This document shows positions 1 to 64,000 of a stretch of DNA of 64,000 nucleotides, one piece after another. The number at the start of each line of letters is the position of its first letter. Position 1 is the stretch's first letter. A model generated the notes under the pieces. That model was given only the letters and a program-made list of their open reading frames with translations. It was not told the origin of the DNA and ran no database searches. This stretch comes from Hexactinellida sp. DTS-2022 (taxonomy: Eukaryota > Porifera > Hexactinellida), in NCBI GenBank assembly GCA_028753945.1, contig JAPNXP010000001.1:2780501-2844500 (forward strand). Direction: 5' to 3'. A program made the position numbers and the translations under genes.

Positions 1-2423
1 CTCAATTTGAATCTAGGTTTTTGAAATATCAGAAAAGTATTGTTATGGTATTTCACGGGAGATAATATTGGATGAATTAAATTCAATACAGGTTAGTAAA
101 GGAAAACTTGATTATTCTTATAACCAGTGGAGCAGAACATTTATACCCGACTGCATTTTCTTTTGGAGGCACTATATTTGGTGGTTGTGAACTGTGACTC
201 CATATAAAAAATATACTTACTTTTCCAAATATATTTTGCAAATAGAAATCGAATATTTAATTAATTTCTTCAGTTTATTGTCTGTTGACTATTCACTATT
301 TTCAATTCACAAATATCAATTGATAATCGTACAGCTACGGTTAATAATTAATAATTAATCTTACAAAATGAGTGTTAATGACTTGAATTTCTGAAATCAA
401 AACTTATAATAGTGATAGCCTATATAGCCTACTAGCTATGGTATCATGCTATTAGATTTTACTATTTGTTGTGAGTTGTTAGAATATTGTTTAGCAAAAT
501 TAAGTAAATGAATAATTGAATCACAAAATTTAAGTTAAATATTTCACACCTTGGGGAGTCATTCTTTATTCATGCCCAGGCCGCATTTGATCACGGTATG
601 CCATTGGTTGTGATTCACATTTGGACCTAACTATTACCTAGGAAGATGTTATCTCCAAATTAAAGAGTCAGACACATATTTCTCCCTTACATCAGACTTT
701 GGAAAGCTTAGAAAAGAAAAAACTGTGTCCGACAGTTACAGTAATTTGTTCTGTACACAAAGATGTCAGCCTTTTCGACATGGTATAATATAATAAATAG
801 TAGCTATATAACGAGCTTTTAATGAATTGTGAAACAACAATAATTCTCTCATTGGAACTTATAAATGCTAAATTCGAGTTCAGCATACTGAATTACCTAT
901 ATTGACATTTAGAAGCTAGTTTCCAGATTCATTTTGATTTTCACTAGTTTGTGTATTTACTTTGCAAACAACAACAACAACACAAAATATTCATATTATA
1001 AATTTGTTATTCGGAATCAGCATACCTATTTTGCTATTATAACAATGCATTATTAAAGTGATATTTCCCTATCACTTTATTGCAATCCGGACAAACAAAC
1101 CCACAACAATCGAGTTTTAATAATACAGATGTATTACAATTTACGAGTGACAATGGTCTTAACATACAAGTTCATAAAGATGGAAGTAACACAGGGGGCT
1201 GACTTCATATGGACTTTGTCCATATGAAGGACAAAGTCCTTGATTTTCATGATTCTCAGTTCATATACACGTAAATGTAATTATTTTAAATTATTTCTAT
1301 GAGAGTTTGTTTGGTTGTAGAGAGAAGGTATGATGAACATACTGCTAGAATGGTGCAAAGTAGCATTCGAAAAGAATTACTCGAATCCTGATTTACAGAG
1401 TAGACATTGCATTGAATATGCACACAAGTTCTATATCCAGTTGTAAGTTAGTATTTATCGTGATCGTGAATATTGACTACTCTTAGTGCGTTTGCCTTAT
1501 ATATTTCATGGAATAGTTATCTCTATTGTTTGACTTTAATTGTATCCATAAATAGATATGCGAGCATCTTGAAACAAATATGATAGAAAGGCTATTTGGA
1601 TCAAAGCAAGAAGATACGTCGTATAATTTCATATCTGACGTGGTTCCATGTATCTGTCCTATCACGGAACAATGGCAGAGAAGCTTGTGTAAAGTTTTGG
1701 TATTGATTTCACTGAACAATTAGAACAAGAGTCAGTTCTGACTGGACAACTTCTCTCAAAATGCATACCTTGCGAAACAGCCAAGATTGAAAAGGATGGA
1801 AATTGATATTTCAGGAGTATTTCTAAAATGGTATTTGGAACACAGAATTATCATAGCAAACTAAGAGCGGAGGTTTGTCGTTTTATGGTTACCCAAGGCA
1901 ATCCATTAATTGACAGATACTTGAAAACTAAATTATACCAAAAAAGTCCACGGTATCCTATTTAATAGAATCTTGCATGGATGGAGATCATATATGGGGA
2001 ACAGATGTGGAAATAGTGGCCATGTCTTCAATGCTCGATTCAGTTATTTCTGTTGCTACAGAGAGGTATGATACAAGCAAAACCTGGAAGAGAATAGAGT
2101 GGCACAGTAATTCAGGCTGTAAACTTACTAATCCAGGAGCAGTCTGCCTGTACATATCTAACTCAGATTTACATTACGATCCCGTCACCAGATTAATGAA
2201 TTCAGGATATTAATATTTTAAAGCACATATAAATGTTGATGATATTGTCTTATAGTAGTTTATATATGTTAACACTATATATTTACATCTCAATACATGA
2301 AGCACCTTGCAAAGTGGCAATTAGATACTCTACTTGGGAGTTTTTTTTACACTAAAATTAACAATCATAAACAATTTATATTACGAAAACAATCATGATC
2401 GCATACATAATAAAATGAGAATC
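1..2423. other. Gene-free AT-rich region
   Basis: I see no gene here. Open frames are short (under 80 codons), lie on both strands and resemble no family I know. A short perfect hairpin lies at about 1206-1236, where two copies of a GGACTTTGTCC-type arm face each other. Confidence 0.5.
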
Positions 2424-2589
2424 CTTATATAGAGCTGTGCTCTAGTAGAGTTCAGATTTTTCCCCATACTAAAAGCCCAGGCTTACTTTCTAAAGGTCAA
2501 TTTCAAACTCTGGGGAAAACTGACCTTTCTCAGTGCCTGAATACACACACTGAAAAACTGAACTCTACTAGAGCTGAGCTCTATATAAG
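2424..2589. mobile_element. MITE with long perfect terminal inverted repeats
   Basis: The two ends are inverted copies of about 32 bp, each containing CTCTACTAGAGCT-like half-palindromes, around an unrelated centre of about 100 bp. There is no coding capacity. The size and structure are those of a non-autonomous DNA transposon. No clear target duplication was found, so the superfamily is unassigned. Confidence 0.6.
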
Positions 2590-2723
2590 TTATTTGTAAT
2601 AAGATATAAGAAATATGTTCAGAAATTATAGGTTATTGGTTTACGGAAAAATAATATTGTTTACTGGCGACTAAATGTTTGTGAAAACAGGAAAATTACA
2701 AGAAAATGAGTAGATTACAAAGC

Positions 2724-2751
2724 CGTGACCTACGTTAGACCGTAGGTCACG
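2724..2751. repeat. Short perfect hairpin
   Basis: Arms CGTGACCTACG and CGTAGGTCACG are perfect inverted copies around a 6-bp loop. There is no run of T after it and no gene beside it, so a terminator role is not supported. Confidence 0.6.
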
Positions 2752-3227
2752 ACTAAGGATACATACACGATAAGTGTGTCAAGTTACAATGGCACATGTA
2801 TATCCATGGTGTGTGTCAAGTTACGATGAAACAGGCCTGGCACTAGGTACGGCAGGTCCGGTTCTGGCTGGACCAGTTTTTAGCAGGTCCGGCAGATACA
2901 GTTTTAAGCCACTAAATATTACTTTTCGCCGGTAAATAAATTTATTTACTATTATTAATAAATTAAATCACAATTATTAATCACGAAAGTTAGATATAAT
3001 TAAAGCATAGCTCAAAGGTATTAAACAGGCTAATTAACCTGCCTTAAAGATGACTTCAGTCTATAAATCAAATTTAGGCACCTTATAGGATGCAGTCTAT
3101 TTGGGTAGTTCACCGATAGTACTTGCTGAAAAAATGTTGTCAGCAAAGATTTGATGTAAATTTATGCATCTGTGTAGCATTATAATTTTTGTGGAGGAGT
3201 TAAACTCATTAACTATTTTCTGGGCTG

Positions 3228-3375
3228 CATTTAGAAAGGGGGCGGGGGGGGGCTTTCGCCCCCCCTGGGTTTCCTTTTGCCCCCCCTGGGCTGCATTTTT
3301 CCCCCTTAGTTGGATGGGCTTCGCCCCCTTTATTTCCTTAACCAACCCCATTTGCCCCCCCTGACCTAAAAACCT
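3228..3375. repeat. G/C-run island, probably part of a MITE
   Basis: Runs of G and then C (up to 9-10 bases) stand out from the AT-rich surroundings. Similar G/C-run cores lie inside hAT-type MITEs elsewhere in this window (11208-11378, 42131-42335, 45921-46402). The right side ends in a CCCTG motif like hAT ends, but I could not match a left end, so boundaries are uncertain. Confidence 0.4.
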
Positions 3376-3939
3376 GTATGCAACCCTGATTTTATTGGCT
3401 AATTAAATAAATAATTTCGGCTCATTATGAGGCTGGAAGAATATATAAATTCTGATTTCAGATTTGAATACTAGATGGTCGAAATACTCTAGGCGCTAAA
3501 TTTCTAATCATTGCGATTATTTTACACTGAAATACAGCTACATTCCCTATGTGCCACAATTACCAAGTGGAAGGGTGACTTGTGCCACTTAATGGATATT
3601 TGATAAAAATAACTTAAATCACAATGTTAAGAAATTTAGAACTATAGCAAGAAATTGAAAGTGATTTCGGAGTGGTTTAAACAGCATTTAAAAACGCAAC
3701 AATAATTAAATAATATCGTGAATAAAATTCCTGTGGTTCACATACTTTTATTCGGTTGGTGTATATAGGTCTAATATTTAAATAATATTCCTGATAAGTA
3801 CAAGTTCAAAAATTGGATAATCAAAACGTGAAACTTGAAACACAATCATTTAACTACATTGTTAATAATCAAATGAAATTGATAATTTTTCTGAAATAAC
3901 CTCAATATAAATTTTTAAGTTATATAGTATTATCTAGGG

Positions 3940-4015
3940 TGCGACCTGTGCGCGCTTTATTGCAAATCACGGGCTGCGAGCCTTTTCCACAAGCCGCGGG
4001 ACCAAACGGGCTGAA
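3940..4015. repeat. Fragment of a GCGGG-rich repeat
   Basis: A GC-rich patch with GGGCTGCGAG and AAGCCGCGGGAC words resembles the element at 10513-11196 and a patch at 58060-58130. It looks like a truncated copy without both ends. Confidence 0.35.
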
Positions 4016-4339
4016 AAGAGTCAAAAAGAACAATTGTTAATTTTTTAATAACAAATAAATCTAAAAGTCAAGATGCCAATATTCTTGTATAATATGTGCA
4101 CAAATTATCACTAAAACCAATAATGTCATCACTATAACCAAAAAAATTTGTATACGATTTGCTCGGGGACAAACCTAAAGCGGCAAAATTATCACTACGT
4201 ATATCAAATATCACTATATCTTCAGATCTTTCTATTTACTTAAATCATTAAATCATTCGAATCAAATCATTCTGTAGCAGGGTCATTGAGCACAGAAACG
4301 AATGAATAGCTAGCGGATTAATCCGATTAATAATAAGTA

Positions 4340-4507
4340 CAGTGAACTCCCGGCTCCCATTATACCCAAAGGATATAGGAAATAACCGCTTATAACAAAG
4401 TGGAGATTTTTCCCCAGAGCACTAAGTGCATTAATTATTTTCCTCTTATAACGAAGAAATTTACAGGTCCCAACTTCCAAGTAGTTCGATATAAAGAGAG
4501 TTCCCTG
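4340..4507. mobile_element. Tc1/pogo-type MITE (TA target)
   Basis: Imperfect terminal inverted repeats begin CAGTGAACTCC on the left and CAGGGAACTC on the reverse of the right end. TA dinucleotides flank both ends (4338-4339 and 4508-4509). The interior is non-coding. The CAGT..ACTG ends with TA duplication fit the Tc1/mariner/pogo group. Confidence 0.6.
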
Positions 4508-4776
4508 TAATACATCAACTGGAGAATAGCTGTACTTTTATTATATACTACAGTACATAATGGAACTACCAGACTGAACTGACATGAATATGCTGAAATT
4601 GATTTGAATGTAAAGACGAATAAACTGAATGATTTGATTAAACGAAAATAATTGAAAATAATAATAAAAGATCGGAATTCATAAAAAAAAATTAAAATCA
4701 TTGAGTTTGACAAATGAAGTCATAGAAGATGAGAACATTAAAAATAAATTTTAGATTAAAACTATATACAGCAATG

Positions 4777-4854
4777 AATCAAAATATATGTGCTATCTAA
4801 TTACCACAAAGGAATATTCCTTTGTAGTAATTAGATAGCACATATATTTTGATT
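4777..4854. repeat. 78-bp near-perfect palindrome without loop
   Basis: Two 39-bp arms are inverted copies with one mismatch and no spacer, centred on GAATATTC. The outer part (TAGATAGCACATATATTTT) is repeated directly once more just to the right, at about 4853-4875. Confidence 0.8.
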
Positions 4855-4875
4855 AGATAGCACATATATTTTTAT

Positions 4876-6239
4876 ATTTTGTTAGTATTTATTAATTTAA
4901 GAGTAGTTAATTCATATTATTGTCCATATTACTATATATCAAAGTAAATTTCTCCAAATCTGTACAAATTTGTTCAAATTCACGGACATCGGACAACTCT
5001 AATTTAGGTACATAGTACAATGCTTACAGTTAACTCCCGTTATATAGAAATCCAAGGGAAGTTCCTATTGACTTTGATAAAAGAGGAATAAAATTAATTG
5101 CAAATTGGGCAGGGGGATAAGAATTCTAAACCCAAGACTGTCAAATTCGTCATAACTGCAATATACTGTATATCCTATAATGTATTCAACAATTATTTTA
5201 CTATTCTAATTTTTTTGATCTTGCTCTATTCTGGAGATTATCTGAAATTGCTACCCACCGCTAAAGCAGGTACATATGGTTTCACTTTGTTTCTAGAATA
5301 CAAATAAACAGTTTATTAAAATTTTGTTAAAATCGGTGCATTTGAATTTAATTAATACAAGAAATCGAACTTGAAAATACTTCCCCCCAAGGCTTCAATT
5401 GGAAATAGTTAAATTGAACATAGTCCATCACTGCAACCATCGTATTTTAACGAATAATGCTACATATAATTCCTCCACAAAAGTGGAATTATAGATATAC
5501 GTATGTAATAACATAACTATTAATAAATTATAACACTCACTAAGTTGAAAAACATTTTCCGGTCCAAAATCTGAAAATCCAACTTTGTTCACTGCCCCAA
5601 CAGAAATGTTGAATGAATTTGAAAATGAATTAACAAAGTTATTAAATATCTGAAGTTTTGCAGAATTCTTGAAAACCTTTGAGAAAGTAAACGAATTAAG
5701 AAACAATAAAATTTAAATTTAGAATAATACAAAATTAAAATATATTCAGCGGCGTACAATCTTTTGAAAAGTTATAACTGCTGCAGATTTACAATAATAA
5801 AGTGATATGCAGGGACCTAACATCAAATACAAAAAACCGCATTCATAATTAAGATAGAGGTAACATTGCAACGGGTAGCATAGGTGAACAAGTGTGGTGA
5901 GCACAAATTCGTGTTTTCAAATTTTTGACATGAATAGATATAAATCCAAAAAATACTCAAGTTAGTAAATATTCGAAATCTACCAAATTTACTAACACTG
6001 AATAATACAACTAGGTCTTTCCGGATCTACGAAAGGTTTGCAAAATAATTCCAAATCTGATCAAGTTTTGTAAAGAAATTCCAATTCTACTCAACTTTTC
6101 AGTAAATTAAAAGAAATAGTCAGGTTTTAGATAGGGTAAATTTCGTCTATATTAATAAATATTTGAGGTTGTTACACCAGGCTTTTTTTCTCACTCCTCA
6201 CTAAATTTCGGATACATTGAGACATTCTTTTGAGAAGCG
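4876..6239. other. Gene-free AT-rich region
   Basis: Nothing with coding features was seen. A half copy of a pogo-like end (CAGTTAACTCCCG) lies at about 5028. The frames at 5098-5307 and 5428-5706 are short, AT-driven and resemble no family I know. Confidence 0.4.
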
Positions 6240-6350
6240 CGAAATTCAATGAATTTCACTGAATTCGCACCCTATAAGAGATAAAATCTGAAAGAATAAT
6301 AGAACAAGTCAAATGATGCGGACATAAAGGCCACACCATAATATCAATAG
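6240..6350 (+). mobile_element. Truncated Helitron fragment
   Basis: This piece matches the inner part of the Helitron at 28313-28813 in the same orientation (AAAATCTGAAA..AATGATGCGGACA..CACACC). It stops abruptly where the inverted copy at 6352-6825 begins, so it is a truncated copy or was cut by a rearrangement. Confidence 0.5.
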
Positions 6351-6351
6351 T

Positions 6352-6825
6352 GGCGCGATTCGCATGCTAGCTCGCTACGCGGCGGAACACAACCACATAC
6401 CAACGATTTTGGGTTGGTGCGTGGTTTATATACTACTAGCATTGTCTATATTGAGTGATTATGCCTAAATAGTAAATTTAACAATATGAAATTATTATGA
6501 TAACGTCATCATGCGATAATGATTAAGGATATTAGCAATCTGGTTTCACAACGTGTCCGCATTATGAGTGTGCATTTTCTATTAAATTTTCAGATTTATC
6601 GTATTATGTGCGATTAAGTGAATTTTCACGCTCGAATATGTCGAAAGTTGGCAATGACGTCATAACTTGATGGGTGTGACAAATTTCGAGTGTAAACCTC
6701 AACTGGTTGTCGGGTCCAAAAGTTACCCTTATATGTGAAAAATCAGATTTCCAAACAGTGCAGTTTCTTCAATCAACTCGGACATATACACAAATACATA
6801 CAACTTTCTGTTTTAATAGTATAGA
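6352..6825 (-). mobile_element. Non-autonomous Helitron (inverted copy)
   Basis: Read on the minus strand this starts TCTATACTATTAAAACAG, passes a TGACGTCA-containing middle, and ends in a GC-rich hairpin region (ACCACATACCAACG and its partner) near the expected 3' end. It aligns along its length with the Helitron at 28313-28813. The 3' CTAG of that copy appears here as CCAC, so the end is mutated. It has no coding capacity and would have depended on a RepHel protein supplied elsewhere. Confidence 0.6.
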
Positions 6826-7027
6826 AAATAATGTAATTTTGCTGTGAAAGAAAGGAAAGTGATTTTGTTATGTACTATTGGAAATGTAATATAAAATAAG
6901 CTAAATATCTAAATTGATTTCAAGCTCAATTAAATTAATAGTGAAGTAAATTTAAAAATATATTTATTACTAACAATAAAGTACAATGTACACAACTCTT
7001 CGGGAAGTTAATGAACTGACTCTGGAT

Positions 7028-7304
7028 CAGTGCTCGACAAATTAGGTGGGTGGTGGCGTTAACCACCAAAAATCCTATTTAAGCCACCAAATTTTTCCTT
7101 TGGATGCTTAACTAATCTACCATAGATTGTGGATTATTTGACTTTGTGCATCAATTGTTATTAATATTAGTGTTGTCTACGGCATCAGAACTTTGTCAAG
7201 TCATCAGTGGTTTGTTAAATGGGCCGTTGTTTATTCTTTAGCCACCAGAAAAAGTGAGGGGGGGCTTAATTAGCCACCATCAAATTTCATTCTGTCGAGC
7301 ACTG
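7028..7304. mobile_element. hAT-type MITE with exact 8-bp duplication
   Basis: Terminal inverted repeats CAGTGCTCGACA and TGTCGAGCACTG are bounded by identical 8-bp copies of CTCTGGAT at 7020-7027 and 7305-7312. The interior is non-coding and contains GCCACCA-type subrepeats. The 8-bp duplication and CAG ends identify hAT. Confidence 0.85.
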
Positions 7305-7696
7305 CTCTGGATACGAAACAAGGTCATCGAAATACTAAAGTTAATTCAAATTCAGCACAACACACAGTGAAAGTAGCTATTTGGGTCAGAGATAGCGCAT
7401 TAAACTACATTATTTACCTATGGAAAATAGTTTCTGTAGAATCTATAGCAAATCAGATATTTTACTATGGAAAAGTTATTACGTCATTGACACATTCTAT
7501 TTTTAGAATTGTTTCAACTTACTATACTAGGTCTCATTGTGTCGCAAAGTTTTTCTAATTAATTACGTGTATATTCTAATTGATCAACCATATTTTGAAG
7601 GCAATTTTATAACAATTGATTTGTGAAATATCAATTTATATTTAATAATATAAATTGAAAATAAGGAAAATAAATAGAAAAAATATTTATAGTTAA

Positions 7697-8700
7697 TTAA
7701 TCATCAATATTATCATCATCATCATGAATAAGGTTGTTCACTAGAATATTTTGGTTACTCTTAAGTTGCTGGCACGAGGGAGGCTTTCGAATAGGAAACT
7801 TGCGATTTATTAATAGTATGGGATCACTGTGTGAACTCATAAAAACAAATATATCCCTTACATTTTCTTCAAATTAAAACTTGCGAGCAGCACGATCTCA
7901 GTATCTTCGAATATATTTGCTAGAAGCCTCTAGTCCTTCTTCAGATAAGTGCTTTAGTCTCTGTCCATCGTTGAATGTTGAGATGATTGCAGGTGCATGA
8001 GCGCTAACAGCTTGTGTAATGTAGCCCAAGGGAATTCACAAAGAATTGACTGGTAGATCCTAGAGTAAACAAGTGCTAGCTCTTCTGTAAATACTATTTG
8101 CTGATATTATATACTCGTAGGATTGCTACTAGGCATTTGTGAATTCAATTATGTGGGACTTTAATTCAGACGGGATCACTGTTAAAACCCAGGGAGGAAG
8201 TCTTGATCGTTGTCATCCTTTCTTATCAAGCAACTTATTACCACATCACCAGTAGTTGTAGTTCCACCTTGTGTTGAAGGGATGTCAATGATAATCTTTA
8301 AATTGTCAATAATTAAAATGGTAATGAATTTTTTAGCACGTGAGACTCTGACCACTCTAATACACTTGCGTGCAAATGGCTAATAAGATATAGAAACCAG
8401 CCAAAACATCGGAGATATGCGTGCAGAAGAGAGCTGGGAATTATGTCTAAGTCAGATATTAGTTTGTGCGTCATGTTGAATCTTTTGTCAGAATACAAGG
8501 AGATAAATTGCTCTTCGCAACCATTTGAAATTATATTTTGCAATGATATTGAGAAAAGGGCGGTTTTTTCCGAACACTGCTTGAACCCAACCCTGGTAGA
8601 TAAGTCGGCTCGCTTCAAGTAGTCTCGTCTATCTTCTCTGAGACTGAAAATTTTTCTCCGAAATGTATCATGCGCAGGGTCTTCGAAATTATTGAGGACA
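7697..8700 (-). pseudogene. RAG1-like transposase relic 1 (C-terminal half)
   Basis: Reading leftwards on the minus strand, conceptual translation across frame changes gives in order: a segment with SDLDIIPSSLLHAYLRCFGW (about 8385-8455), IPSTQGGTTTTGDVV (about 8240-8280), ATLHKLLAHAPAI (about 8000), LSEEGLEASSKYIRRY (about 7905-7953), then an acidic tail NLIHDDDDNIDD and a stop at 7697. The same order occurs in relic 2 (60177-61262) and, from memory, in vertebrate RAG1 (FHKTLAHVPE, then ASEGNESGNKLFRRFRK). The Glu in the SE pair corresponds to the third catalytic acid of RAG1 (E962 in human). Several frameshifts and in-frame stops make it a dead copy. The N-terminal half with the two catalytic Asp residues was not found upstream. 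It is probably from a RAGL/Transib-type transposon; RAG1 family membership is firm, the sub-lineage is not. Confidence 0.75.
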
Positions 8701-9512
8701 ATAAACTCGGACGCAATTGAGGTGATAGGTGGGTCATTTGGCGTAGTGAAGAAAATGTATGAATCTTCATTATTCGTAATATTGTAAATAATAAAAGCAA
8801 TTATTATTATTTTGTGAGAAAAATCGAAAATTCTAAACGAAGAGATATTTTTGAATCGAAAAATATATATCGTTGACACTTCCTGACACCGTAGTTTAAA
8901 GTGTATGTTGTAGAGCAGAAAAAAAGTATCAGAAAAATGTAAAGGAACGTTCCGAAAGCGAAGGTATTATTACTTTTAGTAAAAGCGGCCAATCATTTTA
9001 TACCAGTTGTAAAAACAAGTTGGTTCAAAATCATGATAAAATTGTAATTCATTGCGGCGTAACGAATTATGTAATTTATTATTCAGCAACAAGTGATATT
9101 TCGATTGATATACTATATATATAGCAGATATTTGACTAAAAGAATATAAATTATTCAAAATTACATTACTATTAAAATTTGAAACCATCGATACTATTTA
9201 TGGAATGTAAATTATGATTTCTTTTGAAGACGTGTGAGCTCAAAGGAAACGTTATTATAAGAATTCCAATTGGTAAGCTAGGATTGTGAGGGTGCTGAAT
9301 TTAAATATAACAACATTATAATTCAATCCAAGGTTATGATTTTATATCCTATTCCACATATCGTGCCACTGTATAACATTTGATCAGTAAGTAGCTCGAT
9401 ATGAGTATAAGGAAATTTTCCTCGTATATATTTAGTAGGCGATTCGGTAATTAAAAACAGTTTTGTAAGTGTATTAGATGCAAAATGTGGTGAATTTGAA
9501 AATAAACTAGAG
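8701..9512. other. Gene-free AT-rich region
   Basis: Short minus-strand frames here (8807-8992, 8976-9188) are AT-driven and show no recognisable motif. This is where the N-terminal half of relic 1 should lie, but I could not find it. Confidence 0.4.
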
Positions 9513-9749
9513 CAGGGGTGCCCAACTCGATTTAATTGCGGGCCACACTGGGTTCCTTAAATATTTAGGTAGGCAATATAAGTCAATTGATAAATTTAGA
9601 TATATTTAGGGAGATATAAGTTGGGGTATCCAAGCAGAAATGGAACAGAAAAGGCTAAGAAACACATCTAAATCATGACAGACTACATAAAATGATCAAA
9701 AATATTAACGGGATTAAATTTTACGCGGGCCGTAGGTTGGACACCCCAG
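9513..9749. mobile_element. hAT-type MITE
   Basis: Ends CAGGGGTGCCCAACT and, reversed, CTGGGGTGTCCAACC form terminal inverted repeats with GCGGGCC subterminal motifs. Flanks AACTAGAG (9505-9512) and AACTATAG (9750-9757) agree at 7 of 8 positions, as expected for an aged hAT target duplication. This end type (CAGGGGTGCCCAAC) is common among animal hAT MITEs. Confidence 0.8.
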
Positions 9750-10120
9750 AACTATAGTATAAAATAATTTCAACATGGATGCTACTGATATTGATTATTT
9801 AGTCAAATAAGTAGCTTGTTATTAGTTTACTACCTAGTTAATGTATAGAGAGATTGATGAGTAATGCATAACTGTAAATTAGTTCAACTCGTTAAACGAG
9901 TTGTCAACTCATCATTTGTAAGTAATCAAAAGGTTTCGACAATTAATAAGCCCCAATTCGTGTGTATAATGGTCGCAACGTTTACGTGTTTATTGAACAC
10001 TGTGATCAGATATGTTTGCTTAATTAATTCATTAGATTATTAGGCAAGGAATTAAGAAATTGAATACAAATGAATCTTCATATTTGAAGAACCCGTAAAA
10101 TTTTAAAGAAATAGTGTAGT

Positions 10121-10156
10121 ATACTTTAAAATCTCGAGAGAGATTTTCTAAAGTAT
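10121..10156. repeat. Imperfect hairpin
   Basis: ATACTTTAAAATCTC faces GAGATTTTCTAAAGTAT across a few bases. There is no associated gene. Confidence 0.5.
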
Positions 10157-10512
10157 CCATAATTAAAAATAAATTAGCAATAGAATTGTACAATAACAAC
10201 AACTATGAGTAATAAATACACATCTCCTAATTAAAATGCAGTAATACAATAGAACGCATCATTTAAATCGTAAATAGCATATCCAACATACATACTTTTG
10301 AATCATTGCTATAAATATAGTACTATATGATAAACAAGTAAATCTAAAAATATTCCTAACAAAAGAATCACTAAAATATATCACTAAGTGCAGCAGGGTG
10401 GTAATAATATAAATGAGAAATGGAATATGATGCATCAAGAATTAATTAACACAGTAAACTGATGTGGTGCAGTATTGTTCCGCTTAGGAACAGGTTTATA
10501 ACGTATATACAT

Positions 10513-11196
10513 TAGAGCACTGCGCGGGGCGGGTTAATAAATTCGGGTTGCGGGACCCGCAAGCCGCGGGTTCTTGCGGGTCAAAGAATCAGAATATTTG
10601 CGGGGCGGGTCGGGTGCGGGTCACGGAATCGTAATGCGGGGCGGGTGCGGGTCAGAAATTCTTACTGCGGGTTGGTGCGGGTTGATGCGGGTCAGCGCGG
10701 GTTTGCGCAAGAGTTCTCGCTAAGGATTATTTGGGGGTGCAGTGTCCACTAATTGTAACAATGTACCCCTCTATAGTTCCTAAACAAAATTAATGATCAA
10801 TATAATCTTAAGATGGCAGAGGTCTTGCGATGGAACGAATTGTACGGTGAATTATTTCGTATTCCCGAATAATAAACACGTCATTCTATGTTCAAATTTC
10901 CGCCCAAAACATATTGCCGTATTCTTTATTCCTTAATGATGTAAATATTTTTGTGCCCGCATTGTGCGCCGAGTGTTTACACCCTATTATATAATCCTAG
11001 CGATAATACTGGTCAACGAGTTTTGGTGCGGGTTGGTGCGGGTTGAGCGCGGGTTGAGCGCGGGTTAATGTGTGTCAGTTGCGGGTTGGTGCGGGTTCAT
11101 TTGTTTATATTGTCGGATTTGCGGGGCGGGTGCGGGTCAATTACTAATAGATGCGGGGCGGGTGCGGGTCCCGCATATGACCCGCGCAGAGCTCTA
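10513..11196. mobile_element. GCGGG-rich hAT-type element with exact 8-bp duplication
   Basis: Ends TAGAGCACTGCGCGGG and, reversed, TAGAGCTCTGCGCGGG are inverted repeats. Exact duplications ATATACAT lie at 10505-10512 and 11197-11204. Both sides of the interior hold many GCGGGT/GCGGGTTGGTGCGGG subrepeats, far more GC-rich than the surroundings; the AT-rich middle (about 10730-11020) is non-coding. Confidence 0.85.
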
Positions 11197-11207
11197 ATAT
11201 ACATATA

Positions 11208-11378
11208 CAAGGACGGATCCAGGCTAGAATTAGTGGGGGGAGTGCAAATTTAAACCATAGCGTAATTATCACTCTAATTTAGCTATCTGTGAAATGTGAC
11301 AGTCTCTGAGTCCAATCGCATGAAGAGTTGGGGGGGGGGGTGCGCATCACCCCGCACCCCCCGGTGGTTCCGTGCCTG
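11208..11378. mobile_element. hAT-type MITE inserted in the duplication of its neighbour
   Basis: Ends CAAGGACGGATCCA and, reversed, CAGGCACGGAACCACC are inverted repeats. Exact copies of TACATATA flank it at 11200-11207 and 11379-11386. Its left duplication overlaps the right duplication of the element ending at 11196, so it landed in that scar. The core has G-run and C-run stretches. A partial relative lies at 48340-48400. Confidence 0.85.
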
Positions 11379-11386
11379 TACATATA

Positions 11387-12611
11387 GCATAGTACAGTTC
11401 GCTAAAAATGAAGGATTGATAAAAAGGGAGTGATCAGGGACATAAATCAAATCTAATATTTGAGAGATTGAATTGTTTTGATTTGATTGCATGCTATTTT
11501 GAGTGGCAAAAGATTTGATGGGAATTGAATTGAAATTTCGGATGATTTGATTACAAAATTTCAAATCATTTTTCAAATTATATTCAAATAATTTTTTTAA
11601 ACTAGCACATACATAAAAGCTTCTACAAAGCGGTGCTGCAAGGGCCAATAGTCGAAAGAATGAGGCAAAACCATTGAGGAAATTTTGAATAAAATTTCAT
11701 TATCGAAATTTTTAATAGATATACAATATAATAATCGAAAAGAGTCGATCGTATTATAATACAAATACATTTTTAAACTCAAAGCAATTTATAAATTCAA
11801 GAAAAACGACCAGAAGAAATATTTTTAAAGTGTGAGAACATTAAATATTAAAAAAATTAAATGAATAAATAAAACTTGAATTATTGTAAATTTATGGGAA
11901 CATTTTTAGACATGATTTAAGTTAACAAAATCCAACAACCCTGATTTGATATAAAGGGATATCAAAAGGAATTTAAATGGCTAATAACTCATAGACAAAC
12001 ATTTAAATCGATAGAGAAATAAAGAAATTCGCAATTGGGGAGAAATTCGAGTGCTAAAAGGCGGGCTTGTAATTTGAGTAAAATAAATAATTAAGAAATA
12101 CCATGGATTATAAGAGATTTGCTAATGTAGCAATATATGAATTCTATAACATATAAATTGGTGTAATTACAGAAACTTTGCTACACGGACAGTTGGCGAA
12201 AAATGAGACAACTAATTTATCACAATCAAAAGAACATCTGTATATTGGAAGTTGAAACATGTCAGAAGGAAGGTACAAATGTAATCTAGCGAGGCATAAG
12301 AAAATTAAGGGCCAAAACGACCTTGTCTGAAAAAGGGAAAAGTTATTCCAAAGTGAAAATGTATGGTAGGTAAAGCAAGATGTATTAAAGAAGAGGGTCA
12401 AAGCAATGGAGTTATTCAATTAAGTTGCAAGGCGCTGAAAAAAGCAGACCCTTAGTGTCACATATGGAGCATATGTAACTACATATAATTTCCGTAGAGC
12501 GAATTGTCCATGTAGGCTGTAGCGAACTGACGAATTTTGTGTAAATTCTACTAAATGAAAAATTAGCTAAAAATTTATAAAAGGAGTTTAAATATAGTTT
12601 TCAGTCAATAT
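11387..12611. other. Gene-free AT-rich region
   Basis: No gene seen. Minus-strand frames at 11283-11648 and 12144-12419 lack any motif, and the first begins inside the MITE at 11208-11378. Confidence 0.4.
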
Positions 12612-12802
12612 GCTACGGTAGATGTTGACACTTGGAATATGTTAACATCTACCGCGGTAGATGTTGTATTCAAATTCACTTTTAATTCTATAATTATAGT
12701 ATGGCTTCTTGATTACTTACAGTAGAGATTTGTGTTAACATTAACTACAATAATTAATTAATACTATTACCAAACACTTATGAATAATTAATTAATTAAT
12801 AT

Positions 12803-12908
12803 CAGAGGCGGAGCGAGGGTGGGGCCTGTGCCCCAACTCATTAACGTTGGTGTGCCCCAGTTTAATAGACTGTGCCCCACCAGTGGCGGCCGGCAAGCGC
12901 CGCCACTG
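12803..12908. mobile_element. Small hAT-type MITE
   Basis: Ends CAGAGGCGGAG and, reversed, CAGTGGCGGCG, with flanks ATTAATAT (12795-12802) and ATTAATAC (12909-12916) matching at 7 of 8 bases. The interior carries three GTGCCCCA words. It lies inside the element at 12612-14507. Confidence 0.75.
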
Positions 12909-12967
12909 ATTAATACTAGTACAAAACACTTATGATTGATCCTAAGTCTAAGCAGCAAGCATGAATT

Positions 12968-13350
12968 CAGGGGTGGTGAATCTGCTGTTAACAGCTATTT
13001 TGGCTGTTTTCTGCTAACAGCTAACTATTTGCTGTTAACAGCTAAGAATTCGTCCCAAATTGGCATTAAACCTTAACTCATTTAAGTCGCCTTTAAGTTG
13101 TTAACTAACAGCCAATGGAAGCTGTTAACAGCTCAATTCAAGCTGTTCAAATTCAATAATTGTTGTATCAGTAAAATTATGGAAAAAGAGCAAGCAAAGA
13201 AAGTTATACTCAAAAATGTCTAAATTCGAATTGTATATCGTATTTACATAACAGTGAAATTTGAAACTAAATGATTATATAATAATATTTCAATTATTTC
13301 AATTGTTAACAGCCAGTGGCTGTTAACAACTTGGCTGTTTCCATCCCTAG
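12968..13350. mobile_element. GCTGTTAACAGC-repeat hAT-like MITE
   Basis: The left end CAGGGGTGG and the reversed right end TAGGGATGGAAACAGC are related. The interior has many copies of the palindrome GCTGTTAACAGC or its halves. Flanks GCATGAAT and GCATGATC agree at 6 of 8 positions. A related, more degraded set of GCTGTTAACAG words lies in the fold-back loop at 41255-41840. Confidence 0.6.
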
Positions 13351-14507
13351 GCATGATCAATCTAGCACTAACAAGTATTGCGACGAAATTGATTTTAGAG
13401 GATTCTGGGAACTTTGACGGAAGTTCAATCTGAATTTTCGGGTTTCTAATCCCATCATATGACACGAGCTGTTCTTTTATGAATGTATTAATTTAGTGTG
13501 AAATGATTGCCATAGATAAGTGTATGACCTATGTGTCTGAAAGTTAAGATATCGTGCCCATGCCCCAGTTTTATATAGGGACCAATAAACTTCTGATTTA
13601 CTTGCAATTTTCCTCCTTCAATAAACAGTTAAGGACAAAGTTGAGGAAATTTACTTGACGCTCTTTCCTTTGGCATAATTTGCACTTTTTCGGGATCAGT
13701 TTAGACTCGATAGTTGTTAAAAATTTATGGAAAGAATAGAGAAATAGTTGATGCGTTCTTTGATGGTAATATTGCTGGATGATAAATTCAACATTAACTA
13801 GTGCGTTAACAAGTTGAATTCTCACCCAAAGAAATTAAGTTCAATATTTTCACATTCTAAATTCATTTTCCTTGCTAACCAAAAGCATAGGGAATCGAAC
13901 TTCACAGTGTGAATATGAGCTAGAGTTTTCCCTAAGTAATCTTTGACCGCTGTTTCCAGCCCTTCAGAAGTCTTTGTAATTGGTAAAGATGGAGGCTAAT
14001 CAGAGTTAAAAATACCAGATCAGAACTATCAGTATCCAGACTAATCTAGTAAGCTTTTATTCTTGGAACACCTCGTTCTTGGATATTTCTATACAATTAC
14101 CTGCTTTATTGCTGAGATCTGCAACAGTTGAAATAGTGCCATCTTCAGCGAATATTTCCTTCCGCTTGGATCACACAGTTGATCAATATTAAGTTGTACC
14201 TCTTCTTTATTCCAGATACGAGATTTTGTTTCCTGTTTTGGCCAAGACTTCATTCTCGAACTTAAGATAGTGATACTTTAACCGATTGTCAGAAATACAA
14301 TATGAAGACGTGAAATTATATAAAACTATAATAATAATATTATATATCTATTTGTTTACTCCTCCTAACATAATTAACCGTCCCATCAGTACCAAACTGA
14401 TAGTAATCAAGAAGCCATACTATAATTATAAAATTGAAAGTGAAGTTGAATACAACATCTACCGCGGTAGATGTTAACATGTTCCAAGTGTCAACATCTA
14501 CCGTAGC

Positions 14508-15700
14508 AAATACATGCATAAGCCAAAATATACATACTAATTAACATACCATGTAATAGATTGTAAAATCAAATGTTTGTATACGAATAATGAAAGTAGT
14601 ATAACTTTGGCATTCCTCTGTAGATGTATAAACTGGGAGATCAGAAGTTAAAGGCCAAGAAACTTCCAAATAATTAAAGTCTGCATAGGAAAATTTTACT
14701 ATTGGCTTGTCAAGTGGGATCAATGCCTTGGAACCTATAGACAATAAATAATTTGAAAAACAATAAAAATACAATGGAAAATGAGTCAAATGACATTTTC
14801 TAAGTGTAACTAACTCCAGGCAGATTATAGTGACAAGTGTTACTGTAAATAGAAATTAATAAACAAGGCAGGGCGCAAATATTGACATTCTAATGTGCAC
14901 AGTATTTGAAACATTATGGTATATAGAAATTATTGGATAATAAACGAATTTTACAGGAACTAGAGTAATAGATGAATTATTTGATTAATTTTATGTACGT
15001 GCTAGGTAAATGATAAATTCAAAAATGATTTTTTTAGAACAGTTTGTTACAGGCAGATCATATTGCTAGAACAATAACTGCAAATTTGAGAACAAGGTTG
15101 TGAGATTTTCGATGTGCCTATTTTAAAAATTATATTTATTTTATTTAAATCAAACTCATATTTAAGGAGCTAGCGCTAGCCACATAAATTTATTAAAGAT
15201 CTCATCCATCTTGCCGTACACGCCTCGAGATGCCTAAATATAAAAGGATTCTTTTTGACGCGCGCGCGAAAATTCAGAGATAATCGCATATACTGAATAC
15301 AGAACAGCAATAGGCGGGCTAGCTAGTTCAAAATAAATCTAGGTGCTAATTTTATTTAACCAGGATAGTTTTGCAAAAAGGTAGAACGAGGAGAATTAAT
15401 GCTAAGAGAACTAGTCAAAAATTTTTTTTGATGACCGTGTAATTTAATTTAATGACAATAAAATAAGTTTGTTAGAAATCTGAGATTTTCAAAAAGTTTT
15501 CAACCGGCAGACCATCTCCTTAATGCGACAAAAAAATATTTTATCAACTAATTTAATTTTTGAGATAGAAGATTTGATGCAGAAATAGATAGGTATTTTG
15601 TATAATAGAGAGACGTTTCTAATTCACTGAGAAATTTTTTGATTAATTGAATCAAAAAATGAAAAATAATATCAAGCTTGAGGAGATAGAGGCTCAAATT
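14508..15700. other. Gene-free AT-rich region
   Basis: No gene or clear element recognised. The frame at 14541-14789 (minus) has no motif I know. Confidence 0.4.
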
Positions 15701-16330
15701 AATTTAATATTATCAAATAGTGTAAATAATTGTTCAAGCATTCCAACTATACTTTGATAGACTTTCGATCCAATTCCGAAAGAAAAATTGGATTCGGACA
15801 TTTTTTTACATTTTTGACGTCACCAAAGGTCCAAATCATCCTCTTATAGAAAAATATGGCCATATAATCCTGAATTATTGTAAATTCATGAAAAAGGAAA
15901 TTTTTTGGTTAAAACACTCCTAGATATACTTTGACATGCTATCTATCTAAATCCGAAAGAAAAATTTGATTCGGAAATTTCTTTTGACTTTTTGACGTCA
16001 ATAAAGGACAAAAATCACCGTCATTTTGTACAAATACATTCTTCAAGAATTTCCTGGGAGTGACCTTGTTTATGTAGAGGTTATCTCAAAAAGTGTAATT
16101 CGGAGAAAAAAAAACTACTCCTCAAAAATGATCCTTACCAGTAGAGCTACCGGATCTGCCGTGTCGATTTTCAACTGTAATACAAAGTTATAGAGTTAAT
16201 AATTAATCAGAGCCAAATATTGGTAAAATTTGAGCAATTATTTGAAAATCTATAGAAAAAAATAATTAATTTGATTCTGATAAATGTACGTGGCGGATTT
16301 GGTGTACTAATAGTAAAGAGATAAATTAGC
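15700..16330. repeat. Dispersed repeat, copy shared with 32290-32700
   Basis: About 400 bp starting near 15920 aligns with 32290-32700: shared words include AATCCGAAAGAAAAATTT, TTTCCTGGGAGTGACC and GCCGTGTCGATTTTCAACT. The first part (AATTCCGAAAGAAAAATT..TTTTTGACGTCA) occurs twice in tandem here, at about 15770 and 15950. It is non-coding; the nature of the element is unknown. Confidence 0.65.
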
Positions 16331-17416
16331 ACTATTACAGAACTTGCGCCTAATAGAGTAAATTGCTAGCTCTTACATTATCTAGTATTTATTCAATATC
16401 AGGCTAAAATTAGACTATGAATATCTAATTCAAATTTTTCGATTTTTGAAATTCTGAGTATCTAAGTCCTTCTTAGAATAATTAGTACTGTTAAAAAATG
16501 CAATAATAATTGGGGGTCATCGGGTGTCGAAAATTTGAGCCTCTATCTCCTTAATAGAAACTTAGTAAGAATTGAATCCTCCAAAGCACAAATCTTCGTA
16601 GGTATATATGTATTGAATAAAAAACGCACAATAATAGTTTTTTTGATATTGATGCACACATACCTTCAGGGAGGTATAGGAATGAAATATAACGCAAATT
16701 GGAACTATCTAGTTCACTCGAGTCAATACTACTAGATATCAATTTAGACAGACATAACTTTGGATCAGAATATAATAAATTTCTTATGGTGTGCTTCGAG
16801 CCTTCATTTAGTTTGATTTAATGTATTCTATAAATATTACAACTAATAAAGTTATCGAAACTATGGAGTAAGATTTAAGATATGGATAAATGTTCACATA
16901 AATTCTTATTTGAAGTAAACTATACTTTCTCTACTCTGTAAATATCTATCTCACGAATTTGATTAGAACAATAATTTCGAAATTTGTTTGACTTCACCTC
17001 CTAAACGGAAACCAGGCATTCATGGGTTCGGTTTGCTATCGAGATAGAGATTTGGACAGAAGAACTACTATTAACACAGAAATAATACTAGGCAAATCAT
17101 AGCATAAATCGTCTGTTATTGGTGATACAGAATCAAGTTATCCTTATGGTGCAGTTGAAGTTTATAGAGTTATTAATATGAATGATACTTTTCTCTATTC
17201 TGTTTTCCACCTTGATGAATTAGATTTTAATCTTCAAAACAAATTAGATTGTATTCGATATTTATTACGACTGATATTTTGTGAAGGGTAAGGCAGCTTA
17301 GGGGCGCTAAGGGTGAATTTAAACTCGACAAGACTAGTAAACAAAAGAACAAGTTCTATTTGTTGAAAAGTTATTAAGAATTTTTTTAACATTTTAGCAA
17401 AATTTTGTGTATTATT
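16331..17416. other. Gene-free AT-rich region
   Basis: No coding motif, RNA gene or bounded element could be recognised. Confidence 0.4.
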
Positions 17417-17628
17417 CAGAGTGTTACCCAGGAATGCTGGACGCGCGCCTAAAGGAGCGTATTTGGCAGGATTTTAATCGAGGTACAAAAATCGATTCTA
17501 GGCCTGCAATATCGAGAGATGCTCCCATAGACTTAATACAAGATGACTAATCTAGGCATACAAAATTAAAACTGAACTAGCTCAAACTAAATTTAGGAGC
17601 GCGGTAAATTTTCCTGGATGAAAGCCTG
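17417..17628 (+). mobile_element. hAT-type MITE, family of 63621-63834
   Basis: The left end CAGAGTGTTACCCAGG and the right end GATGAAAGCCTG match the ends of the inverted copy at 63621-63834. Flanks GTATTATT (17409-17416) and GTATTATC (17629-17636) agree at 7 of 8 bases. Partial relatives lie at 40098-40205 and 46929-47029, so this is a multi-copy family here. Confidence 0.75.
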
Positions 17629-18060
17629 GTATTATCATAGGATATTTCAATTAAATCTTTTTTTAAACTAGAACATTAAAAAAGGCATTTTTCGTGTGAT
17701 CGTTCTCAAACGCAAATGACTTTTCAAGATAACTATTTTATTAACAATTTTAGCGGTATTAAATTAAGTAATGATAGATTGATAGGCTAGAGCCCAAATT
17801 TCTTTTTTGAAGAAAATAATAAACCTTTTAGAGGGTTTAATTCTCATCTTTGGTGTCAAAAATTCTTCTTCTATATGTCTCCTATAGAATATACAATAAT
17901 AAAAATTTCAGGATTTCAGCCGAAATCACTACCCTATATGCTTAAGATATTCACTAAAAACATTTTAACAATACTATGATAGTGAATGAAACCAGTAAAT
18001 AAAGGATGTGAAAGAAAGGAATGAAGAATAGAAATTGCATTAGAAAGCCACTAAGCTTTG

Positions 18061-18300
18061 CTAGGTTGAGGAACGAAATACCGGATACATTAGATCTACT
18101 TGCCAGAGTAGATCATTACAATTTTGTCGAGTATTACAGTGCTGGGTAGATAGAAATATCATTGTCACAACTCGTGGTGGTAAATAAACAACACAGACTA
18201 TAGGAATTGACGTAATCATGCTCACTACTGCCATGAGAATCTGTGCCAAAGCGACTCGGGTAGGAAAACGTTATGCCAACATTTTACGGAAGATATCCCA
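18061..18300 (-). other. Possible hydrophobic coding fragment, unidentified
   Basis: A minus-strand open frame reads through ALAQILMAVVSMITSIPIV followed by CVVYLPP, resembling a membrane segment with a Pro-containing turn, and then a Cys-containing hydrophilic stretch. Base composition is somewhat less AT-rich than around it. No start or splice site can be chosen and no family is recognised. It could be a decayed exon of a membrane protein or chance. Confidence 0.2.
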
Positions 18301-18361
18301 GACTTTAACATCATCCCTATATTTCTTGGATTGACAGCTGCTAATGTTTATTTTGTTATTT

Positions 18362-18895
18362 TGTTGCTTCGAGAATATGTATAAGGACAGATTCTAGAGA
18401 GCGGGGTTTAATATAGGCTTTAATTTTCTTGTGGTTACGTCTGCGTCATTGTTAGTATCACTTCAGCGATATAAACGGACAGTTCGCATGCAGATGAGAT
18501 TGTGATCCAGTATCTCTTTTCATCCAGTTATTTTTATAGTGCATCAATATGAACGATTTGTTAAGGAGACAAGTCTTGAAGGCATCAAAGTGGCTTTCTC
18601 CCAATCAGACATCGCGAATTTAGGTTAAGCAAATAATTAATTCTTGTATTTTCAGTAATACAGCTCGGCATAAACCCTCCACTTTGCAAGTCAAGAGGCA
18701 GTAAATAGCTGGCAATGTGTGTTTACGATTTTCCCAAAATGATCCAAAATTGTGTAAATATTTGGACAATAATAGAATGTACCATCAAAACTAATTGTAT
18801 CTGCATTCAGTAATTCATGATTGTGACTAGAATATAGTCCATAATGTTCAATTTCATTGATTTGAATTACACAGAATCCCTATACAGTCCATTCC
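18362..18895 (+). repeat. Dispersed repeat, copy A (second copy at 50098-51057)
   Basis: Words such as CGAGAATATGTATAA, GGACAGATTCTAGAG, GCAGATGAGATT and TGGCTTTCTCCCAATCAGAC occur in the same order in copy B. The region is non-coding. Copy A lacks the MITE carried by copy B at 50735-50966, so A shows the empty state. Confidence 0.7.
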
Positions 18896-19928
18896 ACACG
18901 TTTGTTTCAGGCCGCGCCTCTTGACCCAATTAAGAGGAGTTCCCAATTAACGAAAAATTAATAATAAGTATCAAAAATTAATATTAAGTAAGCATGTTCC
19001 TTTTCAAATTAAATGTCGTTCTCGATGAGTGGCCACTAGCTGTCTACTTAAATCCGTGGATCCTAGCTACAGGTTTATATAGAGTAATAATTTGGATATT
19101 TATGCTAATTTGAACAGATAATTTTCTAGACATTAAAGCTTGTCCGTGTATAATACGTAATATACCAACTCCAAATATAAAAATAAATATCACTAAGAAA
19201 CTGTACCAGTGGACCCAACTTTGGGATGTGGAGAAGTTATTGAATTGATTGATAATAATTTGATATCAAAATAACACAATGGAAGAATGTTAGAAAAGCT
19301 TTTATTGCAAATAAAGTTAAGAATTATAACTCGCTGGTTATTTCAAAAAGTATAGAAAAGCGTAATTAAAGAAATTGTCTTAATTATTTGTCTAATATTC
19401 GTATTACACATTTAAACTAAACAGGTTAATCACTGTACTCATTAAAGCAATACTAATTATGGGCTAGCAGGGCGGAGCTATGTTTACGACTAGAGACGCA
19501 TAAAGAACATAGTAGTTCAATATACTGAGCATTAGAATCAAATTAAAATTTTCCACCTTATTGTGCATCCCTGGTACATCTACTGTCAGGCCATATATAG
19601 AGTAGGCTATGGGCAATCAATACTGCAAAACATCCAAGCGCTTGGATTACAACAACGTTATCAGTATGAAGAGATTTTCAAATGTATTAAACAATCCAGG
19701 GTGCTAGCATTTACGTTATACCCATATATAAAAATATGTATATAAGTTTGAGAACACCATTGATCAAAACTGTCCAAAATTCGAATCTCTAGTCTGAAAA
19801 TATCTTTATAGTTGGAAATATTTCACAATTTTATGTCGACTGTGTAAGTTAGTTGTTACTCGGATGCACAGTGGCTTAAAATCGCAGTTGGTAGGGAATA
19901 GATATCTGTGTGCACTTTAGCCTATTAT
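18896..19928. other. Gene-free AT-rich region
   Basis: No feature recognised apart from short open frames without motifs (for example 19563-19745). Confidence 0.4.
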
Positions 19929-20245
19929 AATGAATTAATTACATATGGGTTATCGATGTTTAGAAAATGTTTGGTCATATCAAAATTTATTTACACCTCA
20001 TACTTTGTCTGTTATGACGTCATGATGATGTTATTTATTATTTTGCAATTCTGAAATCCGCTATATCTTTCGAGTTTGCGTTGTACTATGAATTAATTAC
20101 ATATGGGTTATCGATGCCTATGCATCTTTTGACATATAAAAAAATTATTTATGGCTCCAGATGTATTAGTTATGACGTCATACAACCGTGTTTTTTTTAA
20201 TTTCTGGTATTAATTAATTAAACCCCTTAAATTAATATTTTGCAA
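19929..20245. repeat. Tandem pair of about 160 bp with TGACGTCA sites
   Basis: TGAATTAATTACATATGGG followed by TTATCGATG starts at about 19930 and again at about 20090. Each copy carries GTTATGACGTCAT at an equivalent place. The two copies have diverged between these anchors. TGACGTCA is the classic CREB/ATF binding word, but no gene is close, so a regulatory role is not supported. Confidence 0.6.
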
Positions 20246-20337
20246 TTATGTGTCGACTGTACCTAGGAATTGCTTAGAAAATTAATTTACTTATTGCCTT
20301 AATTCATTCAAAATAGGTTTATTAATTATATAATACA

Positions 20338-20974
20338 CTATTTACAGCTGACGTAAGCTCGTATATTTTCTTTTACCAATTTCCAAATAATCAAGAAGAA
20401 ACAACTACTTATCAATCGGAACTTTTTTCGTGTTATCGCATCACTAAAATCTCCAGCATAGGCAATCTTTTTGGAAATCTGAGCTAACTGACGGTTATCG
20501 TCTTGATTGGATACCAATTGTAAAGAAATAGCTGCGATTGAAATTTCTGACATGTCTTCAATTTCTGAAATTTCTTTAATGCACTCCAGTAATTTAGAGA
20601 GGCGTGATCTCTGATGTTTCAAATAAACACTATCGAGACTCTTTCTATGGATAGGTCTACTTTCATCAGGCACAGAGGACGTAGTAAAGTCAGCTGGAGT
20701 TGATAGACGACTCTTTTTAAAGTCCATAATTAAAATCGATTTGAGAATTCCACCATTCTCCATCCAATTCGTCAACTGACTTCCTTCCTTTCCTCACATT
20801 ATTACGAACCCTCCATAGCAATGATTGCAAGGCACTATTATTTATTCCAACAGACTCTTCAATTTCAGTCAATGCTGCTTGAATATTGAATTCATGCGAC
20901 TTCAAAATCTTTGCCAAATCAAGTCTGGTCTTGGGGATATTCTGATCACTAGCTGCCATTTGAGATAAATACAC
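20338..20974 (-). pseudogene. Decayed ORF of unknown, probably transposon, origin
   Basis: Two overlapping minus-strand frames (20974-20717, then 20775-20338) read as one protein after a frameshift near 20745. The first part contains KTRLDLAKILKSHEFNIQAA and SVDELDGEWWNSQIDF. The second contains RPIHRKSLDSVYLKHQRSRL, a predicted helix-rich stretch LLECIKEISEIEDMSEIS, and ends at an in-frame stop. The layout (basic leader, RPxxKSLD-type motif, helical region) reminds me of the N-terminal part of RAG1-like or related invertebrate transposases, but no catalytic region follows. It could also be an unrelated transposon accessory protein. Function not assigned. Confidence 0.35.
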
Positions 20975-21886
20975 AAAAAAATGAATGAAAATTGACGCGA
21001 ATTATGGTCACTACTATCTTAAACAAAATATATATCACATATGAAACAGCAGAATCAAATAACTTGGTGGTTACAATGGATATTGAATTGCAGTTACCAA
21101 ATTGAGACTTGGAATCTTGCATAGTAACCGAATGCTCACATTGGAATGTAGTATATATTTTTATTTCCGGAGCGAACCGGAGGTTGTGACTTTGTATACT
21201 AACTCTACATACATTAATTGTTTTTCTGAAAGTATATTCAATTTGCATTTCTTTGCATAATGGTGTTTCCGCACACTTCAAATATCTAGATTTGTTACAA
21301 TTTGTTTAATTTTACAGGTGATATTAAAAATAATATTTCTTGGAAAAATATTTAAGCTACACTACTATGATTAAAAAATACAGTTTCAGAATACTTATAT
21401 TAATAATCTAAATTTAGTACACACAAAAAATTGCCATAGTAACATAATTATATTGACTCTAAGTAGAATACCTTATTTCAAATTCCAACAAAACCGCAAA
21501 TGGAACTAAATTACTCCAACGTTCGAAGGCAATTTTTATATACTTGTAGGCTTTAGATAAGCTGGAAATTTGAAATTTAGAACACTATGGCAATCAAATA
21601 ACAATAAACAAGCTGGAAAACACAATAATACAGACCTCAATAATTGGTCTATTCCCTGCCATAAGCCACTGTGGAATGACATCACAAAACAATAGGGTAT
21701 TCGTGAGTAAGCTAATACATCGTCATCGAAAGATATTTAAAATCGGCGGGTAGTAATCTTCTTATAACCAGGGATTTTTATACAGTCTAATATTAGCACA
21801 AGTCTTTATTCAATGTATTTCTTCAAAAGGATGATATGTTGTAAGGTAGTTAGCCCTACATCAGTTGTCCATAAATAGTTATACAC
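20975..21886. other. Gene-free AT-rich region
   Basis: No gene recognised. The minus-strand frame at 20949-21281 overlaps the start of the ORF above and has no motif of its own. Confidence 0.35.
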
Positions 21887-21889
21887 TTT

Positions 21890-22271
21890 GGGCTAAACGA
21901 ATATACTGAATATTCGAATATTCGCTCGAAATTATTGGACGAATATTCCTTCGTTTCCAAACTAATATCCGTTTAAAGTATATAATATTCAAATTAATAT
22001 TCGTTTACTACTTTTAGACAACTTGATGTTTGTGTAGATTATAGAGATAGTAAATAAATTCCAACCTAAACTAGCTGATTGATTGCTAACTTGCAACAAC
22101 TACCCGTTGTAACTATGATTAAATTATTGTACAATTTAAAAAACTATTTTCCACTGTATTTGAGTCTTCAATTTGATTCAATGCGCAGTCATGAAAATGA
22201 ACAAATATTCGAAAATTCATTCGTTTAGAAAAAGATTCGTTCGTTACATATCGAATATTCGTTTCAGCCCA
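21890..22271. mobile_element. MITE with CGAATATTCG repeats
   Basis: The left end GGGCTAAACGAATAT and the reversed right end GGGCTGAAACGAATATTCG form terminal inverted repeats. Subterminal GAATATTCG palindromes occur on both sides. It is non-coding; no convincing target duplication was found. Confidence 0.6.
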
Positions 22272-22375
22272 AATAAATTGAGATTATCTTGTAATTAATT
22301 AGTTCAACGAAGAAATGCAATAAATTTTAAAATACCGTAGTGAAAATATAAAATTTTAAATGATCAGTGAAATAG

Positions 22376-22871
22376 CAGGGTTTTATACAGGATTTTTCTT
22401 CAGGGGGGGGAAAGTCTGCTAGTACCAGGATCCACTAAATAATTGATTCGCCACCTGGGGGTCTGGGGGGCGCTGCTAGCCCCCCAGTAGGGTCCAGCGG
22501 CGAAGCCACTGGAAGCCAGATACAATTTATAGTGCAAAGTATTATTGCTAACAATGAGAGCTATTGCTGTAAAATAATCACATAGTATTTGAAGCTGTGG
22601 TAACTAATGGAAGATAATTATAGCTTCTGGCACAATTTCATTAATGATTATCACTAGTAATGTTTGAATGGTATGTGTGGGGAAGATACAGAACTTTTAA
22701 CATAAAATATTCTAGCCTAGAGAAGAATACGTCGATTTGTCTCTTGATAAAAGGCTAAAAACACCTAATTTTAACTGAAAATAAGAACTTAGCAGCATAT
22801 TTCCAGGGGGGGGAAACTCAAGCTAGGGGGGAGAAATCCCGGGGCGCTCCCCCCCTCTGTATAATACCCTG
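22376..22871. mobile_element. MITE with CAGGGTTTTATACAG ends
   Basis: The left end CAGGGTTTTATACAG matches the reversed right end CAGGGTATTATACAG. G-run patches follow inside both ends. AATAG flanks both sides (22371-22375 and 22872-22876). CAGGG ends suggest hAT, but only 5 bp of duplication is evident. Confidence 0.65.
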
Positions 22872-23069
22872 AATAGCATTGATATCTTGCATTCTATAAC
22901 ATAAAGAGCAGTCGCTCGACATAAAATCTTAATACAGCTTCACTCCTGATACCCCCTGCCGAAATAATTTATTCATACAATGAGAGAGATTAGTTTCACA
23001 GTTATAAATCTCGAACATTAGAAGTAAGCATCAATATTAGGAAAAACTGAGCACTAGATAAATACAATA

Positions 23070-23108
23070 TCTATACTATTAAAACACTAGCCTGGGTGTG
23101 TGTATATG
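23070..23108 (+). mobile_element. Truncated Helitron 5' end
   Basis: An A is followed by TCTATACTATTAAAACAC, the 5' terminus shared with the Helitrons at 28313 and 6825. The sequence leaves the Helitron consensus within 40 bp, where the palindromic element begins. Confidence 0.5.
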
Positions 23109-23697
23109 TTGTCGATTTTGTCAAATGTTGATTTTACAAAATCAACATGTCGATTTTACAAAATCAACATGAATCAAACGGAACTAAACAAGTCTTCGAC
23201 TTTGGCTATATTATTCGGATAAGCCTTAGTTTTATTACATTTTGTTCAGAATTCGCTTCATCCAAGTATATACCGACTTGTATGAAGAAATTCTTTACCA
23301 AAATAATTTTTTTTACTAGAATGAAGAAATATCCCGGAATAATTTTGCAAAATCAACGAATAAAACATGTCGATTTTATAAAATCAACATATTTTATTAG
23401 TTGATTTTGTCAAATGGACATTTCAGAATGTCGATTTTACTATATCAACTAATAAAATATATTGATTTTGTAAAATCGACATCCTGAAATGTCGATTTTA
23501 CAAAATCAACTAATTAAAAATGTTGATTTTATAAAATCGACATTCTGAAATGTCCCTTTTACAAAATCAACTAATTAAAAATGTAGATTTTATAAAATCA
23601 ACTATTACAAATTAAACTTAAGTTTGTATGTTGATTTTACAAAATCGACATTTTGGATGTTGATTTTGAAAAATCGACTATTTGACAAAATCGACAT
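23109..23697. repeat. Palindromic array of GTTGATTTTACAAAATCGAC-type units
   Basis: A word close to TGTCGATTTTACAAAATCAA, each copy itself a near-palindrome, recurs about ten times on either strand with AT-rich spacers. The outer ends (TGTCGATTTTGTCAAAT and its complement near 23680) are inverted. This looks like a MITE or fold-back element built of a small palindrome. An open frame through it (23147-23404) is a by-product of the repeats. Confidence 0.7.
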
Positions 23698-23981
23698 AAT
23701 ATATCTATACATAGCCAACTCTATATAAGGCCTACCATCAAAGCTGATATTTTGCACCAAGGATGAAGTAGTGTACGACATTATTATTGACCCATAGTTA
23801 TTTACATTTATCTCTGTACAGTTAGAAATATTTTAAAAATAGTTGGATCAACTTATCACAGATTTTTGTCAATTTTTAGTAATTAATTAATACAATTCTC
23901 CTTCCACCGATATTTTAAGCACTTCATAGTACTATATTTGACTTTGTTTCTTTTTAATAGTTAGATATTTAATTTTTCTCA

Positions 23982-25900
23982 ATGCCGAACAGTTCTGCCC
24001 CTGGTTGTAGGGGTAATTATACCCCAGAAGAGCGGTCACAATTTTTAAACTTCCAGATGGTCCACCTAGGTTACGACATGCCTGGATACGTGCTCTCCAT
24101 TGTGAGGATATTTCTGACCTCAAAATGGTGTATGTGTGTGCTAAGCGTTTACCGAAGGAAGATATTCAATATTTTCACATGGTACCCAGAGGAGATGGCA
24201 CATCCTATGAGGTCCCGCAAGGAAGACCAAAATTAAATCCTGGCGTGTCCCCTCTCTCCTTCCTGGTTGTCCGTCTTATTATTCCTCTACCCCTTCAATT
24301 AGAATCAAACGAACTCGGTTCTCTTGCGACTCCAAAGAGGAAGATTTATTGAACCAAGGAACTAATCTCAGCTTGAGATCAGAGAATACAGAAATTGAGA
24401 AGTTTCGTGTTGGTTGTATACAAGAAATATGAGATAAGTTAGCTTTGATAACAATCCCAACTGACTGGTTAGTTTGGATTCAAACAGATAATTGTGTGAG
24501 ATTTTTTGACTAAGATGGAAAATCGTAATATTTGTGCAGATGTTTCTCTTGAAATAAATTCTTTTTTATCTGTGAACGGATATATATATGGGGAGTCCAT
24601 TTCTCTCTCACTTATCTCTATCACTGATATTCGACAAATTGAAACGATGTTTACAGAGATTACTTTGAAACTTAGGTCTTCCCCTCAGAAGAAACATCCT
24701 CACCATATCTCTAAAGCAAAATAACATATTGAGGAGGCCATCTGATAATAAAAGAAAACTCTATGTAACTTTTGACTTTGTGCACATTTTGAAAAGTATT
24801 CGAAACAAATGGTTGAATCAGAAAGATATTCGGAAACCTTTCACTTTCCCAACTTTCAGAACATTTAGCTGGATTACTGTGTGTATCCTGTTCAAATTTA
24901 CTCTGCATCTTTTAGTGATGTGCGTCTCCTCTATAATTTAGAGAAAGAATCCTTAGCTAAGTTAGCTCCTAGCTTGACTATCAAAGCTTGTTACCCTTCT
25001 GCTATTGAGCGCCAAAATGTGAAACTTGTTTTGAAAGTATTTAACGAATTAACTGCTGCAGCTCTGAAGTTACAGTATGAACTCCGCAACCAAGAAGACC
25101 GAAACAATACACACGACTTTGTTGAAATGCTTCTTCAAATTTGGAAACTTTTCAAGATAAATTCCCACTTAAAGGTAAACGTTTGAATGATGATATCTCA
25201 AGACCTATAACATATCAGGTCGAACGATTTTCATTCTTAGCTTGTGTTGTTATTTGGTTAGAGACTTTGCCAGGAAATGTAGGAAAGTTAAGTAACAAAC
25301 GTTTACCAGTTTTAAACATGCATGTACTGTATTGCCTCAGATAACTACCATTTAACTGGACTTTGTGGATTTAACTTTCTTTTGACATCCTTTTTACAGA
25401 CAGATCCACTGGAACATCACTTTGGCCTATATCGTATGATGTCAGGTTCAAACTACCATATCTCGATCTCGTATCTTCAAATCCTTGAAACTGAACGCCG
25501 CCTCAAGTTATCCAACATATTAAAGATTTTTGCTTCACAACAAGATTGTGGCTTATATTGATTTCCGTAATTTATTGATTTATACTCATCCCTTGACACG
25601 AATTATGGCGATGAAATTGATGTCCAACTAGTCTTGGATGAAATTGATGATATAACTTCCATTGAATATAGTTTACAGACTCTTCACTCATTAGCTTTTC
25701 TTGCTGGTTATGCAGTACCTAAATATATTTAAACAAACTCAGCCATGTCATGTTTGCATTGATCTTTTGACCATTGACAAAGACTTTATCTTTGATGAAA
25801 TTCACAACCCCAGTTCAGGCTTTTGCAATTAACTGTCCGTGGTGGCCTAAAGTATCCTCTTGAGTTTTCCTCGAATCTATAGTAACTTTATGGAAGACGT
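23982..25900 (+). pseudogene. THAP-domain P-element transposase, decayed
   Basis: A start at 23982 gives MPNSSAPGC then GNY, a THAP zinc-finger start. After a +1 shift near 24055 it continues PPRLRHAWIRALHCED and VYVCAKR, then a PRGDGTSYE region. Two zinc ligands of the C2CH finger appear lost: Ser stands for the first Cys, and Arg stands where CxxH expects His. Downstream frames give DFVHILKSIRNKWLNQKD (about 24770-24825), KACYPSAIERQNVKLVLKVF (24990-25045), DPLEHHFGLYRMMSG (25405-25445) and SLAFLAGYAVPKY (about 25690-25730), in the order expected for P-element/THAP9 transposases. The DPLEHHFG segment belongs to the conserved C-terminal part of this family. At least six frame changes or stops make it non-functional. 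It would have bound the element ends and cut and pasted the element. Confidence 0.85.
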
Positions 25901-26047
25901 TAATTGCAATTGAAATCAAAGACAACTTGTTGGCTATATTGATGCAAGGTCATCCAGAAAAATTATTGTGGAAGTGACTTTGATATTCTTAGAAGAGACT
26001 GATGCGATTGCTAAATCGAGTTGCATTTCTTGTGGTGTCTCTATTTG

Positions 26048-27904
26048 GGTTTCGGAAATCTCGTCCATGGAAATTTCGTCCTGGAAATTTCGTACATGGA
26101 AATTTCGTCAGTGGAAATTTCGTTCCATAGAAAAAATGATGCCATTTAAATGTCTGTGTTATGAAATCTTCGTTCATTTGATACTATTTAAAATGCCTAT
26201 GTTTTGATTAGTATGAATCATACAAAAAATGTTGTAAAAATGTCGCCTTGAATGGCTTATCTTAATAAACGTATAAATAACATTGCTAATTCTCCACGCA
26301 TATATTATCGAAATGTCTTCTGAAGAGGTGAAAATAGAAAGAATACAAAGCATCCGAAAGAAAGATAAAGCGGCAGTTAATGGATTTTTTTATTCTCTTC
26401 ACCATGTTACAGGAGATACCCTACAATGGGTATGTGAGAAACGTGGCACTTGCAAAGTACGACTACACACAATAAATGACACAGTTGTAATGCCAATTGA
26501 CCCAGATGATATTAACACCACTCATTCTCATAGGCCAGATCAGTCCCGAATAGAAATGCTAAAAGCCTATAGCAAAATAAAAGAGCAAGTTAGAGAATCA
26601 GAAATGAGCACGAGATCGATTCTTTCAACAGGCATGCAAACATTATATCCTTCTTCTATGGTGAAGCTTCCCCAATTGGCATCAGTGAAGCGAACAATTC
26701 GCAACCATAAGAATGCCTACGACGAAGTTTTCAAACACCCACCTGTGCTGCTGATGTTGAAATTCCTTCCAAATTTAAGGTAACCATTTCAAATGAGTCA
26801 TTTTTATTGTACGATTCAGGGGTGGGAGACAATAATCGAATGCTAATATTTTCAACACCAAAGATGTTATCCATACTTCGAGATTGTAACAGTTGGTATG
26901 CTGATGGAACGTTCAAAATCGCGCTTAAACACCTCTTCCAATTATATACTATTCATGCCGAGAGGGATGGCTTTGGTATTCCTTGCGTTTATGCTTTGAT
27001 GACAGATAAGAGTGAGTCTAGCTATAATATTGTTTTGAGGAAATTAGTGGAACTAGAATCAGCGCTCAATCCTATGACAGTAATGTTGGATTTTGAAAAA
27101 GCTGCCATAAATGCTTCTGAGGAAAATTTTATAGCAGTCACATCAGGCTGCTTCTTTCATTTCTGCCAAAATATCTACAGGAGGATTCAATCTGCCGGCC
27201 TCGCAACCCAATACCAGAATGATCAAGAGTTTGCTTTGAAATTAAAGATGCTTCCCAGTCTGGCGTTCGTTCCAGAACAAGAAGTTGTCGATTGTTTTAA
27301 TTTGTTAATGCAAGACTTCCTGAATCAGCTCGTGACGTAGCCATATATTTTGAAAATACTTATATTGGTAAAAAAAGTGGCCAAACAAACCCGAAGAATT
27401 CCACCATATCCAATTCGTATATGGAACATGTATGAGAGAATAAGTATGAAACTGGCGAAAACAAATAACACAGTTGAAGGATGGCACAACGCGATCAAAT
27501 CCAGCATATCTTCTCTACACCCATCTTTTGTTAAGTTCCATAAATTTTTACATAGGGAACAAACGCTTCAAGAAGCAAAATTCGCCAAATGGGAAGCAGG
27601 AAGTGTGCTGAACAGCTGTTGCACCTTGTTTCGGATTATTACAATAGAGATCCAGTTAGTTTCTTGAGAGGTGTTAGCTATAATTTGGACTCTAACACCA
27701 TAGCTTATTCATTTATATGAGTGACATCAATTCTTTTATTTATTTCTACAATTATTATTTTGTCACTTGATTATCTCTAGGTCAATTTTTCATGTTTTTC
27801 ATTAACTATATTAAACCAATATATAAGTGATATTATTAGTTTTGATTCTGTCTGGGACGAAATTTCCATGGACGAAATTTCCATGGACGAGATTTCCGCG
27901 ATTC
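26048..27904 (+). mobile_element. Complete MULE with 9-bp target duplication
   Basis: The left end reads GGTTTCGGAAATCTCGTCC and the reversed right end GAATCGCGGAAATCTCGTCC. Both then carry several CATGGAAATTTCGTCC subterminal repeats. CTCTATTTG is duplicated exactly at 26039-26047 and 27905-27913, the 9-bp size typical of Mutator-like elements. The 1857-bp element contains one decayed transposase gene and sits downstream of the coding region of the P-like element. Confidence 0.9.
26313..27720 (+). pseudogene. FLYWCH-MULE transposase, four frameshifts
   Basis: The start at 26313 gives MSSEEVKIERIQS, the beginning of a FLYWCH-type zinc finger (residues about 10-85, with WVCEKRGTCKVRL and a downstream HSH). 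A frame change near 26740 leads into FLLYDSGVGDNNRMLIFST, then SWYADGTFK (first catalytic Asp, about 26900), TVMLDFEKAAINA (second Asp region, about 27090), and CFFHFCQNIYRRIQ. Further shifts near 27310, 27390 and 27600 connect RLPESARDVAIYFENTYIG, WNMYERISMKLAKTNNTVEG, and a tail that ends at a stop at 27718-27720. With shifts ignored it is about 465 residues, near full length for this family. DNA cutting by the DDE/RNase H-like fold is inferred from the family. The few defects suggest recent inactivation, or assembly errors. Confidence 0.88.
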
Positions 27905-27913
27905 CTCTATTTG

Positions 27914-28311
27914 ACTATCCTAAAAAATCTTATTTTCACTTGGGCAACTGTTTAACTAGCTAACAAAGTTAATAATTATAACTCCGCTGTTGCATCTAAA
28001 GGAATAGAAAAGCGAAAACTGAAGAAGTTCTCACATTGATGAAATACACCAAAAGGCTACTCTTCTATTATTATTATTGTTATTATTATTGTTATTTGAA
28101 CCCACATTAATATTTATGTTTCTTATCATTGTTGTTAAGTAAGCAATAAAGACTCAATAGAGAAAATCTATTAATTTACTAGAATTATTTAGTATAACAG
28201 ATTAATTTCTAAATGAAGTTGAAAACATTGAACTGTGATTATCACTTTCTCATCATACACTACTTCATCCATGGTACATTTGATGGTAGGCCTTATATAA
28301 AGTAGGCTATG
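27914..28311. other. 3' non-coding part of the P-like element
   Basis: After the MULE duplication the P-like element continues as non-coding AT-rich DNA, with a TTATTATTG microsatellite at about 28064-28096, to its right terminal inverted repeat at about 28240-28311. Confidence 0.6.
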
Positions 28312-28312
28312 A

Positions 28313-28813
28313 TCTATACTACTAAAACACAAGGGTCGGTGTATATATATATATATTTGTTGGTTGTTCCGAATTGATTGAAGAAACTGGACGGTTTCCA
28401 AATGTGAATTTTGGCATATAGGGGTAACTTTTGGCACCCGCCAACAAGTTGAGGTTTCCACTCAAAATTTCTCACACATCGAAAAGTTATGACGTCATTG
28501 TCACATTTCGAGAACCTCGAAAATTTTCTTAATCGCACATAATTCCCGCCCTCTGAGAGTAAAAAATCTGAAAATTAATAGAAAATGGACATTAATGATG
28601 CGGACACGTTGGTCACACCAGATCACCAATATGCTTACTCATTATCGTATGATGACGTAATCATTAAAATTCCACATTGTTAAATTTGACTATTTAGGCC
28701 TATTTACGCTTTATAATCAATATTAGGAGTATATAAACCACACACCAACCGCGAAGCGGTTGGTGTGTGGTTGTGTTCAGCCGCGAAGCGACCTAGCAAG
28801 CGAAGCGCGCTAG
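28313..28813 (+). mobile_element. Non-autonomous Helitron
   Basis: It begins after an A with TCTATACTACTAAAACAC and ends CGCGCTAG before a T: TC..CTRR termini in an A/T target, as Helitrons have. About 40-75 bp before the 3' end lies a strong hairpin (CACACACCAACCGC / GCGGTTGGTGTGTG, 28738-28768). The body includes GTTATGACGTCATTG and no protein gene. The inverted copy at 6352-6825 aligns with it throughout. The P-like element lies between its first bases and the original left flank. Confidence 0.75.
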
Positions 28814-29999
28814 TATGATATAAATTACAAAGTTTGGATATATATTTTCGAGCTATGTTTATAAATAAACATGAAAGATAAAAGGTTGATACTGTTTTAC
28901 AAATGCTTGAATATGTATATTTTGAACTATAATATTTCATTAAGCACGAGACGATAGATCAATTCGTCAAAAGTTGCAATATATATGGACAATACTGCAA
29001 CAATACATCCAAAGAAAAAAGAAAACATACCATTGCACAACCGGAATAAATCTTCTCTACAATAAAGCCTACCAGCGATGCAAGGAGCAAATGTTGAAGT
29101 TGCCTAAATTAGGAAATGTATGATAATCTTTGTGATTCATATTCCTTCAAGAAATGTGGACTAAATACTCTAGTAAGATTATGTCCTTACATCGGAAGAC
29201 ATTTTTAAGAGGACATAAACTTTAAATTAAAGGCTGCGAGATTTTAGTGTATTTAAAATATATAATATTCCTAAATACCTTAAAATCTAAGACAGTTTTA
29301 TATCTGTTCAAATCATCGTGGTTTTTGCAAATATTGGTTGCCAATATTTAGACCTTCATCTCGTGATATGAAGTCCTATTTGACTTTGTAAGAATAAATT
29401 GTTTGGGGAGCCTTATAGCTGTAGAATTCTAGTAATCCATTATAGAGTGAACCGATTCTGCAATATAAATTTGTCATCTCAATATCTATTACTTTCTAAG
29501 ACTTATTAGGTACTTTATAATTATACAAGATGTAAATGCATGTAGTGTAGGGAAGTGTAAATGGGAATAACTTAAACCGCATTAGTAATTGAATATCAGA
29601 GTTAGATAGATCACGGATTCCTAGAGTAATATATTCAAAATAGTTCATGTCTTATACCTAATTAATACATTTGTAAACGATATCTCACAAATTAATCGAG
29701 TAAGATGTAAACTCAATATATGAACAAGTTTGAACCTAACATCCAGTAATCAGAATAACTGAAATCCTATATTAAATAAACATATATAAGTCATTACTTT
29801 TAATATAAGCAACAGAGATATTAGACAAATTACCTATTACAATATTTGGCCATAAATAGTATATAATGGAGCACAGAGGCTGATTGCAAGTTTGCTCTAT
29901 TGTAAAACAAATATTTTGATGTGTGCGAGTTTCCGTTTATTACTGTGCCGACAATACTATAAAGTAGTGACTCAGTTCTAATATTAGTGCTTTGGTATA
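28814..29999. other. Gene-free AT-rich region
   Basis: Neither coding motif nor bounded repeat was recognised. Confidence 0.4.
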
Positions 30000-30160
30000 C
30001 AGTGAATGCCGGTTATAAGCACATCGTCGGGAACTGCACTTGATGTGCATACGTATAACCGACATAAATTATACAGGATATATGGCAACCGTTTTCCAAC
30101 ATAGTGTGCTTATATCCGATATGTTCTTATAACCGGTGTGCATATATCCGACATCTACTG
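30000..30160. mobile_element. pogo/Tc1-type MITE (TA target)
   Basis: The left end CAGTGAATGCCGGTTATAA pairs with the reversed right end CAGTAGATGTCGGATATA. TA flanks both sides (29998-29999, 30161-30162). The interior has repeated TATAACCGACAT-like words in both orientations and no coding capacity. Confidence 0.65.
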
Positions 30161-30162
30161 TA

Positions 30163-31056
30163 TTGGTCCGTAACCTCTCCGCAGTACAGAGTTAAATTAA
30201 CTAAGAGTCCAAATTTTCAGGATATGTGTCTCATGGGTAACAGATGTGCACCAGGGATCAGGATATTTATATTACATTATTTTGGACACATTTTACACCT
30301 GTTTAATGTTCCAACAGCAACAATAAACAGTGCGCGAAATAACAATTTATATGCATTCGATAGAGAATCTAATTCCACACCATTTCAAAGTGCACGAATT
30401 TTTAAATTGGGTTTCGTTTGTGCCACAATAGAGTAGCAAATTTCATTTGTTAACTAACACTTCAGTTCAATTGAAAGTGTTAAATCTAATTCTATTGTGA
30501 TTATTATATTGATTTAAATTGTGAGATCGAGTACGCTTCTATTTTCCAATTGAAAACCAAGGTTTTACATTCCATAACAACGCATATTATGTGATTATAT
30601 TTCCATCTGCAAGAATACTCTTGCACTATTAATATACTGACGTATATAATTATATAATTAATTCTGTCCATATTTTGACTTATGCAGATGCTTCCAATTT
30701 GTTTATTAGGGGTCATCGAGTGTGCGAAATTGAAATATGGCAGCCAAATCAATTAGATTTACTATTTATGACAAATAATTAATCTTGATAAATTTAAGTT
30801 GAAATTGAAATTGGTGTTACTAGTAGTAATTTTGTAAATAATTATTTATAATAATTCGGTAAATAACATTATTCTCAGAGATGATAAAAGATAGAAACAA
30901 ACTGCAAATTTATCAATTGATCATTATGCAACTTAACACCTCTACAAATGGGTCTTGACACCTTGAGGCATAGGCGTCGAGTATGACGGGGCGGAGGCCT
31001 CTTCGCCCCGTCAGCTTTCCGTTAAAGATTACGGAAAATATATATGTACAGAGTAT
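30163..31056. other. Gene-free region
   Basis: The plus-strand frame 30104-30436 starts inside the MITE and has no motif. A short GC patch (GACGGGGCGGAGG, about 30988) is related to one at 33125-33140 and may be a repeat scrap. Confidence 0.35.
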
Positions 31057-31064
31057 GAAACCAT

Positions 31065-31599
31065 CAATGCAGGGCACTAGTCCGTTAATCCGTTAATCGT
31101 TAATTAACGGACTTAAATTTTCATTAACGATTTAACTTTTAAGTTAAATTTTAGATCATTAACGGAAGTTATTAACTTCCGTTACATTTTCTAACTTCCG
31201 TTACTAGTCCGTTAACGCTAGGACACTCGTACTTTTTACAATTTTGACCATATATGGGGATATAAATGTGCCAACTTTTGATGACGGTGCATATTTTCCC
31301 CTTCCGATAAATAATTTATTATCTTTATTATTCGCTGATTATACGATATCAAGCTGATGATTTAGCTTAATGACCCAACAAAGGCTCATTCTATACATAG
31401 AGCACTTTTGAGGTGTTTTATAGCAAAAAATACTGATTTTGTTGTTGTTTGTATAATATAAATTAACTTTAACGGTTTAACGTTAACTTCTGTTAAATTT
31501 TTAACGAATTAACGGATTAACTGTTAACGAAGTTAACTTTTTGATTAACGGATTAACGATTAACGAAGTTAACTTTTTGATTAACTGTGCCCACCTTTG
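31065..31599. mobile_element. hAT-type MITE with CGTTAATC repeats and exact duplication
   Basis: The left end CAATGCAGGGCACTAG and the reversed right end CAAAGGTGGGCACAGTT are related inverted repeats. GAAACCAT is duplicated exactly at 31057-31064 and 31600-31607. Both sides are packed with TCCGTTAATC / GATTAACGGA words; the middle (31215-31450) is unrelated AT-rich DNA. It lies directly upstream of a hAT transposase tail. Confidence 0.8.
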
Positions 31600-31732
31600 G
31601 AAACCATGATTATTTCAATTAGAATAACTATACTTTCCGGATATTTTATCAATAATTTACTGTACGAGAATACCAATTGTGGAATCCCGCTTAATGGGCG
31701 TGTAGATCTCCTACAAACGACTTGGTATCGTA

Positions 31733-32031
31733 ATGGCCGAAGAGACAGTGTTGCAAGCAATGTTTCCTGGACTGCATACAGCCCTCGTTCTCTATATGGT
31801 TCTCCCTGCTACAACATGCGAAGCCGAACGCTCCTTCAGTAAGTTGCGTGGACTACTTACCTACTTACGTTCAAGACAATGGACGATAGAAAGAGAAATC
31901 TCGCGTTGATTCACTGTCATCGGGATGTTGCGAGGATTGTATTACAACTCCCAGTTCTGATGAAAGAATTTGTGTCTAAGAATCAAGTGAGGAGGAACAT
32001 GTTTCTGGATGCGGAATCGAAAGAAAAATAA
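31733..32031 (+). pseudogene. hAT transposase C-terminal dimerisation region
   Basis: From about 31733 one frame reads MAEETVLQAMFPGLHTALVL, then LPATTCEAERSFSKLRGL and TYLRSRQWTIE. After a shift near 31895 it reads NLALIHCHRDVARI and ends at a stop at 32029-32031. ATTCEAERSFSKL is the hallmark of the hAT C-terminal dimerisation domain (hATC). The DDE catalytic part and BED finger upstream were not found; a MITE occupies 31065-31599. It is a truncated relic and could not act alone. It fits the DUF4371/hAT-like animal transposases best, but the subfamily is uncertain. Confidence 0.85.
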
Positions 32032-32095
32032 GAATAATTGATTACTTTACATGAAAACATAACCGTTCACTTCAGAATAAGTACATGCTAAATAC

Positions 32096-33053
32096 CACTG
32101 GCGCCCAACTTGCCATTCTGGGATGGGGCCCCCATCTCGAGATTTTTCCTGGGATGGGAATGTATGGATTCCCATCCCGAGAATCTGTCGAATGGAGGAA
32201 ATCTGCGATTACTTACAAATCCAATTAAGGAGATGGAATGTCGATTTCAGGAAATCAACTATGGCAACATTTAATCTATTATTATTTCTAAATATACTGT
32301 AAGATGCTATCTATCCAAATCCGAAAGAAAAATTTAATTCTGACATTTCTTTAACCTTTTGACGCCACTAGAGGTCAAAATCGCAGACATTTTGTAAAAA
32401 ATAATCCGCAAAATTTCCTGGGAGTGACCTTTGAATACCATAGCATATCTCAAAATGAATAAGTCGTGGAGCGAAATCTTTCCCTAAAAATGATCTTTAT
32501 TAGTTGTTCTTGTGATTATGCCGTGTCGATTTTCAACTTTAATACAAAGTTAAAGAGTTAATAATTATATAATGCCAAAATTCTCATAAAATCGAGTTAT
32601 TATTTGAAAATCTATAGAATAAAGAATTTAATCTATATCGTAAATTCTGTGCGGCATAATTACTTCTAATAATATAGTAGAGTTAAACTTGCACTTATAA
32701 TAGAACTGCCGCCAAATAGAGTAAATAGCTAGAATTTATATTGACGAGTATGGATTCATTATTAGGCTATTTTAAACTATTGATATCTAATCTAAATTTT
32801 CAATTTAGAGAATTGTGGTTATGCTGTTATATATAACATAGGCGTAGCACGCGGTCCGGCTGGTCCGGCAATGGCCGGACCAGTTTTAATTTATTCTACT
32901 ATATTATATAGGAGGGTCCGGTTATGGCCGGACCACTTTAACTGTTTGGCCGGAGAGTTTTCAGAGCCGTGCGACGCCCGTGTTTTCCTATTAAATATTA
33001 GCACAAATCAAGTGAGTCCCCATCTCGACATTTTGGAAACTTGGGCGCCACTG
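32096..33053. mobile_element. TIR element containing older repeats
   Basis: The left end CACTGGCGCCCAACTTGCC and the reversed right end CAGTGGCGCCCAAGTTTCC, both followed by GATGGGG words, are inverted repeats. AATAC flanks both sides. Inside lie the dispersed repeat shared with 15920-16330 (here 32290-32700) and a GGTCCGGC-rich patch (32850-32950) like that at 2840-2895. No transposase is visible. Confidence 0.55.
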
Positions 33054-35796
33054 AATACTATTTCAATGCTTACTACTATGAATATAAAATATAGATAAAA
33101 TCAGAGACGTATTATAAAATTTCGAGTGCCCCGTCAGCTTTTGGTAAAATAATTGATAACTCTATGCCTATGTCTTGAGGTGATGAAGACATCGTCAAAA
33201 AAATGTGATTTACAATTTTGTGAAGTCTATATTTCGAATGGGATGGTTGGTGTTGGGTTATCACCCCACACGGACATAAAAAATGCTCACTCCTCACTTA
33301 TTATATTCTACTGAAACATGAATATCTTTTAAATGAAGGGAGCCAAAACGAAACTTCCAACTCACTAGGCTCGTTGCCTTACGAAACACCTTTCTGAAAT
33401 GTTGAAATTGCACCTGTGTAGACAGCATTTTCCTTTAGAGGCACTATCAATTAACCAACCAACAAAATATAGTGCCTCCAAAGCGACATGCGTCGGCACA
33501 GCTGCAGTTTTGGATTTCTTTTAACCTGTTATATTACTGCGAAATAGAAATAGAAAACGCAAGTGTAATTAAGATAAAGTTAACTTAAAATGTTGAAATA
33601 TGTAAGATTCATTGTTGATGCTCTCTAAATGAGTATTATTGGAAATGAGTGTGCTAATTACGAATTTGGGATTTTAATAATTTAATGAGATATAAAATCT
33701 TGCTATCTACAAAATAGTTAACTTTATTACAAATTAAAACAAATCAAGAGAGAAAGCGCCGCAAGTGTTTAATAGACATGCCTACATATATTCAGAAATG
33801 CATAATATTAATCCTAATTCAGTCAAATCGATCAATAAGGGGAAATTTGTCCAAGAGTTATTTGATCCGATCAAGATTAGAAACCAATTATCCGAAAATA
33901 TGGTACTTTTAGGGTATACGTGGGGTGGCAGATATAAATACTTAGTTATAATTTTAATCGTAGTTGTTTAAATACATCTTTATAATACCTGTAATGTAAC
34001 ACGGATTATGCATTTAACTTACTTATAATATCGCGCTCATGGAATTTGATTTGAACAACTTACGGTTTAATAGTCATTTATTGTTAATCGAGTCATGCTA
34101 TACATGTATACTGTTAGAACAAATTTGATTATTTGCTAGCATCATTTATTTATAATCAGATTTAAAAATATACTACTGAATTTACTTTGAAAAAATCCCT
34201 CGTTGATCATAGATTTTGTGTAAATACGTACTGATGGATAGCGTATTACGTATAATACGTATTCAGATTTTAATTGAATATTTAATTCCAACAAAATCTT
34301 AGTATTTAAATCCTTGATGTGGAATTCTTATGTGTTCTTTCTTACAGATGGAAAAGAAGCCCACTCCCACGAAAAAAATTGTTAACCCCTATTTCTGTAT
34401 ATCTACTTACGCGCCTGAACCAAATACTATTTGGCAAATAATTGATATTCGGATGGCGACGAAATGTAAGATTTCTGTATTCATTTGAAAAAATAATACT
34501 ATTCGTCAACAAAATATATCAAATAAGACAAAATTAATCACATCATAATCCCCAAGTAAACATATATGATCCTATAGACCAAATACGTTTACTCGTTCCT
34601 CGTCTGCCCCATTAGTGATGACGCTTATGGATTGTAGAAGTGCCCAAAACGGAGATATTAGCCAATCTAGATCAACCTACGAATAAAGTCTTTGAAACAA
34701 ATTCTTGTTACTCAAAGCTATTCTGCTCATGGTCAGCACTAATTGATCATATGAAAAATTATCATATATGAACCTATTTTATTTCTTAAAACTTTAGTAA
34801 CATAAATATGAATTCCCTGCAATTTAATTTTAATATCCTATCTTCTGAACACAATTTGAATTCAAAGAAATATTGTTTAAACGAGTTTTGCTGAAGTGAG
34901 CTTTGTGTTAATGAGGAAACGTCGTCAATAAAATGTGATTTCTAAATAATTTTAGAAGATAATGTATGTGATGAAAATCTAAATCAGTAATTATATAAAT
35001 CCCAAAATTTACTAGTGATGTGCAGAACAAGATTAACTATAATTTAATGATTGATTAAATTTAACAAATCAAGATAGAAAGTTAAAATTTTCCATATTAT
35101 TTGCAAATAGCAGTCAGGTATGGCAGTGCTTCTCAAACTTTACATGACTATTTTTTATGCAAACTAGATACCATAATTGCGAAGACAGTTTTTGTTGGAT
35201 ATTCAGGTGTCAAATTTGGGCCATAAGATTTTGAGAATTTACATGAATCTCATCCAATTAAATGAAGGCATTATTTTATTGTGGACTAAAGCAAGAAGTA
35301 GCATGTCTAAGAAAAGAACAGTCATTTTCAAGACCAAAATAGGATAAACCTTTAGATGCATGAACAGATAGGAGAGATAGACAATATAAACCATCATGAT
35401 TAATAGAAAAAAAAGGAGAAATAAGAGGAGTCTGTTAATGGCCATGATTTGTGCAAGAATATTATATTTTCGCATAACTTTGGAAATAAATATATTATCT
35501 AACTGGTAGAGGAAAATTTGGAGCTTTGCTAAGTCTAAAGAAGTGACACAGTGGCAAACCACCTGTAACTAGGCCAATTTATTTATTTCAATTATCGCAA
35601 CAAGTAAGTGCAAAGAGAAAGCCAATATTCTATTAGTTCTAAAATATAAAATAGTTGTAATTTATAAGCCTAATTGGAATTCGTCTAGTCTAGTGTAATT
35701 ATACTAATTGTTTAGAGATTTATTCAAAACCACAAATAAAGTGTATATAATCAGGCTAAATTTTTAAAATAAATACAACTTGTGCATTATAAATTT
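33054..35796. other. Gene-free AT-rich region
   Basis: No gene recognised. The longest frame (35239-35562, minus, 107 codons) is a run of Leu, Ile, Met and Phe codons typical of AT-rich non-coding DNA. Two GAGGCACTAT words near 33440-33475 face each other and resemble one at 165-175. Confidence 0.4.
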
Positions 35797-36169
35797 CAGG
35801 CATGGGGCCAAGCCCCAAAGGGCTTAAGCCCTTTGGACTTAAGCCCATTTTTGAGAGGGCTTAAATCCGGACTTAAGTTCTTCTTTAATAAAAGGGCTTA
35901 AGTCCGGACTTGGACTTAAGCCCTTTAAAGATGAGCTTCAAGCCCTTTCAAGCCCTTCTTCAAGGCACTTATTCAACAAAATACGGTATGGATTACTAAA
36001 TAATGAGAGTAAAAGAGTTAAGTCCGGACTTAAGCCCTTTATAAAGGGCTTGAGCTTGGACTTAAGCCCTTTTTCAAAAAGGGCTTAGAAAAGGACTTGG
36101 GCTTAAGCCCTTCTGATAAGGGATGGGATTGGACTTAAGCCCTTTTGAAAGGGCTTGACCCCATGTCTG
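35797..36169. mobile_element. hAT-like MITE built of AAGGGCTTAAG repeats
   Basis: The left end CAGGCATGGGGCCAAGCCC and the reversed right end CAGACATGGGGTCAAGCCC are terminal inverted repeats. The whole interior is a mosaic of AAGGGCTTAAG and GTCCGGACTTAAG units in both orientations, so it can fold on itself extensively. The flanks are AT-rich and do not give a clean 8-bp duplication. Confidence 0.65.
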
Positions 36170-37108
36170 ATTATAATGACTTATTTTTGGTGTTAATATG
36201 GATTAGTTTCATATTACAGTGAGTACTTAGTCTAGATCTAATGAGATATATAATCACTTTAAGAATTTGCAAAACTTTTTGTTCATGGAACTCTATGTAC
36301 TTTAGTCATATTCCGAAGCGGTCTAGCGAGCTCCACTTCTTCTCTAAGCTTTGAAGAAGACCTCAACATTACAAAACGAAAACTTAATGGTGGTCGAACT
36401 ACTAAAGCGTTGAAGAATCGTCTCTATTCCCTCCAATCACAACTAGATATGTTGTACAGAATTAAGGGGTATCACAAAAGTTTTGACAGATATCTCTCAT
36501 TACCTTACTCTAATGAGGACCTCAACTTTAGTAGTGGCAAGGTTTGTAAAGAGATTATAAATAAGGGAAATTATTCTAATAGATACATACAATTATTGCT
36601 CTATAAATATACATGTCTTATTCCTCCCTTGAGATTGGTAGAACTAAGTATCTAGAACTCTGGCGTACTTTGGTCTGAGATGATATAACATATCAGGGTC
36701 TTATAGGGTTGCTCGAAATCGGTCTCAAGTTGTGGAAGTGCAGCTGATAGATAGTGAATTTCTGATTGGAGTAGGGATTTCATACACAAGACTACTTTCC
36801 CACACTGTTGAGTCCATTGTAATGAACTTAAGTGTTGATAAGCAAGACTTTCCTCACAAAGTTAAATGTCTGATGGGTTAGATGGGTCAGGCTGTCATAG
36901 AATTAATTAACAAGCAAGAGCTAATCAAGAGCTTGAAAAGATTTTTTAATTATTTGGATTTAAAACCAACACAATCAGAAATCCAAACTATAATATGTAT
37001 AATATGGAAACCATATAAACATAATTCACCATATTCCACTTGACCTGAGGTCTAGAAGCCATTGCGGAAAAATAAGAAAATGTGAAGTTCTTGATGGATT
37101 TACTGATA

Positions 37109-37217
37109 CAGTCGACTCCGCTTAATAGAGCCACCAGTTAATAGATTTCACCGCTTAATCGGGTCAAAGTAACCTGGCCCCGACTCCCGAGGTGACTCTG
37201 TTAAGCGGACTCGACTG
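37109..37217. mobile_element. pogo-type MITE, family of 63291-63475
   Basis: The left end CAGTCGACTCCGCTTAATAG and the reversed right end CAGTCGAGTCCGCTTAA are inverted repeats, with TA on both flanks. The copy at 63291-63475 shares the end and the word AGAGCCACC. Confidence 0.75.
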
Positions 37218-37559
37218 TAAATCTAGATAATTTAGCGAGTGAAGAAAGCGGGATGAGTTTATACAATGGTCATGCCGAGATTAAAATAATTCGAATGACA
37301 TGAACAAGGCAAAAATATTAAGCGGCGCTGGTGAAGCAATTTGTCAAATGCGAATAGCGTCATTCGCTCAAAAATAATACATTAGTTAAGTTTAAAAGGA
37401 TATCCGATAAATAGAACAATTCATGATGCATGTGTAGGAGGTTGATGAGGATTATTTTTTGCCTTACCATCCAATCAGCGATTCAATTTAACACACAAGT
37501 CAATCTCATACAAAGATATACTTTCAGCATCACCTGCACACAATTATGTGAGAAATTTG

Positions 37560-38200
37560 AGCTGGTTCTTTAATAATCTCCCAATTACAGCGTGGTGCTA
37601 AAAATGCTCACAGAATTCGTCAAATATTGTAGGTGCTACCGAATTTAAGAAAATATAAATATATCGGTTGACGCACCATCAGTCCATGGTCCAACTTCAA
37701 CAGACGGAAATGTTGTTCGGAGAGGTTTCACAAGTGATGTGAGGATGATATAATCCAAATTTATTTTTGGGTTTTAAAGTTATCCCACAAGAAAATCATC
37801 AAAACATCACAATATTTCTTTATAATTTGGGTTTCATTTTAAGGCTACACAAAGTCCTTAGAAAGGTGGACACTGAAGGCCTTGAGAAGAGACAAACGAG
37901 CAATTTGTATAATTTTTTTAATCGGCACACGTAGTCCCATCATTAGGTACACTTATAACACATGCACCTCAAAATAATTTAGATCCCAATGGTTGATATG
38001 GCTTGGAAGATTTATCAGAGGGATTGTTAGAAGCTTGTGATAAACTCTGAGAAGATAACGCGAGAGATTGTCAAAGAAATTTAGATTTGAGGGCAACATC
38101 AGAAACTTTTTCATCATGTTGATCTCCAAATGATCCTAATTTAACCTCACTTCGTAATATACGAAAGAAGTGTTGGAGGTAGATATATCGGAGGGACAGA
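37560..38200 (+). pseudogene. RAG1-like transposase relic 3
   Basis: Across stops and shifts the plus strand gives NISVDAPSVHGPTSTDGNVV (about 37658-37715), matching the FPNSQGGTSTTGNVAR segment of relic 2. Near 37945-38180 it gives LITHAPQ, YGLEDLSEGLLEACDKL and DPNLTSLRNIRKK. This is the HKxLxHxPE..LSEEGxEAxNK..SDPxxS order of RAG1-like or Transib-like C termini, including the SE pair that carries the third catalytic acid. It is older than relics 1 and 2 and may belong to a different sub-family. Decayed plus-strand sequence upstream (36400-37080, with a frame at 36410-36655) may be its N-terminal part, but I could not anchor it. Confidence 0.5.
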
Positions 38201-39060
38201 GCTATCAAGACATACCCGTAAATCACTCATTAATGATAATCCTCAGTAATAATATTAATAATATAAAACAGTGTTTTTTCAAGTATATATATCACAGGGT
38301 TTCTAACAGGAGGTGGTAGGGGGGTTCACTTGCCCACCCTGCCCCTTTTAAGTGGTAGCTACCCTAGAAAAATACTTACACAACCAAGTTTGAATTTATG
38401 CCTTCTTACAAATTCACATATCTCAGAATGTCTTCCTTGCAAGAAAACACCGCATAATATGCTACAAATATAGATAATAAGGTTGGTATAAAAATAATGT
38501 CCAATTTTTAAAACTTTCTGCTACAAATTGGAGTAATTAAATTCAGTTAAATAAAATGTGACAATGAAGTCATAAGTTAGGACTTAATTGTCACATTTTA
38601 GGTTATGACTCATAACCTTAACATCTGAGATATAGAAAAATCTAATTATAACAAAGGGACAATATTGATACAAATTCGCATAGGTGAATAATGAAGTATA
38701 CAGCGCTAACTCATACCCAAATAACCATTTCCGAGACTAGACCATTTTGTGTCATTAGGATGTGCTTACAGATATGTTATTATGTGTCATAACAGATGCA
38801 ACTATATTATTATGTTCTTTGGCACGAAGAATGTGAAATTCCTGTTTAATATAACCAGATCTAAAGATAGATTCAGTTTAATTTCGTGCAAAATCAATTC
38901 AACTTGTGGAATATCACAAATTTAATTGATCAAGATGGATATTGATATGCTTTGATCATCAGACAAAGCGGTTGCAGATAAAAGATAATTTATTTTGAGA
39001 TAAAAATGCAACAAAATATATCGTCAACCATGTGCGGATTAATAAATAAGGTAGAATACC
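38201..39060. other. Gene-free AT-rich region
   Basis: No gene or clear element was recognised. A CCACCCTGCCCC-type patch at about 38325-38345 may be a repeat scrap. Confidence 0.35.
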
Positions 39061-39079
39061 AACTTTCCCCTTTTTGCAA

Positions 39080-39657
39080 GGTTTCAGTGCCCATGGCTCA
39101 AAAGAATATCAAGAATATCAATACGATACAGGGTGTCAGGGACAGATTTATCTTGGCGCCATGGGGAATATAGACAAAAGGTGTCCGATCTGTCGAAGTA
39201 AATGCCGCCCACACCATAACAGAAAACGATGTTTGTATCCTGATGTAGTGCTTCTTTACTACTTAAGTAGCAGCCAGAATCCTGTGGTTTTGCTAACTGT
39301 TTAAAACTGAATAATTTTTATCATAAAAAGTATTATATCGTGCAGACTGCGGGTGAAACGCAAATGCAAAGCTAAGGATCATACAGAAGTCTTTATTTAG
39401 TCTGGGCCGTGGGGAGAAGGTGTTCCTGAAACTGAGTAGCCTTGATTCATAGATTACTACACACGAGTGTTCGCATCGATCCTCAGATTATTATAATTTC
39501 TTTAGCTGTTTTTCGTATTCTTCTGGCCAGATTTCGATTAATCATGCGTTGGACATTCCTTCGGAGTGCAAGAGTACTTACTGTGCGTGGTCGTCCAGGA
39601 CGTCGTAAATCAACTATACTTCCAGCATCGGCGTAACGTTTAAAGTGCGAGAAACAA
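39080..39657 (-). pseudogene. Tc1/mariner transposase, decayed and internally deleted
   Basis: On the minus strand from 39657 the translation gives FKRYADAGSIVDLRRPGRPR, then TLALRRNVQRMINRN and RRIRKTAKEI, a paired-type HTH DNA-binding region with the GRPR linker typical of Tc1/mariner proteins. After stops it gives QFQEHLLPTAQTK. Further on (about 39090-39200) VMVWAAFTSTDRTPFVYI and HGAKIN match the catalytic-core region that follows the first Asp in the family. The stretch with the first catalytic Asp seems missing and at least five stops are present. The plus-strand frame at 39074-39304 is its shadow. Confidence 0.8.
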
Positions 39658-40097
39658 ACGTGTTACCTTCCATAAGCAAATTAGCAAGCTGTTTTATAAT
39701 ATTCCCAGACTCAAATAAGTCAATAACAACTGCTGTTCTAGACTGCATGAGTAGAAAAAATATTCGCAAAAAGACAAATTATACTAAATCAATTAAATAA
39801 TAGGAGATTAGTAATTGTTTATCAAAAACTAAACACTCAATAAATATCAGTTGTTGCTGGTTAGTAACTGTTAAGAGAAATATGTTGGTTTAAATTTATT
39901 GATTTAATAAGATAAAACCTGGAATCATACATCTGTTCTAACAATAGTTAATCACTTGTTTAAAAGAATGGAGGAAATTTCGTAATAAATAAAGCTTTAG
40001 TGTATAAAAACCCTAGGTTTCACTAATCAAGATCATTCTTTATAAAGAAGTTTTTATTTTCGTCAGGGAGAAATGAGACTAAACAAATTATGTTGGC

Positions 40098-40205
40098 ATC
40101 AAGTGTATCCAGGCGTGCTGGGCTCGCCTCAAGGAGATAATTTGGCAGGATTTTTATCTAGGCGTACAAAAATCGATTCGAGGCCTACAAAATAGAGAGG
40201 AGGGC
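40098..40205 (+). mobile_element. Half copy of the 17417-17628 MITE family
   Basis: TATCCAGGCGTGCTGGGC, then ATTTGGCAGGATTTTTATC and AAAAATCGATTC match the left half of the family. The right half is absent. The fold-back element starts just beyond it. Confidence 0.6.
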
Positions 40206-41980
40206 GTTGTAATTGAACAACTAAGGTATACAATTGATCAACTAATAGTTAGGGAATTTTAGCCCAAATTATAGGTCAACCTTGAGAAAGATTGTTACCA
40301 AACAATTTCTACACTAGCGTCTTCTTCTTTGTCCGAATAAACATAGAAAAAAAGTAGCAAGCCCAAAGCTGTGGGGAAATTTTTTACACCCCCTCAAACC
40401 TGGGGACCAGGGGCCAAAAAATCGCCGATATTTTTTACCTTTTCTTTTTTCATTAAAATCAATTTATATAGTGTATTTTGGAACAAGGAATTGTTTAGAA
40501 CCACACATTTTATGCTAGCATTAATAGAACCTCTCGAACTTTGAACATTTACTCTAAAAATTCGAATATCTGAAATCTAATACTACAAAAGTTAGGCCCT
40601 ATCAAATAAATCACTTGTTGAATATTCCCGCCCTTCCCAATTTTTACTCTCCGTCCGGATTCATTTACTATTAACTTATGAACTTAAAAGTGCAAAATAT
40701 TAGCTATTGACTGATGCTAACTTTAAATATTCCTAATGTATCAATTTTAATAAGTCAAGAATTTTAGAGCATTACTTTTATATTTTGGGCATTGCCTTGT
40801 GTTTTCTAATTAAATTAAATGATAATATGTATTATTTTATATTGGATATGTTGTTTCATATTAATGGAATTAAAAAGAAAAAGAAAATCCCGTCCGCCGT
40901 CCATATTTTCTTAAAAATCTGGATGATAAACAAAAAAATCTTTACATGTATTTATGTTGCGGTGTGTACCCACACACAGTGTCATGTTAGTGTGTGCAGC
41001 TACACACTGCTGTATGACCGCACACAATCAGTGTATTAGTGTGTGCGGGCACACACTGGTATAGCACACAATTAATGACTAGACTACATTGTATCAATAA
41101 ACACTAAGGAGTTTGTGTAATTGGGAAAGAGATCGAATGCTGGCTGCTATCCTCGTGTATTCGGTACATACAAACTATAATTTTTTATTCCGTAATAAAA
41201 TTATTTAATTATAAACAGGAGTGTTAGAAATGTTGTAATAGCCTATTTTTAGGTTAACTATTAACAGCATGACTCTTGCTGTTTACAGCTTATTTTTTAC
41301 ACTCCTTCTTTAGAAATTTTTATCAAGCCAATTTTCAGTAAATTAATCAAGTATAGAGTATCTGGAAACACTTACGATGGGTGTAGATAAGAGGGGGTAG
41401 AAGAGTTTTAATCACTCCAGATATTATACAAACTGTGAACTATATGCCAATACTATACATATAGTATATTACTCTGCTTGCGGTGTAAGCGCCACACTAC
41501 TGAAAATTTATCTATTCACCTGCTTACACAAAAGTACACTGACTATTGTCAGTATATTTAAGCCACAGAAGGTAAAATTGTATTTACCAGCTTTTTTTTA
41601 GTTTCTAGAAATAAGAAACTACGTGTATTCGCTTTTAATTAAGAGGGCCCAGGAATTGCAAATCGTTCTTTCACATTTGAATTTCGATCCCAATTATTAT
41701 AGAATGTCTCCTATGAAAGGAGATTAATGTAAATATCAGACCCTTAATATGCTGTTAATGACGCATTTAATGTTACTAGTTAAACTACAGATGGCTGTTA
41801 TATTTGCTGTTAGCTGTAACAGCTCCTTCCAGCCCTGATTATAGATTACATCATTTTTTCAGGCTGGCAATACAGCTTTATAGATCAGCCCGTGACCAGC
41901 CTAACTATACAGTTGTAAGCAATATTCGTGTCGGTTCGCTATCCATGGAGAACCATGGAGTCTACCTAGTACCTACATGA

Positions 41981-42448
41981 AAACCCTAAGCAACTCCTTA
42001 AGGTTCACGAACGGACTTAATAAACCAAATTCAGTTCATTTCAAATTAACCCACGTTCAGTTCGTTCACGTTCCCTTCCTAACTTCAACACCACCAGCGT
42101 TCGTTCAGTTCGTTCAACTGCCGTTCAGGCCAGGCACGTAGCTAGAGTATGTAATTCAGGGGGGCAAGTTTTATGTTGGGGGGGCAAGTGCAGGGAGTCG
42201 GGGAGGCAAGGGGGGACGAATCACTCGATTTACTATAACGAACACTTCCTAAATTCTCTTGGAGGGGGGGGGGGCGAGAATTACTTTTGGGGGGGCAGTC
42301 GCCCCCCCTTGCCCCCCCCCGTAGCTACGTGCCTGGTTCAGGCAACCGTTGACGTTCGTTCAGTTCGTTCAGCGTAAATGCCATAAAAGTCTTGCGTTCA
42401 GTTCGTTCAGTTAAAGTTGAATAAGTTCGTTCGTGAACCTTTCATTCC
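41981..42448. mobile_element. CGTTCAGTTCGTTCA-repeat MITE in the fold-back loop
   Basis: The left side AAGGTTCACGAACGGACTT and the reversed right side AAGGTTCACGAACGAACTT are inverted. The interior is rich in GTTCGTTCAGTTCGTTCA units. The element is split by the MITE at 42131-42335. The ends beyond these arms (CCAGGGAATGA on the right) are uncertain on the left. Confidence 0.6.
42131..42335. mobile_element. hAT-type MITE with exact 8-bp duplication
   Basis: Ends CAGGCACGTAGCTA and TAGCTACGTGCCTG (near 42335) are inverted repeats. GTTCAGGC is duplicated exactly at 42123-42130 and 42336-42343. The interior consists of G-run and C-run stretches with GGGGGGCAAG words. Confidence 0.9.
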
Positions 42449-43489
42449 CTGGTTTGTATGTACCGAATACACGAGGATAGCAGCCAGCAATCGATCTCTT
42501 TCCCAATTACACAAACTCCTTAGTGTTTATTGATATAATGTAGTCTAGTCATTAATTGTGTGCACCAGTGTGTGCCCGCACACACTAATACACTGATTGT
42601 GTGCGGTCATACAGCAGTGTGTAGCTGCACACACTAACATGACAGTGTGTGTGGGTACACACCGCAACATAAATATATGTAAAAAATTTATTTGTTTATC
42701 ATCCAGATTTTTTAGAAAATATGGACGGCGGACGGGATTTTCTTTTTCTTTTTAATTCCATTAATATTAAACAACATATCCAATATAAAATAATACATAT
42801 TCTCATTTAATTTAATTAGAAAACACAAGGCAATGCCCAAAATATAAAAGTAATGCTCTAAAATTCTTGACTTATTAAAATTGATACATTAGGAATATTT
42901 AAAGTTAGCATCAGTCAATAGCTAATATTTTGCACTTTTAAGTTCATAAGTTAATAGTAAATGAATCCGGACGGAGAGTAAAAATTGGGAAGGGCGGGAA
43001 TATTCAACAAGTGATTTATTTGATAAGGCCTAACTTTTGTAGTATTAGATTTCAGATATTCGAATTTTTAGAGTAAATGTTCAAAGTTCGAGAGGTTCTA
43101 TTAATGCTAGCATAAAATGGGTGGTTCTCAACAATTCCTTGTTCCAAAATACACCATATAAATTGATTTTAATGAAAGAAAAAAAAGGTAAAAAATATCG
43201 GCGATTTTTTGGCCCCTGGTCCCCAGGTTTGAAGGGGTGTAAAAAAATTTCCTCACAGTTTTGGGCTTGCAACTTTTTTTCTATGTTTATTCGGACACAG
43301 AAGAAGACGCTAGTGTAGAAATTGTTTGGTAACAATTTTTTTCAAGGTTTTGAGTTATAATTCCCTAACTATGAGGTTTGCAATTAATTGATTAATTGAA
43401 TATAAGGTTTCTTATACATAGCTCATAAATATGACAGTTCATAACATCGACCGTTATAGATATACCGTATATATATATATATATATATA

Positions 43490-44376
43490 TTGCAGTCCAA
43501 GTGCGTTTCAACGCCAAACGCGTTTGGGCATTTTAGTTCAGCCAAACGCGTTTGGTGTGTTTATATACGCAATTCGCGTTTCTAACATTATTTCTTGTTA
43601 TTTAATTAATGCTAGTTAGATTATTCACAAACAGAGTACAGTCGAAACCGGTTTATTCTAACTCGGGTTATTCTAACTTATCGGTTTATTCTAACTATTA
43701 GTGATACAATCTTTTGTAAGAAATTCCAACTTTACTAGTGTTTTTAATCGGTTTTTTCTAACTATCGGTTTTTTCTTACTACAGTTGAAACCGGTTTTTT
43801 CTAACCATTTCTTTTCAGATAAAAATAGTAAGAAAAAACCGATAGTTAGAAAAAAACGATTAAAAACACTAGTAAGTTGGAATTTCTTACAAAAGAATGT
43901 ATCACTAATAGTTAGAATAAACCGATAAGTTAGAATAACCCGAGTTAGAATAAACCGGTTTCGACTGTATTTTTATCTAAAAAGAAATGGTTAGAAAAAA
44001 CCGGTTTCAACTGTATCTAATTAATATTCAAATATCTGTTCTACAATATTTATTGATAATTTTCATCTGTGTACTAAAATAATACCATTTCGACTTATAC
44101 TAAATATTTAAAACCATCGTGAATTAAAAACAATTCACGTTCAAACTAAGTAATTGAACAATATGTACTTGAACTATATGTACCTCGCCTTAGAAGGAAA
44201 TATAATTCCGAATAATTCAAAATTATTTCTATTGTTGAAAAACATTTGTATTAAATAACAAGAAATAAAAAGAAATAATGGTAGAAACGCTTTGGCGTAT
44301 ATAAACACGCCAAACGCGTTTGGCTGAACTAAAATGCGCCAAACGCGTTTGGCGTTGGAACGCACTTGGACTGCAA
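43490..44376. mobile_element. MITE with CCAAACGCGTTTGG ends
   Basis: Terminal inverted repeats of about 130 bp start TTGCAGTCCAAGTGCGTT and carry two copies each of the palindrome CCAAACGCGTTTGG, then AACAAGAAATAA-type words. The left flank is a (TA)n run and ATATATA lies on both sides, so the duplication is ambiguous. The interior holds the pogo-type elements at 43639-44013. Confidence 0.75.
43639..44013. mobile_element. Interlocked pogo-type palindromes
   Basis: CAGTCGAAACCGGTTTATTC starts at 43639 and its inverted partner ends at 43967; TA flanks both. A second pair, CAGTTGAAACCGGTTTTTTC at 43782 with a partner ending at 44013 (also TA-flanked), overlaps the first. The whole stretch can fold in two alternative ways. 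It is non-coding. Confidence 0.7.
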
Positions 44377-44446
44377 CATATATAAGTATTTACGTAATGA
44401 CAACTAATTCTTAATAGTGTAACTGAATTATTGTCTCACATATTTA

Positions 44447-46496
44447 ATGGAATATTCGTTCAACAACTACAAATGTAAAGGAGAATGCATTTACACCACC
44501 TCAGATGGTGAAAGATAAAACCATGTATGTGTTCTTTATCGGAAAATGAGTCGATGTAAAGGAACAGCTAAGTTAAACGCAATTCTCAAATAATTGAATC
44601 CAAGCTCTATATAATCACCCAATCTCAGAATATCAAACAGAGATATATGAAGTTAAAGCTAAATGGAAATATTCAGCCAGGGCCTCAAGGGAGCGGTTGA
44701 GTAAGGTTTTTAAGGATACTCCTCGAAACGAAGTAGCTGCTAGTTTATTGTCCTGCAAAAATATAGAAACCACCATGTATAGAGCAAGACGTGAAATTGA
44801 ACTCACCATTCCACGATCTGCAGCTTAGTTTTGTAAACAAATACAATCAACACAATAGGTAGTCGTTTATAGAGGAGAGGTAACAGTATGTTCAGAAATA
44901 GGAGTATACTTTTATTAGGAAGTTTTCCTAAGTCCTTGCAGGAGTCGAAGATATATGATCTGATGGAACCATCTATACCGTACATATTTAGTTTTATCAA
45001 CTCTGGACGATAATTGCAAGAATCGGAAGACATGTTGTCCCGTGTGTTCATTGCATTTTAATTCATTATGAGAAAACATGAAGCACTCTACACTGCACTA
45101 CTTACAAAATTCGTGAGCTTTTGCCTCAGTTGTTATTAAACTCATGGAATGACTGATTGGGAAATAGGAGCTAGAAATGCATTTAAGAAAGTATTTCAGG
45201 GAATTCATCTTCAGGGCTGTTATTTTCATTACGCACAAAATGTCTTGCGAAAGTTGAGAAAACTAGGTCTAGTGAATATTTACTATAATAATCAGCAATT
45301 TAAACAATTAGCAAGAGCTTTATGTCCTTACGATTCCTTCCAGAAGAGTTGATACCGAGAACATTCGACTTACTTGATACGCATTCCCTTGTTGTTCAGA
45401 AAGACGATTCATATTTAGAAAATTAAAGACATATCTAAGAAACAGTGGATCATTAAGATTCCGGCCAATGAACTATCCATTAATAAATCAAGCCAAATTA
45501 CCAATAATGTAGCAGAAATTTAACATGCCAGGATAAAGGCAGAACTTGTTGAGAGCCATCCTCGAATCTGGTATTGTATTCAGATTTTAAATGATATCCT
45601 CACTGACAAAGATTTAGATGTTGTACGCATACGTATGGCATTGAGATTTCTCGATCCCGCAAAAAGAAGAACATAGATAATGATATTCTAAGAAGTCAAT
45701 GTATATAATATATATACACTTGAAAGAGTATACACACAGGAACAATATTTGTTTGCATTGGGTAGTACAGTTGAGCTGGATAATTCAAGTCAATAAGTGG
45801 ATGACACCACTTTAGGGAGCGATGAGGATAGTGAACAGTTAAATAATCAGCCTTTATGTTGCGTGCGTTTACGGGTGAGAGAAACCACAGTACTGTTCTA
45901 TCCATGTAGACACGCTAGATCAGGGATGGATCCATCGGGGGGTTGTACCCCCCAAAGAATGGCTCAGGGGGAGTGCGACCCCCCCCCCCCAGAAGAATAT
46001 GATATTATATTCCAAAAATGATATCTAGGGACTGACACAATTTTCCGATATTTGTTGAGAGTCTCTTCCCTATCTGTTCGTGAATACTTTTGGGAACGTT
46101 GTATATCAAATATCAGGAAACCTCCAAATTCAGAACTAAATAGATAAACAAAAATATATACTGAGTTCTCTCTGACTGAAAGTGGTATTTGGAATATTAA
46201 TTAGAGATTTCTTTGAAGTATATTAATTTACTAAATATATTTCAACTTTCTTGAAAGATGCTTGCTAAAATGAAGTTCTTAAAAAAAGAACGTCCAAAAA
46301 CTGACACAGTTGACCCGCGGGTGCTCCCCAAGGCGTCGACAATTCTAAGGCCCAACCCTGTGCATTGCACTCCCCCAGATATTTGTGCTGGATCCAACCC
46401 TGCGCTAGATGCGGTCAAGATTGCAGTGAACAAGTTGGAAATTTATATCCTATATGTCGCTCCACCATTACAGACCGGGTACCAATCTTCATCTAA
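44447..46496 (+). pseudogene. MULE transposase with C-terminal RING finger, split by a MITE
   Basis: The start at 44447 gives MEYSFNNYKCKGECIYTT and VLYRKMSRCKGTAKLNA, a FLYWCH-type finger. Then come ARASRERLSKVF and ETTMYRARREIEL (linker), SDGTIYTVH (first catalytic Asp, about 44955), ARIGRHVVPCVHCILIHYEK, TDWEIGARNAFKKVFQG (second Asp, 45150-45200), CYFHYAQNVLRKLRKLG, and HARIKAELVESHPRIWYCIQ, to a stop at 45674. Beyond it, a separate frame reads CCVRLRVRETTVLFYPCRHA, is interrupted by the MITE at 45921-46402, and resumes RCGQDCSEQVGNLYPICRS to a stop at 46494-46496. The C..C..CxH..C..C..CxxC pattern is a RING-HC finger, usually an E3 ubiquitin-ligase module. Many stops and shifts are present. 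Whether RING and transposase formed one protein or two is open. Confidence 0.8.
45921..46402. mobile_element. hAT-type MITE in the RING coding region, exact duplication
   Basis: Ends CAGGGATGGATCC and GGATCCAACCCTG are inverted. CGCTAGAT is duplicated exactly at 45913-45920 and 46403-46410. G-run and C-run blocks lie near the left end. Ignoring the insertion and one duplication copy, the RING reading frame runs on without a shift. Confidence 0.9.
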
Positions 46497-46928
46497 TAGT
46501 AGATAAGACTTTGATTTTCTTTCTTTTAAGCACTCATTCTATTCTTTCAATCTTTTCAGCATTCTATCCATTTGATTATTAACAAATAGTTAAATATTCT
46601 CGTTATTATTAAAAAAAAAAGCTTGAGTATTCAGTAATTAGTCACTATATAATCTTAGTTGAGATATTTACAGAAAAATATGGACTAATTTCCATATATT
46701 TTGATAAAAGATAGATAGATGGGGATTAACAGATAGCCAACATTAGTATTTCGCGAAGGCATTTGTTTATCATTACAATTTGATTGATAACCATATGTAG
46801 GGTATGAAGTTGTCATTTGCAAATAATTTAGTTGATCAATTGCAAAGAATTTAGTTGATAATTGCAAACCTTACCGAGTTGATCAATTGTAATGAATTTC
46901 AGTTGACAAGGGCAAGCGTATCTTTTCA

Positions 46929-47029
46929 TAGAGCATGCCTAGATTAGTCATCTTGTATTCAGTCTATGGGGAATCTCTCGAGTAAAATCTAGGAGCGGGG
47001 AAATTTTTTTTGGATGAAAGCCTGGATGG
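46929..47029 (+). mobile_element. Rearranged piece of the 17417-17628 MITE family
   Basis: GCCTAGATTAGTCATCTTGT with AGTCTATGGGG matches the middle of the family in inverted orientation, followed by AAAATCTAGGAGCGGGGAAA and GATGAAAGCCTG in direct orientation, which is the family's right end. This suggests a fold-back rearrangement. Confidence 0.55.
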
Positions 47030-47094
47030 CATATTAATAATTTTAAAAAATTTCAAATAATGTCTATTGTGTTTTTTTGACAAATCCATTAAGC

Positions 47095-47245
47095 TACCAG
47101 GGTGGCTTAATGGACAAGTGCTAAGTATTCAGCTCGGCTGGCTTGAGTTCTTCTCCGTTTGCAGGCAGTGTTTAGTAAAGTGAAAGCACAAGAGTTGAGG
47201 TCGGCATTGACTCAGCCTGGGATAATCGGGGTTCGCAAAACCCTT
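47095..47245 (+). repeat. Possible tRNA-derived SINE
   Basis: GGTGGCTTAATGGACAAG resembles an RNA polymerase III A box. GGCTTGAGTTC, about 46 bp further, resembles a degenerate B box, with the spacing of a tRNA head. The tail is GC-richer than the surroundings. No second copy is present in the window, so this rests on box similarity only. Confidence 0.35.
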
Positions 47246-47602
47246 ACATGAGTGTTATATCTACTTTTCACATTGAATTTGACACGACAAAATATTTTCC
47301 CAATTAATAGAAATATTTATCCTCCTAAGCGTAAATGAGTCACTCAACCCAAACTTTGATCCAATGGATCGAAATTTGATCCAATTAACCGAAAATACTC
47401 TTTTAGCTTCAAAATGCATGATCAAAAATACCCATTAAGCGGTTGACCCATTAACCAGTGACCCCAATAAGCAGAATTGAATGAAATTTTTGAGGGTAGT
47501 GTAGAATAAATATAGAGAATTAGAGGGGGAAAATTACCAAAAGAGGTATCTTGTATAGTCATAATATTACCAACACTTGTTGTTGTATTAACAAAACATG
47601 TA

Positions 47603-47754
47603 CAGTTAAACCTCCCAAAGCGGCACCCATCGGGAGAATGATTTTGTGCCGCTTCTCGGAGGTTGCTCGTACAGGTAAACCTCCCAAAGCGGCACTCATC
47701 GGGAGAATGATTTTGTGCCGCTTCTCGGAGGTGCCGCTTTTGGAGGTTTACCGG
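47603..47754. mobile_element. pogo-type MITE with internal tandem copy
   Basis: CAGTTAAACCTCCCAAAGCG and its reversed partner GGTAAACCTCCAAAAGCGGC frame the element; TA lies at both flanks (47601-47602, 47755-47756). A segment of about 75 bp (AAACCTCCCAAAGCGGCAC to CTTCTCGGAGG) is repeated in tandem with one difference. The right terminus is mutated (CCGG for ACTG). Confidence 0.7.
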
Positions 47755-48978
47755 TAGTCACATTACGAGCACGTTTTCATTAGCAAAAGTATAAACTAAC
47801 TATATTATTGCTAATCTGATGAAAAAACGTCTGCATACTACGAACCAAGGATCGATTCGGTTAACCAGTAAACAGGTTAGCCGCCGCTAAGGCCGGTTAA
47901 CGGTTACGGATTTATTGATCAGTTAACAGATATGTTATATTAGCATCATAAGTACATATCTTTTGGATAACAGTGTGAATTTGTATGCATTTTGTTCAGA
48001 ATATGATATTTGTATAAATATATTACACATAGTCACAAAAATATTTTGGAACAAACAAAGTGTAAAAGTAACCTGAAGTCATAAAATTGAATGTTGATTG
48101 TACATATAGAGTATTTGGATAAAGAATGTCTTTTTCGCTACTACTATTTAAATATTCTTTAAGAAAATATCTCTATAAATTATGTTTTAACATTCAGTGG
48201 CGGGCGGTTAACCGGCTAACCGTAGTGTGATGACCAATCGTAACCATGACCCAAACAGAAACCAACCCGACTCCTGACCAAAACATGGTTTAATAATCAG
48301 AATTATACTTTGGCATGCATTTACAATGCTGAATTGGCAGGCACGGAACCACGGTGGAGGCGCGGGAGGATGCGACACCCCAAAACTTTATGAGATACTC
48401 GTAGGATTGTTTGAAAATTATATGAATGTTTATATTTCATATTGTTGTAACTAAATGAACTTGAGTCAGAATGTATTCAGTAAATATATTAGCTTAATGA
48501 AAAAAGAAACGTCTTGAAGATTTCTTTGTAACTCTAACTATTATTAATAGCCTCTCTCAAAATAGTCAGAGATCCTCTGAAGACTCCACTCTTGAATAAA
48601 TACGGTTAATCAAGAGTGTATGGAGTCATTTCTAATGGACCAAAGCATCGTCGTTGAGAACCTCCGAAGTAACTGATCCTAATGAATGAAATCCTCATTT
48701 TTCAAATGCCTTCAGATATAGGTACGTATGATATTGGCCCTGCGTAGGCGATACTCTATTCGTACCCCAAGGAAATATTAGATAATTTCAGAATGGTTGG
48801 TATGATATTTATACCCTTGGATTAACTATAACATTTCCACGAATCGAATAGATTGTTTCCTATGCGTATATTTAGTCCTTAAGAAACTTTTACCAAAAAA
48901 AGTATTGATAAATTGGGAAAAGCCAATCTGAAGGATAAAAGACTAGCATAAAAAAGTGGCAAGAATATAAAGAACATA
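47755..48978. other. Gene-free region with repeat scraps
   Basis: Patches GGTTAACCAGTAAACAGG (47868) and GGCGGTTAACCGGCTAACCG (48206) face each other as a degraded element of about 350 bp. 48340-48400 (GGCACGGAACCACGGTGG) is part of the family at 11208-11378. No gene was recognised. Confidence 0.4.
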
Positions 48979-48980
48979 TA

Positions 48981-49457
48981 CAGTGGAACCCCGCGTATCG
49001 GGGCAGTCGGTTGTGAATTTGTTTTTTTCCCATTAAAAATAACCCCGCGTATCGGGGCGCCATTCACTTATCGGGGCACTCCACCGAAGATTATTTCTCT
49101 TGAGTAACATGCTTTTTAATTTTGAGCAGCTTAGTATTCTTTGTAATGGCCGCTAAGCGTCACCCACTCACGCTAGAGACTCGTGCTGAGGTAATCGGGG
49201 GAGTTTTTCAAAAAAGAAATTCCGTGAATATCATAGATTTGTGACTCCTAGTGCAGGTAAAGTATAATGTGAAATTGTAATGTGTAGTACTGCTTAAATA
49301 TCAGCCTTAACTCTAGGTTTTGACTATATGTGTATGATTTGTTGTGTAGGTGCTAACTTAATTGTTTTAACCAAACATATTGGAGTTTTCTTAGAACCCC
49401 GCGTCTCGGGGCGCTGAGCGCTTGGACGGAGAAGCCCGGATACGCGGGGTTCCACTG
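48981..49457. mobile_element. Tigger/pogo-type MITE (CAGTGGAACCCCGCG ends)
   Basis: Ends CAGTGGAACCCCGCGTATCG and, reversed, CAGTGGAACCCCGCGTATCC are inverted repeats with TA on both flanks. Further CGGGGCG words repeat inside both ends. The centre keeps the start of a Tigger transposase (49146-49244). A truncated relative lies inverted at 58570-58800. Confidence 0.85.
49146..49244 (+). pseudogene. N-terminal scrap of a Tigger/pogo transposase
   Basis: ATG at 49146 opens a 32-codon frame, MAAKRHPLTLETRAEVIGGV then FQKRNSVNIIDL and a stop. KR..LTLETRAEVI is the start of the CENP-B-type HTH by which pogo/Tigger transposases bind their ends. The rest of the HTH and the DDE domain are deleted. 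This ties the MITE to an autonomous Tigger parent. Confidence 0.75.
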
Positions 49458-49459
49458 TA

Positions 49460-50097
49460 TTACACAAACACATTTAGATTAACAACTTAGTGGATTACAT
49501 TCGTTGCATCTGTTTACAAGAAATAGCTTTCATAGATGATGATGAAACCTCCGATTGTGATGAAACTTCCGAGGCAATTAAGGTAATTAATACAGGTGAA
49601 TTTCAAAAGGGAGAAGATTAAAGGTCAAAATGATATGCATATAGTTTATCTCAATAAGACTATTTACAAAGAATATATCTCAATTATGGCATCTGAAGTC
49701 CGTAGGAGAATAGGCGATAAGTAAAAGTAGTATATTATATTCATTATTAATGGACGAGTCCAAAGATAATAGCGGACATGACAACTTATTTTCTATATTC
49801 AATATAGTTATGAGTCCGTTGTCCAGTGAACGGTCACAAATCATTTAATGACTTGATCTAGTTCATTATAATCTAAAATCAATCACACATAGCAAGATCA
49901 ATCATTTTACTTTTGAAAATCGATCAACTAAAATGAATTTATATTGGCAAACTCAATCAAATCAATTCAAAAAGTGATTTATTTTTCAGATCATAATAAT
50001 TTGACTTCATCCTGCCGACTCCGTAACTAATGAGAGATTTCTAGGATTTTCACATATTTGTATTTCGTTATGCAATTTCTCTCATAATCCACATTGA
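49460..50097. other. Gene-free AT-rich region
   Basis: No gene or repeat boundary was recognised. Confidence 0.4.
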
Positions 50098-51057
50098 AGT
50101 TGTTTCGAGAATATGTATAAAGGACAGATTCTAGAGTGCGGTGTTTCAATATAAGATTATAATTTCTGTGGTAACGCTCTGAGCCATTGCTAGTTTACTT
50201 CAGCCATATAAACGGAAAGTCGCTTGCAGATGAGATTCTGATCGAGTATCTCTTTAACCCAGTTCTTCTTTTTAGTTCGCAATTCGCAATGTGTCAAGTA
50301 GATTCGTGTAAAGGAAGTAATTTTAACAGAGTAAATGTGGGTTCTATTTACTCAGCAGGTTAGGGGGTAAGGCTAAAAGAGATTAAATTAATTGACGAAA
50401 ATCATAAATATTCTTGTGCAAACGCCAAAGTTTGTGAGTTTTGATGTGGTCTATGATTCATCTGTTGAAATGGAAATGCATCAAATCAAACTGATGTTGT
50501 TAAAACAAGTGTTGGTTGCATCACAGTGCTTTCTCCCAGTCAGACATTGCGCATTTAAGTTTAAGCAAATGGAGTATTTCTTGTATTCTGCTCAGCATAA
50601 CACTCTTTTTTCAATTCAAAAGGTAGCTGGCAATGTGTTTTTTACAAATTATCAAAAAATGACAAGTAATTGTGTAAATTTTGTCGGACAAGTATAGAAT
50701 CTACCATCAAAACTAATTGTGTCTACATCTAGTGCCGTATTTACTCGAATAGTAGCCTAGGCGATTATTATTTTTGTGGCCAAATTGGGACCAAAATATT
50801 ATATGATTTTTCGAGAATATCACATTTTATTACAATTTATATATTATAGTCGGTTGATAATTGTATTGAGAACTATGTTAGATAAATATGTTTTATCCGG
50901 GCAGAGATAATATTGCCATTTGGGGAGGCGATTGTTCGAGGAGGGCTACTATTCGAGTATATACGGTAACCCATGGACCATTTTTTCTAAAAAAATATAG
51001 TCCATGATGATTAATTTCGTCTATTTTGGTAATCACAGAATCTCTATAATTCTCGCG
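50098..51057 (+). repeat. Dispersed repeat, copy B (carries a MITE)
   Basis: Aligned with copy A (18362-18895) from CGAGAATATGTATAAAGGAC to ATAGTCCATGATG and CACAGAATCTCTATA. It is interrupted by the MITE at 50735-50966, which is absent from copy A. The open frame at 50392-50697 lies in the repeat and is not open in copy A, so I do not treat it as a gene. Confidence 0.7.
50735..50966. mobile_element. MITE with CCGTATTTACTCGAATAG ends
   Basis: CCGTATTTACTCGAATAGTA and the reversed right end CCGTATATACTCGAATAGTA are terminal inverted repeats of about 23 bp with one mismatch. It is non-coding and occupies a site that is empty in the related repeat at 18362-18895. Confidence 0.8.
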
Positions 51058-52072
51058 GAAAAATGCAGACGAAATAGTTTTCATAAAAAGGTGCTTAACT
51101 TCACGTCTAGCACTATACCTGCACTCTATATATTTTTATAAGAAAAATAATGAGCAGAAGGGTTATTTATTGTAGTGGCTCGGAAAACAATGCAAAAGCT
51201 CTCGTGAGAGAGGCTGGACTGAATTTCAAATATGTTTTAGAGTTGGTATAAGTAATTCATGTTTATATCCATCAAGTTGTGTATTGAATATGTATATTAC
51301 TAATTAATTGACTATTAGATCAATGTTTGCACTACCTTTACATTTTGTGACCGATTTTCTAAGTTTACGAAGGAGATAAATTGTAGTATTTCTTTCAAAG
51401 TTTCGTGCATATTTGCAGCCATTTTGTGACTAAAGATTTGAAGAATAAATAAATATTATGATAACATTAATTTATTTAATGTTTTTGCAGATAAGTTATA
51501 TAACTAGAAGAATTGTCAGGAAAACCTGACGGAAATACTTTGGCATGTAGTCAACAGTTCGAGGATTCGTTAGTGATATAACAACAATTGTTGGTAATAT
51601 TACAACATGTGTTGGTAATAAGCAGTTAGATATTTCTGCGAATTACCAATAATAGATTTTGTTTTTTTTAATTTGACAACGTTGTTGGGAATTTGACAAC
51701 ATGATCCTGTTGGAAATTTGCAAGGATTTAGTTTTTGTAAATTTTAAGCAATTCAAAGTAGAGATTTACTCCATTAAGGAAGAATGTTTCAAGAAACACT
51801 AAACCAAACACTATCTAATTCGAAGTTTCAAACAACATTATCAAATGAAAACCAAACTTTCTACAGTACACCCTCGCTAAACTGCACAATCGATTAAATT
51901 ATACTTCTGATAAAAAAGAGAATACAATTTAAATTGTGTCATTCCACTATGCAAGCATAACTAAAAGTGGTAGACAAGTATTTCAACTAGTAAATCAAAG
52001 GTTTTGTTCTGATTAATATTGTGCGGATTATTGAGGTTCCCATTTTATAGATTATCATAAAATTTATTATCA
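51058..52072. other. Gene-free region with a half MITE
   Basis: CAGTACACCCTCGCTAAACT at about 51865 resembles the end of the MITE at 54888-55226 without a matching partner. Repeated ACAACA(A/T)GTTGGTAAT words lie at 51590-51620. No gene was recognised. Confidence 0.4.
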
Positions 52073-54010
52073 GCATTCTCGAACTCATGACAAATGACTT
52101 CATATGTATAAGGTTATTTTATACATAGTCGTTATCACAACAGTGTGCGCTGTCGAAAGATGGGTCACTCGGTGGAGTTGCTATCATTTTTGAAATGGAA
52201 TGTTCAACATTCCACCGTTGTGAAGGAAACTTTTTAAATCTAATATCGTCATGTGACTAATTAACGGAAATTCCATACTGATTACGAATATCATATTTCT
52301 AGATTGGATTAAATATCACTTAAAAAGTTAGATTACATCTATTGGTTAATGATTAACTACTAAATGTAATAAAGTGAGAATTGTGTGAATACTGTAATGG
52401 TATACTAAAATTATGGTTCGTACCTTGTCACTAAATATTGCTTCTCACAGTCAGAACTACAAAATTCTGTGCATTTCCAACACGCTTTTCTGTAAGCGCA
52501 TCTACCGCTACAGTCACTTCTACTCTTGAAGCTACATATTATTAATTCACTGCATGCCTTTGAAGCCACAGGTAAACAGTTCCATACAGGAACCCGGCAT
52601 GATTGGGTATTATCATCAAGATTTTTTGAGATAATGAGATTATTACCATATAAAGAATTAAGTGCTAATAATCTCATTATCTCAAAAAATATTGAAGTTA
52701 GGCCTAGAAAATGTATTATCAATGAATAAGAAGTTACCAATTGCGGATAGATTAGTACTAGCATAGTTTACATAATATCGATAGTTTTTGAGTTATGGCT
52801 CATTTTAAGAAATATGCATTTCCCTGGTAACCGAGGAATGTGTGAACATTCCATTTATAATTTCGATATATTTCATTCAACTAGTTATGGACATCCTCAA
52901 GTTCCAATTTTGAACATTTATATCGCGTTTAACTATGTTAAAAGCAGGCTATAAAAACACGATAATTACCACGAAAAATATCGATTACGCAATCAAATGG
53001 TGATATATCACAATTCTAAAGGGTGTTAGGTATGCCTTGATATCATGTTCCTAACTTCCTATATAATTATAATGCATTTCTCAGTTCTCTCATTACTAGC
53101 TATTGAAATAAAGATATGTCAGCTAATAATCAATGGACTTTAAGTAATCCATGGTCCAGCAAAATCTACTCAGTAGTATGGCCTTATATAACGAAGGTCT
53201 CTGTACAGCTATTGAGAAGGGCATTCTGTAAATGGATGAGCAGTCTGGTGTCAGCTTCCCCATAATCACATCGTGCCATAGAACGATCAAATCCTCGAAG
53301 AATAGCTGTGGCGCAGGTCGTGATGATTATTTATTTGCCTCCGGGACAATTCACATTGGCAATCTTGTTGCAAAGAAATGCAAACAGTTCATTAGTTGGA
53401 TCACGTAAGAAATCAGTCCAATTTCTTGGGAGCTTATTCTTACTTGCAACCTTTCTCCGAAAAACTTTACCTCAAGGAAACCGAATACTGATATATTTGA
53501 TTGAACCGAATATTATTTGTCAAATATTTGATATTTGGTTGCCATCCTGATATCATTATTCGTATTCGGTTACTCAACCAAATATCAGTATTCGTATTCG
53601 TATTCGGTTACTCAACCGAATATCAGAATTCGTATTCGGTAAGGCAACTATTCATGAATACTGATATTCCGTTCGAGAGGTTTCAACCTTCCAACCCACT
53701 CTTTTCTCAAGTAGATTATTTGGTGCTCCTGGGACCACTAAATGTAAATTAACTTTTAAAGTGATACTTAATCCAATCTAGAAATATGATATTCGTAATC
53801 AGTATGGAATTTCCGTTAATTAGAGGGGTCACATGACGATATTAGATTTAAAAATGTTTCCTTCACAACGGTGGAATGTTGAACATTCCATTCGGAAAAA
53901 TGATAGCAACCCTACCGAGTGACCCATCTTTCGACAACGCACATTGTTCTGATAACGACTATGCATATAATAACTTTATACGAAGTAATTTGACATGAGT
54001 TCGTGAATGC
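52073..54010. mobile_element. 1.9-kb element with inverted repeats of about 270 bp
   Basis: 52073-52346 and 53741-54010 are inverted copies; the outer ends read GCATTCTCGAACTCATGACA and, reversed, GCATTCACGAACTCATGTCA. Shared inner landmarks are GGGTCACTCGG, GGAATGTTCAACATTCC and GATTGGATTAA. Inside are the Cys-rich ORF at 52411-52764, a hairpin at 52628-52688, and a CGAATAC-rich patch (53480-53650) that is probably another MITE. No transposase core was found; the superfamily is unassigned. Confidence 0.75.
52411..52764 (-). CDS. Cys-rich ORF, possible transposon-protein tail
   Basis: A minus-strand frame of 117 codons ends in a Cys-rich stretch: SCRVPVWNCLPVASKACSEL, then SDCSGRCAYRKACWKC and TEFCSSDCEK. 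The CxGRCxxRKAxxKCTExC pattern resembles the Cys-rich tails (tesmin/CXC-like) found at the C terminus of some invertebrate transposon proteins. The first half of the frame overlaps a hairpin and is probably not coding, so the usable part is roughly the last 65 residues. No partner domain was found upstream. It is likely a relic of the element that carries it. Confidence 0.35.
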   Translation of the reverse strand: MLVLIYPQLVTSYSLIIHFLGLTSIFFEIMRLLALNSLYGNNLIISKNLDDNTQSCRVPVWNCLPVASKACSELIICSFKSRSDCSGRCAYRKACWKCTEFCSSDCEKQYLVTRYEP

Positions 54011-54887
54011 GAACTTTTGTCCGAATAATATCAAAGTGACCATTTTGAAAATGCATGATGGAGGTTATAATGCATCCGGCGGAAGTGGATCCTACCAAAA
54101 ATCGAGTGCCCAAGCAATGGTCTGTACGTGGACAAATTTGGCGCATTGGTCCGGGATGTCCACATCCATTAGCTAATCTGCCCTACTAATACTTGAGGAA
54201 TCTAAAATGATTTCTTCATGATCATATCTGAAGTGATAGTATCTAAAGTTGTGTCAGATTTACTATGTGAACACATTTTTTCTACTTCACATTTTGTAAA
54301 TTATTACTACATAAATCATTTATAACTTCACATTTCTCGGATCATCGTAGCTTAAATAACTCCTGGTTCACTGAATATAGTACTAACCATCCCAGCGAGT
54401 GTAAACTGATAGAAAGGACAAGTAAATATCCCTTTGAAATTTTGTAGCTGTTTTAATCAAAATGATACAACTACAGATATTAGCACCACACATTAGGAAA
54501 ATGCATTAAATATTGTAGTAACACAAGTCATAAAAAACAGTTATACCAACAAAATATGTCCGATAATTCGCTAATTGGATTGTCCGATTATTTGAAGTTT
54601 ACAAAATCCCATTAAAATATGAATCCTCTTATCCCAATAAATAAATAATATTAAAAAATATCGCTTTAGGCTTGTTTGAAGAAAATAATGACTTGAAAAT
54701 TGAGTGGTCACAATATATTAATAATGGATGAAATACTAAATTTAAAAAGAGTTTAGTAATGACTCATATAAATATTGACTCACACAACCGACAATTCCTC
54801 GACTAGTTTTTTCTTGATTGCACTGGATACAAGAATAATAACACTATAGGAAAAAAAGAATAAAATATTTGACTATATAATGCATCA

Positions 54888-55226
54888 CAGTACACCCCGC
54901 TAATCCGAACCTCGGTATACGAACCATCACTAGTCCGAATAGGAGATCCAAAATATTATTTAGTATAATTTGGGAAATATTACATATTTGCATATTACAA
55001 TGGAATATAAAAAAATAAATCACAGACAAGTATTTAGGTAGTAGATATACTATATGTTTAGTTTGCCTTCAAAAGGTTTGGACAAGTTGGGATGGATTAT
55101 CGGGGTCTCATCTCAATTTATAGGCCGATAGAAAATGTAATACTTAAAAATCCGAACAAAATCACTATAATCAGATCAGAAGGTTTTGAATGGAATACCT
55201 CTGCTCGGATTAACGAGGGTGTACTG
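54888..55226. mobile_element. MITE with CAGTACACCCCGCTAATCCG ends
   Basis: The left end CAGTACACCCCGCTAATCCG and the reversed right end CAGTACACCCTCGTTAATCC are terminal inverted repeats, with further TCCGAA words inside. The flanks are not TA, so the pogo-like assignment rests on the ends alone. It is non-coding. Confidence 0.65.
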
Positions 55227-55489
55227 CATTGAATAAAGAGATTGGCTACAAAGTCATCAAGTAAATCGTATTCATAAACAACCAATGAAAAGTTATCTGT
55301 CAATAATCAATTTCAAAAATTCAAAGCCAATTAGAAATTCAGTGGTTCAATTGCTATAATTAGATTATTTCCGAAAATATTAAATCGTAGTCGATATTTT
55401 ATTATTTTGTATTTTGTAAAATTCTGGAATATATGTAGTATTGGTGACGCTGAATTTGACCGACACCGTATGTGGAATTTGTCGGAATT

Positions 55490-55960
55490 TTAAATGTTGG
55501 CATTTGTCAGACAACTTTAGTGTCATGTAGGCATTTGTCCAACTACTTTAGAGCAATGTTGGCATTTGTCCGAAAACTTTTGTGCTATGTTGGTATTGTC
55601 CGATAGCATAACATTTTCAATTATCGCTTTGATGTTTTGACTCAACACACATATTTGTGTGTTAATTATCCGATATCTTGCACAGATTCAACACAGATTT
55701 TACAAAATTTAGTCTAAGATATTAAAATTGACATGGACTACACTATAACTCATCATAAACAACATCGCGGCTCAATATATCAGACATCTGAAGGTCGCAA
55801 AAATTTCTTAATTCTGGAGTAAAACTAATGACAGGTCTCTAGATTTCGAGTAGAACTAATGACAGGTCGCCTAATTTCGAGTAGAACTAATGACAGGTCT
55901 TCTAAATTTCGAGTAAACTAAATACAGGTCACTGATTTCGAGTAGAACTAATTACAACTT
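55490..55960. repeat. Two degenerate tandem-repeat blocks
   Basis: Block 1 (about 55490-55620) repeats GGCATTTGTCC..CTTTAGAGCAATGTT-type units of 45-50 bp about three times. Block 2 (about 55825-55960) repeats AGTAGAACTAATGACAGGTC..ATTTCG units of 33-35 bp about four times. Neither encodes a protein. Confidence 0.6.
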
Positions 55961-56037
55961 CAAAATTCAATCTGATGACAGCTCCCAAATTTAAACTAAA
56001 TTAATGCATGCACCCTATAATATAGTCTGGCCCTGGC

Positions 56038-56856
56038 CAGGCATTTCAAAAGTTTGTGTCATGACCTGAACTGCCCTGTGTTTTGACTGACCTGAGGCAA
56101 TTTTATTAAAGAACAGAACTGACCTGACCAGAACAATTTGTAAAAACCTGCGGCCGTATTCACTAAAATCTTAAGTACTAAGATCGATCTTAAGTCTTAA
56201 GATCGATCTTAAGACCGAACTTAGAGCTATTCACTAAGAATCAAGATTGAACTTAAAAATAACGTAAGGTAAATATGATTAGAATACGTAGATCATTATC
56301 CTAATTAAATACAAAACTAAGGTGTAATTTAGTAATGGTAAGTGTTTATTTATTATTGATCTAGTAAAACATATATTTAATTTTAAATTTTTGAGAAACA
56401 GTTGAGGCAATTAATGTCAAATTATTAGGAACAAAATAGAAATATTTAAGTTTATTTGAACTGTTCGATAGAAGTCAGTTTGAACAACGTTTATGAAGTA
56501 TTAGTGATTGTCGAATCAAATACAATACTTAAGACACCTCTCAAAGTTGCTTAAAGTTCGGTCTTAAGATCGACCTTAAGTTCGATCTTAAGTTCTTAGT
56601 GAATACGACCGCTGATTTGACCAGACCTAAGTCAACATTGAAGGAACTTTTGACAAATCTGGTGTTATCTTCATTTAGATGAATTTAAATATTACATGTT
56701 TTGGGAATCATGTTAATTTATGGTCAACAAAACAGAACTAGTTTATCGTACACTTGAATACCTAAATATCCTGAATGACCTGAAAAGACGTGAAATGATG
56801 TGAAAACCTGAAAAGAACAGAAAATGACCAGAAAATGAAGACCTAAACAGTGCCTG
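56038..56856. mobile_element. GACCTGA-rich element interrupted by a MITE
   Basis: CAGGCATTTC on the left and, reversed, CAGGCACTGTTTAGG on the right form weak ends. Both flanks inside are rich in GACCTGA and ACCAGA words (56060-56145 and 56620-56840). The middle is the MITE at 56150-56612. The boundaries are approximate. Confidence 0.45.
56150..56612. mobile_element. MITE with GATCGATCTTAAG repeats
   Basis: Left GCGGCCGTATTCACTAA and reversed right GCGGTCGTATTCACTAAG start terminal inverted repeats of about 70 bp with several CTTAAG and GATCGATC words. The interior is AT-rich and non-coding. It resembles Harbinger-type MITEs, but no clear 3-bp duplication was seen. Confidence 0.65.
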
Positions 56857-57159
56857 GTTTCATAGATTTTCTAGAATTTGAATAAACGAAACTTGAATTG
56901 ACTTGATCGGAATGATCTGACCTGAGTTAACAATTAGCGAACTTTTGACGAGCTAGGTGCTGAGGTCTAGTGGTCAAGAGAGTAAAATTCTAAATATTGT
57001 GAACAAAATTAAAAATCTGAAATTTTTGAAAAAAACAATTGTCAATAGGAAAATATATGAATAGTATTCTAGCAGATCTCAATTATGATATGAAAAGGAG
57101 CCACAAATGCCACAATGTACATTAAAGCATGACCAAATTTTTAAAAATGAATACTTAAT

Positions 57160-57292
57160 CAGGGGCGTGCTGGCCATACAATCGATGCGGGATTCCCGCT
57201 CGGGCCCCCCTTTGAAGGCCGCCTTAGGGCCCCACAGCGAATCCTTTCTGAATGATATCCCGCATGGGCCCCCCAACCCCAGCACGCCCCTG
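57160..57292. mobile_element. Small hAT-type MITE with exact 8-bp duplication
   Basis: CAGGGGCGTGCTGG and CCAGCACGCCCCTG are inverted ends. TACTTAAT is duplicated exactly at 57152-57159 and 57293-57300. The core has GGGCCCCCC-type runs. Shadow frames on both strands here are not genes. Confidence 0.9.
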
Positions 57293-57300
57293 TACTTAAT

Positions 57301-58569
57301 AAGTAAATAAATCAATGATTCTTTCAAATGATTTTAGTTCAATTATATTGTAGTGCACTATTTAAAGTTTCCTTAAATTTACTTAAACACCTTAGTAAAG
57401 TGGCATATAATTCGAACAGATATATAATATTCTGTATATTTTCATGTGGAATATGCAGGTGTAGTATGTACGTCTTATAGACGCCATAATAACGAATTGT
57501 ATGATAATTAGTTAATTCGAGAATTTCTACGAATCTAGCACGATGATGCAAAAATGTGAAATAGAAGAAATAACTCACCAGAATAATATTTCCATTAGAT
57601 TCTCCATTAAATAAATGCCATCGTGTAGAAGCATTAATCTAAAAAAAATATTAAAACAATAAAGGGTGAATTTTTTAAAGATGTGAGATAACAATCCGCG
57701 AACGCCTGAACAACATACACATTACGATGCACCGTAGCTCCCAATATATTTGTCAAAAGTATCAAGAACCTCCATCTGATGGATTAAATCAGTATTATGG
57801 TCTGGAATCTTGCAATCTCATAAAATATTTTGTACACTGCCTGGCCAAAAGTATTCTACACCAATAATTATTTTGCAAATAGACAGGGTTCCTAGCAACA
57901 TACGAAGTGTTGCCTATATAAAAAGTTTAATATATATACTATTTGCGCATACGATTTCCGGCATCTTATAACGCGGAAATTATATGAATTCTGAATTCTT
58001 AGAGAAAATATTCACGAATTCAGCCAACGGTGCAATAAAATAAACAAATTTCCTAATCGCGGGCTGGCGGAATAAATAAGCGGGCCGCGGGCTTTAAATA
58101 GCGGCCCACGGGCTTTACGGGTCGAACCCTAGCTCGTTATAAGTATTAGTTAATTATTTAACACAGTATGAAAGAATGGGTAAAAAATTATACACACAAT
58201 AAAGGGCCGTACATGAGCAACGGAACAATGGAATGTCACAAAAGGAGTCCGGTTTAACCTGTTATTTGTTCTAATGGCTGGGACGAGCCGGTCAATGTCC
58301 GGTCTGCATACTCGAAAGCAGTGGCGGCGCGAGATGGCGGGAGGGGTGCGGTCGCCCCCCCCCCCCCCCCCCTCGGGTTTGTCTGAAATAGGAGTACTTA
58401 ACGTTAATGCGGAAATGATATACGCCCTGGACAGGGAGTCCATAATTAACCTTTCATTAAGATGCCCCATCGCATACTATTATAGGACAGATTATTTAAA
58501 TGGAGTGTGTCATTAAAATTAACCACTTTGGTTTGAATGTGTATTTTTGGAAAGTTTACAACTAAACTG
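57301..58569. other. Gene-free region with GC patches
   Basis: A GCGGGC-rich patch at 58050-58130 is related to the element at 10513-11196. A run of 18 C at about 58357-58374, preceded by CAGTGGCGGCG, is probably the left part of a hAT MITE like 12803-12908 without a right end. No gene was recognised. Confidence 0.4.
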
Positions 58570-58800
58570 CAGTGGAACCCCGCGTATCGGGGCAACTCCA
58601 TCCAAGCACAGCGCCCCGATACGAGAGAGTGCCCGATATGCCGAACCCATAACAAAACATACATAGATAGTAAAAACTAGAGTTAAGGCTGATATTTAAG
58701 CAGTACTACACAATGCAATTTTTAATTAGACTCCTACCTACACTAGGAGTTACAACGATATGATATTCACGGAATATCCTCAGTGGAATGCCCCGATACG
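58570..58800. mobile_element. Truncated Tigger-type MITE
   Basis: It starts CAGTGGAACCCCGCGTATCG like 48981. The part 58650-58770 matches 49240-49340 of that element in inverted orientation (AGGCTGATATTTAAGCAGTA, CTCCTA..CACTAGGAGT). No matching right terminus was found. Confidence 0.65.
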
Positions 58801-59329
58801 AGATTATTCGAGATAAACCTAAAATTGAAGATTTTCAGATAAATCTCGTCAAATCCCATTTTAGAGCGTCGATATGTGTATAATTATACTAGTGGAGTTG
58901 AACGAGGGGTCACTAGATTGGATAGGCACACAATTTGAGAATGAAATGTTCGCAAATTCCTGACATATTTTTGATACATTCCAGGGTTGCTATGGAAAAA
59001 AAATCCTCCAAATGTTGTCATGTGATATATCAAATTGCTGGAAATTTTACGCTGAGTACAAATATGGTGATTATAAGTTGATTAGATTTGATTTGAGAAA
59101 GTTAGTTACGAAAATGTCGGCGATTTACTATGAAATGGCCGACACTGCCACCCGTGTAAAAATTTTCCCCAAAACGGATTTTAGCGGATTTGGGATATGT
59201 TATTCTACGAAAAATTCCGCTTCTAATGATACTAAAATGCGCTTTGTATGAATTTTTTCTAGGTTCAACCTTCCAACGACCATACTATTATACTAACCTT
59301 CTACCTAATGCATTAATGTGATATATTGC
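58801..59329. other. Gene-free region
   Basis: The plus frame 59012-59251 is open for 79 codons but shows no domain I recognise, so it is not called. Confidence 0.35.
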
Positions 59330-59645
59330 TGCAGCTAGCGATTTCCTTGATCACGTCGACCATGCTCGCCCAGAAGGCGGTCTTCTTCAGACTGGATTGT
59401 TTTGTTATTAGGTTTTGCGATATCATTTCAACATTCCGATACTGACTGGTGTGTTGGAGTCGGACAGGCGATCATTTGTAAGGATCTTGTTGACCAGCAA
59501 CTGTAGCGAGGCAAATTTCTGGAACTCGATCGCCTCCTTGAAAGACCAGTAGATAAGCTAGATCCGTTGGGCAATGGTCATGATCTTGTGCCCGCGCAGT
59601 CCTGGAGCATCGGTTGGAAGGTGTATAGCAGGTTAACTGGTTAAG
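59330..59645. other. Compositional outlier, possible coding scrap
   Basis: Roughly half G+C, against about 30% around it, without the repeats that explain other GC patches. On the minus strand, a frame with few stops reads GLRGHKIMTIAQRI, then LIYWSFKEAIEFQKFASLQL and NKILTNDRLSDSNTPVSIGM. No family is recognised. It may be a fragment of a host or foreign gene, a retrocopy, or an unrecognised transposon piece. Confidence 0.3.
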
Positions 59646-60176
59646 TATATCACTGCCAGCGTTACGAAGTTCAAAAAGTGAGATGCTATCATTTTTGTTA
59701 TCTTAATTATGTTTATGAGTTCAAAATGTGAATACATGATAAATAGTGTCATACTCTGGTCTAATATGTTTTAATTCCTCTAAAATAAGTTTAAATTGGT
59801 TCGAAGTATTAATGACTGAATGAGAGCCTATCTCCCGTCACTGGTTTAAGAAAATATACTATAATATTGAAAATTTCGCTTCAATGACGTTATCACATCA
59901 ATTGTTTCTGCGGAGAAACTTGTATTTGACTTGATTAATTGTAATTTCCACAGCCTAAGTGGCTATCTGCATACCACAATGGTCTAAATGGCAAAATAGG
60001 AGAAATCGCTGTAAAAACATGTTTTAGCCAATCTAAACCTATTATTGTTGAATAATAAATCAACTACGAGAAATCCAATGATTACCTAGCAGTGTACGAG
60101 TTATGACGTAATCACCTTACATATTATTAAAATTAATTTCTAAAATTTGGTTGAGTGAATTTTAATGCTGCCAAGT

Positions 60177-61262
60177 TTAGAGGTATACAATACTATACAT
60201 AGTATTGTATTTATAAAAACTATAAAGATAGTATATGAATAATTCACTAATTAGCCTCAAGAATAGCTCGTCATTCGTTAGATGAGAGGTTTTTTGTTTA
60301 TGTTTAAATTCTATGTTCTTCCTATGTAATAATGAAACATAATTACTCTGACAGAGGAGACACGCGAAAACATCACGGATATTATGCTCGAAATTTGTTT
60401 TTCGTGCTAATAACTCGCGGTATCTTCTTATGTGCTTGTTGCAAGATTCAAAACCTTCTTCGGAAAACGCTTTCATTCCTCTTCCTTCATTAAATCTTGA
60501 CATTAATTCTACTGAGTGAGCTAAAATCTTGTGGAGCGTTGTGGTGTGACATTGCACCAAGAAAAGTGAAAAGTTGGTAAGTGTCCTTGCAATGAGTTTC
60601 ATCGTTAATAGTCTTATCGCTGTTGCAATCCTGAGAATGTCACCAAGATACGAGTGAATGGTGGTAAACGACTGTCTGCAATCATTCGGTAACAAGGTCA
60701 CAATCCATCTGAGATAGCTATTTGTTTCATCGCAATATCCAGAAAAACACTGTCTTGCCACGTTTCCAGTGGTTGATGTTCCCCCTTGACTATTTGGAAA
60801 GTCGATCCTAATTCCCGTTATGTGTTGTAAGAAATCGCGAACAAATGCTTTAGAAGTTTCGATTTTGGAATACGTAGGTACCATTTTCTTACTCCGGCAT
60901 GAAGGTGGTAAACAAGGTCCATCAACCAAGAAAATATTCTAAGGTATCCATGTAATGGAGAACTGGTAAGATATCGATTGTTGAAATTGGTCTGTGAGTG
61001 AATCTTGAATTGTTTCGCAGGATCTCTGGCCAAAATACATCTTCGTCTACCTCAAGAAATATCTCCTTTGCAAGTTGGATTCTTCGATTAATGGGGAACC
61101 AGTGTTGGATTAAGTGCCTGTATTTTAAATGCTCTCTCGTAGCTGAACATAAATGACAAGCAACTCCACCGGAACCGTCCAGAATACCTGGCATTTAGTA
61201 TCGAACATAGCTCGTTCAACACTCACGTTACAATTCCCCTGGGGAAGCTCAAATCCGTTCGT
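60177..61262 (-). pseudogene. RAG1-like transposase relic 2 (C-terminal half)
   Basis: Minus-strand frames joined over two shifts (near 61000 and 60900) give in order: ELPQGNCNVSVERAMFDTK, LDGSGGVACHLCSATRE (61185-61130), RFTHRPISTIDIL, SPLHGYLRIFSWLMDLVYHL, RIDFPNSQGGTSTTGNVAR, TTLHKILAHSVELMSRF, FSEEGFESCNKHIRRYREL and NIRDVFACLLCQS, ending at a stop at 60177. From memory, human RAG1 has LEASGSVYICTLCDATR, FHKTLAHVPE and ASEGNESGNKLFRRFRK in the same order, including the CxxC zinc ligands and the third catalytic acid (E962) in the SE pair. The last 250 codons are open without interruption, so this copy decayed recently. The N-terminal half, with the two catalytic Asp, should lie beyond the MULE inserted at about 61265, outside the window. 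In jawed vertebrates RAG1 cuts V(D)J signals; here it would have moved its own transposon. Confidence 0.85.
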
Positions 61263-62344
61263 TTGAATGGGTCTACGACAATTCATCACGAACTATTCAT
61301 CACGGTTAATAATTCATCACGGCGACAATTCATCCCCCGGTTTAATAATAGTATGTAATATTTTTTTCTAAAACTGGAAAGTAATAATGGTAGTATAATG
61401 GTAATACAAAGTAGAAATTACTTAGAATTATAACAAAATGAAATTCCTTTCAGAGCTTGGCAATTGGTTCTTTCAGCAATATTGTTTAAGAATCAAGATA
61501 CTCTTAATTCGTTCATCACAACATTGATATTTTTTCCTTTTTGACGGAGGCTCATGGCCTCCGATGAGCTGCTGCACTTCCATCTCTTTTAACATCTGCT
61601 GCTTCCCTAGAACCTCCATGAAACGAAAGACGTTTGGTACTTGAGCACCAATAAGGGAGTGAATTCCGCGAAGAAATCCTTCGATTTGGTTATTAGTCGA
61701 TCTTTATCCTCAACTGTACGCTGATGCACGTTCCAAAGATCTATTGGGAACAATGGGGGCTGACGGTTTCGACAGGGGTTTGGAAGTCCAATGTATGTGT
61801 CCTCGAAGTAGTTCGCAATTTCCAGTCCTCGGGGATCAAATCCGTCTGCTGAGAGTAGATCGTCAAATGCCTGTTCTACTTCACCAGGAGGTAATAATGC
61901 TAAAGCTGGAAGGCAACGCAGCCATGAAGCGAAATCAGGATCGGTTTGGTAGTCGTGCTGCAAACATGCGACTTGTATTCGTCGCCAAACACTCTGACTA
62001 AGATGAAAAAAGCAGCCAGTACAGATCAGTCCGGGAAACGCTTCTTGGAATGCTCGGATTGCACCTTTTTCGAAGTCAGTCATTAAGTTAACTGGGTTGA
62101 GTCCAGGTTGGAGCTCTTTCAGTGCCTGAAACATGGCCTCATAGGTTGCAAAAGTCTTGTTCGGCAAAGACAGTAGATAAATGGAAAAATTTGCACCCCG
62201 AAAACTCGGCCATGAAATGTATACACCTGCTGAAATATATTTGGAGAAATTTTAAATGTTCCATCAGCATAACATTTGCTGCATTGTGAGAGTAGTGTTA
62301 GATTATGCCTCGTGGTGAATATTAAAATTCGATTGTGGCCAGGG

Positions 62345-63516
62345 CAGGCCTGGGGTCAATTACTCTAAAATGTAATATATTACTAATACTATTATTAATA
62401 TTTCTTCCTATTACTATTACTATTACAATTACATTATAATAATATGTAATATATTACTATTACTATTACTTTTAATATTACTATTACAAATTACAGGACA
62501 TTTACTAAGACTCTGCTATGATCCAGAATGTATGAAGTTTATTATTTTAATTGATTATCCCACACAAACAAAACATATTATCCAACCTAAGCAAACAACT
62601 AATTTCAATAAAGTGACAAATTCAAAATGATAATCATCTTCCCTTAAACATTAAACATACTATTGCACATTGCGTGATAGACTCGCTTAATTGAATTCAT
62701 CTTTACTTTCAATACTACGGGAGTGACTAGTTGGAATTTTTAGAATATGATGACATTTCGAAATTATTCAAACATTCCTATTGGTTTCAAAGTATATATC
62801 GCTAATCGAAGTCTGTCACGCAATGTAAACTAATATGGACTAAATTAGTAAAGGCTCAAATCGCCTTAAATCAACGCATTTCAAAAAATAGAGCTATGAT
62901 GTATACAAATCTCCTGATTTTAGTTCAATATTGTTTTCTCATAGAAGCATTTCGGTTCTAATTACACAATAATTGCTGAAATAAGTAAAGTAGGTTAGCT
63001 AGAGACAAGCTCTCTGCTACAATATGATAGCTAATATGTTAAATAAGATTAATCAATATTAAACAGAATTTTTTTGTTAGGGGTCCTGTGGCCTAATCTC
63101 AGGGAAGGGAAGCCTTAACAACTTCCTATTTCTTCACGAAAAATCAATTAAGCCAGTCCGAAGTGATAGAATTGTAATAGATAATTCCTAATAAAATAGG
63201 TTCTATTAGTATTACTATTACTATTGCATCCTATTTGAAACACTATTACTTATTACTATTACCATTACTTCTAAAATGTAATCGTTACTACAGTCGACTC
63301 CGCTTAATAGAGCCACCTCAGGACCAGGTTGTTTTGATCCGATTAAGCGGAGAAACCGATTAACCGAAAATATTGTAAACCAAACTGTAATTCTGTCCTA
63401 TAAATCCTGTGAAATGTTGATCCGATTAAGCGGAAAAACCGATTAACCGGTGGCTCTATTAAGCGGAGTTGACTGTAATACAATTACTATTACATGTTAC
63501 TATTACCCCAGGACTG
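62345..63516. mobile_element. hAT-type element with TATTACTATTAC interior, exact duplication
   Basis: CAGGCCTGGGGTCAATTACT and, reversed, CAGTCCTGGGGTAATAGTAA are terminal inverted repeats. GGCCAGGG is duplicated exactly at 62337-62344 and 63517-63524. Both sides carry TATTACTATTAC repeats. The centre (62520-63170) is non-coding, and the MITE at 63291-63475 sits inside. Omitting the element restores the MULE frame (DSGPG to RILIF). Confidence 0.9.
63291..63475. mobile_element. pogo-type MITE inside the hAT element
   Basis: CAGTCGACTCCGCTTAATAG and, reversed, CAGTCAACTCCGCTTAATAG are terminal inverted repeats with TA on both sides (63289-63290, 63476-63477). The internal word GATCCGATTAAGCGGA occurs twice. 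Same family as 37109-37217. Confidence 0.85.
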
Positions 63517-63620
63517 GGCCAGGGCAAGGGCCAGAGTCGTGAAGTAAGAAATCTGTGCCATTTGGTAGAATAGTGTATTCTACTGGATATTTAAAGATAG
63601 AAGGTCAACAGGCTGTGGAT

Positions 63621-63834
63621 CAGGCTTTCATCCAAACAAAAATTTCTGCGCGCCTAGATTTAGTTTGAGCTCGTTCATTTTTCAATTTGTAGGCCTAGTT
63701 TGCACATTTTGTATTAAGTCTATGGGAGTATCTCTAGATATTCTACGCCTAGACACGATTTTTGTACGCCTAGATTAAAATCCATCCAAATTACGCTCCT
63801 TTAGGAGCGCTCAATACGCCTGGATAACACCCTG
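63621..63834 (-). mobile_element. hAT-type MITE in MULE linker
   Basis: Ends CAGGCTTTCATCCA and, reversed, CAGGGTGTTATCCAGG. Flanks CTGTGGAT (63613-63620) and CTGTGGAG (63835-63842) match at 7 of 8 bases. It is the inverted counterpart of 17417-17628. Omitting it joins MULE linker segments NCPPQP and VDLLSLN in frame. Confidence 0.85.
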
Positions 63835-64000
63835 CTGTGGAGGGCAATTTTTATGTTGGTTTCTCTTCATTTGTACTGTTCTTTTCATACAAATTTTGAG
63901 GGCAATTGTGCTGCAGAAGAATCAGGAATGTTTGTCGTGGTTTCGGCGATTATAGTCTATGTTGGTTCCTGAGTAGTGGTTGCTCTTTCGCGTAACGTCT

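Follow-up and report, generated by a model that had tools for sequence, protein, structure and literature searches.

A truncated Transib transposon relic in a glass sponge genome and its single-gene relatives with asymmetric ends

Results

A broken Transib copy and its surroundings

The window, by which we mean the entire 64,000-nucleotide stretch of glass sponge DNA that was analyzed (Hexactinellida sp. DTS-2022; GC content 33.9%), carries on its minus strand the remnant of a Transib transposon (Table 1). The limits of the remnant were taken from blastn comparisons with the sibling copies L002, L003, and L005 (about 87% identity over about 1350 columns), and they extend beyond the 60177..61262 interval first noted, adding the 3' terminal repeat. 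The remnant begins abruptly at 61269, which corresponds to about the middle of the transposase gene (residue 354 in the frame of copy L004), and the first catalytic residue falls within the lost half. The terminal repeat of the window copy starts CACAATGGTC and those of its siblings CACAGTGGTC, while its 3' heptamer reads CACAATG versus CACAGTG in the siblings.

Table 1. Features of the Transib remnant in the window
Feature	Position	Strand	Remarks
Transib remnant	59975..61269	-	3' transposase part, 3' non-coding part and 3' terminal inverted repeat; 5' part absent
3' terminal inverted repeat	59975..60009	-	long-spacer type, judged by eye
Longest open piece of the broken transposase gene	60177..60938	-	253 aa
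SEEGFESCNK	60435..60464	-	Glu codon 60447-60449 aligned with the third catalytic Glu
LHKILAH	60516..60536	-	second zinc-binding pair, from alignment
TGNVAR	60753..60770	-	GN.AR segment conserved across Transib, RAG1L and RAG1
Second open piece	60922..61194	-	90 aa, with the CxLC pair
Part of alpha11-alpha12 stretch	61018..61092	-	putative, assigned from alignments; name from PMC9435367
CHLC	61147..61158	-	first zinc-binding pair, from alignment
FDTK	61194..61205	-	Asp codon 61200-61202 aligned with the second catalytic Asp

The preliminary description of this locus listed four RAG1-like motifs in a fixed order on the minus strand, and all four are present in that order, though split between two reading frames, with CHLC in the 90-residue piece and the other three in the 253-residue piece. 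The same description regarded the copy as lightly decayed. This is only half accurate: the gene has lost its first half, and the comparison with L002 at the DNA level (87% identity, 1348 columns) includes 98 mismatches and 18 gaps. The missing N-terminal half, which had been anticipated further along the contig, is absent from 61270-64000 as well as from the 4 kb past the window, where we instead encountered a different broken Transib copy (L039, G000:C1 2844501-2848500, plus strand), which is similar to L019 and L015 and shares 53-70% protein identity with L019 in pieces. The window copy lacks a 5' end and an intact reading frame and is no longer able to move itself; without the 5' end, a target duplication of its own cannot be shown.

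Other transposon debris is also found in the window, and all six of its stop-to-stop frames of at least 140 aa are of transposon type. Upstream of the remnant's break lies part of a MULE element (61610-62251, minus strand), and a MULE transposase fragment with a FLYWCH zinc finger upstream is located at 26277-27337 (plus strand). Among the best 120 of 175 matches to a MULE element of the window, the two best named homologues are from Oopsacas and the other named ones are from arthropods and rotifers. Further Transib sequences include a relic at 7368-8793 (minus strand) spread over more than one frame and having 85-87% DNA identity to L030, a member of another subfamily, an N-terminal fragment at 20341-20793 (minus strand), and a relic at 36323-38173 (plus strand) broken into numerous short stretches with little protein identity. 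An Rfam scan of the window yielded no match.

Homology to Transib, RAG1L, and RAG1

When the 253-residue piece, encoded by 60180-60938, was compared with solved structures, HzTransib ranked first (E 4e-7), followed by lancelet RAG1L (0.007) and RAG1 chains (0.013 upward). Six PDB sequences of the tetraspan LHFPL4 also matched at E ~0.008, level with RAG1L. These are surely chance matches, and because they score like RAG1L, HzTransib is the sole strong PDB match of the piece. In Pfam, the piece matched RAG1 alone, at 23.4 bits and thus just below the cut-off of 25, while the 90-residue piece with the CxLC pair had no significant match of its own in either PDB or Pfam. In comparisons of the 253-residue piece with other copies in its own genome, protein identity reached 77%, with E values down to 6.5e-108; together with the HzTransib match, this places the motifs beyond chance.

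The relatives of the remnant extend this result. L019, which retains an intact frame of 710 aa, matched HzTransib at 8.8e-22, RAG1L at 9e-8, and RAG1 at about 9e-6, and a 32-row profile scored 152.9, 63.7, and 58.4 bits against the same three proteins, respectively. The CxLC, GN.AR, LHK.LAH, and SEEG.ES motifs all align on the corresponding segments of RAG1. The proposed homology to the RAG1 core is therefore borne out by the alignments and covers both zinc pairs plus the second and third catalytic residues, including the Glu singled out in the preliminary description. In the RAG1 numbering that we assume for these alignments, the residues concerned are presumably C727/C730, H937/H942, D708, and E962. 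The transposase is predicted by modelling to take the RAG1 core fold, and the relatives also have an NBD-like N-terminal region. L019 begins ~90 residues before this NBD-like part, and no ring or zinc Pfam domain was detected in that stretch. Another reading, a related element of a non-RAG DDE family (P, hAT, Kolobok, or Academ), is contradicted by the matches to HzTransib, RAG1L, and RAG1 and retains practically no probability. Among 87 protein matches (scored from 7994 candidates sharing most words), all 11 named homologues belong to the glass sponge Oopsacas minuta, and these searches reached no named Transib outside Oopsacas.

Two regions of the transposase deserve separate mention. The CxxC part and the SPLH motif are separated by 48 positions in the family profile, which align with RAG1, whereas HzTransib (Helicoverpa zea, PDB 6pqn/6pqx) has 13 residues there. 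In RAG1, alpha11-alpha12 is the RAG2-binding part of the zinc domain (PMC9435367), and the stretch that we equate with it is largely absent from HzTransib according to the alignments. The solved HzTransib chain aligns only from residue 163 of the model, leaving the NBD-like part outside the alignment. At the C-terminus, a loose pattern recognized a CCHC tail in 26 of 38 sequences, a set that contains redundant copies; in most of the 26, the last Cys is preceded by 5 residues. Many copies appear to keep a zinc knuckle of the RAG1L type. The tail is absent in the other 12, among them the window's own subfamily. L007, L008, and L010 were missed by the helix pattern, and their tails are without CCHC.

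A multicopy family of single-gene elements

A search of the sponge's own genome (112.4 Mb, 18 contigs) returned at least 150 matches, the window copy included; 150 of 459 candidates were scored and all 150 matched. The subfamily siblings L002-L006 share 62-77% protein identity with the window copy and 97-98.7% DNA identity among themselves, while most of the remaining long matches have about 32-48% protein identity. Several copies contain stop-to-stop frames exceeding 700 aa, and the relatives with intact frames each encode one protein, a transposase of some 710-720 aa whose catalytic core is RAG1-like. L019 and L029 are 99.9% identical across 2.2 kb, which suggests recent movement, and the related elements have apparently been mobile until recently. 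Two 3657-bp stretches on another contig, L017 and L018 (G000:C11 4605221-4608877 and 4619117-4622773), are 100% identical including their flanks and lie ~14 kb apart; either the segment was recently duplicated or the repeat is an artefact of assembly.

It is conceivable that a sequence such as the remnant could represent a host gene domesticated from a Transib, as it has kept the third catalytic Glu and the zinc ligands. Relative to its siblings, however, it has frameshifts, 18 gaps, and no first half; it is one of many copies in the genome, and it ends in a transposon end. We consider domestication highly improbable.

Both ends could be recognized from heptamers and homology breaks alone in 6 of the 8 loci first extended upstream. 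These six full-length elements, two from the window's subfamily and four from other subfamilies, measure 2975-3234 bp and each holds one gene of ~2.2 kb. L014 and L029 have this gene as an open frame, the other four in broken form. None of the six carries a RAG2L gene, and a gene of that kind (~1 kb) would not fit into elements of this size that already hold a ~2.2-kb gene. A RAG2 profile of 339 positions found 0 matches in the genome, although its control likewise matched in 0 of 14 genomes. The anatomy of the full-length elements bears directly upon the view of the preliminary description that the remnant derives from a RAGL transposon, i.e. an element encoding both RAG1L and RAG2L. Certain features of the relatives would be in keeping with such an origin, as they share the alpha11-alpha12 stretch and the NBD-like N-terminal region with RAG1L and RAG1 and many of them possess the CCHC tail as well. 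Nevertheless, the full-length relatives have a single long gene with no room for RAG2L, and the sequence of the transposase is closest to HzTransib among solved structures. By the anatomy of its elements, the family is not a RAGL transposon, and we regard a RAGL origin of the remnant itself as very unlikely.

Heptamers, spacers, and target duplications

The CAC-starting ends and 5-bp duplications that had been predicted for the locus are found in the relatives, while the window copy keeps its 3' end only. In each of the six full-length elements, both ends carry CACAGTG and the target duplication is a perfect one of 5 bp. A second end scan, which took the duplication as its criterion, covered the 14 remaining loci and added L011 (with CACAATG as its 5' heptamer), L015, and L025; L004 and L010 gave chance-like pairs alone and nine loci gave none. 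The ends of L025, considered together with L045, form a pair with the perfect duplication CATTA, in which the short and long ends are reversed relative to the gene. This reversal indicates either an inverted interior or a different element.

Internal to the heptamer, a leave-one-out scan placed a further element, 10 bp long and of the GKGGAAATAG type, in the ends of seven lineages. The same sequences had earlier served for a reading of its register by eye, the L025 ends were swapped before the test due to their order being opposite to that of the gene, and single-end scores exceeded those of shuffles at p<0.05 in just 6 of 14 ends. At 5' ends, six of the seven lineages have the element at position 16 and L015 has it at 12 (positions run inward from the tip, starting with 0), while at 3' ends it is found at position 25 (n=5) or 26 (n=2). 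The heptamer and the element are consequently separated by about 9 bp at one end and by 18-19 bp at the other, the offset between the two ends being 9-10 bp (14 in L015). In a first offset scan, the asymmetry was clear in subfamilies A and B but did not show in C and D.

A genome-wide search with end patterns of the window's subfamily and its near kin (allowing 2 and 3 mismatches) retrieved 50 short and 25 long ends, while reversed control patterns had 0 matches. When the nearest convergent ends within 20 kb were paired, all 17 pairs combined a short with a long end and none combined like ends, although the pairs are not independent, since 9 of them share one 1.1-kb size class. One of the 17 covers 17.3 kb, perhaps more than a single element, and one 981-bp pair belongs to a related subfamily. 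No partner was found for 33 of the 50 short ends and 8 of the 25 long ends, partly because the short pattern, at 2 mismatches, also catches other subfamilies. In the 1.1-kb class (6 of the 9 examined), the first 730 bases of the element are fused to its last 411, and perfect 5-bp duplications flank all 8 of the pairs examined among the 17, these being non-autonomous copies. One of the 17 pairs is a 158-bp miniature (L052, G000:C5 1496540-1496725), which joins a short to a long Transib end and is flanked by the duplication CTGCC.

Discussion

The evidence gathered for this family includes homology, a modelled fold, defined ends, 5-bp duplications, near-identical copies, non-autonomous derivatives, and the combination of a short with a long end in each element. 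We are highly confident that the feature in the window derives from a Transib, a DNA transposon of the cut-and-paste type, and that this copy is dead and 5'-truncated. As such, it is an ordinary Transib relic and adds little by itself, whereas its intact-frame relatives merit a modest second look, being free of RAG2 and bounded by ends that resemble recombination signals. If the transposase works as HzTransib and RAG1 do, its dimer would bind two unlike ends, one with the short and one with the long spacer, and nick the DNA beside the CAC heptamer, hairpins would form on the flanking DNA, and the excised element would then be inserted via a 5-bp staggered cut.

The family may have a requirement for unlike ends. 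A stronger proposal would be that a RAG2-free sponge Transib lineage pairs short with long ends as a strict rule, using the exact V(D)J heptamer. We consider this possible yet doubtful. If true, unlike-end pairing of the 12/23 kind would belong to the RAG1-type transposase by itself, predating the joining of RAG2, and it would also be older than the split of sponges from other animals. RAG2-free elements of this sort could be used to test whether the pairing rule needs RAG2. The underlying idea is not new, as asymmetric Transib ends are already known, both from insects (PMC8355894) and from Subgroup I Transibs (PMC9435367).

Subgroup I Transibs are characterized by asymmetric ends, alpha11-alpha12, and a CTT1 tail of the Cx2Cx3GHx4C type (Tao et al. 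2022, PMC9435367). Judging from sequence, the present family seems to resemble them in its asymmetric ends, in its equivalent of alpha11-alpha12 and perhaps, in part, in its tail, which looks to be of CTT1 type in many copies; in contrast, its spacers are about 9 and 18-19 bp, and the window's own subfamily is without the CCHC tail. Its glass sponge host is also absent from the hosts named in the main text of that study. No description of these elements was recognized among the surveyed titles and abstract openings from the Transib/RAG-like and sponge literature; the terms 'transib' and 'RAG1' each occur 0 times in the Oopsacas genome paper and in the Aphrocallistes paper, and 'sponge', as used in PMC4298943, names another transposon.

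Several other systems are instructive for comparison. The ends of HzTransib are described as symmetric in PMC8289069, unlike the asymmetric ends found here. The consensus heptamer of vertebrate recombination signals, as given in that same paper, is the CACAGTG of the sponge family, and the core fold of vertebrate RAG1 is predicted to be common to the modelled transposase. The vertebrate signals differ in having spacers of 12/23, a distinct nonamer, a RAG2 partner, and no transposon gene between them. ProtoRAG/BbRAG1L (PDB 6b40) has two genes where the sponge elements have one, and its heptamer is CACTATG with 27/31 spacers (PMC8289069). The AanRAGL element of Aureococcus carries RAG2L and an end element of different sequence, unlike the family described here, yet with its 13-bp end element and 4/13-bp spacers, the distance from the tip to its 10-bp element comes to 17 and 26 bp (PMC9435367), near the positions of 16 and 25-26 seen in the sponge family.
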